IMG/VR virus record: IMGVR_UViG_3300024290_000011
Coordinates: 1 to 35,422 of that record
Reading direction: 5' to 3' (one strand)
DNA: 35,422 nt
Source of the DNA: a virus
Position numbers and translations under genes: made by a program. Below the pieces are notes generated by a model, which saw nothing but the letters and a program-made list of their open reading frames with translations, had not been told where the DNA came from and made no database searches. This document shows positions 1-35,422 of this stretch, in pieces (positions within the stretch are counted from its first letter, which is position 1; each line of letters opens with the position of its first letter).

Positions 1-423
1 ACCGGCCACCGCAACGTCACCATCGCCACGGGCGGCGTCAACGATGGCGCCACGCCCACGCCGGCCCCGTACGTCGTCATGGACGACTACACCGTGGACG
101 GCGAGATGGGCCGCCTGTACATCGTCCCCGGCGGTGCGATCGACGGCACGGAAGCGGTCCACGTGACCTACGCCGCGGCGGCTTCCGCGCGCACGCAGAT
201 CATCGTCCAGGACGGCGCCACGATCAACGGGGCCATGCGCTTCATCAGCCACAACGCCACGGGGCCGCGGCGCGACTACTACTGGCCCTACGTGCAGCTG
301 CGGGCGGACGGCGACTTCGCCATGAAGGGCGACGAGTGGCAGCAGCTCTCGTTCGCATTCGACATCCTGAAGCGGGACGGATACGCTTCGGAGTACATCG
401 ACGGCCGTCCGACCCCGGCGTGA
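1..423 (+). CDS. Tail tube (major tail) protein, 3' part
   Basis: The reading frame is open from base 1 to the TGA at 421-423, so the gene begins before the window; 140 residues are visible. The visible part is rich in beta-type and Gly/Ala segments, has no membrane segment, and ends near 'YIDGRPTPA'. The assignment as major tail tube protein rests mainly on position: it lies directly before a gpG/gpGT frameshift gene and a tape measure gene, the usual order in siphophages. Such proteins form the hexameric rings of the tail tube. It is followed by a 140-base gap holding a repeat array and an intrinsic terminator, which would let it be expressed more strongly than the genes after it. It could instead be another structural protein with an Ig-like end. 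Confidence 0.6.
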   Translation, partial: TGHRNVTIATGGVNDGATPTPAPYVVMDDYTVDGEMGRLYIVPGGAIDGTEAVHVTYAAAASARTQIIVQDGATINGAMRFISHNATGPRRDYYWPYVQLRADGDFAMKGDEWQQLSFAFDILKRDGYASEYIDGRPTPA

Positions 424-440
424 TCGGGGCAACGAAATCG

Positions 441-478
441 GTCAAGGCTAACTTTGTCTAGACCATCTTTGTCAAGAC
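441..478. repeat. Array A: three 8-bp GTCWWGAC sites at 15-bp period
   Basis: GTCAAGGC (441-448), GTCTAGAC (456-463) and GTCAAGAC (471-478) lie exactly 15 bp apart in non-coding DNA between the tail tube stop and the terminator. The 7-bp spacers are alike (TAACTTT, CATCTTT). The same three-site, 15-bp-period layout recurs at 16776-16813. It is likely a protein-binding array; the protein is unknown. Confidence 0.7.
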
Positions 479-503
479 CAAGACAGCCATGACCGTAAAC
501 TGA

Positions 504-537
504 CAGGCCGCCCCGGTTCTCCGAGGCGGCCTGTTTC
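504..537 (+). terminator. Intrinsic terminator after the tail tube gene
   Basis: A 9-bp perfect GC-rich stem (CAGGCCGCC at 504-512 with GGCGGCCTG at 525-533) with a 12-nt loop is followed by TTT. The U-tract is short, so termination may be partial. That would fit high tail tube expression with reduced read-through into the chaperone and tape measure genes. Confidence 0.7.
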
Positions 538-565
538 ACATTTTCAAAAACGGAAATTCACTCTC

Positions 566-1054
566 ATGTCCCTTGCCAATCTGCAAATCCGAAACGCGGT
601 CGTTCACTATGTCGGCGCTGACGACCAGACGTTCGACATCGTTCTGTACGGCTTGAGTGCAAACGATATCGCCGGACTGATTCTTTCTCAGCTCGACAAC
701 ATCGAAGAGATTTTCAGCCTCGCTGAAGCTTCCGGGCTCAAGAATGCGTCCGACATGACCGACAGCAAGCTCCTGGAAGTCGGCCAGCGCCTCATGGTAC
801 AGATGCCCGAACTCATCGCTCGCGTCATCGCCTACTCGGCGCACGAGCCGGACCAGTGGGACAAGGTCCGTCACCTTCCCGTTCCCGTGCAGACGGAATG
901 CGTCAAGAAGCTGGCCGTGCTCACGTTCAACGACGAAGCCGGGTTTCGAGATTTCGTGGGAAACGTAGTCGCGGCACTGCGAAGCGCAAGAAACGTCGTG
1001 CCGCAAAGCCTGAAGAACGATCAAGCCGCGATCGATTCGTCGAATGGTGGCTAG
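566..1054 (+). CDS. Tail assembly chaperone gpG-like
   Basis: This 162-residue protein sits between the tail tube and tape measure genes, the fixed place of the siphophage gpG chaperone. gpG coats the tape measure protein and helps polymerise the tube; it is not part of the mature virion. The fold is predicted mostly helical and the second half is hydrophobic, as in this family. A GGGAAAC slippery heptamer at 958-964 lies near the 3' end, so some ribosomes shift to make the longer gpGT product. The Shine-Dalgarno is weak (GGAAA at 552-556). The preceding terminator separates it from the tail tube gene. The family call rests on position and the frameshift rather than on strong sequence motifs. 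Confidence 0.85.
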   Translation: MSLANLQIRNAVVHYVGADDQTFDIVLYGLSANDIAGLILSQLDNIEEIFSLAEASGLKNASDMTDSKLLEVGQRLMVQMPELIARVIAYSAHEPDQWDKVRHLPVPVQTECVKKLAVLTFNDEAGFRDFVGNVVAALRSARNVVPQSLKNDQAAIDSSNGG

Positions 1055-1266
1055 GTGTTAGGTCTGCGGTGTCTTTGCTGGTTTCGGAAGGACACCGCGA
1101 CGCTGGTCTTTACCCTCTTGCTTACATGCTCTGCGAAGCAGAAATTGCGAGAGAGAGAATAAACGCCAGAATAAAGACAGAAATGATTTTGACACAGTCT
1201 GCGATAGCGTCTGCACTGAGTAAAAAAGGCGCTGCTGCTTTCAAAGAACTCATCGAGGATTTGTAA
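566..1266 (+). CDS. Tail assembly chaperone gpGT, -1 frameshift product
   Basis: This is the fusion of gpG with an extension read in the -1 frame. Ribosomes read the zero frame from 566 to the slip site at 958-964, then continue from 964 to the TAA at 1264-1266, giving about 233 residues. The extension starts with a basic linker (RSRGTAKRKKRRAAKPEER) and goes on to a helical T domain (DRFVEWWLGVRSAVSLLVSE onward). No good start codon with a Shine-Dalgarno precedes the T part, and it ends 1 base before the tape measure ATG, as in lambda G/GT and its relatives. In the family the T domain is thought to recruit tail tube subunits to the tape measure while the G domain binds the tape measure. Confidence 0.85.
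958..964 (+). promoter_or_regulatory. Programmed -1 ribosomal frameshift site GGGAAAC
   Basis: In the gpG frame the bases read G GGA AAC, the canonical X XXY YYZ pattern and one base from the lambda G/GT site (GGGAAAG). Slipping back one base gives GGG AAA, and the new frame runs 100 codons to the end of the T extension. Confidence 0.85.
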
Positions 1267-1267
1267 G

Positions 1268-4200
1268 ATGGCCGCCCAGAACGAAGTTGAACTGATCGTA
1301 CGTGCGAAAAACCTAAGCACGAAGACAATCAAGCAGCTCAACGACGAGCTGGGACAAATCGCAGACAAGCAAGAAAAAGTCGCAGACGCCAACAAGCTGG
1401 CGGAACGGTCGTTCGAGAGTTTGAAATCGGAGCAGCAGCAGCTCCTTTCGATCATGAAGTCTCTGAGCGAACGCTCCGCCAAGCTTGACGCCTATTTGCG
1501 TCAGGAGCAACAGGTCAAGGCCCTTCGTCAAGAACTCGGTGCTGCGCGCGATAACCTGACCAATCTCGCGCAGCAGTTCTACGGCACGGAGAAACCGACT
1601 AAGGAATTCACGCAGCAGCTCAAGGCTGCGGCAAGCGAAGTAACTCGTCTCGAATCTTCGTTGAAGAACAACGAAAAGAGGCTCCAGTCTTCCGGCAACA
1701 AGCTGAGCGAGATGGGAGTTGACGTAAACCGCTTTTCGCAGTCGCAAAAAGAAATCAACTCCGCTCTTGAAAGTTCGCTGTCGCTGTACCGCCAGTCGAC
1801 CGACAACCTTGAAAAATACGATGACGCCGTAAAAAAGCTTCGCGATTCCCAAGCGCAAGCCAAACAGGAAGAACGAGATGCGGCTCAGCAAGCGAAGATT
1901 GCTTCTGCGGAAATGCAGCAAGCAGCGAAAGAGCAAGAAGATCGCCTCAAGAAAGAGCAACAGTACGCAGAACTGACGGCTCGCGTGTACAGAACGCTCG
2001 CGTCCGAAAAAGAAAAAGCGGCTCAGGCCGGCCGGCAGTTTCGCGCTTCCGGAACGCAGGCGTTGGCTTCAGCACAGGCCGCTACAGCGCCGGCAGTCGG
2101 CTTAGGTGCAGGAATGGCAGGCGCCGCTACGGGCGTCCAGGCCGTTCTAGAGCCGGCGAAAGCCGCGGTTTCCACGATCGCCAATCTCGAAAAAGAGATT
2201 GAGCGTCTGGACAACGAATTCAAGGCGCTCACTCCGGAGGCCCTTCGCGCGGCGGATGGCATGGAGCGTCTTGCTGACCAGAGTCGTCGTTTGCGGGAAG
2301 CAGCGACCGCGCTCAAGAATCAGGCAGCCTTGGCGGACGAGCTGAACCGACAGAACGTCGCTCTCCTGGAAAGCCAGCAGAGGTTCGAGTCGGCACGTCA
2401 AGAAGTGATCCAGTACGCGCAAGCAGTGCAGCAGGCGGATAAGCCGAACGAACAACTGGCGCAGTCTTTGCAAAAAGCGCAGGCCGAATTCCGTAAAGTT
2501 CAAGTCGAACTACAGCAGCAGACGGAAGCGTTCAACAAGGTACAGCAGCGTGCAGCTGCGGCCGGAATATCGGTGAACGACTTGAGCGGGATCGAACAAC
2601 GTCTCGCGCAGAACGCGGCTCGCGTCAAGACTGCGCAGCAACAAGTTGCGCAGACGATGGACCAGCTTGAGCAGAGCGCCGCCAAAACGGGAAAGCAGTT
2701 GAACCTGCTTAATTCCGGCCAGCGCACAGCGCTTTCCCTGTACCAGAGAACGCGAGGTCAAGTGCTGTCGCTGGTCTCCGCGTACGTCGGTGTGTTCGGC
2801 GCCATAAACCTGGCTACCGGGGCGCTGGACGCTGCCATGGAGCGCGAGCGGGTCATGTCCCGTTTGCTGATCGCCAACAAGGGCAACCAAGAAGCGGCGG
2901 CTCAAGAATACGCCTACCTCCGTCAGAAAGCCGATGAACTCGGATCGGCTTTCGGCCCGCTCGCAGAGTCGTACTCCCGCTTTGCGGTGGCGGCACGAGA
3001 CGCAGGGCTCAGCACCGAAGCTACTCGTTACATATTCGAGTCTTTCACGGAAGCGGCTACAGCTCTTCGTCTTAGCGGAGACGAAACCGCAGGTGCCTTC
3101 CGCGCACTAGAACAAATTTTCTCGAAAGGCTACATCCAAGCGGAAGAACTGCGCGGTCAGCTCGGCGACCGCATGACGGGCGCTTTCAACTTGTTCGCGA
3201 AGGCTATCGGCGTCACTACCGAGCAGCTCAACAAGATGCTGGAAAAAGGCGGACAGGTGAAAGCCGAGTTTGTGCTCCTTGCTGCGCAGCAGGCTCGCGG
3301 AATCTACGGAGCACAAGCGAAGGAAGCGGCGAACAGTCTTCTCGGAGACCTGAACCGGATGCAAAACGCTTGGGGCGATCTCAAGCGTCAAATAATCGAC
3401 GGCGGCCTCGGCGATTCTCTGCGGAAACTTTTCATCGACTTGACCAACTATCTGAAGAGCGAAGACGGTAAAAAGTTCGCTGATAACTTGACGAAAGTGT
3501 TCACAGCGGCAGCGCAAGCCGGCACCGAACTCATTAAGGTGTTGGCAGAGAACGATGACGCTCTGACGCTGGTTGCGGACACCGTTTCTTTCTTGATCCG
3601 TAATTTCAAAGCGCTTCTCGCGATCATGGTGGCGATCCAAGGAGCGCGTATCGCTTCGGTGTTCGCGCAGTTGGCGACGCAGATGCTTGCCGCTAGGGCG
3701 GCTACGGTCGGCCTCAACGCAGCGCTCGGAGCCGGCACTGTTGCGTCTGCCGGCCAAGCCAGTACGGCTATTGCGGGGCTTATTTCGGGTCCGATCGCAG
3801 CACTTCTCGCCATCGCGGCTGCTTCGATCATCATTCCCGTCTACATACAAATCAAACAAGAAGGAGACGCGAATAAGGTTCGCCTCAACGCGGAAAAGAC
3901 CCTGGCGGATTTGAATAGAGGTTTTGCAGTTTCGCAGCAAAGCCTTTCGGATACCTCCAAGCAGACGACCGAGCAACTAGGCAAGCAAGTGGACGCTGCT
4001 CAGCGTTTGCTGGAAATATACGACAAGCAGAAGAAGGCATTGGCCGACCAGATTCGGCAAAACACCGCAGAGCGGAAAAGCCAAGCGGCGGTTCGCGTAG
4101 CGCAGGGTACGCGCGAAAGCGACTCTCGGCTTCCTGAGAAGCAGTTTGCAGCGATGCGTGCAGTTGAAGCGCAAGGCAAAGCGTTGCAATCGCAGTTGTC

Positions 4201-5608
4201 ACAGCTTGAGCAGAGAGCTGCGCCGCTGCGCACTCTGGTAGCCAATGCGAGCACGAAGTTGTCGGCGGAAAAAGCCAAAGAAGAAACGGCGCAGAACGAT
4301 GCGCTGGCTTCAGAGTTCAAAAGAATTCAGGCCTCTGCCGACGCTGCGGCAGCTCGCGCTGGCGTCGATACGAAAGCGGCTAAAGCAGCGGAAGCCGCTC
4401 GCAAGAAACAAGAAGCTGAAGAAAAGCGCATGGCTGCGCTCGCAGAGCGTCGAGTTCGTCTGGAAGAAGACGTGAAGGAAAAGCTTCGCGATATCGACAA
4501 CGACATCGCTCAATCTCGTCCGGATACTCTCGAAGCTCGTCTGGCTGTCATAGACAACAAGATCGCAGATCGAAAAGCCGAGCTGGAAAGAATGCTTCGA
4601 GAGGCCAATGCGCTTAAGGCCCCTGAAGCTGCCAAGAAAGTACAGCAGGGTCTCGATTCTCTTCCGCAGTTGTCCGAGGCTCAGAAGAAAAAAGAGACTC
4701 AGGATTTTTACGAAACGAGAATAAACGACCTCTTGCAGCAGAGGCAGTCGTCGATTGAAGCGATCAACGCGCTTCAAGAAGCGGGTCTGCTCACTACAGG
4801 AGAGGCCGCAGCCAAGACTGAAGAAGTGAACGCACGTCTTCTCCCGCAACTCGAAGAGCTTAGGGTGAAGGCGCAAGAGTTCATCGCTACTCTCGGAGAC
4901 GGACCCGGCGCGCAAGCGGCGCGCACCAACATGGAGAACCTGATAGCGCAAATTCGTGTCGTAAGCGTTGAACTCACGGCCCAGAAAAAACAGGTTGTCG
5001 ATGTTTTTGTAAACGGGTTCGGGCAGGCTTTCATGCAGACGGCTACGCTCATCGCTGACACTCTCAAGGGCGTTCAAAGCGCAGGTGACGCCTGGAAAGC
5101 GTTCGGGGATATTGTTCTCAATACGATTGCGGATATCCTCGTTCAGCTTGCTCAGATGATTATCCAGCAAGCCCTGTTCAACGCGCTGAAGAAGGCCGCA
5201 GAGAACGGCAGCGACGGCGGTATCTGGGGCACGGTAATCAATACGGTCGCGAACTTCCTGCATGTCGGCGGCGTAGCGGGTGCAGGCTCGGGGCGTCGTT
5301 CGAGCGTGCCGAGCTACGTGTTCGAGGACGCTCCTCGTTACCACGGCGGCGGCGTTGCGGGTTTGGCGCCCGACGAAATACCGGCGATCCTGAAGAAGAA
5401 CGAAGAGGTCTTGACCCAAAACGATCCGCGGCACCGCTTCAACGGCGGCGGCATGAGTTCGGGCAGCACCCCCATCGACTTGTCGATCGTCAACACCATC
5501 GATAGCGAAAGCGTCGTTGCAAAGGGCGCCAATACGCGAGCTGGGCGCCAAGCAATTTTCAACGCAGTTAGAGCGGATCGAGCTTCTTTCAAAAAACTCC
5601 TGGCCTGA
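1268..5608 (+). CDS. Tail tape measure protein
   Basis: At 1446 residues this is the longest gene in the window. The tape measure sets tail length and is ejected ahead of the DNA. The first ~490 residues are long Gln/Ala/Lys/Glu-rich coiled coil. Residues ~500-690 hold a tape-measure N-terminal-type domain (ALDAAMERERVMSRLLIANK, then LRGQLGDRMTGAFNLFAKAI). Hydrophobic stretches at ~770-790 and ~837-861 are the likely membrane-penetrating segments. A second coiled-coil region follows (~880-1250). The C-terminus has Gly-rich turns and 'LAPDEIPAILKKNEEVL' (~1366-1382), common at tape measure ends, where processing often occurs. By the usual ~1.5 angstrom per residue the tail would be roughly 200 nm. 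Start ATG 1268 follows the gpGT stop by one base. Confidence 0.95.
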   Translation: MAAQNEVELIVRAKNLSTKTIKQLNDELGQIADKQEKVADANKLAERSFESLKSEQQQLLSIMKSLSERSAKLDAYLRQEQQVKALRQELGAARDNLTNLAQQFYGTEKPTKEFTQQLKAAASEVTRLESSLKNNEKRLQSSGNKLSEMGVDVNRFSQSQKEINSALESSLSLYRQSTDNLEKYDDAVKKLRDSQAQAKQEERDAAQQAKIASAEMQQAAKEQEDRLKKEQQYAELTARVYRTLASEKEKAAQAGRQFRASGTQALASAQAATAPAVGLGAGMAGAATGVQAVLEPAKAAVSTIANLEKEIERLDNEFKALTPEALRAADGMERLADQSRRLREAATALKNQAALADELNRQNVALLESQQRFESARQEVIQYAQAVQQADKPNEQLAQSLQKAQAEFRKVQVELQQQTEAFNKVQQRAAAAGISVNDLSGIEQRLAQNAARVKTAQQQVAQTMDQLEQSAAKTGKQLNLLNSGQRTALSLYQRTRGQVLSLVSAYVGVFGAINLATGALDAAMERERVMSRLLIANKGNQEAAAQEYAYLRQKADELGSAFGPLAESYSRFAVAARDAGLSTEATRYIFESFTEAATALRLSGDETAGAFRALEQIFSKGYIQAEELRGQLGDRMTGAFNLFAKAIGVTTEQLNKMLEKGGQVKAEFVLLAAQQARGIYGAQAKEAANSLLGDLNRMQNAWGDLKRQIIDGGLGDSLRKLFIDLTNYLKSEDGKKFADNLTKVFTAAAQAGTELIKVLAENDDALTLVADTVSFLIRNFKALLAIMVAIQGARIASVFAQLATQMLAARAATVGLNAALGAGTVASAGQASTAIAGLISGPIAALLAIAAASIIIPVYIQIKQEGDANKVRLNAEKTLADLNRGFAVSQQSLSDTSKQTTEQLGKQVDAAQRLLEIYDKQKKALADQIRQNTAERKSQAAVRVAQGTRESDSRLPEKQFAAMRAVEAQGKALQSQLSQLEQRAAPLRTLVANASTKLSAEKAKEETAQNDALASEFKRIQASADAAAARAGVDTKAAKAAEAARKKQEAEEKRMAALAERRVRLEEDVKEKLRDIDNDIAQSRPDTLEARLAVIDNKIADRKAELERMLREANALKAPEAAKKVQQGLDSLPQLSEAQKKKETQDFYETRINDLLQQRQSSIEAINALQEAGLLTTGEAAAKTEEVNARLLPQLEELRVKAQEFIATLGDGPGAQAARTNMENLIAQIRVVSVELTAQKKQVVDVFVNGFGQAFMQTATLIADTLKGVQSAGDAWKAFGDIVLNTIADILVQLAQMIIQQALFNALKKAAENGSDGGIWGTVINTVANFLHVGGVAGAGSGRRSSVPSYVFEDAPRYHGGGVAGLAPDEIPAILKKNEEVLTQNDPRHRFNGGGMSSGSTPIDLSIVNTIDSESVVAKGANTRAGRQAIFNAVRADRASFKKLLA

Positions 5609-5619
5609 AGGAAAAGAAA

Positions 5620-6639
5620 ATGGGATACGCAATCGCTACAGTAACAGGCGGAAGCGGGGACGAGGCGCACTACAAGGTGCTGGCCGCGATCAAAACGCTC
5701 GCTGAAAGCAACGGCTGGACAACGCTTCGGTACGTCAGCACGGGAGCCGTTCGAGAGTTGATCTTGAACTCGTCAGGTTTGTCGGGGACCGAAGACATAT
5801 ACATCGGTTTCCGCACCTACAGCAGCGTCAGCGGCGACTACTACAACCTTCTGGTCGGAGCCTTCACAGGCTACGTCCCTGGCAATTCTTTCGATACACA
5901 ACCGGGAGCCAAACTCAGCGGAGTTCCCTGTCACAACAATTCGGTGACGTATTTCTTCACCGCAAACGCGCAGCGGATCGCGGGAGGCATGAAGGTTGGC
6001 ACTCCGGTCTACACTCACTTCTATTCGGGCAAGATGTTCCCTTATTCGCGCCCCGGTGAGTTTCCCTCCCCTCTGGTTTGCGGCGGCATGTTCGACGGAG
6101 CTGCCGCAAAACGCTTCAGCGATAACGACTACGGATTTCCTTACCACGGCAGAGAGTCCGGCAGTAACGGAGGCACGAACCGGCCTTCTCTTTTGTGGTT
6201 GCGCGATCAGTCCGGCGCGTGGATCAGAACGTCGAACTTTCCGTTCTATAACGGCGCGGCGGGCCTGGATAGCACGTACGGAGCTAACGCTCTTGCGAAC
6301 TTCAATTACGCAAGTGCTGCCGACACGACTCGGACGCTGGTTCCGGCCGGAACGAACTACCAGCCGCAGCCGATCATCCTGTACAGCTTGTCGAATCCGT
6401 CGACGAGCGTTTTCCGGGGGAACCTGTACGGAGAACTGGACGGGGTCTACGCGATTTCCGGATTCAACAACGGCGTTGAAAATGTCTTGCAAGTCGGAGG
6501 TACGGTCGTTGACCCCACCGGCTTGAGCATAACAGCCCACGTGGATGCGATCCTGGCCGCTGGCGGCAGAGCTTTCGTCGTCCTGCAAGACGTGAACCGA
6601 AACGACTGGCGCAGCTTCGTTGCCTTGGAGATGAAATAA
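5620..6639 (+). CDS. Tail-associated structural protein A
   Basis: This 339-residue protein follows the tape measure by 11 bases and has a good ribosome site (AAGGAAAAGAAA before ATG). It is rich in Gly, Ser, Tyr and Asn and looks all-beta, with no membrane segment or signal peptide. The first ~50 residues contain 'LAESNGWTTLRYVST'; the next gene product has a similar early 'LNGWT' block, so the two may be distant paralogues. Genes placed here in related siphophages encode distal tail proteins found in the virion. No enzymatic motif is visible. Function is inferred from position; it could also be a decoration or carbohydrate-binding tail protein. Confidence 0.6.
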   Translation: MGYAIATVTGGSGDEAHYKVLAAIKTLAESNGWTTLRYVSTGAVRELILNSSGLSGTEDIYIGFRTYSSVSGDYYNLLVGAFTGYVPGNSFDTQPGAKLSGVPCHNNSVTYFFTANAQRIAGGMKVGTPVYTHFYSGKMFPYSRPGEFPSPLVCGGMFDGAAAKRFSDNDYGFPYHGRESGSNGGTNRPSLLWLRDQSGAWIRTSNFPFYNGAAGLDSTYGANALANFNYASAADTTRTLVPAGTNYQPQPIILYSLSNPSTSVFRGNLYGELDGVYAISGFNNGVENVLQVGGTVVDPTGLSITAHVDAILAAGGRAFVVLQDVNRNDWRSFVALEMK

Positions 6640-6640
6640 T

Positions 6641-7555
6641 ATGGCTTTCTACACCGGCAATTTCTCGACTTTCACTTCCCTGAAAGATTCGGTGCATACG
6701 GCTTTGCAGCTCAACGGCTGGACGCTAAACGGCGATGGGGTACTGACGAAAAGCGGCGCTTACTTCCGCCTGGTCAGTTCGACCGCTCAGTTGCTTCTGC
6801 AAGCCGGTACAGGCACGGGCTCTGACGTTCTGCCTGGAGCTGCGCCGAACGGCGTTAAGATTTTGAATTTCACCGGAGCGCCGATTAATTTTCCGGCAGC
6901 GTACGATCTGCACGTCAACGAAAATCCGGACGAAGTGTTTCTTGTTGTTTCGTATAACGCTGACCGAGTTCAGCAGTTGTCGTTCGGCGTTACGAGCGTG
7001 CAACAAGTCGGCGGTACAGGCGCTTGGTTTTCTGGCTCGTTCCCGGAAGCGGCTGCGTCGGCGCAAGACCATCTCGTTTACGGCAACAACACCCAGAGCA
7101 GCGCGGGCTGGGGCTATCAAGGCATGGGGTGCGGCCTTTTCTTCGAGGCTTACACGCAAGCCATCGGGTGTTCTTTCATACACACTGGCCTCGATTCGAC
7201 GGGGTGGAAGCGCGTCTACGTCGACGAAGGAACGCTGGTGAGTAGCGGCGACGTGATGGCGGCTTTGCTGCAATGCTTGCCGTCCGAGTTCAACCAGAAC
7301 ACGGTACTGCTCCCGCTCCTCGTCGTTCAGCGGCGTTCGTCGAAAGGCCAAACGATAGTCGCCGACATGGCTAATGCGAGGCTGTGCCGAAACGACAACC
7401 ATGCGCTTGGCGAAATCATCGTGTACGGCGAAGACAAGTGGAAGGTGTATCCGTTCTACAGGAAAAACGTAGAAGCTCGAAACGCTTCGCAGTGGCCTGT
7501 CGGAGCAAACCACACCGGAACTTTCGCTTTTGCCGTTCGATACACAGGGCCGTAA
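6641..7555 (+). CDS. Tail-associated structural protein B
   Basis: This 304-residue product starts one base after the preceding stop, so the two are translationally linked. It begins with 'MAFYTGNFSTFTSLKDSVHT' and an 'ALQLNGWTL' block like its neighbour. It is rich in Gly, aromatic and small residues, and predicted beta-rich. The last ~90 residues contain 'GEIIVYGEDKWKVYPFYR', which could be a beta-sandwich edge. No catalytic residues, signal or membrane segments are evident. Its place between tape measure and tip genes points to a minor tail or distal tail component. The exact role is unknown. Confidence 0.6.
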   Translation: MAFYTGNFSTFTSLKDSVHTALQLNGWTLNGDGVLTKSGAYFRLVSSTAQLLLQAGTGTGSDVLPGAAPNGVKILNFTGAPINFPAAYDLHVNENPDEVFLVVSYNADRVQQLSFGVTSVQQVGGTGAWFSGSFPEAAASAQDHLVYGNNTQSSAGWGYQGMGCGLFFEAYTQAIGCSFIHTGLDSTGWKRVYVDEGTLVSSGDVMAALLQCLPSEFNQNTVLLPLLVVQRRSSKGQTIVADMANARLCRNDNHALGEIIVYGEDKWKVYPFYRKNVEARNASQWPVGANHTGTFAFAVRYTGP

Positions 7556-7557
7556 CC

Positions 7558-9270
7558 ATGGCAGCCATACAGGGTCAATTCGGTTCTTCGGTCAAGCGAG
7601 GCGACGACAACGCATCGCTCAGCGAAGACCTGAATAAAAACGAAGAAGCGGTCACGCATTTCGACGCATACGTCGCGACTAAAGGCGAAGAAGCAAGGTA
7701 CGCCCAATGGTACACGCCAACGGAGGCTCGCAGCCATATCGATTCGGGCGCACTGTCCACCAGCTTTTTCGGTGACTTCTACAACCGAATCTACGTCGTT
7801 CCTAGCGCATTGAACGTGGGAAACCTGGTGTCGTCGCAACAGAAGCATGTGATCGTGTGGAATGCTTACCTGGAGGAAAAGACTCTAGAATCTTTTTCCT
7901 TGGGGCCGCAAGGAGGAATATACCTGAGCGCTCCTTCCGGCGTTTCCGCTCCGTACGAAATGAAAGCTCTGCGCGAGCTTGATTTCGTAGTTCGCATCGA
8001 AACGAGCGGGCCTCCGAACATCGACAGCTTCGTTCGCTTTGTCGTGAACGGAGTCGACTACGACGTGTCTATTCTCGGAAGAAGAGTGGTGCTGTTTCCT
8101 TTTTCGCCGAATTGGTCTTCAGCCATGGACGAAACCATCACTGCTCGATCGTGGTCGATCTTGTCCGAAGATGGAAGCGAGCAAACCGGAAGCGAGTCGG
8201 GAGAAGTTCCGCGGCGAAGTCTGGAATTCAGCGTTAACCTTCGCAGCTCCATGCAAGCGCAGAAGTTCGAGAACCTCCTGTTCGCCTGGCATGCAAGGTT
8301 TTTCGGCGTTCCGCATTGGGGCGAAGAGCAGAGAATCGATGAAGCGCTGGCTCCGGGAGACGCTGTCATCTCTGTAGACACTTTCGGAATGTCGATCGAG
8401 GTCGGCTCTCTGGTGTGTTTGTATTACGACGACGAAATCAACGAAATACGTGAAGTTGAGTTCGTGTCTAGCGATTCAGTGACCTTGACCGCGGCGGTGG
8501 ACCGCTACTGGCCGGAAGGGTCTAGGCTATATCCATGCTTCATCGGCCTTCTGAATGAAGAGATGAGCGACACCCGCGAAACATCTACGATCGGTCGGGC
8601 TTCTGTCGCTTTCGATTTTGAGCCGAGCGTGACTCCTGCAAACGCGCCCAGCAGCGATCCTCCGCTGGAGTACAGAGGGAAAGAGCTTTACCTCAGCGGA
8701 ACAAACTGGATTTCGGCTATGCCGATTTCTTTCGTTTCGGACGCGAGAAAAGTCGACTTGAATACGGGTAAAATTTACTCGTTCACGAGTTCTGGTTTTT
8801 CTCGCATGTCGAGAAAGCATGCATGGAATTTCTACGACAAAGCGGAGATTTTTGACTTCAGGCTTTTCTTGGGCCGCCGGCAGGGTGTTGCTCGATCGGT
8901 CTACATGCCGAGCGGCACAGAAGATTTCATCATGGCAGCGCCTATCTTGGACAACGAGAACATTCTCACTGTCAGGAAAAACGAGTACGGCAATCTGGCC
9001 GGCGCTCATCCTGCGCGTCGAGACATTTTGATTCTTCTCGAAGACGGCTCGTATTTTTGCAGGCGCGTTCAGTCTACCAGCGATTTTTCTGAGTTCACAC
9101 GACTGGAACTCGATTCCGCACTGGGCCAAGAGGTTCACCCGGAAGACGTGGCGAGGATAAGCTTCTTGACGCTTTATCGTCTCCAGTCGCCGTCTACTAC
9201 TATCCGCTATCTCGCAGATTCGGTTGCTACTTCCGAAGTCACTCTCCAAGCCAAAACCACCGAGGACTGA
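7558..9270 (+). CDS. Minor/distal tail protein
   Basis: The frame is open from 7384, but the start is placed at ATG 7558 because the upstream codons overlap the previous gene and the real N-terminus (MAAIQGQFGSSVKRG) follows two bases after its stop. The product is 570 residues. The middle (~180-280) and end look like beta domains; the last ~70 residues read as a structural domain ending 'ATSEVTLQAKTTED'. Lying just before the BR0599/gpL-like gene, it holds the position of a distal tail protein that joins the tube to the tip. No enzymatic motif is visible, and the family was not firmly recognised. Confidence 0.65.
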   Translation: MAAIQGQFGSSVKRGDDNASLSEDLNKNEEAVTHFDAYVATKGEEARYAQWYTPTEARSHIDSGALSTSFFGDFYNRIYVVPSALNVGNLVSSQQKHVIVWNAYLEEKTLESFSLGPQGGIYLSAPSGVSAPYEMKALRELDFVVRIETSGPPNIDSFVRFVVNGVDYDVSILGRRVVLFPFSPNWSSAMDETITARSWSILSEDGSEQTGSESGEVPRRSLEFSVNLRSSMQAQKFENLLFAWHARFFGVPHWGEEQRIDEALAPGDAVISVDTFGMSIEVGSLVCLYYDDEINEIREVEFVSSDSVTLTAAVDRYWPEGSRLYPCFIGLLNEEMSDTRETSTIGRASVAFDFEPSVTPANAPSSDPPLEYRGKELYLSGTNWISAMPISFVSDARKVDLNTGKIYSFTSSGFSRMSRKHAWNFYDKAEIFDFRLFLGRRQGVARSVYMPSGTEDFIMAAPILDNENILTVRKNEYGNLAGAHPARRDILILLEDGSYFCRRVQSTSDFSEFTRLELDSALGQEVHPEDVARISFLTLYRLQSPSTTIRYLADSVATSEVTLQAKTTED

Positions 9271-9271
9271 A

Positions 9272-10111
9272 ATGAGTCTAGTCCAATTTGAAACAGACAG
9301 AGAGCTTGGCTCTCGCGTCGAGATGTACCTTTTCGAGAGCGACGACGGCCGGTATCGGTGGGCGTACACGACAGATGCTCGTCCTCGTGTTCTGAGCGGC
9401 ATCGAGTACAAGCCAGAAGCGATAAAGCGCGGTGAGCTGAAGCAAACTGCCGGCGACTCAAATGTCGAAACGCTTCAAGTCACGGTGCCTTTCGACAACG
9501 CCGTGGCGGTAGCGCATGTTCCGTACCTGCCTCCTCGCCCCGTGAAGCTGACTATCTTCGCATATCAACGCAACGACCCGGCGTCTGAAATCGTTCAGGC
9601 GTTTACCGGCTTCATCACCAGCTTCAGTCAAAAGGGCGGAGAAGCTACGTTCGAGTGCTCACAGATTCTCGACAACATGTCGCAGACCGTACCGTGGGCG
9701 GTCTTCAAGGTAGGTTGCATCTGGGCGCTTTACCAAATTGGCTGCGGCGTCGACAAGCAGCTGTGGAAAAACATCGCCTTGGTGTCGGGTGTTTCCGGCG
9801 TAACAATCCACTCGTCTGAGTTTTCGTCCAAGCCAGGAGATACCGATGACGACCTCGGATGGTATACCAACGGGTTTGCGTACAACCCCGATACCGGAGA
9901 GCAGAGGTTCATCGTGGCGCACGACTCCGTAGCAGGAACGATAACCGTAGTGTACCCGTTCGGCTCTTCTGAAACTCTGCTGAGTCTTGAGGTTTTTGCA
10001 GGTTGCGCTAGAACGAAAGAAATATGCTCGATCAAATTCGACAACAAGTTGAATTACGTCGGCTTCGATCATTTTCCCGAATACAACGTCTTCCAGCAGG
10101 GGCTAACCTAA
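9272..10111 (+). CDS. BR0599/gpL-like tail tip protein, possible Fe-S binder
   Basis: This 279-residue protein matches the phage BR0599/DUF2163 style of tail tip protein. The N-terminal ~120 residues are a beta domain and the C-terminus has the typical 'CSIKFDNKLNYVGFDHFPE' block. Cysteines lie at 149, 158, 245 and 252. The pair spacings (9 and 7) match those I recall for the Fe-S-binding cysteines of lambda gpL, but here ~86 residues separate the pairs. gpL-type proteins link the distal tail to the central hub. Start ATG 9272 is chosen over the open frame from 9224 because that part overlaps the previous gene. The stop TAA shares its last A with the next ATG. Confidence 0.8.
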   Translation: MSLVQFETDRELGSRVEMYLFESDDGRYRWAYTTDARPRVLSGIEYKPEAIKRGELKQTAGDSNVETLQVTVPFDNAVAVAHVPYLPPRPVKLTIFAYQRNDPASEIVQAFTGFITSFSQKGGEATFECSQILDNMSQTVPWAVFKVGCIWALYQIGCGVDKQLWKNIALVSGVSGVTIHSSEFSSKPGDTDDDLGWYTNGFAYNPDTGEQRFIVAHDSVAGTITVVYPFGSSETLLSLEVFAGCARTKEICSIKFDNKLNYVGFDHFPEYNVFQQGLT

Positions 10112-12687
10112 TGGTCTGGGTATCCATAATCGTTGCGCTCGTCATGGCGGTCATCGGCGAGCTTCTCCGGCCGAAGCCGAAATTCAATGACCCGAAGCCG
10201 TCAGCGGTAGGCGACTTCTCGTTCCCCACCGTGGACGCTTCTCGCGTCATTCCGGTTTTCTTCGGCACCTGCAAGCACGAAGGCCCTAACGTTACGTGGT
10301 TTGGAGACCTGAAGGTCGTCACTCTGAAGAAGAAGGTCAAGACCGGCTGGTTCTCTTCCAAGAAGATCGTTCAGGGTTACAACTACTACCTTGGCGCGCA
10401 GCTTATTTTTTCGTATGGTCCGATCGACGAGTTTCTGGAAATTCGAGTCGACGACAAGAAAATCAGTCTGGTTCAGTCTGTTTTCTACATCCCTCCGGGC
10501 GGCGGCTTCGCATCGGCTGCGGCGGGGCTGGTGTACAAGACGAACTGGATCGCAGGTCCGCCGTCGTCTCGCGACTTCGTCGGCGACGTATGCAGCTTTT
10601 GGCTGTACGGCCCGAAGATTCTCGACAACGGCGACCCCCCGAACGGCGTCGTCGGGCAGTGCAGGATGTACCGGGGGTCGTTCGAGCAACCGCCTAACCT
10701 GTACCTGGGCCACAAGTGGTCGGAGCCGGATATGTCGGCGTTCCGTCCCTTGTTCTATATGGTCCTGGAGCAGTGCTATCTGGGCAACAGCGACACCCCG
10801 CCTCCTATCTCGGTCATTGCGAGGCGTTGCCCCAACCAACTCGGTCTCACCGGAGGAAGGCACAACGTCAACGGCGACTCGAACATCGCTTGCGCTGTGT
10901 ACGAAGTGATGACGAACAAGATGTGGGGCATGAAGATTCCCGAGGACAAAATCGACATCGATTCTTTCCGGGACTGCGGAAACATCTTGGCCGAAGAATC
11001 GATCGGCATTTCCATGCTGATTCAGACGGCCTTGAGCGGAAAAGACTTGGTCGCGGAAATGCTTCGTCACGCGGACGGCATCGTTTACGCCGACCCGATC
11101 ACGGGCCTGTACACGATGACGCTGGCTCGCGAAATTCCTGAAGACGAGCAGGAGTACCTTCTTGTCGTCGACGATTCTTGCATCGAAAAAGATACTTTCG
11201 ACTATTCGCGATCCTCTTGGGAACTGACGAAAAACACGATCATCGTAAAGTACACTGACCGAGCTACTTTCAGCACGAAGCCGGTCACGTACCAAGAGCT
11301 TGCGAACATCGACGTTCGAGGCGGAACGGTAGACCCGGAAGAGTTCGATTATCTCGGTTTCAGCAACTCGACGGCCGCCATGAACACGGCTGCGCGGATA
11401 TCGAAAATGAAATCTTCGCCGCTGGTGTCTGCGAAGATGTCGCTAAATCGAATCGGATACAAGCTGCGGCCCGGCTCGGCGTTCTGGCTGAGAAAGCCAA
11501 ACCTCGGATTGGCAAACGTGCTAATGCGGGTAATCGAAATCAGCTACGGAACGCTGGACGACCCTTCCGTGAAGATCACCGCTATGGAAGACATATTCGC
11601 TGTAAACGCGGTGGCGTATTTGCCGCCGGGGTCCGGGGAATGGGTGCCTCCGGTCGGTCCGGTCATCCCCTTCACGCAACGCCGCTTGTGGGAGGCGCCT
11701 GCTTTCGGAGCCGACGACAAGAGCCGTCGATTCGTAATGACCATGGCGGTTGCTCCAACCCAGTCCACAACTGCGTACGACGTGTGGTCCGACACGACCG
11801 GAGGCGATCTTCTCCTCCTGACGAATTCCGTAGACACGCTGACGCCGTCCGGAACGCTGGTGTCGTCGCTGTCCCGTACCGGACCCGAAGTCGACACTGC
11901 CGGATTCACGATCACCGCGCTCGTGGGCGTCGACGATATCGTGGAAGACGAATCCACAAACGCCCGAGAGAACGGCGAAAACCTTCTGGTGATCGGCAAC
12001 GAAATCATTGCCTGGCAGGCGTTGGTTGATAACGAAGACGGCACTCACACCGTCACGGGGACATTTCGCGGCGTTCTCGACACGCAGCCGGAAGACCACG
12101 CTGTAGGAGCGCGCGTGTATTTCATATCGGACGGAGCCGGCACTACCAACGAAGAAGGGTACGCCGCAGACGTGACGGTGTACGCCAAGTTGGTTCCGAA
12201 AAGCATTAACGACACGGTTGATATCGCGCTGGTCACGCTGGCGAGCGAAGCGACAAACGCCCGTGCGCTGCGTCCTTTACCTCCGAGCCGTTTGAGGATA
12301 AACGACGCTACGGTCGGTTCAAGCGCGGCCTATAGTGACGACATGAACGTCACATGGGCGCATCGCAACCGCATGGACGAAGATGTTCCGCCTCGTTCAG
12401 CGGTGTCTCGTACGATCGAGCCCGGAACCACATACAGCATTCGGGTCTACAACAGCTCGAACACGCTGTTGATTGCGCGGCTCGGTATCTCCGGAAGCGT
12501 TTCCTCCGCGGTAGTTCGCCTGGCTTCTTCTGGCAGCATGAGGATTGAAATAGAGGCTGTGCGAGACGGGTACGGAAGCTGGACAAAGCTGACGGGGTTG
12601 TTCTCGTACACCGCTGCAACCGGCGCGACAGCCAACGAAATCATCGTAGACGAACCCTCGTACATCCTAGACGGAGGCGGAGCGTAA
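10111..12687 (+). CDS. J-like tail tip / central hub protein
   Basis: This 858-residue protein starts at ATG 10111 (TAATG overlap with the previous stop) and opens with a hydrophobic segment (VSIIVALVMAVIGELL). Blocks at ~40-130 and ~200-330 resemble the hub proteins that follow BR0599 genes. At ~650 there is 'VTGTFRGVLDTQPEDHAVGA', a feature of J-like or gene-transfer-agent-like hubs. The last ~110 residues look like a fibronectin type III domain, the usual mount for fibres. It probably forms the trimeric tip that contacts the host envelope and carries the receptor-binding fibre encoded next. The hydrophobic N-terminus is common in this family and need not mean membrane insertion. Confidence 0.8.
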   Translation: MVWVSIIVALVMAVIGELLRPKPKFNDPKPSAVGDFSFPTVDASRVIPVFFGTCKHEGPNVTWFGDLKVVTLKKKVKTGWFSSKKIVQGYNYYLGAQLIFSYGPIDEFLEIRVDDKKISLVQSVFYIPPGGGFASAAAGLVYKTNWIAGPPSSRDFVGDVCSFWLYGPKILDNGDPPNGVVGQCRMYRGSFEQPPNLYLGHKWSEPDMSAFRPLFYMVLEQCYLGNSDTPPPISVIARRCPNQLGLTGGRHNVNGDSNIACAVYEVMTNKMWGMKIPEDKIDIDSFRDCGNILAEESIGISMLIQTALSGKDLVAEMLRHADGIVYADPITGLYTMTLAREIPEDEQEYLLVVDDSCIEKDTFDYSRSSWELTKNTIIVKYTDRATFSTKPVTYQELANIDVRGGTVDPEEFDYLGFSNSTAAMNTAARISKMKSSPLVSAKMSLNRIGYKLRPGSAFWLRKPNLGLANVLMRVIEISYGTLDDPSVKITAMEDIFAVNAVAYLPPGSGEWVPPVGPVIPFTQRRLWEAPAFGADDKSRRFVMTMAVAPTQSTTAYDVWSDTTGGDLLLLTNSVDTLTPSGTLVSSLSRTGPEVDTAGFTITALVGVDDIVEDESTNARENGENLLVIGNEIIAWQALVDNEDGTHTVTGTFRGVLDTQPEDHAVGARVYFISDGAGTTNEEGYAADVTVYAKLVPKSINDTVDIALVTLASEATNARALRPLPPSRLRINDATVGSSAAYSDDMNVTWAHRNRMDEDVPPRSAVSRTIEPGTTYSIRVYNSSNTLLIARLGISGSVSSAVVRLASSGSMRIEIEAVRDGYGSWTKLTGLFSYTAATGATANEIIVDEPSYILDGGGA

Positions 12688-13937
12688 TGAGCAACGTAAT
12701 TATTGCGCAGCGCATGTGGCAGCGCAGAGACACCGCCGCTAATTGGACTGCCCGAAATCCGGTCTTGAGTGACGGAGAAATCGGCTTCGAGAGAGACATA
12801 CCGTTCACCTACGTCAAGATGAAAATCGGTAATGGTGATTCTCGGTGGAACGACTTGCCCTATTTCAGCGCAAGCAGTTCGCTCTCCATGCGTATCGACA
12901 GCGGCTTCGTGCAGTACAGCAGCGACGGCGTAGAGTGGTCCAGCCTCATTTCGCTGGAAGACCTTCGCGGCCCTCCGGGAATCGATTTCGACACGGCGAT
13001 GAGCAGCCTTGGCACCATCGAAGATGCGCCGATCGCGCCCGGCGATTCGCTGCGGACGATGCTCGCTAAGTTGCAAGGGCAGATAGACGCGATCAACGCC
13101 AGCGCGGGCGGAGAGACCCTGCTGCAATCCTTCACCGCGACAGGCTCCGAAGTCACGTACGAAGTGCCTGCGGGGGTCTCGTTGATCCGCGCTCACGTCG
13201 TCGGAGCTGCGGGCGGCGGCGGCGTCTACGCGACGGGGCTCAAGTCCGGTGCGGGCGGCTACACCGTGGGCGACATCTCCGTTACCCCCGGCCAGGTGCT
13301 TCGGATTCGCGTGGGCGGCGGCGGCAAGGGCGGCAAGTACACCAGCCCGCAGGCCGGCGGCCTAGGCGGCTGGCCGGGCGGTGGCAGCGGCGCTTTCGGG
13401 GATACCTGGTGCGGCGGCGGTGGCGGCTACTCCGGCGTCTTCCTGGACGACGGCAGCCCCCTGCTGCTGGCAGGCGGCGGTGGCGGCGCGTCTGGCTACA
13501 GCCTCTCCGGCGGCAACGGCGGCGGGCTCACGGGCGGAGACAGCGCGGGCGGGGCTACCGGCGGCTCCCAGACGGCCGGGGGGTCAGGCGGCGGCAGCGG
13601 GTACGCCGGTAGCGCCTACCAAGGCGGCAACGCGGACGGCGGCAATCGGACGGTCTCGACCAGCAGGGACGACGGCGGCGGCGGTGGCGGGTATTATGGC
13701 GGTGGCGCACCGGGCGGCGACGGCCTCCCGGGAGCCGGCGGAAGTGGCTACGTCGATCCGTCCGTCAGCAACGCCGCGTCGTATCGCAACCCGGTCAACG
13801 GAGAGTCGCCGACCCAGAAGCCCGACTTCGTCCTCGGGGTCGGCCTTGGCCTTTACGGCAACGCTGTCGGCACTGTTTCCGCATCGGATGCGAGCAACGG
13901 CGGCGACGGCGTAGTGGTCCTGGTCCGGCTCAGCTAG
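12687..13937 (+). CDS. Tail fibre/adhesin with glycine-rich domain
   Basis: This 416-residue protein overlaps the hub stop by one base (TAATG). Residues 1-60 match the Mtd N-terminal-like module found in many tail proteins (QRRDTAANWTARNPVLSDGE, then 'KIGNGDSRWNDLPYF'). Residues ~150-400 are extremely Gly-rich with many GGG runs. Such blocks can fold as a sandwich of polyglycine-II helices, as in phage S16 gp38-type adhesins, with receptor-binding loops between the runs. This makes it the best candidate receptor-binding protein. From about base 13100 the DNA turns much more GC-rich than the upstream tail genes, suggesting that the tip module was exchanged separately. Confidence 0.8.
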   Translation: MSNVIIAQRMWQRRDTAANWTARNPVLSDGEIGFERDIPFTYVKMKIGNGDSRWNDLPYFSASSSLSMRIDSGFVQYSSDGVEWSSLISLEDLRGPPGIDFDTAMSSLGTIEDAPIAPGDSLRTMLAKLQGQIDAINASAGGETLLQSFTATGSEVTYEVPAGVSLIRAHVVGAAGGGGVYATGLKSGAGGYTVGDISVTPGQVLRIRVGGGGKGGKYTSPQAGGLGGWPGGGSGAFGDTWCGGGGGYSGVFLDDGSPLLLAGGGGGASGYSLSGGNGGGLTGGDSAGGATGGSQTAGGSGGGSGYAGSAYQGGNADGGNRTVSTSRDDGGGGGGYYGGGAPGGDGLPGAGGSGYVDPSVSNAASYRNPVNGESPTQKPDFVLGVGLGLYGNAVGTVSASDASNGGDGVVVLVRLS

Positions 13938-13972
13938 TACACCCTTTCAGAAGCAGCGAGAGCGCCCCGACG

Positions 13973-14719
13973 ATGAATTCCGGTCAGCCCCCCGAGAACA
14001 GATCACGACGCGCCACCGACCAGCTCGGAGGGCTGCTCGACGCCGCTCAACAAGCCGTGCGGCTGGAGCGAATGGAAGGACAGCACCAGCTGCTTGCGCA
14101 GCGTGTGTCTACCGGCATGGAGAACGTGACCAACACGCTCAACAGCATGCAGGTCGAAATTCGTGGTTTCGGCCAGAAGCTCACCGAATTAGCGGAGCTG
14201 CGTTTTTCTCACGACAGCAACGAGCGGGCGGTAGAAGATATAAAGCGCTCTTTGTCTGAAATGAATTCGAGGCTCGAAGATTGGTTCGACGATTACGAAG
14301 AACGCAACACCGTACGTTGGCGGCAGTACGAAGCCAACCGTGACGCATGGAGAACGCAGCACGAAGCCGACAACGAAAAAACGAAAGCCGACCTCAATGC
14401 CGAAATTCGTAACGTTCGTGAAGTCGTAATAAAATATGCGGGATACAGTGCAGCAATCGGTGCGCTAGGCGGAGTTATTATTGCCGGCTTCCTTTGGACT
14501 ATCAATTATCGATTCGATACGGTCAAGGAAGATACGCAGGATGTGTCGAAAGACATGGACAAAGCAGAAAATCGGCAAATGGATTTGATTAAAAGAGTTT
14601 CCGACCTTGAACTTTATCTTGCACGCGGAGGTCGGATTCCCGAAGAAACGTACAACCCTCAGACCAGAAAGGAGACTTCCAGTGGAAGCCAAGAATCGTC
14701 CGGCCAATCCGGAAAGTGA
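13973..14719 (+). CDS. Coiled-coil membrane protein of the lysis cassette
   Basis: This 248-residue protein has a charged N-terminal half rich in heptad-like helix (residues ~25-150). One strong membrane segment follows at ~153-180 (around 'AAIGALGGVIIAGFLWTI'), then a second helical stretch and a Ser/Gly/Gln-rich tail. It lies just before a holin-like gene and the endolysin, so a role in lysis timing or as a holin partner is plausible but not shown. A structural or superinfection-related role is also possible. Its last 38 bases overlap the next gene. Confidence 0.65.
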   Translation: MNSGQPPENRSRRATDQLGGLLDAAQQAVRLERMEGQHQLLAQRVSTGMENVTNTLNSMQVEIRGFGQKLTELAELRFSHDSNERAVEDIKRSLSEMNSRLEDWFDDYEERNTVRWRQYEANRDAWRTQHEADNEKTKADLNAEIRNVREVVIKYAGYSAAIGALGGVIIAGFLWTINYRFDTVKEDTQDVSKDMDKAENRQMDLIKRVSDLELYLARGGRIPEETYNPQTRKETSSGSQESSGQSGK

Positions 14720-15086
14720 AATGTCGTTTCGTCGTCGCGCCTGGGAGTTCTGGCGGCGCAACCAGGTGATCTTTTTCCAGCTCCCGGTGATGCTGGCGTT
14801 TCTCGTCGGTAGCTATGTCGTGCTGAAGTCGGTGGACTCGCGGATCGGAGTCGAAGGATTCGGAGACGTGTTCGGCTATGCGCTCAACGGTGTGCGCGCC
14901 ACGCTCATCATTTTCACGGCATGGTGGATCAAGAAGTGGCCGTGGTTCGATTTGCACGACAAGACGGAGCTGGACCTGTTCAACTCGATGCGCGGCGGCA
15001 ACTGGATGGCGTACTGGATCGTGGTTCGGGATCGCGTCGAGTGGATCGCGGCGCTCGGCTTCGCGACGTATTGGTACACGCGATGA
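14682..15086 (+). CDS. Holin-like membrane protein
   Basis: The start is taken as GTG 14682 because AAAGGAG (14668-14674) lies 7 bases before it; the frame is also open from 14607. The product is 134 residues with membrane segments at about 28-48 (IFFQLPVMLAFLVGSYVVL) and 64-86 (YALNGVRATLIIFTAWWI), and a weaker third one near the C-terminus. Small size, multiple membrane spans and placement directly before the endolysin are the usual marks of a holin, which opens the inner membrane at lysis. No family-specific motif was recognised. It overlaps the endolysin start by ATGA (15083-15086). Confidence 0.65.
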   Translation: MEAKNRPANPESEMSFRRRAWEFWRRNQVIFFQLPVMLAFLVGSYVVLKSVDSRIGVEGFGDVFGYALNGVRATLIIFTAWWIKKWPWFDLHDKTELDLFNSMRGGNWMAYWIVVRDRVEWIAALGFATYWYTR

Positions 15087-15955
15087 ACGCCCGTCTCGCG
15101 TTGCTTCTGGCCGTGGCCGTAACGACAGCTTCGTGCTGGGCGCCGGTCCCGAAGGTCGACAGCACGGTTCTGCCGGCCGCACCGGCAGGCCTCCCCGCCA
15201 GCGCGCCGCCACCCGTTGTCAACCGTACCGTGGCGGAACAGCCGCTCCCGGAAGCGGTCAAGGCGGCGTCGGCTGTTGCCGCGGAACCGCTTCTGGAGGC
15301 GCAGGCGGCCCTTGCCGCGGAGCTGCCAGAGCAGCCGCTTCCGGAGCCTCGGGACGCCGTCTGCCGGCGCGCAGCAGCGGCGCTCATCCTGCGCTGGGAA
15401 GTCACAGGTCCGGCGTACTACCGCAAGCACCTGGAGCGCCCCGTGTGGCCGGGCGGAGCGTCCGGTATCACCTGGGGAATCGGCTACGACGGCGGGCACC
15501 AGACACGCACCGTGATCGCAGACGACTGGCGGGATCACGGTGCGGTCGATCGTCTGGCGACCACGGCGGGCATCACGGGCCGTAATGCTCAGGCGGTCTT
15601 GACCCGCTATCTCGATATCCCCACGGCTTTCGATCATGCAAGCCGGGTTTTCGAGAATCGGAGCCTGATCGAATACGAGCGTCGAACCGATCGCGCCTTT
15701 CGCGCCAAGTTCGAGGACTTGAGGCCCAATGCTTGTGCCGCGCTCGTTTCGCTGGTCTACAACCGCGGAGCCGCGATGACGGGCGACTCTCGGCGTGAAA
15801 TGCGCAATATCCGCGACGTGTGCATCCCGAACCAGGACTACTCGTGCATCGCATCGGAGATTCGCGGCATGAAGCGCTTGTGGCGCGGCACCGTAAACGA
15901 ACGCGGCCTATCGGCTCGCCGCGAGTCGGAAGCAATCCTGGCCGAAACACCGTAG
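15083..15955 (+). CDS. Endolysin (lysozyme-like) with N-terminal signal
   Basis: The start is ATG 15083, inside an ATGA overlap with the holin-like gene; upstream in-frame codons lie within that gene. The 290-residue product has a hydrophobic N-terminus (LALLLAVAVTTASC, Cys18) that looks like a signal peptide or weak lipobox. A Pro/Ala-rich linker follows to ~90, with EQPLPE at 52-57 and 83-88. The catalytic domain covers ~95-290: Glu106 in 'LRWEVTGPAYY' is the likely acid, followed by 'SGITWGIGYDGG' (128-138) and a later 'ALVSLVYNRG' helix, as in GH24-like muramidases. It cleaves peptidoglycan at lysis. Lysozyme-family muramidase is the safest call; a different glycan-cleaving specificity cannot be excluded. 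Confidence 0.8.
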   Translation: MNARLALLLAVAVTTASCWAPVPKVDSTVLPAAPAGLPASAPPPVVNRTVAEQPLPEAVKAASAVAAEPLLEAQAALAAELPEQPLPEPRDAVCRRAAAALILRWEVTGPAYYRKHLERPVWPGGASGITWGIGYDGGHQTRTVIADDWRDHGAVDRLATTAGITGRNAQAVLTRYLDIPTAFDHASRVFENRSLIEYERRTDRAFRAKFEDLRPNACAALVSLVYNRGAAMTGDSRREMRNIRDVCIPNQDYSCIASEIRGMKRLWRGTVNERGLSARRESEAILAETP

Positions 15956-15963
15956 GAGGAAAC

Positions 15964-16392
15964 ATGACCGCTTTTCTCACGTGGCTTTTCGGCACAAGGA
16001 TCGGCCGAATTTTCTTCACCGCTTTCATTGTCGCCTGGTGCTGGTACGGCTTTTCGAGCTACTACTACCGGCAGGGAGTCAAGGACTGCCAGGCGCAGCG
16101 CCTCGACGACACCAACGCGGCGAACGTGGAGCAGGGCAACAAGAACATCGACAGCAACAAGATCGGCTCGGAAATCGGTAAGCGGTCCGACGAAGCCGGC
16201 GCGAAGGTCGCGACCGAAGCCGAAGCATCCAACCAACAATCGAAGGAGATTGTCCATGTCGTCTACAAGAACCCGCCCGTCACCGCGCCTATTGCTGTTG
16301 GCTCTTGCGTGCATCCTCTCGATGAGCGGGTGCAGAGCCGGATCAGTGAAGCGCGAGCTGCCGCAGCTGAAGCCCGAGCCGCCGCTCGTTGA
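15964..16392 (+). CDS. Rz: Inner-membrane spanin (Rz-like)
   Basis: The 142-residue product starts at ATG 15964, with TAGGAGGAAAC providing a strong Shine-Dalgarno. Residues ~16-35 are a single N-terminal membrane segment (IFFTAFIVAWCWYGFSSYYY), followed by a long periplasmic helical part rich in Ala, Glu, Gln and Lys that ends in Ala/Arg-rich repeats. This is the Rz i-spanin plan: with the outer-membrane partner it bridges the periplasm and fuses the membranes in the last step of lysis. The partner gene starts inside it in the +1 frame at 16256, which makes the assignment firm even though Rz sequences diverge strongly. Confidence 0.85.
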   Translation: MTAFLTWLFGTRIGRIFFTAFIVAWCWYGFSSYYYRQGVKDCQAQRLDDTNAANVEQGNKNIDSNKIGSEIGKRSDEAGAKVATEAEASNQQSKEIVHVVYKNPPVTAPIAVGSCVHPLDERVQSRISEARAAAAEARAAAR

Positions 16393-16621
16393 CTGCCGGC
16401 AGCCGGCCGCTCCTGCCGTGCCTGTGGAGCCCGCCGCGGACGAATGGATCGAGTGGAACCCGCCGCGGCCCGGACAACGCACAGGAGAGGCGCGGCTGAG
16501 CGAACGGACCGTGACCTACATCCTCGACCTCCTCAACGTGGTGCGCGTCAGTGAGGGCTACCGCAAGACCGAACACGACTGCCTGGACGCGCACGAAGCG
16601 AAGGGCCGTATCCGGCAGTAG
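16256..16621 (+). CDS. Rz1: Outer-membrane spanin lipoprotein (Rz1-like)
   Basis: This 121-residue lipoprotein begins at ATG 16256 inside the Rz gene in another frame, with AAGGAG at 16243-16248 as ribosome site. The leader 'RLLLLALACILSMSGC' ends in a good lipobox with Cys26. The mature part has a Pro-rich stretch (PAAPAVPVEPAADEWIEW, then NPPRPGQR), as expected for an o-spanin. At 121 residues it is longer than lambda Rz1 (60) because of a helical C-terminal extension after the Pro-rich part. It would attach to the outer membrane and pair with Rz. The last 229 bases lie beyond the Rz stop. The promoter of the next element begins directly after the TAG. Confidence 0.85.
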   Translation: MSSTRTRPSPRLLLLALACILSMSGCRAGSVKRELPQLKPEPPLVDCRQPAAPAVPVEPAADEWIEWNPPRPGQRTGEARLSERTVTYILDLLNVVRVSEGYRKTEHDCLDAHEAKGRIRQ

Positions 16622-16650
16622 TTGACAGCCGCTAGGAGCCTAGGTATAGT
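16622..16650 (+). promoter_or_regulatory. Strong sigma70-type promoter
   Basis: TTGACA (16622-16627) and TATAGT (16645-16650) are separated by exactly 17 bp: a perfect -35 box and a 5/6 -10 box. It begins right after the Rz1 stop codon. Only a ~120-base non-coding stretch and a terminator follow, so it should drive the candidate sRNA rather than an mRNA. Confidence 0.75.
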
Positions 16651-16656
16651 CGACTC

Positions 16657-16773
16657 GCTGGTGACACACTTCGCGTTGCATCGGCACTCGGCAGAGAGAA
16701 ACGGTCCGCGGACGCAAGCCCGCCGCCCGGCAAGGACGAGGAACCCCGGAGAGACCCTCCGGGGTTTCTTTTT
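16657..16773 (+). ncRNA. Candidate small RNA (promoter-to-terminator unit)
   Basis: A near-consensus promoter lies just upstream and an intrinsic terminator closes the unit, giving a predicted transcript of about 117 nt. No ATG-initiated ORF with a ribosome site is present; one frame is open but runs through the terminator without a credible start. The body contains the 10-bp palindrome GTCCGCGGAC and C-rich segments. No tRNA-like cloverleaf was found. It may regulate host or phage mRNAs, or act antisense to read-through from the opposing operon. The exact 5' end is an estimate. Confidence 0.6.
16742..16773 (+). terminator. Intrinsic terminator of the candidate sRNA / lysis operon
   Basis: AACCCCGGA (16742-16750) pairs perfectly with TCCGGGGTT (16758-16766), extended by a G-C pair, and is followed by TCTTTTT. 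This strong rightward terminator also ends the tail/lysis transcripts. On the other strand it lacks a U-tract. Confidence 0.9.
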
Positions 16774-16775
16774 GC

Positions 16776-16813
16776 GTCAAGACGAACTTAGTCAAGACGA
16801 AGTTGGTCTTGAC
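16776..16813. repeat. Array B: three GTCWWGAC sites at 15-bp period
   Basis: GTCAAGAC (16776-16783), GTCAAGAC (16791-16798) and GTCTTGAC (16806-16813) lie exactly 15 bp apart. Read on the minus strand the array aligns base for base with array A at 441-478, with similar 7-bp spacers (CAACTTC, TAAGTTC). Sites one and three plus flanks also form a 14-bp inverted repeat with one mismatch. It lies between two convergent terminators. Confidence 0.75.
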
Positions 16814-16820
16814 CAGAAAT

Positions 16821-16853
16821 GAAAACGCCCCCGGCATTTCTGCGCGGGGGCGT
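16821..16853 (-). terminator. Intrinsic terminator of the leftward operon
   Basis: On the minus strand, ACGCCCCCG (plus 16853-16845) pairs with CGGGGGCGT (plus 16833-16825), followed by TTTTC. It lies ~120 bases after the last leftward gene and faces the lysis/sRNA terminator, so transcription from both sides is stopped here. Confidence 0.85.
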
Positions 16854-16971
16854 GAGGTCGAGGCGGCGGTTCTGTTGTTCCGGTGTCCGCGTCATCGCGA
16901 CGAGGTTGATCCGGCTGGAAGGGCACGTACGCTTCGACGAGGCTCTACCTTACTGCGATTGCCAGCGGCCG

Positions 16972-17856
16972 TCAAGCCTCGAACTGCTCGGCGAACTTGA
17001 GCATTTTCTTCCGCGCCGCGTCGACGCCTTTCTTCCACTTCTCCCAGCTCTTCGGTTCGATATGCGCGAGAATTTCGTCGCGCGCCATGTCGCTCAGCAC
17101 CTGGGGCGGCAGCGCATCGAGTTCCCAGCTCGAAGGCCCGAAACGCTTGCGGTAGTTGACGAAGCGAGCGTCCGTGGTCTTGGCCGGATTCGGCGGCGGC
17201 TTCAGCTCCTCGACTTGGTCGATGTTCAGCGCCATGCGCTTGAGCGTGAAGTCGCCGCCCAAGCCGAACATCTCGAAGCGCTCCCGGAGGTCTCGCGTCA
17301 TGTCGATGCCGCTGGGGTCGTGATCGCCGAAATGCAGCACGACGACATCTTTCGAGCCATTGTTGAACTCGATTTCCTTCTGAGCGAATTCGCGGACTAC
17401 GGATGCGCTCGGGTATCCGCGTGCGGCCAGCAGCGGAACGTCGTACTCACGGCACACGCGCTGGAACACGCCGACGAGAGCTTCCTTTTCGACAACCAAG
17501 AACACGCGGGAGCCTTGGGTTTCCCAAGGGTCGGTATGGTATTGCTCGGCGCTCGCACGCAAGATGTCCTGCGGGCACGTCCACCGGCTTCGCTGCTCGA
17601 ACGAGCGCGTGCGATCTTCGATCGCGTCCCAGTCGATCAGGCCTGCAATTCGGGCGTCATTGACGATGCTCGTGGTCTGCTTGTACGACTTCTCGTTGTT
17701 CGGAATGATGTCGCGAGCGACGAGCTGGTAGTAGAGCTGGCGGACCGTGAGCGTGTAGCCGGCGTCCAAGTACTCTTCGATGATCGCGTTTATGCGATCA
17801 ATCTGCAAAAGCGTTTTCTTCTTGAACGTGATTTCGCGATATTGTTCCAAGCTCAT
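16972..17856 (-). CDS. Spo11/topoisomerase VI subunit A-like protein
   Basis: This 294-residue protein keeps the key elements of the TopoVI-A/Spo11 family. 'TLTVRQLYYQLVARD' (35-49) resembles the winged-helix active site, with Tyr43 in the place of the DNA-cleaving tyrosine. A TOPRIM domain follows, with 'VFLVVEKEAL' (Glu123), 'ARGYPS' (~145-150) and 'HFGDHDPSGIDM' (Asp178, Asp180). Family members bind Mg2+ through the TOPRIM acidic residues and cut both strands of DNA by tyrosine transesterification. No GHKL-type ATPase (B subunit) gene is seen in this window. It is the last gene of the leftward operon and overlaps the methylase-like gene by ATGA. Cleavage activity is inferred; it might act as a nuclease or recombination initiator. 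Confidence 0.7.
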   Translation of the reverse strand: MSLEQYREITFKKKTLLQIDRINAIIEEYLDAGYTLTVRQLYYQLVARDIIPNNEKSYKQTTSIVNDARIAGLIDWDAIEDRTRSFEQRSRWTCPQDILRASAEQYHTDPWETQGSRVFLVVEKEALVGVFQRVCREYDVPLLAARGYPSASVVREFAQKEIEFNNGSKDVVVLHFGDHDPSGIDMTRDLRERFEMFGLGGDFTLKRMALNIDQVEELKPPPNPAKTTDARFVNYRKRFGPSSWELDALPPQVLSDMARDEILAHIEPKSWEKWKKGVDAARKKMLKFAEQFEA

Positions 17857-18524
17857 TTCGGCAGTTCCAGGTCACAGTTGAAAAGACATACCGCTTTAGA
17901 GAAACCTATCGGCGTAGCGCTTCTGAAGTTCGCTCGTACCGCAGGGTCTTTAGTCGGCGGCGCTTTGTGTATTCTATCGTCCGGAGGGCCTAGCGAAAAA
18001 TCTCTGTTCGGCGGCGGCATTACAAACCCGCCTCCGCTCCACAGCCATGTTTCTTTTTTGTAGTTGTCGCGTTTGCAGTAAGCGGTGTAGTCGTACGGAT
18101 TGAACTTGTGCTGCGGCTCGCCGAACATTCGACTAAACGCGCTTTTCGGATTCTCGAAAAACCACGGGCACCCTGCAATAGCGCCAATGGTTCTGCACTG
18201 CTCTGCTACCATTGCTGCCCGAGCTTGAAAATATGGATCGCTTTCTCGTTTAGCTGCCCACCATCGGGTTCCGCTTAAGGCAACGTCGGTACACGGAGGA
18301 AAACCTGCAACGAATCCAATTCGATTGGACCGTATGATTTTCCCTAAGTACGTGAAGCTGCCGTCTATCGTAGAGCCGACTGTGACTACCTTTCCTTTGC
18401 TACGCACGCCTTCAGGGTGTTGTGGATCCACGAGGACGACAGCGTAGCCGTTTTCCAGCCACGGCCGAGCGGCGTTTAACGTGAGATTGCACAAAAAAAC
18501 AGCGATGTTCTTGCGGCGGTTCAC
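17853..18524 (-). CDS. Cytosine-C5 methyltransferase-like protein
   Basis: This 223-residue protein starts at GTG 18524. It carries 'GFPPCTDVALSGTRW' (74-88), like catalytic motif IV (Pro-Pro-Cys, Cys78), and 'WFFENPKSAF' (121-130), like motif VI (Glu-Asn-Pro). 'PIGFSKAV' near the C-terminus may correspond to motif X. The AdoMet-binding motif I (usually FxGxGG) is not recognisable; the N-terminus reads 'IAVFLCNLTLNAARPWLENG'. The protein is also shorter than normal C5 methylases (~300-400). Related phage proteins are annotated as DNA methylases. It could methylate phage DNA against restriction, use an altered cofactor site, or have lost activity. The gene and its right-hand neighbour are less GC-rich than the rest of the arm. 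Confidence 0.6.
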   Translation of the reverse strand: MNRRKNIAVFLCNLTLNAARPWLENGYAVVLVDPQHPEGVRSKGKVVTVGSTIDGSFTYLGKIIRSNRIGFVAGFPPCTDVALSGTRWWAAKRESDPYFQARAAMVAEQCRTIGAIAGCPWFFENPKSAFSRMFGEPQHKFNPYDYTAYCKRDNYKKETWLWSGGGFVMPPPNRDFSLGPPDDRIHKAPPTKDPAVRANFRSATPIGFSKAVCLFNCDLELPK

Positions 18525-18529
18525 TTAGA

Positions 18530-18904
18530 TTATTCTCTTTTCTGAGACCGCTTACACTCGCAAATAAAAGGTTCGCGAGGAGGGTTTGCTAGAACGCGGA
18601 CTGCCCTTTCTACTGCCTGAAGTGTAGCTGCCAGTAAAATTGGCGCAGCGTTTTCCTTTGCCGCGTTGAGAAAAGCTTGCAGTATGTCAGCGCACTCTCC
18701 GTTGGTCATTTCTTCTGCGTACGGAAAATCGTTGACTTGTTTTACTATGTCCTGGACGAGTAAGTGAAGTAGCCTTTGCTCCAACCTACCTGCCGGCTTG
18801 ATTTCAATGTCGCCTCCTACGCGGCCTTTTGTATCTATTGCAGCGACCGTACCGTCATCGTTAATCGCAAGATGCCACCCTTTTAATCCGGTGTAAGTTT
18901 TCAT
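18530..18904 (-). CDS. Conserved-type phage protein, unknown function
   Basis: This 124-residue protein is not recognised. The N-terminus (MKTYTGLKGWHLAINDDGTV) looks beta and the middle and end helical ('ILQAFLNAAKENAAPILLAA'). Two Cys near the C-terminus (CEC) could bind metal, but no complete finger is present. It starts in an ATGA overlap with the upstream small membrane protein and stops 5 bases before the methylase-like start, so it is in the same transcription unit. Codon use is AT-richer than in flanking genes. Confidence 0.6.
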   Translation of the reverse strand: MKTYTGLKGWHLAINDDGTVAAIDTKGRVGGDIEIKPAGRLEQRLLHLLVQDIVKQVNDFPYAEEMTNGECADILQAFLNAAKENAAPILLAATLQAVERAVRVLANPPREPFICECKRSQKRE

Positions 18905-19026
18905 TTCTTAGGCCTTGGTTTCAGTAAATAGGCAGCTACGATGATGATAATCAGCAACACGAGCTGACTCCACCATGGTAAATGCCATTTGCACGACTCT
19001 TCGACACACCGCCAGCCGCCGTACAT
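18901..19026 (-). CDS. Small membrane protein
   Basis: The start is taken as ATG 19026 (TGATG overlap with the NADAR stop); the frame stays open upstream, but that part lies inside the NADAR gene. The 41-residue product has a Cys-bearing N-terminus (YGGWRCVEESCKW) and one strong membrane segment (WWSQLVLLIIIIVAAYLL), ending in KPRPKK. AAGGGG lies 8 bases upstream of ATG; a GTG directly before it is an alternative start. The predicted topology is basic tail inside. Function is unknown. Confidence 0.65.
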   Translation of the reverse strand: MYGGWRCVEESCKWHLPWWSQLVLLIIIIVAAYLLKPRPKK

Positions 19027-19463
19027 CACGTTGTCCCCTTGGCTTTTTGCAGTTCTTCGCGGATTTCCATGAGCAGGCGACCGAGATGGTTTTCGCCTTT
19101 CCCTTCGCACACGCCCCAGAAACGATCGCCCCACCAATTTCCTTCGACTAGCTTCGCCTTGCCGGTCATCAACAGCTTCGAGCGCAGCGGCTCCGTGCCG
19201 AACTTCTGGCGCAGCAGGCCGCGCATGATGTCGACCTTGACCGCTTCCCAGTCCGGCCGAAGATCGACGGTCTTGCCGCGCCGCTTCGCGCCAGCCGGCC
19301 CGGCCTCGTTGCGAATCTTGCGGCGGTCTTCCTCGTCGAAGGTCTTGGCCGCCTGGAAAGCGTGCTCCACCGTGCGGCAGGAGTGCCCTTCGTAGATCAC
19401 GGTGCAGAACCAGAAATTCGAGAGAAAACGGTGCTGCCCGCTAAAGCTGTCGATGACTCTCAC
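19026..19463 (-). CDS. NADAR (YbiA-like) domain protein
   Basis: This 145-residue protein is a single NADAR domain. 'HRFLSNFWFC' (11-20), 'TVEHAFQAAKTF' (31-42), 'WEAVKVDIM' (72-80), 'LVEGN' (105-109) and 'GKGENHLGRLLMEIR' (121-135) are the family's conserved blocks. NADAR proteins are N-glycosidases that cleave ribosyl bonds; some remove ADP-ribose from guanine in DNA and so reverse DarT-type attack, while YbiA/RibX acts on riboflavin intermediates. In a phage, protection from ADP-ribosylation-based defence is attractive but untested. The start is GTG 19463 with AGGAGG 5 bases before it. Confidence 0.85.
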   Translation of the reverse strand: MRVIDSFSGQHRFLSNFWFCTVIYEGHSCRTVEHAFQAAKTFDEEDRRKIRNEAGPAGAKRRGKTVDLRPDWEAVKVDIMRGLLRQKFGTEPLRSKLLMTGKAKLVEGNWWGDRFWGVCEGKGENHLGRLLMEIREELQKAKGTT

Positions 19464-19472
19464 GCTGACCTC

Positions 19473-20048
19473 CTACTGAAGAATGCGCGCTTGACTGAAG
19501 AGCATCCTCTGCTTGGCGATATCGGTCCGTGCGACCTGGTCTTGAATGGAAACCTGGATGTTGGTCTGCATCATGCGTCGAAGGTACGCCGGCTCCACGG
19601 CCCTTCCCGAGCTGAAAGCCGCAATGGCCGCGAGAATCTGCGGGGAGTGCAACTCGAAGAACGTTCCCGTCATCGACCACGGGCTCGGGCGAATGTGGTT
19701 AGCGATTTCGAGAAGCTGCTTTTCGGCTTTGCGGATGTTGATCGGAGGAGAAATGCCGATGTTGCGCATTGAGCGTTCGACTTCGCACGCTGCCCGGTGA
19801 ACAACTAAGTAACGCGCGCCGGGAAAGCGCGTCAGCAGCCGGCTGAAAAAGAACATCGCGGCAACGTCGGAAACGAAGACGCGCCCCTCCGGGAGCGCGT
19901 CGATTTTCCGGCCCAGCTCTTCGACGCTATCGCACTGCTGAAGCGGGTTGTGCAGTGTCGCCGCGCACAGCGGTCGAAGAAACTCGGCCATCCACGCACT
20001 GCGGCTGCGCGGGAGCGACAGCATGATGGTCAAGTGCTCGTAGCTCAC
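19473..20048 (-). CDS. Sulfotransferase-like P-loop protein
   Basis: The start is placed at GTG 20048 (GTGA overlap with the upstream stop, GGAG upstream); an earlier in-frame start would read through the upstream gene. The 191-residue product has 'LSLPRSRSAWMAEFL' (10-24), which fits the 5'-phosphosulfate-binding loop of sulfotransferases, and 'FPGARYLVVHR' (75-85), which fits the strand leading to the 3'-phosphate site. Family members transfer sulfate from PAPS, but many phage versions are uncharacterised. The protein is short, so an altered acceptor or a kinase-like use of the P-loop is possible. The C-terminal half is helical and basic, with no recognised motif. Confidence 0.6.
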   Translation of the reverse strand: MSYEHLTIMLSLPRSRSAWMAEFLRPLCAATLHNPLQQCDSVEELGRKIDALPEGRVFVSDVAAMFFFSRLLTRFPGARYLVVHRAACEVERSMRNIGISPPINIRKAEKQLLEIANHIRPSPWSMTGTFFELHSPQILAAIAAFSSGRAVEPAYLRRMMQTNIQVSIQDQVARTDIAKQRMLFSQARILQ

Positions 20049-20242
20049 GGCAGATATCTCCAGGCGAAGAGCAGAACATTGACGATAAGCAGCAGGAAGC
20101 CGATCGCCGCCAGCACAGTCGAGACTAGGCAAATAGTGCTCTGCCGCTCGCCGACCAGCTCCTTGACGAGGTCGTACTCAGCCCGGGCGATACCTCGAAA
20201 CAGCAAGAACGCACCGAGACCGATAAGCGCCCAGAAGATCAT
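20045..20242 (-). CDS. Small two-span membrane protein
   Basis: The 65-residue product starts at ATG 20242 (ATGA overlap with the upstream gene). The longer open frame from 20536 is only a shadow of that gene. It has two membrane segments: 'IFWALIGLGAFLLF' near the start and 'LVSTVLAAIGFLLLIVNVLL' near the end, joined by a charged loop (ARAEYDLVKELVGERQ). Its stop overlaps the sulfotransferase-like start. Function is unknown; small membrane proteins in such operons often act on host envelope or defence functions. Confidence 0.65.
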   Translation of the reverse strand: MIFWALIGLGAFLLFRGIARAEYDLVKELVGERQSTICLVSTVLAAIGFLLLIVNVLLFAWRYLP

Positions 20243-20529
20243 GCCGGCGGCCCTCCGTTCTGCTCGCGCGCCAGCCTCGCGAGGTCCGCGTAGGTGTCGA
20301 GCACGGCCACGAACGCATCGTGCAACAGCGTGCCGGCGGGCACGTAGATCACCGTGCCTCCGGTCAAGTCGTTGCGGCTGTAGATCATGCGCGCCGCTGG
20401 CTCTCCCGGCGTCGAAGCCAGGAGAGGAAGCTGGTCGCTGGAAGCCTGCATGCGTTCCGGCGGCAGGCCCTCGAACTCGCGAACCATGCCGTCCGCGATA
20501 CCGCCGATGAAGTACGCCTTCGTCTTCAT
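20239..20529 (-). CDS. Phage protein of unknown function, 96 aa
   Basis: The product begins 'MKTKAYFIGGIADGMVREFE', a pattern seen in small phage proteins of unknown function that start with a beta strand and a 'GG..DG' turn. The rest alternates beta and helix, with 'GGTVIYVPAGTLLHDAFV' in the middle. No membrane segment or catalytic motif is seen. It is linked by ATGA overlaps to both the MazG-like gene before it and the small membrane protein after it, so all three should be co-translated. Confidence 0.65.
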   Translation of the reverse strand: MKTKAYFIGGIADGMVREFEGLPPERMQASSDQLPLLASTPGEPAARMIYSRNDLTGGTVIYVPAGTLLHDAFVAVLDTYADLARLAREQNGGPPA

Positions 20530-21218
20530 CGCACATCTCCGTCGCCTTGGAGCGTACCGCGTTCGAGCCGACCGGAAAGCTTGTCGCGGTTGCTTTCCAG
20601 CAGCGCGGAGTAGCCGCCCTGGAAGTCCAGCCGCGCCCCGCTTTCTTCCGCGTATTCAGCCGAAAGGTTGACGATTTCCTGCAACGCTTCGGTCAGCTCG
20701 GCGGTCTTGCTGGCGACCTTGTTGTCGTCCCACGTCGCACCATCGCGCATCATCTTCTTGACGACGCCGAGCACGCGACCGGACTGAATGCACAGCAGTA
20801 TCGACAAATCGCGGCCGGTGAGACGAGGGTTCGCCCAGTGAAGGCCGTCGCGCAAGCGTTGCATTGCACGCATGACCATAAGATCGAATCGGGGAAGACG
20901 ATCGCTCTCGGCGCACATGCGAGCCACGTACCACTGCACGTCGCCGAGTTCCTTCCACGCCTCTGCGAACCTGTCTTTGTCGTGCGTCAGCAGATGAGTG
21001 GGCGTAAACAGCTCCGCCAGCTCGCCGACTTCGTTGCCGATGCCGATCGACGTGTAGAGGATCGCCGCCGTCACGTTGCCTGCGAGCTGCTGGATTTCCG
21101 TGGGGTAGCGGGCCGTCGTCACCGTGAAAGCGGCGTATGCCCGGGCGGCTTCCGTCGTACGCTGTACACGCTGGTTGAGTGTTTCCACGTCGTCGAACGT
21201 CGAATGAGATTCGTTCAT
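20526..21218 (-). CDS. MazG-like nucleotide pyrophosphohydrolase
   Basis: This 230-residue all-helical protein has 'GIGNEVGELAELF' (59-71; Glu63, Glu66) and 'EAWKELGDVQWYVARMC' (86-102; Glu90, Asp93), the metal-binding pairs of MazG/dUTPase-like pyrophosphohydrolases. These split NTPs or (p)ppGpp-like nucleotides to monophosphate and pyrophosphate; phage versions may balance nucleotide pools or blunt starvation and defence signals. The second half (residues ~146-190, 'SGRVLGVVKKMMRD') looks like a degenerate repeat of the same four-helix unit, with Arg148 where a metal Glu would be. GAGGAGC precedes ATG 21218. Confidence 0.75.
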   Translation of the reverse strand: MNESHSTFDDVETLNQRVQRTTEAARAYAAFTVTTARYPTEIQQLAGNVTAAILYTSIGIGNEVGELAELFTPTHLLTHDKDRFAEAWKELGDVQWYVARMCAESDRLPRFDLMVMRAMQRLRDGLHWANPRLTGRDLSILLCIQSGRVLGVVKKMMRDGATWDDNKVASKTAELTEALQEIVNLSAEYAEESGARLDFQGGYSALLESNRDKLSGRLERGTLQGDGDVR

Positions 21219-21229
21219 GGCTCTGCTCC

Positions 21230-21751
21230 TCAGCAGTTGAACGCGAACAGCTCGTTGGCCGCCGACACGTCGTAGCTGACCTTGAAGTCCTGGACCCGAT
21301 CGCTCAGCACGAGGGTCAGGCCCGTTCCGCGACGATGCCCGGCGATCAGGGCGAAGTCCACGCCCCGCTGGAGCGGCTTGACGGGCGCCGAAAAGCCCAT
21401 GCGGCCTTCGACGACGAGAGCGTCCGGGGTCTCGCGTGCGAGCCGCCGCTCGCGCTTCAGGATGCGGCGCATCGACTTGCCGCCGATCGCCTTGCGCAGC
21501 TTTTCCTGCACGCTGCCGTGATCGCGCAGCCGCAGCACGCCCTGCCGGGTCTTGTTCTTGCGCTTCTCGGCCGCGAGGTCGCGCTGCTGAAGGTCGAAGG
21601 CCCGCTTCTCGTCGATCGCCAGCATGCGCTTTCGATGATCGCTCAGCTCGCGATTCGCCTCGGAACGGTAGGTGCGGAAAACGCGACCGAGAACCGAAAC
21701 GAGGGCAGATGCGACGGAGAGGCGGCGGGAGCCATTGGAAGTTCTGTGCAT
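21230..21751 (-). CDS. Basic phage protein of unknown function, 173 aa
   Basis: The product is very basic in its first 110 residues (around 'RKRMLAIDEKRAF' and 'LRKAIGGKSMRRILKRERRL'), predicted helical, then turns to a beta-rich end (VDFALIAGHRRGTGLTLVL). It is the first gene after an internal terminator on this strand, so it may need read-through or a second promoter; none is obvious. Nucleic-acid binding is a reasonable guess from charge alone. No family was recognised. ATG 21751 has only a weak purine-rich site upstream. Confidence 0.55.
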   Translation of the reverse strand: MHRTSNGSRRLSVASALVSVLGRVFRTYRSEANRELSDHRKRMLAIDEKRAFDLQQRDLAAEKRKNKTRQGVLRLRDHGSVQEKLRKAIGGKSMRRILKRERRLARETPDALVVEGRMGFSAPVKPLQRGVDFALIAGHRRGTGLTLVLSDRVQDFKVSYDVSAANELFAFNC

Positions 21752-21771
21752 GATGAGGCCCTTTTTTTCAG

Positions 21772-21809
21772 GAAAAATAAAAGCGGCCTGCTGTGATTAG
21801 CCAGGCCGC
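21772..21809 (-). terminator. Internal intrinsic terminator of the leftward operon
   Basis: On the minus strand GCGGCCTG (plus 21809-21802) pairs with CAGGCCGC (plus 21790-21783), followed by TTTTATTTTT. It lies just after the AT-hook gene and should lower transcription of the genes to its left, unless antitermination or another promoter operates. Confidence 0.85.
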
Positions 21810-21832
21810 CGTCGGAGGTTGCGTAGCCGCGG

Positions 21833-22282
21833 TCAGCGGCCGACGACGAACTTGGTCTGGCGCTGCACGGTGCCGCGCTTGGTCTCGCGGAACAGGACGA
21901 CGGTGGTCTCGGCCTTCTCGTCGCTCATGAGGCTGGCGTCGTCGAGGGCGTCCTTCTCGGACGCGAACGGGCCGTTCAGGGCGCCGGCCGTCATCTTGCC
22001 GTCCGCCGCCTTGGTCAGCAGCAGGTACGCGATCTGCTTGTCGCCCTTCTTGCCCTTGCGACCGCGACGCTTGCCCGCGGGGCGGCCCCGCTTCTTGCCT
22101 TCGGTCGAGTTCTTCGTGCCGGCGGGACGGCCGCGCTTCTTCGCGGGCGTCGCGGCTTCGACGGCGGGCTTCTCGGTCTTCTTCGCGGGCTTCTTCGTGT
22201 TCGCGGGCTTCTTGGCCGCCGGCGCCTTGGCCTTCTTCTTGGCGGGCTTCTTGGCGGTGTCGTTTTCGGTGGTGTCGCTCAT
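21833..22282 (-). CDS. AT-hook / histone H1-like DNA-binding protein
   Basis: This 149-residue protein has a Lys/Ala/Pro-rich first half like histone H1 tails (KKPAKKKAKAPAAKKPANTK). AT-hooks lie at 49-55 (KRGRPAG, GRP 51-53) and 64-70 (KRGRPAG, GRP 66-68), plus a third basic patch 'KRRGRKGKK'. AT-hooks insert Arg-Gly-Arg into the minor groove of AT-rich DNA. The C-terminal ~65 residues are a small mixed fold without a known motif. It probably coats or bends phage or host DNA, or tunes host promoters. It is flanked by a terminator downstream and a palindrome-rich leader upstream, suggesting strong, separate expression. Its 5' leader (GGAGACCACCATG) is identical to that of the operon's first gene. 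Confidence 0.7.
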   Translation of the reverse strand: MSDTTENDTAKKPAKKKAKAPAAKKPANTKKPAKKTEKPAVEAATPAKKRGRPAGTKNSTEGKKRGRPAGKRRGRKGKKGDKQIAYLLLTKAADGKMTAGALNGPFASEKDALDDASLMSDEKAETTVVLFRETKRGTVQRQTKFVVGR

Positions 22283-22296
22283 GGTGGTCTCCAGGT

Positions 22297-22322
22297 GTTG
22301 TCGACAACTCGCACAATGCGAG
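22297..22322. promoter_or_regulatory. Palindromes upstream of the AT-hook gene
   Basis: GTTGTCGACAAC (22297-22308) is a perfect 12-bp palindrome, directly followed by the inverted repeat CTCGCA-CAA-TGCGAG (22308-22322). They lie 14-40 bases before the AT-hook start codon. They could be an operator, an mRNA leader fold, or a weak transcription end for the previous gene. No U-tract is present. Confidence 0.45.
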
Positions 22323-22345
22323 CAGGATTCCCTCGCGGGATGGGG

Positions 22346-22603
22346 TTACAGGTACTCGCCCGATGCAGGCGAGAACCCGTCAGAATTCTCGAACGGATCG
22401 ATCGGGGCCTTGACGACGACCGGAACGTCGCTGTCGGCAGTGTAGAAGAAGTCTTCGCCGGGCTGAAGCTCCGGGGCGTACATCGTCTGCACGCGATCCA
22501 GATAGCGGTAGCGGAAAGAAGTGTTGCCTTGGTTGATCGAATAGCGGCGACGTTCGGTCTTGTCGCCGACGTTAACGTCCATGGTGCCGTCTTCGTGGAT
22601 CAT
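22346..22603 (-). CDS. Phage protein of unknown function, 85 aa
   Basis: The start is ATG 22603, one base past the cupin-type stop region (TGAGATG). The frame open further upstream is a shadow of the cupin gene. The product is acidic and aromatic-rich, starting 'MIHEDGTMDVNVGDKTERRR' and ending 'DPFENSDGFSPASGEYL'. No membrane segment, finger or catalytic motif is evident. Coupled translation with the cupin gene is likely because there is no good ribosome site. Confidence 0.55.
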   Translation of the reverse strand: MIHEDGTMDVNVGDKTERRRYSINQGNTSFRYRYLDRVQTMYAPELQPGEDFFYTADSDVPVVVKAPIDPFENSDGFSPASGEYL

Positions 22604-22604
22604 C

Positions 22605-23300
22605 TCAGTCGCAGCCCCGCGTGGCGTTCGGCTTCGTCGGGTGGTCGGCGCTGTAGATGCGGAAATCGCGCCAGCCTTCATCGCCGCCGCACGCGAAGCC
22701 CCAAGGTCCGAGGCGGCGGCCGGTGAAGAACAGCGTCCAGCACTCCTCGTCGTTGTTTCCGAACAGTTCGATGAGATGCATGTGATCCGGATGCAACTCA
22801 CGGAAATCACCTGCACTGAAGCACTGGAAGTAATCGAAAGTGTGCTGCCCGGGGAACCTGCCCTTGTTCCGCTCCACGCTGCCGTTGACGTAAGTTCGGC
22901 CGTCCGCTGGGTTGAATAGCTGAAGCATCTCGCTGTTATGCGCTGCGATTCCCGTACTCGACTTGTCGAGAGGCTGATCCAGCATCCACTCGCTCGTACG
23001 CTCGCGGTAGCGGCCCGACAGCAGCAGCGACCAGCTGCGCCACGGGTGATCGTGCAGCGCGCGATCGTCGTCACCGTGCAGGAAGCGGTGCAGGCGGATG
23101 TTGAAGATCGGGTTGCGCGGGATCAGATACCAGCGCACCAGGTACGGGCGGCGCGGGCCGCCATCGACGCCGTCCAGCGTGATTTCGCGGCTCGGCGGTA
23201 TCACACGGGCGTAAAGCTTCAGCGCGGAAACGAACACGGACCAGAGGCTCAGCTTCGACATGAGCCGATAGAACTTGCGGGACACGGGCGGTGCGATCAC
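22605..23300 (-). CDS. Cupin-type protein
   Basis: This 231-residue protein contains 'YLVRWYLIPRNPIFNIRLHR' and 'RALHDHPWRSWSLLLSGRY', typical of a phage/bacterial cupin family with a His-Asp-His-Pro-Trp metal-binding motif. A later 'HPDHMHLIELF' and 'CWTLFFTGRRLGPWGF' supply further His and aromatic residues of the barrel. Such cupins usually bind a divalent metal; substrates are unknown. An N-terminal hydrophobic helix (SLWSVFVSALKLYARVI) may lie on the membrane. Neighbours give no pathway. It overlaps the preceding small gene by ATGA. Confidence 0.7.
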   Translation of the reverse strand: MIAPPVSRKFYRLMSKLSLWSVFVSALKLYARVIPPSREITLDGVDGGPRRPYLVRWYLIPRNPIFNIRLHRFLHGDDDRALHDHPWRSWSLLLSGRYRERTSEWMLDQPLDKSSTGIAAHNSEMLQLFNPADGRTYVNGSVERNKGRFPGQHTFDYFQCFSAGDFRELHPDHMHLIELFGNNDEECWTLFFTGRRLGPWGFACGGDEGWRDFRIYSADHPTKPNATRGCD

Positions 23301-23557
23301 AGCTTCTCTCCTTTCAACGCGGCGTCGATTTGAGCGGAAAGGCTCACGTGGCGAACGTACAGATATTCACGAGCGTCACAAAGAAATTCCGAGTCAACGT
23401 TGAAGCTCACGCTGACTACGTGTCCTTCTTCGTCTTTGCCGTGAACGACCACGTAGGCGCTGCTCTTCACGATTCGATCCATGGCGGAAACCGTGCGCGA
23501 CAGACTTTCTTCACTCTTGATCCGTTCGGCCAGTTGTGCTGCTTCTTCTCGGTTCAT
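23297..23557 (-). CDS. Phage protein of unknown function, 86 aa
   Basis: The product is helical at both ends, with a central beta hairpin (SSAYVVVHGKDEEGHVVSVS). It has no membrane segment and no recognised motif. It is the first gene after a ~190-base gap, so it may start its own transcript, though no convincing promoter was found there. Its stop overlaps the cupin start by ATGA, indicating joint expression. Confidence 0.6.
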   Translation of the reverse strand: MNREEAAQLAERIKSEESLSRTVSAMDRIVKSSAYVVVHGKDEEGHVVSVSFNVDSEFLCDAREYLYVRHVSLSAQIDAALKGEKL

Positions 23558-23748
23558 CTGTTCTCTCGGCAGAGAAAGTAGGGGCGCCGTATCGTGGCAC
23601 CAGACGCCGGGATTACGCGACTTAGGGCAGGGGGAGGGGGTGCGCTTAGCCGCTTGACCGGAGGAGCCGCGGGGGCAGCTCCTAGCAGTTTCGATCTACC
23701 CCGGCGGATGGGAGGGAACCGAAGTAAATTCGTTACTGCGCGGCCACT
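23558..23748. other. Intergenic gap within the leftward operon
   Basis: These 191 bases hold no convincing ORF, tRNA or terminator. A partial inverted repeat (AGGAGC...GCTCCT, near 23668-23690) lacks a U-tract, and there are G-rich runs around 23625-23640. It may be an mRNA processing or promoter region, but no clear -35/-10 pair is visible on the minus strand. Confidence 0.4.
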
Positions 23749-23976
23749 CTAGCGCCAGCTTTTCGGTTTGTCAACACCTTTTCTTCGATCCGGCGGACGG
23801 CCCAGCCGAGCCAGTTTCCGCTCACCTTGGAACAGGCGGTCCCGCAGCATCTTCTCGGTGACGTGCGGGCAGCACTTGCGCAGCTGCTCGAAGGTCATCT
23901 GCTCGCCGCCGTCGACGGTGTACAGCCGAGCTGTTGGCAGCTCTTGAACTTCGTCGTCGAACTTCTTTCGGCTCAT
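23749..23976 (-). CDS. Small HTH-type DNA-binding protein
   Basis: The start is ATG 23976 (ATGA overlap with the upstream gene); the longer frame is a shadow. The 75-residue product contains 'MTFEQLRKCCPHVTEKMLRD' then 'RLFQGERKLARLGRPP', resembling the helix-turn-helix of small phage proteins ('L..RL..G..tle.L..P' pattern). The C-terminus is basic (RRKGVDKPKSWR). It may be a transcriptional regulator or a DNA-binding accessory. Assignment is by pattern only. Confidence 0.55.
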   Translation of the reverse strand: MSRKKFDDEVQELPTARLYTVDGGEQMTFEQLRKCCPHVTEKMLRDRLFQGERKLARLGRPPDRRKGVDKPKSWR

Positions 23977-24173
23977 GGTGCAGGCTCCGCAGTGTAGGAG
24001 CTTAGCCAGTGCGAGTAGGCGGGCGATTGCCTGGCCTGCTCCTCCGAATCGAAGCGTGCCGCTTCGCTCGGGTTGTCGGTATTGCAAGGGCCTATGCGAG
24101 TCATCATCTTGTAGTAGATGGGTTTGCCGCGAGCCTTGCTCGCCAGCTTTTCTCTCAGCACGAAAGTGTTCAT
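23973..24173 (-). CDS. Phage protein of unknown function, 66 aa
   Basis: The start is ATG 24173 (ATGA overlap), not the upstream open frame. The product reads 'MNTFVLREKLASKARGKPIY' with a short beta start, then a polar region 'SEEQARQSPAYSHWLSSY'. This resembles small phage proteins of the modified-residue/annotation-free kind that end in helix. No motif or membrane segment was found. It is tightly coupled to both neighbours by 4-base overlaps. Confidence 0.55.
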   Translation of the reverse strand: MNTFVLREKLASKARGKPIYYKMMTRIGPCNTDNPSEAARFDSEEQARQSPAYSHWLSSYTAEPAP

Positions 24174-24484
24174 GGCAAATCTCCGTAAGTCTCGACGTAA
24201 ATTCGATGCAGCTCTTCGTGAGCGATAGCTCGACGGAAGCACTCCTGTCGAATCAATGAATGGGCGAACGTACGCGCGTCCGGCGGGTCCATCTTCAGCG
24301 CTGCGGAGACGCGAATCGCTTCATCGATGATGAGTCCGGCCTCGCCTTCGACAAAGCCGTCATCGCGGATGTAGGCGTGAACTCGCTCCTTGAACGCCGC
24401 GTGCTTGCGGTGCTGGAGAAGCATGAGCGCCGAAACAAGCAGGGTTTGGAAAACGATCGAAATGATAGCTTCTGTGGTGCTCAT
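24170..24484 (-). CDS. Small membrane-anchored protein
   Basis: This 104-residue product has an N-terminal membrane segment (AIISIVFQTLLVSALMLL, ~6-23) and a helical cytoplasmic or periplasmic part rich in Glu, Arg and His ('FKERVHAYIRDDGFVEGEAG'). No lipobox is present. Function is unknown. The start ATG 24484 follows the 208-residue gene by 9 bases. Confidence 0.6.
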   Translation of the reverse strand: MSTTEAIISIVFQTLLVSALMLLQHRKHAAFKERVHAYIRDDGFVEGEAGLIIDEAIRVSAALKMDPPDARTFAHSLIRQECFRRAIAHEELHRIYVETYGDLP

Positions 24485-24493
24485 CGCGTGTCC

Positions 24494-25120
24494 TCAATAC
24501 TGGAAGTCAGCAGGTTTGGCCCATGGGGTCTTTCCGTCTTCTGACGGGTAGGGAGTGATAGCAGTTCGATCGAGAGCCGCGTCGATTTCTCCCGCGATGC
24601 TCTTGCCGAAATCGGTGACGCCGTCGTAATACAAATCGGCGTCGGGATCACTCGATCGAGCCGCTACTTTACGCAGCGTGTCGACCAGGAACGGAAGCTG
24701 GTGTTGTGCGTTGTAGTTCTGGTGGATCATGCGCCATGGGCCTTTCATCTGCCAGTAGGCTTGGCGCTCTTCTTCCTTCATTCCGATGTATTGGTCGATG
24801 AAAGCCATCGCCAGGAACGGCGACCAGAAGCAGGTGTCGACAGGAGCTATGACTTCCCCGAATTCACCGAGCGCGAAGTAGACCACGAATATCGGAACCC
24901 CGGCCACTCGGTACAGCGGCTCTTCGAGCGGGTCTTTGTATGTCGCGATGGTGTAGTCGCGATACGTAACGGCGCTGACGTATGTGCGTTTTTCCGGAGG
25001 CGGCATCGGCATGGGGAAGCTCTCGTTGAATAGCGGGTCTTGCGTAGCGGTAGCGTACAAACAGGCTTGCGGCGAATCTCTTTTGCTTGCGCGCATCGCA
25101 ATGTAGCTTCGGTCGCTCAT
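24494..25120 (-). CDS. Unknown protein of an FGEV paralogous pair (long member)
   Basis: This 208-residue protein has no recognised family. The stretch 'VVYFALGEFGEVIAPVDTCF' followed by 'WSPFLAMAF' matches 'VAYYLVDEFGEVLHPINAYF' then 'VSPVIAQAA' in the 104-residue product of 25465-25779, so the two genes are paralogues. The C-terminal end has a helical stretch and 'GKSIAGEIDAALDRTAI', which resembles 'LSAQIDAALKG' in the 86-residue gene at 23297-23557. No membrane segment or catalytic motif is seen. Confidence 0.6.
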   Translation of the reverse strand: MSDRSYIAMRASKRDSPQACLYATATQDPLFNESFPMPMPPPEKRTYVSAVTYRDYTIATYKDPLEEPLYRVAGVPIFVVYFALGEFGEVIAPVDTCFWSPFLAMAFIDQYIGMKEEERQAYWQMKGPWRMIHQNYNAQHQLPFLVDTLRKVAARSSDPDADLYYDGVTDFGKSIAGEIDAALDRTAITPYPSEDGKTPWAKPADFQY

Positions 25121-25140
25121 AGCGCACGTACCTGGTCAGT

Positions 25141-25168
25141 GTCGACGCGCCGAAGTCAGCGCGTCGAC
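25141..25168 (-). other. 10-bp perfect inverted repeat after a leftward gene
   Basis: GTCGACGCGC (25141-25150) and GCGCGTCGAC (25159-25168) flank an 8-nt loop and lie ~15 bases past the stop of 25183-25404. No U-tract follows on the minus strand, so it is not a normal terminator. It may protect the mRNA end, or be a protein site. Confidence 0.6.
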
Positions 25169-25182
25169 GTTGCCCGAGTGGA

Positions 25183-25404
25183 TCAATCGCTGCCGTTGGC
25201 GGCCGGCGAAACGTGGGTGACGATCACGCGAATCGGATGACCCACGCGGAAACCCTCTTCGCCGTGGGTTACGGCGACGACATCCGAAGGATCGATCAGC
25301 GGCACCGGAAAGCCGTTCGCGAAAGCGAAACGGACCGCATTGTCGATGTCGGTCGAGTTGAGGTCGTAGGTCTTGCGGTTGATCGTGTTTTCGACGAGTT
25401 CCAT
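25183..25404 (-). CDS. Phage protein of unknown function, 73 aa
   Basis: The product starts 'MELVENTINRKTYDLNSTDI' and looks like a short beta/alpha protein with 'HPIRVIVTHVSPAANGSD' at the end. No motif is recognised. CCAAGGAACTGCTATGG around its start resembles the leaders of other genes in this arm. A strong inverted repeat follows its stop. Confidence 0.55.
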   Translation of the reverse strand: MELVENTINRKTYDLNSTDIDNAVRFAFANGFPVPLIDPSDVVAVTHGEEGFRVGHPIRVIVTHVSPAANGSD

Positions 25405-25464
25405 AGCAGTTCCTTGGTCGTGGTTGAGTGCAGGCTGTTGGGTCTCGACGCCTGCGAATCGAGT

Positions 25465-25779
25465 TCAAAACTCCTTCGTGAAATCTTTTTCGTACCGGAG
25501 GAGAGCCGAAACTCTCGACTCGAACTTTTTCGGGGTGTCGATGAAGATGTCAGCGGCGGCTTGAGCGATGACCGGCGAAACGAAATACGCATTGATCGGA
25601 TGCAGCACTTCTCCGAATTCATCGACCAGGTAGTACGCGACGTGGACGCCGATACCGCCGCCAATTTTTCCGTCAGGCCCGTCGAGATACCGAAGCGCGC
25701 CGCCGTCGTGTCGCACTTGCTCGCTGTGAAGTTCGGCGATGAACAAACTCCGGTATGGCTGAACGCGCTTGAAGTTCAT
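25465..25779 (-). CDS. Unknown protein of an FGEV paralogous pair (short member)
   Basis: The start is ATG 25779 (ATGA overlap with the exonuclease stop). The 104-residue product carries 'VAYYLVDEFGEVLHPINAYF' plus 'VSPVIAQAA', the same block as the 208-residue protein at 24494-25120. The shared block is predicted beta strand-turn-strand and then helix. Ahead of it, 'GGALRYLDGPDGKIGGGIGV' is Gly-rich. Function is unknown; duplication within one operon suggests an arm-specific role. Confidence 0.6.
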   Translation of the reverse strand: MNFKRVQPYRSLFIAELHSEQVRHDGGALRYLDGPDGKIGGGIGVHVAYYLVDEFGEVLHPINAYFVSPVIAQAAADIFIDTPKKFESRVSALLRYEKDFTKEF

Positions 25780-26327
25780 GGCTTGATCCGCCCGGGAGCT
25801 TTGCGGTACGAAACGCAAACGATCTTGGCTTGGTGCTTCGCATCGTCTAGCGCGTAGTGAGGAGGGCCTTGGAACTCGACATCATGGCGAGTGACGCCGG
25901 CAAAATCCGCAACCGTGCGAACATCGCGAACGTTCCAGAACTTCCAAGGGGCCTTGAGGTTGAAACGTCGAAGTGCGTTTTCGAGAATGACGATGTCGAA
26001 AATAGAACCGTTGCCCCACGGGCGAACGACCGATTCTTCGTCGTAACATACAGCGCTGACCCACCGGCAGAAATCGCTCAGCACAACGCCGGCCGGGCTC
26101 GCGAGAGGATCGTGCAGCACAGCACGAGCACCGGGCTCTTGCATTTTCCACCAAGCCATCGTCTCTTCGTCGAAGTCTCCGAGCGGATCACTGCCTACCT
26201 CCACGCTGCGGTAGAAGTCTTGCTGCATCTCTCCTGTTTCCGGGCTGAAAAACACCGCGCCGATGGAAAGAATCTGAGCGTCGTAGGAAAGGCTTAGCGT
26301 TTCGAGGTCAATGCTGAGGTCTCTCAC
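25776..26327 (-). CDS. DnaQ-like (DEDDh) 3'-5' exonuclease
   Basis: The start is GTG 26327, with AAGGAG six bases before it; the longer frame overlaps the upstream small gene. The 183-residue product fits a DEDDh nuclease: 'DLSIDLETLSL' (Asp7, Glu9), 'NGSIFDIVILENALRR' (Asp111) and 'HYALDDAKHQA' (His157, Asp162). The layout resembles the Rv2179c-type phage exoribonucleases and single-domain exonucleases rather than a polymerase proofreading domain. It may trim RNA or DNA ends or degrade host nucleic acid. The stop overlaps the next gene by ATGA. Confidence 0.8.
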   Translation of the reverse strand: MRDLSIDLETLSLSYDAQILSIGAVFFSPETGEMQQDFYRSVEVGSDPLGDFDEETMAWWKMQEPGARAVLHDPLASPAGVVLSDFCRWVSAVCYDEESVVRPWGNGSIFDIVILENALRRFNLKAPWKFWNVRDVRTVADFAGVTRHDVEFQGPPHYALDDAKHQAKIVCVSYRKAPGRIKP

Positions 26328-26425
26328 AGCAAGCTCCTTGCGATGCGCAGGCCACACACCAGGTACGTGACCGCACACACCGCTATGACGAAATAGTCGA
26401 TGGGGGTGAAGCGCTTGATCTTCAC
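26324..26425 (-). CDS. 33-residue membrane peptide between overlapping genes
   Basis: This frame starts at GTG 26425 in a GTGA overlap with the upstream HTH-like gene stop and ends at TGA 26324-26326, overlapping the exonuclease GTG. AAGGAG lies upstream. The 33 codons encode 'PIDYFVIAVCAVTYLVCGLR', a single membrane segment with basic ends. Both ends fit the overlap pattern of the operon exactly, so it is very probably a real gene, though short enough to be missed by standard cut-offs. Confidence 0.7.
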   Translation of the reverse strand: MKIKRFTPIDYFVIAVCAVTYLVCGLRIARSLL

Positions 26426-26727
26426 GCGAGTTTCTCCTTGAGGTTGTCGAGTTGCCATCCGCACTCGATCGCAGCGTAGAGCCGAAGCTCTGTAGCGTCT
26501 TCTTGATCCAGGTGCAAGAACTCGATGAACGAATCTATCATCTGCGGCGTCATCGGTCTTTTATCGTAAAACCGGCGGTAGGCGCTGTTGACGTGCATGT
26601 TCCATGGCGCGCTGACATCCGAAATTCTTTTTCCTTCCTCGCGCAGATGACGGCGCATGATGTCGCGAACCGTTTTAGGGTTCTTCTTGACCTTGATCTT
26701 GCGTCCGGTGGAGGGTCGAAAGCTCAC
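26422..26727 (-). CDS. XRE/HTH-like DNA-binding protein
   Basis: The start is GTG 26727 (GTGA overlap, GGAGGA upstream). The 101-residue product has a basic start (RPSTGRKIKVKKNPKTVRDI), then helices 'MRRHLREEGKRISDVSAPWN' and 'MTPQMIDSFIEFLHLDQEDA', a layout that fits an XRE-like helix-turn-helix regulator with the family-like 'RPMTPQMIDSFIEFL' block. It ends in 'LRLYAAIECGW', a common HTH-accessory pattern. It may regulate the divergent arms. No lysogeny genes are seen, so a simple timing regulator is more likely than a CI-type repressor. Confidence 0.6.
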   Translation of the reverse strand: MSFRPSTGRKIKVKKNPKTVRDIMRRHLREEGKRISDVSAPWNMHVNSAYRRFYDKRPMTPQMIDSFIEFLHLDQEDATELRLYAAIECGWQLDNLKEKLA

Positions 26728-27179
26728 AGCCCGATATCCTCCGCCTCTTCTTTCTCGTGCTGCCGCAGCCACGGGAGGTCGACTCGCAGCATCGGGAAGG
26801 GGCCGATCCAGCCGAACACGTTGCCGTACTGCTTGGCGAAACCGTACTTGTCGTACCATGTTCCGCGGCGCCAGACGCACACTTCCATGCGCTTGTACGA
26901 AGGCGTTTGCGCCGGCCACGGCTGCAACAGCACGACGTAGTAGCCCATCTCGAACGGATCGTCGAGTGATTCGAGCTGCTTGGCATCGAGAGGGCCGTAC
27001 CAGCCGTGGACAACGGCTGCTGATCGCGACGGCATTTGGGTCTCGACCCAAGACGGTTCCTCGAAGCGAAACACCTGGTAGGTGCGCGCGTCCGGGTTTG
27101 CCGCCGGGTACTCGCACAATTCAACTAGATAGGCGCCCGCTTTCGAGGGGTCGTCTAACACTTCAAGAAGCACGCTCAT
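26724..27179 (-). CDS. Unknown protein with GWIGP motif (long member)
   Basis: This 151-residue protein is aromatic-rich and contains 'GNVFGWIGPFPMLR' near the C-terminus and 'VVHGWYGPL' in the middle. The 77-residue product of 27176-27409 contains 'GEVHGWIGPLPRLR', so they share a small repeated module, possibly a beta hairpin. The N-terminus begins 'MSVLLEVLDDPSKAGAYLVE'. No enzyme motif or membrane span was identified. The stop overlaps the HTH-like GTG start. Confidence 0.6.
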   Translation of the reverse strand: MSVLLEVLDDPSKAGAYLVELCEYPAANPDARTYQVFRFEEPSWVETQMPSRSAAVVHGWYGPLDAKQLESLDDPFEMGYYVVLLQPWPAQTPSYKRMEVCVWRRGTWYDKYGFAKQYGNVFGWIGPFPMLRVDLPWLRQHEKEEAEDIGL

Positions 27180-27409
27180 TCGGGCGGGGCCTCGACATTC
27201 GTTCGCAGAGGGCGCAGACGCGGCAACGGGCCGATCCAGCCGTGTACCTCACCCCGGAAGTTCTGATCGCTGCTCAGGTACGTCCAGCGCCCGTTGAACC
27301 ACATGAGGAAGAGGTCGACTACCAGCCCGCGGCCGTACGGGTCGTCTACGCGACATGCGTAGACGCCCGTCTGCTGCGGCAAACCGATTTCTTCGTACTG
27401 AACCTTCAT
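27176..27409 (-). CDS. Unknown protein with GWIGP motif (short member)
   Basis: The start is ATG 27409 (TGATG overlap with the 489-residue gene stop). The 77-residue product has 'GVYACRVDDPYGRGLVVDLF', 'WFNGRWTYLSSDQNFRGEV' and then 'HGWIGPLPRLR', giving an all-beta look with several Trp. It shares the GWIGP module with the next gene. Function is unknown; possible carbohydrate or protein binding is only a guess. Confidence 0.6.
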   Translation of the reverse strand: MKVQYEEIGLPQQTGVYACRVDDPYGRGLVVDLFLMWFNGRWTYLSSDQNFRGEVHGWIGPLPRLRPLRTNVEAPPE

Positions 27410-28878
27410 CACAGCCGCTTCTGGAGCCTTTCGCACAAAATGACGTGGAACTGAAGCAGCTGCTCGTCCGACAGCGAGGTCACGCAGCTGGACCGGCCGA
27501 AAAGCCGAATCAAGTCAGCGCGACTTTCATGAACGCCGAGGACTTTTGCCGCAGCGCGGATTGATTGGATGAGCATCTGACGATGTTGTTCCGTTGCTCG
27601 CGTCGCCGCTTGGAAATGGTTCTTCGCCTTCAGCAATTCGTTCTTGAGCGCTCTCTCCGCCTCGAAATTCTTGCGAGCGATGCCAAGGTCGCGCGCCATC
27701 TCGCGGATCGCACGCACCGCGAGGTCGGCTTCGGTGCGGCCAGGCTCGTGCAGCGACTTGTTGTTCCAGCCGGGCACGCGACGGTGCAGTTCATCGTAGA
27801 CGCGCACGAGGTCGTCGAGGTAGTCGGCTCTTTCGAGGTCTCGAATCGGGTCCGCATCGGGGCAGCTCCACGAGACCGACGGCTGGTTGACGCGGGCGGC
27901 TTTCGGCTCGTCCGCGGCAATCTCGACGACAGAGCACACCATGCCGTTGTCATCGACCGGCCGCCATGTGGCACACCATGAAGCGTGATCGCGGTAGGTG
28001 AACTTGCTGCGGTGGCCGTCTTCTTCGCGCTCCATGAGCACCGCGTAGTCCTTGCTGTAGAGCTTCTGCCGGACATCGATCACCTTGTACACCGCCGGCA
28101 GCACGATCGAGAAGTAGCGCTCGCCTTCCTTCGGCGGAAGTTCGGTTCCCTTGAACTCGACGCTGTTCAAGAAATTTCGGTAGTGCTGCTTGAGTTGTTC
28201 CGTGTCGTAAATCCGTTCCCACTTTTTGCCCCAGTTAGGCCTGACTTCGACCACGTAGGAGCGATCGTTCTTGCCTTTCTCATCGACGCGCTTGAGGCGA
28301 GCCAGAAACTTTCCGTGCCGCTTTTCTTCGACGCTCAGCACAAGAACTCTCATGAAAGCGACATTTCGGCTTTGCCAGAAGGTTCCCGGCTCGGGCGGCT
28401 GAACGCCATGGCTTTTCTCGACCCACGGCGGCGGCACGTGAGCGTCGCCCAAAGCACCGCGCAGTTTTTTGTGCGCGTCTCGTTCCTGCTGCATGGCCGC
28501 CTGTTCGATCTGCGCAGAAATGACGCGGCTGATCGCTTGCTGGGTTTTTTCGTCCTTCGGGATCGTGAGCTTGAAGTCCAGATTGACGGCACGCAACGGC
28601 GCGAAGCGGCGGTCGCTCACTTGAATCGAAAAAGGTCCGGGCACGACGCCATTGTGCGTGTTAAAACAAGCAACGTGTTGACCGATGAACGTGGTTCGCA
28701 GCCAGGCGTGCATGCGCTTCGACTCAGCTTTGAACACGCCGGTCGGCGGCAGCAGCAAACCGCCGCACGGAACGATGTCGGTGATCTTGCATGTAGCGTC
28801 CTCGACAACAGCGGTGACGTGAATGCGCGTCGGAACGGTAGCGTCGCTGGTGAAAGTCTTTTCGTAAGTCGAAAACAT
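27409..28878 (-). CDS. Large protein of unknown function, 489 aa
   Basis: This is the largest leftward gene. Residues 1-~110 look beta; ~115-145 is a charged helix (IEQAAMQQERDAHKKLRGAL). The centre has beta-rich parts with 'VRPNWGKKWERIYDTEQL' and 'SKFTYRDHASWCATW'. The last ~130 residues are helical and coiled-coil-like ('ARKNFEAERALKNELLKAKN'). No nuclease, ATPase or polymerase motif is recognisable. Its leader, caaggacactgccgaaATG, is identical to that of the gene at 28908-29282. It could be a host-takeover or replication accessory protein. Confidence 0.6.
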   Translation of the reverse strand: MFSTYEKTFTSDATVPTRIHVTAVVEDATCKITDIVPCGGLLLPPTGVFKAESKRMHAWLRTTFIGQHVACFNTHNGVVPGPFSIQVSDRRFAPLRAVNLDFKLTIPKDEKTQQAISRVISAQIEQAAMQQERDAHKKLRGALGDAHVPPPWVEKSHGVQPPEPGTFWQSRNVAFMRVLVLSVEEKRHGKFLARLKRVDEKGKNDRSYVVEVRPNWGKKWERIYDTEQLKQHYRNFLNSVEFKGTELPPKEGERYFSIVLPAVYKVIDVRQKLYSKDYAVLMEREEDGHRSKFTYRDHASWCATWRPVDDNGMVCSVVEIAADEPKAARVNQPSVSWSCPDADPIRDLERADYLDDLVRVYDELHRRVPGWNNKSLHEPGRTEADLAVRAIREMARDLGIARKNFEAERALKNELLKAKNHFQAATRATEQHRQMLIQSIRAAAKVLGVHESRADLIRLFGRSSCVTSLSDEQLLQFHVILCERLQKRL

Positions 28879-28907
28879 TTCGGCAGTGTCCTTGAGTCGG
28901 TGGTGGG

Positions 28908-29282
28908 TTACTTCTTGCGACGCGGCAACGCGCGCGGCGACAAGCGTTCGGTGCGGATAGCACGACGCTCAAGCAGGTCCATGAACGTCTTCGCTCTCCG
29001 CTCGCTGTTGCCGAAATAGGATACGCGAAAAGCGTGGAACTCCTGCGGAGTTACGTTCTTCTTGATTCTCATAACGTTGGCCGCCCACACGAGTCCTTGA
29101 GCAGCGCAAGTAAACTCGTACACGAGGCTGAGGTTGAGCAGAATGACCTCGTCATTTTTCGGCCAGTTAGCAACTCGGCGAAAGGCAGCCATGGAGTTCT
29201 TGCATGCGCCCCAGCCACGGAGCAGGTTCATCGTGACGTAGTAGAGGTTATCAGCGCGGTGCTTTTTGATTTTCTTCGGCAT
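28908..29282 (-). CDS. Phage protein of unknown function, 124 aa
   Basis: The start is ATG 29282, within the duplicated leader sequence; the upstream open frame is a shadow of the zinc-ribbon gene. The product is basic and mainly helical: 'MPKKIKKHRADNLYYVTMNL' then 'LSLVYEFTCAAQGLVWAANV'. The C-terminus is strongly basic (RALPRRKK). No family was recognised. It may bind nucleic acid. Confidence 0.6.
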   Translation of the reverse strand: MPKKIKKHRADNLYYVTMNLLRGWGACKNSMAAFRRVANWPKNDEVILLNLSLVYEFTCAAQGLVWAANVMRIKKNVTPQEFHAFRVSYFGNSERRAKTFMDLLERRAIRTERLSPRALPRRKK

Positions 29283-29305
29283 TTCGGCAGTGTCCTTGGT
29301 TGGGT

Positions 29306-29821
29306 TCAGGTAGTGCTGACGTGACCGGCTGCGTCTCGATCGAGCTGGAGGTCGGCCATGTCCCGCAGCCAGGCCGGCCACTCGTCGAGCGGGACGAGGC
29401 CTTCTTCGATGTTGGTTATTTCCTCAGCGGGGTAGGACCAGATGTCGGAAGCCATCGGAAGGGGACATCCGACGCGCAGCCGGTAGCGCTTCAAGGCGTC
29501 GCCCCACTTCAGCGACTCGCGCTGGCGCCAGTCGACCCAGCCGAGCGCACCGCACGTCGGGCAGGGACACAGCGCGAATTCATCGTGTGCCACGTGGATG
29601 AGACGTTCCTTGCGCCCTTCGCACTTCGGGCAGGCGGTTCGATCGAGCAACAGCATCCAGTAGCGAACACTGCGCATGCGGATCGACAGCCACAACACGC
29701 TGAAGAACAGGGTGGTGGCGCTGCGCAAACAAGACAAAGGGGGAACCGAAGACTTTTTCGAGGCCAAAAGCTTTCGGCCTAACATTTTCGCTTCTTCGAT
29801 TTGGCGATGGTTGTAGCGCAT
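29306..29821 (-). CDS. Zinc-ribbon protein with possible HTH-like end
   Basis: This 171-residue protein has four or more Cys at 64, 67, 85, 87 and 90 ('CPKCEGRKERLI' and 'LCPCPTCGALGW'), a zinc-ribbon/DnaJ-like finger. The C-terminal part contains 'PAEEITNIEEGLVPLDEWP', like the last helices of an XRE helix-turn-helix ('..IE.G..PL'). A zinc finger followed by an HTH is the MqsA-like plan, so a DNA- or host-factor-binding regulator is plausible. It has a hydrophobic region ~36-58 that might be a buried helix. Confidence 0.5.
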   Translation of the reverse strand: MRYNHRQIEEAKMLGRKLLASKKSSVPPLSCLRSATTLFFSVLWLSIRMRSVRYWMLLLDRTACPKCEGRKERLIHVAHDEFALCPCPTCGALGWVDWRQRESLKWGDALKRYRLRVGCPLPMASDIWSYPAEEITNIEEGLVPLDEWPAWLRDMADLQLDRDAAGHVSTT

Positions 29822-29827
29822 GTCGCT

Positions 29828-30235
29828 TTACTCCGAACGAGTGATCGTCACGAAAGCGAACATGGCGTCGTTGCCGGCGTTCATGTAGGTGCCGCGTTCC
29901 ATGCGGAAGCGCTTGTCCTTGTGCTCCGGCGCTCCGCGCACTTTCGCGATGCCGCCGCTCAGGATCGAGTTCTGGTTTTGGAAGTAGCGCTTGGCTTCGT
30001 CGTTGATCGCAGCGACGTTGCCGTTTTCGAGCGGGATGCGCTTGCAGCGTGCGTACGACTCGCCGACCGACAGCTTGCTCAGCTGATCGTTGAGCGAGCC
30101 GGGGAGGAACAGAACGCGGACCGCAGACGCGGCCTTCTTCGGCTTCGCCTTGCGACGGCGAGCCAAATCGCGCTTCGTCTCCGCGCTCATCGTACGGGTC
30201 TTCGGCGCAGTATCGGTCGAGCTGGCAGACGCCAT
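29828..30235 (-). CDS. First gene of the leftward operon, 135 aa
   Basis: The start is ATG 30235 with CAGGAG upstream; earlier in-frame codons run through the promoter. The product has a basic tail 'AETKRDLARRRKAKPKKAAS' (18-37), then a compact domain with 'VLFLPGSLNDQLSKLSVGES', and ends 'NDAMFAFVTITRSE'. It is placed ~34 bases after the predicted start of transcription, so it should be made first and strongly. The leader GGAGACCACCATG is identical to that of the AT-hook gene, and both products have basic tails. It may bind nucleic acid; no family was recognised. Confidence 0.6.
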   Translation of the reverse strand: MASASSTDTAPKTRTMSAETKRDLARRRKAKPKKAASAVRVLFLPGSLNDQLSKLSVGESYARCKRIPLENGNVAAINDEAKRYFQNQNSILSGGIAKVRGAPEHKDKRFRMERGTYMNAGNDAMFAFVTITRSE

Positions 30236-30275
30236 GGTGGTCTCCTGTTTCGGGTGAAGTAAGCGAGCAAGAAAC

Positions 30276-30306
30276 ATACTACTGCGCGACGGGGGTGCCT
30301 TGTCAA
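30276..30306 (-). promoter_or_regulatory. Leftward operon promoter
   Basis: On the minus strand TTGACA (plus 30306-30301) is a perfect -35 box; TAGTAT (plus 30281-30276) is a 4/6 -10 box after a 19-bp spacer. Predicted transcription starts near 30269, about 34 bases before the first ATG at 30235. The long spacer may mean a regulated promoter. Confidence 0.55.
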
Positions 30307-30358
30307 GCCCTCGTTCTCGGTCTAGGCCGGAAATCGCAGGCTCGTGCTGACAAGGTCT

Positions 30359-30499
30359 GGCTGGCTTTCCGAAGCGAAGCGGCTCTGAGGTCCGGCTGAC
30401 TTTCCGAAGCGAAACAGTTCGTGCCGCTCCGACTGGAACCGGCTGGGTCTGCAAAGCGAGGCGGATTTTGGAACGGGCTGGGTTTCCGAAGCGGGAGCT
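30359..30499. repeat. Four direct repeats, iteron-like
   Basis: Copies of about 24 bp, consensus GGCTGNNTTTCCGAAGCGAA, begin at 30359, 30394, 30441 and 30476, so the spacings are 35, 47 and 35 bp. Copies 1, 2 and 4 share TTTCCGAAGCG exactly; copy 3 is degenerate (TCTGCAAAGCG). The position in a divergent gap fits iterons or operators. Confidence 0.65.
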
Positions 30500-30679
30500 T
30501 TTCCGCATTTATTTCCCGTGTGCGTACGCCCGATCGCGTTTGCCCTGGCGCGTACGTAGTGCGCTCGCCCGCACCCTGCGCGCGCTTCCTTCATGCGGCG
30601 TCGACGGGCCGACGTGACCGCCCGACCGCGCGCCTTCAGCTGGCCGCGCCCCTGGCGCTACCGTTCGTCGGCGGAGTAG

Positions 30680-30708
30680 TTGCGCTACTGCGAGGCACGT
30701 GCTCTAAT
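30680..30708 (+). promoter_or_regulatory. Rightward arm promoter
   Basis: TTGCGC (30680-30685) and TCTAAT (30703-30708; 5/6 of TATAAT) lie 17 bp apart. Transcription would start near 30715 and the first ATG is at 30752. GTAG-TTGCG-CTAC around the -35 box is an inverted repeat and may bind a regulator. Confidence 0.55.
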
Positions 30709-30751
30709 TTGCTCGCCGGCACTGCTGCCGGTTTCCTGAGAGGGTTTCACC

Positions 30752-30928
30752 ATGTACGCCAACCGTGACCGCGCAAACCGCCCGACTGCCGCAACGCAGG
30801 CGGACCGTTTGCGCATGCGCCGCGTCATTCGCCCCGTGCCGGCTTGGAGCTATACGCTCGCCGACTTCGTCCGTCACGCTGCGGTCGCCGTGGCCGTGGC
30901 GCTGATCGTTTACGCCGTCATTCACTAA
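30752..30928 (+). CDS. Small membrane protein, first gene of the rightward arm
   Basis: The 58-residue product has a basic N-terminal half (RDRANRPTAATQADRLRMRR) and a single C-terminal membrane segment (HAAVAVAVALIVYAVIH). GAGAGGG precedes ATG 30752. The predicted topology is N-terminus inside with a C-terminal span, as in tail-anchored phage peptides. Function is unknown. Confidence 0.65.
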   Translation: MYANRDRANRPTAATQADRLRMRRVIRPVPAWSYTLADFVRHAAVAVAVALIVYAVIH

Positions 30929-30939
30929 GGGCCGCAATC

Positions 30940-31350
30940 ATGAAAACTCTTGCCGAATTCGTCGCCAGCCGCGAAGAGTGCGCCGACCTTGCCGAGCGTA
31001 TCGGCCCCGACTTTTTCGACGACTCCGCGCCGTCTGGCTTCGTGTATGACGGAGACTGCTATATCCAGCGGTGCGACGACGAATCCTTCTATCTGCTGTT
31101 GCACAATTGCGAGTACGTCTCCGCCGACCTGTCGGAGCTGGAAGCGATTCTTTATCTCTGGTGCGTCACCGAATTTCCGGAAGACTTCGGCGTTACGCCC
31201 GATGAACTCCTCGCTATCAACACCATGCGGCACGACATCGGCGAGCAGAAGGCCGCCGCGATCCTCGCGCAGTGGTCGGAGACCGGCACCGGCGCAGCGC
31301 TGTCGTGGCCTATTTCGATCGCGACGTTGAGAGCAAAGCAAATGCCGTAA
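30940..31350 (+). CDS. Acidic phage protein of unknown function, 136 aa
   Basis: The start is ATG 30940, 12 bases after the previous stop; the longer frame is a shadow. The product is acidic and helical ('MKTLAEFVASREECADLAER', 'SADLSELEAILYLWCVTEF'), ending 'AALSWPISIATLRAKQMP'. An anti-restriction or DNA-mimic role could suit such acidity, but no such family is recognised. No membrane segment is present. Confidence 0.55.
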   Translation: MKTLAEFVASREECADLAERIGPDFFDDSAPSGFVYDGDCYIQRCDDESFYLLLHNCEYVSADLSELEAILYLWCVTEFPEDFGVTPDELLAINTMRHDIGEQKAAAILAQWSETGTGAALSWPISIATLRAKQMP

Positions 31351-31352
31351 TT

Positions 31353-31400
31353 GCAGCTAATGCGCCTGCCCGCGCGGGCGCATTGACGGCAATTCCGCCG
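31353..31400 (+). promoter_or_regulatory. Two-hairpin RNA leader, copy A
   Basis: GCAGCT is followed by hairpin 1 (AATGCG... with ...CGCATT, 31359-31384, 11 bp), 2 nt, then hairpin 2 (CGGC-AATTCC-GCCG, 31387-31400). AAAAAGGG and ATG 31420 follow. Copy B at 32191-32243 has the same plan with compensating base changes. Confidence 0.65.
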
Positions 31401-31419
31401 AAGCGAAAAAGGGTGTGTC

Positions 31420-31575
31420 ATGCATTTGCGCCGTTATCTTTTCGTCTCCTCCGCTACGTCGCCGATCATCGCGCTTGCGGATTCCAAAAAATCGATGCGC
31501 GCCTATGTCCGCGAAACGTTGGGCATCCCCGACGGCTTCCCGCTTCCCCGTCACGCCATCGTTTCGATTGCCTGA
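31420..31575 (+). CDS. Small protein, 51 aa
   Basis: The product 'MHLRRYLFVSSATSPIIALA' continues to 'YVRETLGIPDGFPLPRHAI' and ends at TGA 31573-31575. AAAAAGGG lies 7 bases before the start. It has a weakly hydrophobic start but no clear membrane span. It directly follows the first copy of the two-hairpin leader, which supports its being translated. Function is unknown. Confidence 0.55.
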   Translation: MHLRRYLFVSSATSPIIALADSKKSMRAYVRETLGIPDGFPLPRHAIVSIA

Positions 31576-31585
31576 GAGAATCGCC

Positions 31586-32185
31586 ATGTCTTATATCAAC
31601 CTTTCGCAGGCGTTCGCACAGTGGCAGGAACTCGCCGCCAACATCCCCAAGAATGACGGCCCCGCGCTTGCCGAGTCGTGGAACGATTACACAGACAGCC
31701 TTTGCAAAGATGGGCAACTGTGCGTGCTGCAATACCACTATTGCCCGGCATACGATGACGACATGCCGGGCACGGGCTCGCAATGGAATGCGCTGTCCGA
31801 TGATCGCGAATTCATCCTTGACGCGATGGGCGTAACGCTGCGTTACAGTCTGGCAAAAAACCAACAGCGCGACGGATGGGCTGAAGGTTCTACGCATTGG
31901 CGCGTTACCTTGGTCCGAAACAAAGTACGTTTCACTGTTGATTACAGTATGGGTAGCGCTGCGGGTAGCAGTCCGGAAATTTGCGATGTCGTGAATTGCC
32001 TGCTGCTGGATTGCTCGCTTGGCAAGCAATCATTTCCGGATTTTTGCAGCGAGTTGGGCCGTGATACCGATTCGCGGAAAGCACACGCGGACTGGAAAAG
32101 TTGCAAAAAAGCGCTTTTCAACATGCATCGCCTTTTTACCGCTTCCGAAATTTCCGACTTGCGCGACCTGTTTAGCGATATGTGA
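31586..32185 (+). CDS. Phage/plasmid-type protein of unknown function, 199 aa
   Basis: The start is ATG 31586, ten bases past the previous stop. The product begins 'MSYINLSQAFAQWQELAANI'. The central part is beta-rich, and the C-terminus 'FPDFCSELGRDTDSRKAHAD' resembles a conserved end found in hypothetical proteins of mobile elements. No active-site motif is visible. It stops at TGA 32183-32185, directly before leader copy B. Confidence 0.6.
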   Translation: MSYINLSQAFAQWQELAANIPKNDGPALAESWNDYTDSLCKDGQLCVLQYHYCPAYDDDMPGTGSQWNALSDDREFILDAMGVTLRYSLAKNQQRDGWAEGSTHWRVTLVRNKVRFTVDYSMGSAAGSSPEICDVVNCLLLDCSLGKQSFPDFCSELGRDTDSRKAHADWKSCKKALFNMHRLFTASEISDLRDLFSDM

Positions 32186-32190
32186 CTTTC

Positions 32191-32243
32191 GCAGCTAATG
32201 CGTTCCTGGAATTCTCGGGAGCGCATTGGCGGCGACGTTGCCG
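32191..32243 (+). promoter_or_regulatory. Two-hairpin RNA leader, copy B
   Basis: GCAGCT is followed by hairpin 1 (AATGCG... with ...CGCATT, 32197-32227, with G-T wobbles), 2 nt, then hairpin 2 (CGGC-GACGTT-GCCG, 32230-32243). AAAAAGG and ATG 32269 follow. Primary sequence differs from copy A in the stems, but pairing is kept. Confidence 0.65.
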
Positions 32244-32268
32244 GTCAACAGTCAAAAAGGTCGAGGCC

Positions 32269-32928
32269 ATGCGCTCTATCATTCCGGGTTTTTACGGTTT
32301 CTACGATTCGATATGGGCCACGGGGGTGGATGATGCGGAACTGTCTCTTGCCCAATATCTGACGGGCGACCCCGAAAGCGACGCCGGGGAAGGCGTTGAC
32401 GGTTTCCGTGGACGCGATGTCGGCGACGTGTGCGAAGCGCTTTATCGAGTGATCGGATATAAAGCGCTTTTCAATAGCATCGCCAAAGCCTACGCCGAAG
32501 CGTTCGCGCACGAACTTGACCGCGCATGCAAATGGAAAACGCGCATCGCTTTCGACAGTCTCGACAGTCCGCGGGAGTACAACTTCAGTACTGACCGAAT
32601 TTTCGTCAAGATGCCGCGTTCAACGGTTCGCCGCATGCGAAAGGAATGCGACCCCGAAACTCTGGCGCGCATGGTCAAAGACGAATGCACGTCCCGATCT
32701 GGCTTTATCAGTTTCTACTCCGCCGATGTCGCCGAATGGGGGCCGTTGGATCAATGGGACCATAATCAGGCCAGCATTTTACTGGCGGCATGGATGGAGT
32801 CGCAGGATATCGATAATCCGCAGGAAGACATCTATTCCGCCATGTGCGAAAACGATGCGTTCAGCGAGTTCCTTGACCGCAGTTACGTCGAGTCTGAACT
32901 TCTCGCTGTGCTCAACAAAAAGGATTGA
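32269..32928 (+). CDS. Mobile-element-type protein of unknown function, 219 aa
   Basis: The start is ATG 32269; upstream in-frame codons lie in the RNA leader. The product has 'IIPGFYGFYDSIWATGVDDA', 'YKALFNSIAKAYAEAFAHEL' and 'LDSPREYNFSTDRIFVKMP', the last of which recalls a recurring block in plasmid and phage proteins of unknown role. The protein is acidic, mixed alpha/beta, without membrane segments. An anti-defence role is conceivable, but no known family is assigned. Confidence 0.6.
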   Translation: MRSIIPGFYGFYDSIWATGVDDAELSLAQYLTGDPESDAGEGVDGFRGRDVGDVCEALYRVIGYKALFNSIAKAYAEAFAHELDRACKWKTRIAFDSLDSPREYNFSTDRIFVKMPRSTVRRMRKECDPETLARMVKDECTSRSGFISFYSADVAEWGPLDQWDHNQASILLAAWMESQDIDNPQEDIYSAMCENDAFSEFLDRSYVESELLAVLNKKD

Positions 32929-32932
32929 CCTC

Positions 32933-33106
32933 ATGTTCTATGTCCTGATCCTGGTTCTTACGCTCGGGGGCGAACGTCATGCGTTCGTCGTCGACTACAA
33001 CCTTACCGCCGAAGATTGCGCGCAGGCCGTGCGCGACAACCCCGGCGCCGACCTGCGTTGCGAGACGCAGGAAGACAGCGAAACCAAAGCGGAGGATTCC
33101 CTGTGA
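32933..33106 (+). CDS. Small secreted-type phage protein, 57 aa
   Basis: The start is ATG 32933, four bases after the previous stop. The product starts 'MFYVLILVLTLGGERHAFVV' with a short hydrophobic leader that may be a signal peptide, then 'TAEDCAQAVRDNPGADLRCE'. Two Cys could form a disulfide in the periplasm. Small proteins of this look are common in early arms of phages of high-GC hosts. The stop overlaps the next GTG (GTGA). Confidence 0.6.
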   Translation: MFYVLILVLTLGGERHAFVVDYNLTAEDCAQAVRDNPGADLRCETQEDSETKAEDSL

Positions 33107-33738
33107 AGACGACAACGCACCATCATCGTAACGGCGAAGGCAAAGCGCTTTGCGTCAAATGCTATGACCTGGCACGCGATGTCCCGAAGGGCGCCGAAGG
33201 AACGGACGAACAGCAGCAGCGCGCGGAACAACTTGTGTCCTCGCGCTGGTGGAGTCTGGCAAGAAAGATGGCGCGCGAGAAATTCGGATTCGACAACGTC
33301 TATTCGGCTGGCCGGTCGGGCGGATGGCTGTACACGGACCCGTTGCCTGATCCCGTGACGGACGAAGACGGCGACTACGTCGGCCCGGGCGATTACCCAC
33401 CGGCCTTCGTGGCGGAACTGTCCGCGCTCCTGGATCGCGCTCCCGCCATGTACGCGGAAACCCTCGCCGACATCATCGCAGAAGATGCCAGCGACGCGGC
33501 GGAGGCGGCGGAACGTGCGGCCATGCCCGCACGCTTTGCGCTCGCGCTCCTTCAGTGCATGCCGCACGTGGACCGTGCGCGCGAGTTGACTGGCGGCGAT
33601 GGCGACATCGCTGCGGCCAATTCCCGCAGGGCGCTGGGGGATTACCTGGACCAGCTGCAAGCGGACGAAGATCAACGCGACCTAACCGACGACGAAGCCC
33701 GCGCCCTTGCCGGCATCGCCGCATATCTCAAGGCGTGA
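33103..33738 (+). CDS. Phage protein with short Cys/His N-terminus, 211 aa
   Basis: The start is GTG 33103 in a GTGA overlap; the upstream frame is a shadow. The N-terminus has 'THHHRNGEGKALCVKCYDLA', with Cys-x2-Cys and His residues that could bind zinc. A central 'YTDPLPDPVTDEDGDYVGPG' is acidic and the second half is Ala-rich helix ('DASDAAEAAERAAMPARFAL'). Function is unknown. Confidence 0.6.
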   Translation: MKTTTHHHRNGEGKALCVKCYDLARDVPKGAEGTDEQQQRAEQLVSSRWWSLARKMAREKFGFDNVYSAGRSGGWLYTDPLPDPVTDEDGDYVGPGDYPPAFVAELSALLDRAPAMYAETLADIIAEDASDAAEAAERAAMPARFALALLQCMPHVDRARELTGGDGDIAAANSRRALGDYLDQLQADEDQRDLTDDEARALAGIAAYLKA

Positions 33739-33742
33739 ACCC

Positions 33743-34204
33743 ATGACGACGATTACCGCTTACGCCTACAACGCCGCCATTCACTGCCCGCGCTGCGCCG
33801 AAGCCTACGCGAAGGCGAAAGGCTTTAATCTGGACGATGCGAAGGACATGGGAGGCAATCCGCTGCACCCGATCTTCACGACGGACGAATCCCCGGACGG
33901 CTATTGCGATACGTGCCTGCTGGCGTACGGCAACGCCGAACCCGTCGCGCCGCTGCTGTCCGTCGACGCGCTGCGCGGCGGCGATGGCGAATGGCAGTGG
34001 AACGAATGGCGTAGCCGCGGCGTGATCCCGCTCGCATGGTGCGACCTGCCGCCGCGCGCGCTCCTCCGCAAACTGCGCGACCGCGGCGGCGCCTACCCTG
34101 CACCTGGCCGCGCGGCGATCGAGGATGACGGACATAACGTCGTGGTCCTGCTGCGCGGCACGCGCGAGCCGATCGCGGCCATTGCCTACGGTGACGTGCC
34201 ATGA
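33743..34204 (+). CDS. Zinc-finger-like phage protein, 153 aa
   Basis: The start is ATG 33743, four bases after the previous stop. Two Cys-x2-Cys pairs ('HCPRCAEAYAKAKGF', then 'YCDTCLLAYGNAEP') suggest a treble-clef or ribbon zinc site. The remaining part has 'WRSRGVIPLAWCDLPPRALL' and a beta-type end (NVVVLLRGTREPIAAIAYG). It may bind nucleic acid or act as an adaptor. The stop overlaps the next start by ATGA. Confidence 0.6.
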   Translation: MTTITAYAYNAAIHCPRCAEAYAKAKGFNLDDAKDMGGNPLHPIFTTDESPDGYCDTCLLAYGNAEPVAPLLSVDALRGGDGEWQWNEWRSRGVIPLAWCDLPPRALLRKLRDRGGAYPAPGRAAIEDDGHNVVVLLRGTREPIAAIAYGDVP

Positions 34205-34413
34205 AACGTCATCTTGTCGCGTTCTCCCGCGTGCCCGTCGGTTCTCTTTTCAGTAAAAACGGCAATCGGTGCCGCAAGCAAAGCACGCGGACCGCCCGAA
34301 TCCTGGACGTTCCATGCCCGCCGGTTTTCTACTACGCCAAGAGGGAGCTGGTCGAAGTAAGCGACGACGTGCGCGATGCCATCGTGGCGGCAGAAGCCCG
34401 GGAGGCCATGTGA
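34201..34413 (+). CDS. Small basic protein, 70 aa
   Basis: The product is basic in its first part ('MKRHLVAFSRVPVGSLFSKN', then 'GNRCRKQSTRTARIL') and helical at the end ('VSDDVRDAIVAAEAREAM'). It starts in an ATGA overlap and stops in a GTGA overlap, so it belongs to the same translation chain. No family was recognised. Confidence 0.6.
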   Translation: MKRHLVAFSRVPVGSLFSKNGNRCRKQSTRTARILDVPCPPVFYYAKRELVEVSDDVRDAIVAAEAREAM

Positions 34414-34652
34414 GCCCGGCCGCGATCCTCGCACGCTGGGATCGCATCGCCTACGGCCAGCTTTGCGAGCACGCCGCGCAGCTGGCCGACGAGCGGGACG
34501 AAGCCCGCGACCGCGCCTATCACGCGGAACAGTCTGCGGAGTCGTGGCGCGACGACTTCCTGCGCCTGGCGGAGGAAACCCGCAGCCGGCCCGCGCTGAC
34601 CGTCGACGGGCGCATGGTCGGCCTGCCTGCGGAGGGGACCGCCGATGGCTAA
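34410..34652 (+). CDS. Small helical protein, 80 aa
   Basis: The start is GTG 34410 (GTGA overlap with the previous TGA); the longer frame is a shadow. The product is a charged helix, likely coiled coil ('QLADERDEARDRAYHAEQSA', 'ESWRDDFLRLAEETRS'), with a short C-terminal tail. Its last 8 bases overlap the next gene. Function is unknown. Confidence 0.6.
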   Translation: MSPAAILARWDRIAYGQLCEHAAQLADERDEARDRAYHAEQSAESWRDDFLRLAEETRSRPALTVDGRMVGLPAEGTADG

Positions 34653-34920
34653 GCACCCGGATCATGACGCACTCGAAACCCTGCGCGTCCGCATTCTGGC
34701 CGATCGCGCCTCGCGGATCGTCCGATGGGGTTGCTTCATCGGGATTAATGCCGGCCTGGTCGCACCGCTGGCGTGGGCTGCATTCGTGGCGCACGGCCTG
34801 ATCCCGGCCCTTGCCGTGGCGATCCTGTGCGTTGCGCTGTCGTGGCACGTGAAGCCCGCAGGCGCCAGTCTGGGAGCGCAAGCCCGCGAGATAGAAGCGC
34901 GGTTCAAGGCGCACGACTAG
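34645..34920 (+). CDS. Two-span membrane protein, last gene of the right arm
   Basis: The 91-residue product has membrane segments around residues 30-50 (FIGINAGLVAPLAWAAFVA) and 53-67 (LIPALAVAILCVALSW), framed by charged ends. It overlaps the preceding gene by 8 bases and is followed 34 bases later by a strong terminator. It may be a holin-like, immunity or envelope-directed protein; position far from the lysis cassette argues against a holin. Confidence 0.6.
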   Translation: MAKHPDHDALETLRVRILADRASRIVRWGCFIGINAGLVAPLAWAAFVAHGLIPALAVAILCVALSWHVKPAGASLGAQAREIEARFKAHD

Positions 34921-34954
34921 CACGATCCCCCGCGCCCCCGTGATCTTCCAATGT

Positions 34955-34981
34955 GCCCGGCCTTGCGCCGGGCTTTTTATT
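34955..34981 (+). terminator. Intrinsic terminator 1 of the rightward arm
   Basis: GCCCGGC (34955-34961) pairs with GCCGGGC (34967-34973) across a 5-nt loop, followed by TTTTTATT. It lies 34 bases after the last gene. Confidence 0.9.
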
Positions 34982-35055
34982 GCGTGCGCGCCAGCCGCAG
35001 GCCTGGACGCATAGGCGCACGCCCGCCGTCGAGGCGATCTAGACCGATACCGCAC

Positions 35056-35096
35056 AAGCCCGTGCGCCGCATTCCCTGCGGCCCGGGCTTTTTCTT
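35056..35096 (+). terminator. Intrinsic terminator 2 of the rightward arm
   Basis: AAGCCCG (35056-35062) pairs with CGGGCTT (35084-35090), with an inner stem GCCGC/GCGGC, followed by TTTCTTT. The second stop in tandem suggests that read-through must be tightly limited before the repeat region. Confidence 0.8.
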
Positions 35097-35117
35097 TGCG
35101 CGGCCTGATCCTGGCGC

Positions 35118-35263
35118 ACGCATGGCCGCATGGCGGCAAGGCCGCGTGTCGGGCTAGGTCGAGGCGTACGCATGGCCGCATGGCCGCATGCTGGCAGGGC
35201 CGCAGGCCTGCCCGGCAATTAATTAATTCGCGCATGGCCACACGGCCGCATGGCCGCATGCCC
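35118..35263. repeat. GCATGGCC repeat clusters
   Basis: ACGCATGGCCGCATGG occurs at 35118-35133 and again 50 bp later at 35168-35183. A third, looser cluster lies at about 35231-35260. The unit GCATGGCC (8 bp) is itself tandem in places. AT-rich stretches interrupt and follow the clusters. Confidence 0.65.
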
Positions 35264-35422
35264 CGAATAAACCCTATTTATTTAATTCGCATTCATGCAA
35301 TTGCACACGCACGCGCGGGTTTTCTCATCGATAGCCTGGCCGATCCGCGGCTATGCGGCCGGCCGAGGCCGAGTAAAAAGGTACTCCGGGGCGGGGGTCG
35401 ACGTGTCGCGGGGGGCGCTGAC

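Follow-up and report, generated by a model that had tools for sequence, protein, structure and literature searches.

The window analyzed here is the whole of a 35.4-kb virus record whose first base falls within the major tail protein (MTP) gene, and it is a fragment of a Casjensviridae phage of the Salvovirus/Sanovirus type. Among annotated phages, it is closest to Xanthomonas phage AhaSv, Stenotrophomonas phages Suzuki and Bhz60, and “Clavibacter phage 33,” all of which are classed in the Casjensviridae, genus Salvovirus or Sanovirus. Between the MTP stop and the hairpin preceding the tail chaperone gene lies a tandem array of four short sites (array A), and a second array, of three sites (array B), lies opposite the 3′ end of a DNA topoisomerase-like gene (Table 1).

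Two of the four units in array A match GTCWWGAC exactly and two are off by one mismatch. All three units in array B are exact (GTCAAGAC at 16776-16783 and again at 16791-16798, and GTCTTGAC at 16806-16813), reproducing the triplet and the 15-bp period reported by the first-pass annotation, which also correctly placed the array between convergent terminators, with the rightward T-tract ending at 16773 and the leftward hairpin at about 16821-16853. GTCWWGAC occurs nine times in the window, against 2.1 expected; among 2000 first-order Markov versions of the window, with any period of 9 to 30 allowed, an equally spaced triplet never arose (0/2000) and a pair arose five times.

Table 1. Features at and around the two arrays, by position in the window
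Feature	Position	Strand	Remarks
Array A, four units, 15-bp period: GTCAAGGC, GTCTAGAC, GTCAAGAC, GCCATGAC	441..493	+	Two- or three-unit versions in 8 other genomes
Hairpin just 3′ of array A, 5′ of tail chaperone gene	502..536	+	Suzuki and Bhz60 annotations give a terminator
Predicted promoter TTGACA-N17-TATAGT	16622..16650	+	Near-consensus; directly after o-spanin stop
Predicted rightward small RNA, ~115 nt	16657..16773	+	Ends at rightward terminator
Rightward intrinsic terminator	16744..16773	+	T-tract ends 2-3 bp 5′ of array B
Array B, three GTCWWGAC units, 15-bp period	16776..16813	+	Same place in 6 other genomes
Predicted leftward small RNA, ~120 nt	16819..16940	-	Ends at leftward terminator
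Leftward intrinsic terminator	16821..16853	-	
Predicted promoter TTGACG-N17-TAAGGT	16947..16975	-	At topoisomerase stop
DNA topoisomerase-like gene, phrog_6247	16972..17856	-	3′ end faces array B
Candidate array-binding protein, small, HTH-like, phrog_28977	23752..23976	-	Co-occurs with arrays; link circumstantial

The late operon of complete relatives has the order terminase-portal-capsid-MTP-tail chaperone-tape measure-tail-lysis, so that array A is internal to the operon, at the MTP/tail chaperone junction, and array B alone stands at the operon end. The arrays had been taken to bracket the whole tail and lysis module, an impression that arose because the window starts within the MTP gene; what persists among relatives is their occurrence at the same two loci in every genome that covers them, without any bracketing. 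Both adjoin terminator-type hairpins, and each closes a late transcription segment at its 3′ end. The hairpin following array A has a weak T-tract in the window, and its stem is invariant among the relatives compared.

Elsewhere in the window, the minus strand encodes a protein with a repetitive Lys/Ala-rich, histone H1-like stretch that is kept across the clade (21833-22282) and, within the early leftward operon, a cysteine dioxygenase-like gene (phrog_4786; 22605-23300).

Conservation and taxonomic range of the arrays

Whole-record scans of four isolate phages (AhaSv, Suzuki, Bhz60, and phage 33) and three IMG/VR contigs (2974651518, 3300048835_000175, and 3300048833_000123) confined the two-unit motif to the array A and array B loci. 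The last of these contigs carries array A only and probably ends short of B, and in AhaSv the middle unit of array B is changed, such that the array was detected by a looser scan. Contig L162 also has array A. Copy number in array A varies, with two units in two metagenome contigs, three in AhaSv, Suzuki, Bhz60, phage 33, and L162, and four in the window; array B has three units in every covering genome, and the 15-bp step is constant in both. When array B is compared between lineages, the cores are identical at 16 to 18 of 18 positions and the linkers at 6 to 8 of 14, indicating that selection acts on the sites and their register.

Across the 24 distinct units, the pairs G0/C7 and C2/G5 are invariant and complementary (24/24), but the dyad fails at the center (3/24) and in the flanks (8 to 11 of 24), and the unit is thus not palindromic over its full length. 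The late-sense orientation scores higher in 21 of the 24, and the consensus, G-Y-C-A-A-G-R-C followed by CAA, combines a dyad core with asymmetry; the central dinucleotide is variable, and the window has one inverted unit. Comparison with relatives aligns A and B on the same plus (late-sense) strand, not with B on the minus strand as the first-pass annotation had it. The 14-bp inverted repeat described between sites 1 and 3 is present in the window (GTCAAGACGAACTT at 16776-16789 against AAGTTGGTCTTGAC at 16800-16813, with one mismatch), but it requires the TT center of unit 3, which is absent from the third unit of all relatives; the repeat is therefore not a conserved feature and merely reflects the near-palindromic units.

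A coding origin for the 15-bp period (five codons) was ruled out, as the frame of the array relative to the MTP stop differs between the window and AhaSv and stops interrupt it (read by eye). A single DNA element makes up both arrays, at two fixed places, and its existence and the selection on it are almost certain. With a fixed register, conserved cores, linkers that drift, and a variable copy number, it has the look of a protein-binding array.

The array-bearing clade comprises viruses of plant and soil bacteria. One member, OR548257 (Clavibacter phage 33, our L093), is labeled as a phage of a Gram-positive actinobacterium, yet it is close Casjensviridae kin of the Stenotrophomonas phages and encodes Gram-negative spanins; its host label looks doubtful. 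The array was absent from all 43 of the other viral loci examined that encode a related MTP (44 to 52% identical), many of which have an MTP-to-chaperone gap of just 9 to 15 bp. BcepNazgul and AH2 have neither array A nor array B. PspYZU01 and the Chi-like SPN19 share the position, with a hairpin and T-tract between MTP and tail chaperone genes, yet lack the array, which is specific to the Salvovirus/Sanovirus clade. A search of 84,980 prokaryotic species genomes for the exact triplet returned 48 scattered matches, none titled Xanthomonas, Stenotrophomonas, or Xylella; a sample of 369 gammaproteobacterial genomes (families not named) was almost free of the pair pattern, and the plasmids scanned had no comparable array. 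Present in the clade, missing from more distant Casjensviridae, and with no host-type counterpart found, the arrays are an addition by the Salvovirus/Sanovirus clade. Outside the clade, four IMG/VR matches to the generic pattern (L006, L007, L008, and L242) proved to be unrelated tandem repeats, of which L007 and L242 appear to be coding, and no arrays with other periods were recognized in the topoisomerase gene neighborhoods of distant phages. The literature searched held no relevant description of arrays in Casjensviridae or in late operons, which is weak evidence of novelty, since most subscription journals were outside reach.

Predicted transcripts and a candidate binding protein

Both hairpins that flank array B have the GC stem and T-tract of a plain intrinsic terminator, which the array itself does not; it lies outside both, and its units in relatives are direct repeats that form no hairpin. 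The distance from the rightward T-tract to the first unit is maintained in 7/7 genomes. The pattern TTGACR-N16..18-TANNNT occurs exactly three times per genome in the sequence compared (window, AhaSv, Suzuki, and 3300048835_000175): one copy follows the o-spanin stop, another lies on the other strand where the topoisomerase-like gene ends, and the third lies where a small HTH-like gene ends. The two promoters around array B converge, and each reaches a terminator within ~110 to 150 nt. Conserved convergent promoters, each with its own terminator, lead us to predict two convergent small RNA genes, newly described here, with array B exactly between their ends. The prediction draws on the conserved promoters, the terminators, and the sequences, which are conserved in the clade; minus their terminators, the predicted RNAs fold no better than shuffled sequences, and covariation lends them little or no support. 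Scanning the window against Rfam and for tRNAs gave no matches.

Relative to AhaSv (L004:10708-10855), contig 2974651518 (L010:6930-7075) has its leftward terminator swapped for an unrelated hairpin, while both the array and the bulk of the RNA body are retained. The third promoter (TTGACA-N17-TAGAGT; 23774-23560, minus strand) is followed by a conserved untranslated leader of ~200 nt (GCAGTAACGA..TTTACTTCGG..GAACTGC) in the window, AhaSv, Suzuki, and Bhz60.

Two HTH-like proteins, phrog_28977 and phrog_31043, were found in array-bearing phages only, although this co-occurrence is weak because many other genes are also clade specific. In AhaSv, the two HTH candidates are encoded at record positions 10559-10792 and 51656-52036. 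For phrog_28977, our best candidate, the AlphaFold model was too poor for a structure search, and no conserved intergenic site beyond A and B, such as one 5′ of a candidate gene, appeared among the matches listed. A link to the neighboring methyltransferase was ruled out, given that among the relatives compared Bhz60 alone encodes it and AhaSv and Suzuki do not. A cos or packaging site is unlikely, the cos of Suzuki being annotated at 55,966, distant from both arrays.

Possible roles of the arrays

Since A and B each lie where a late segment has its 3′ end, next to a terminator-type hairpin, we infer that protein binds them and that an array so filled would reinforce termination. In the reading that we prefer, to which we assign a probability of roughly 0.4, the arrays would be a landing row for a putative, probably phage-encoded protein that fills the row cooperatively, with one dimer or oligomer per 15 bp, to make an oriented roadblock or insulator strengthening the adjoining terminators. 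At A, this would lessen read-through from the abundant head/MTP transcript into the genes for tail assembly and lysis; at B, late rightward and early leftward transcription would be kept from colliding, as would the predicted convergent small transcripts. Several observations count against the roadblock: the geometry differs, with A lying 5′ of its hairpin and B 3′ of its terminator; a step of 15 bp does not correspond to an integral number of helical turns; and a dyad core with an asymmetric consensus would suit either a dimer or a monomer.

Tandem operator arrays of cooperative repressors and centromere proteins (of the MetJ, omega, and ParR/parC type) have a fixed register, a variable copy number, and drifting spacers. 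The arrays described here share all three traits but differ in their 15-bp step, in not lying at a promoter, and in occurring as two copies at transcription-unit ends. In its proposed action, the element would most resemble the stoperators of cluster A mycobacteriophages (L5 and TipsytheTRex), which are short sites in narrow intergenic gaps, oriented along transcription and proposed to halt elongation once a phage protein is bound (PMC9283540, PMC6550527). The units of arrays A and B are likewise oriented with transcription (21/24 late-sense). Stoperators, however, are single asymmetric 13-mers at more than 20 places, bound by a lysogenic repressor as a monomer (PMC9283540, PMC6550527), whereas the present arrays lie at two places only, each with two to four tandem dyad-cored sites in a 15-bp register, and their clade’s group includes the Xylella phages Sano and Salvo, which are described as virulent (PMC4479439). 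With two arrays per genome in place of more than 20 dispersed single sites, we do not class them as stoperators. No match to a repressor family was found among the window open reading frames scanned, most of which had no family match.

The position of array B exactly at a convergent junction, adjoining a topoisomerase-like gene, raises the alternative of a centromere, condensation, or topology site, either of the parS kind or one at which the topoisomerase-like protein is loaded or cleaves, placed where supercoils from convergent transcription accumulate. Near-palindromic sites in tandem typify binding of the ParB or centromere type, and the distant relative BcepNazgul has a ParB-like gene. 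But array A lies at no convergent junction, the topoisomerase-like gene, present in the array clade, occurs also in the array-less PspYZU01 and SPN19, BcepNazgul has no array, and no ParB-like protein was found among the open reading frames scanned in the window, itself a fragment in which many genes are without assignment; we regard such a site as improbable. We think it similarly improbable that the element acts in RNA, as a late-sense transcript repeat (GUCAAGACCAA) bound by an RNA-binding protein or a Rho-type factor ahead of the hairpin. Array A does precede its hairpin, and the late-sense bias of the units agrees with this idea, but array B lies beyond the rightward terminator and would be transcribed on read-through only. 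The variable center, the inverted unit in the window, and the invariant G0/C7 and C2/G5 pairs fit recognition of DNA, and the array has neither a covariation-supported RNA structure nor an Rfam match.

Should the binder be a host-encoded regulator and not a phage protein, the host sigma-70-like promoters that flank B would be in keeping, as they imply that host factors act at the locus; the search of species genomes, with no match titled for Xanthomonas, Stenotrophomonas, or Xylella, and the near absence of the pair pattern from the gammaproteobacterial sample make this quite improbable. More improbable still is that the repeats serve as borders for module exchange, allowing the tail-lysis block between A and B to swap among phages. 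Similar sequences do flank a gene block of 14.8 to 17.9 kb in all clade members, but identity shows no sharp step at the arrays (MTP, 75 to 83%; first terminator, 74 to 95%; spanin, 62 to 76%), A and B are only loosely alike, each resembling its orthologous array in relatives, and their surroundings showed no integrase or resolvase. The first-pass annotation had offered recombination, border, or late-control sites; we found no evidence of recombination, and a border or transcription-control role stays the better option.

A fuller version of the roadblock reading, in which an undescribed oriented roadblock or insulator of virulent phages employs a clade-specific protein that fixes late 3′ ends and separates convergent small RNAs at B, we consider doubtful. 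In virulent phages, the differing dosages of head, major tail, and tail-assembly proteins and the separation of convergent operons are mostly explained by promoters and plain terminators. Recurring at exactly two transcription-unit ends, its register conserved and its copy number changeable, the element is a defined DNA target in a search for its binder, and the pair of convergent small RNAs predicted alongside array B is another lead open to testing. The arrays may thereby offer a test case for protein-assisted termination in virulent phages with one long late operon.
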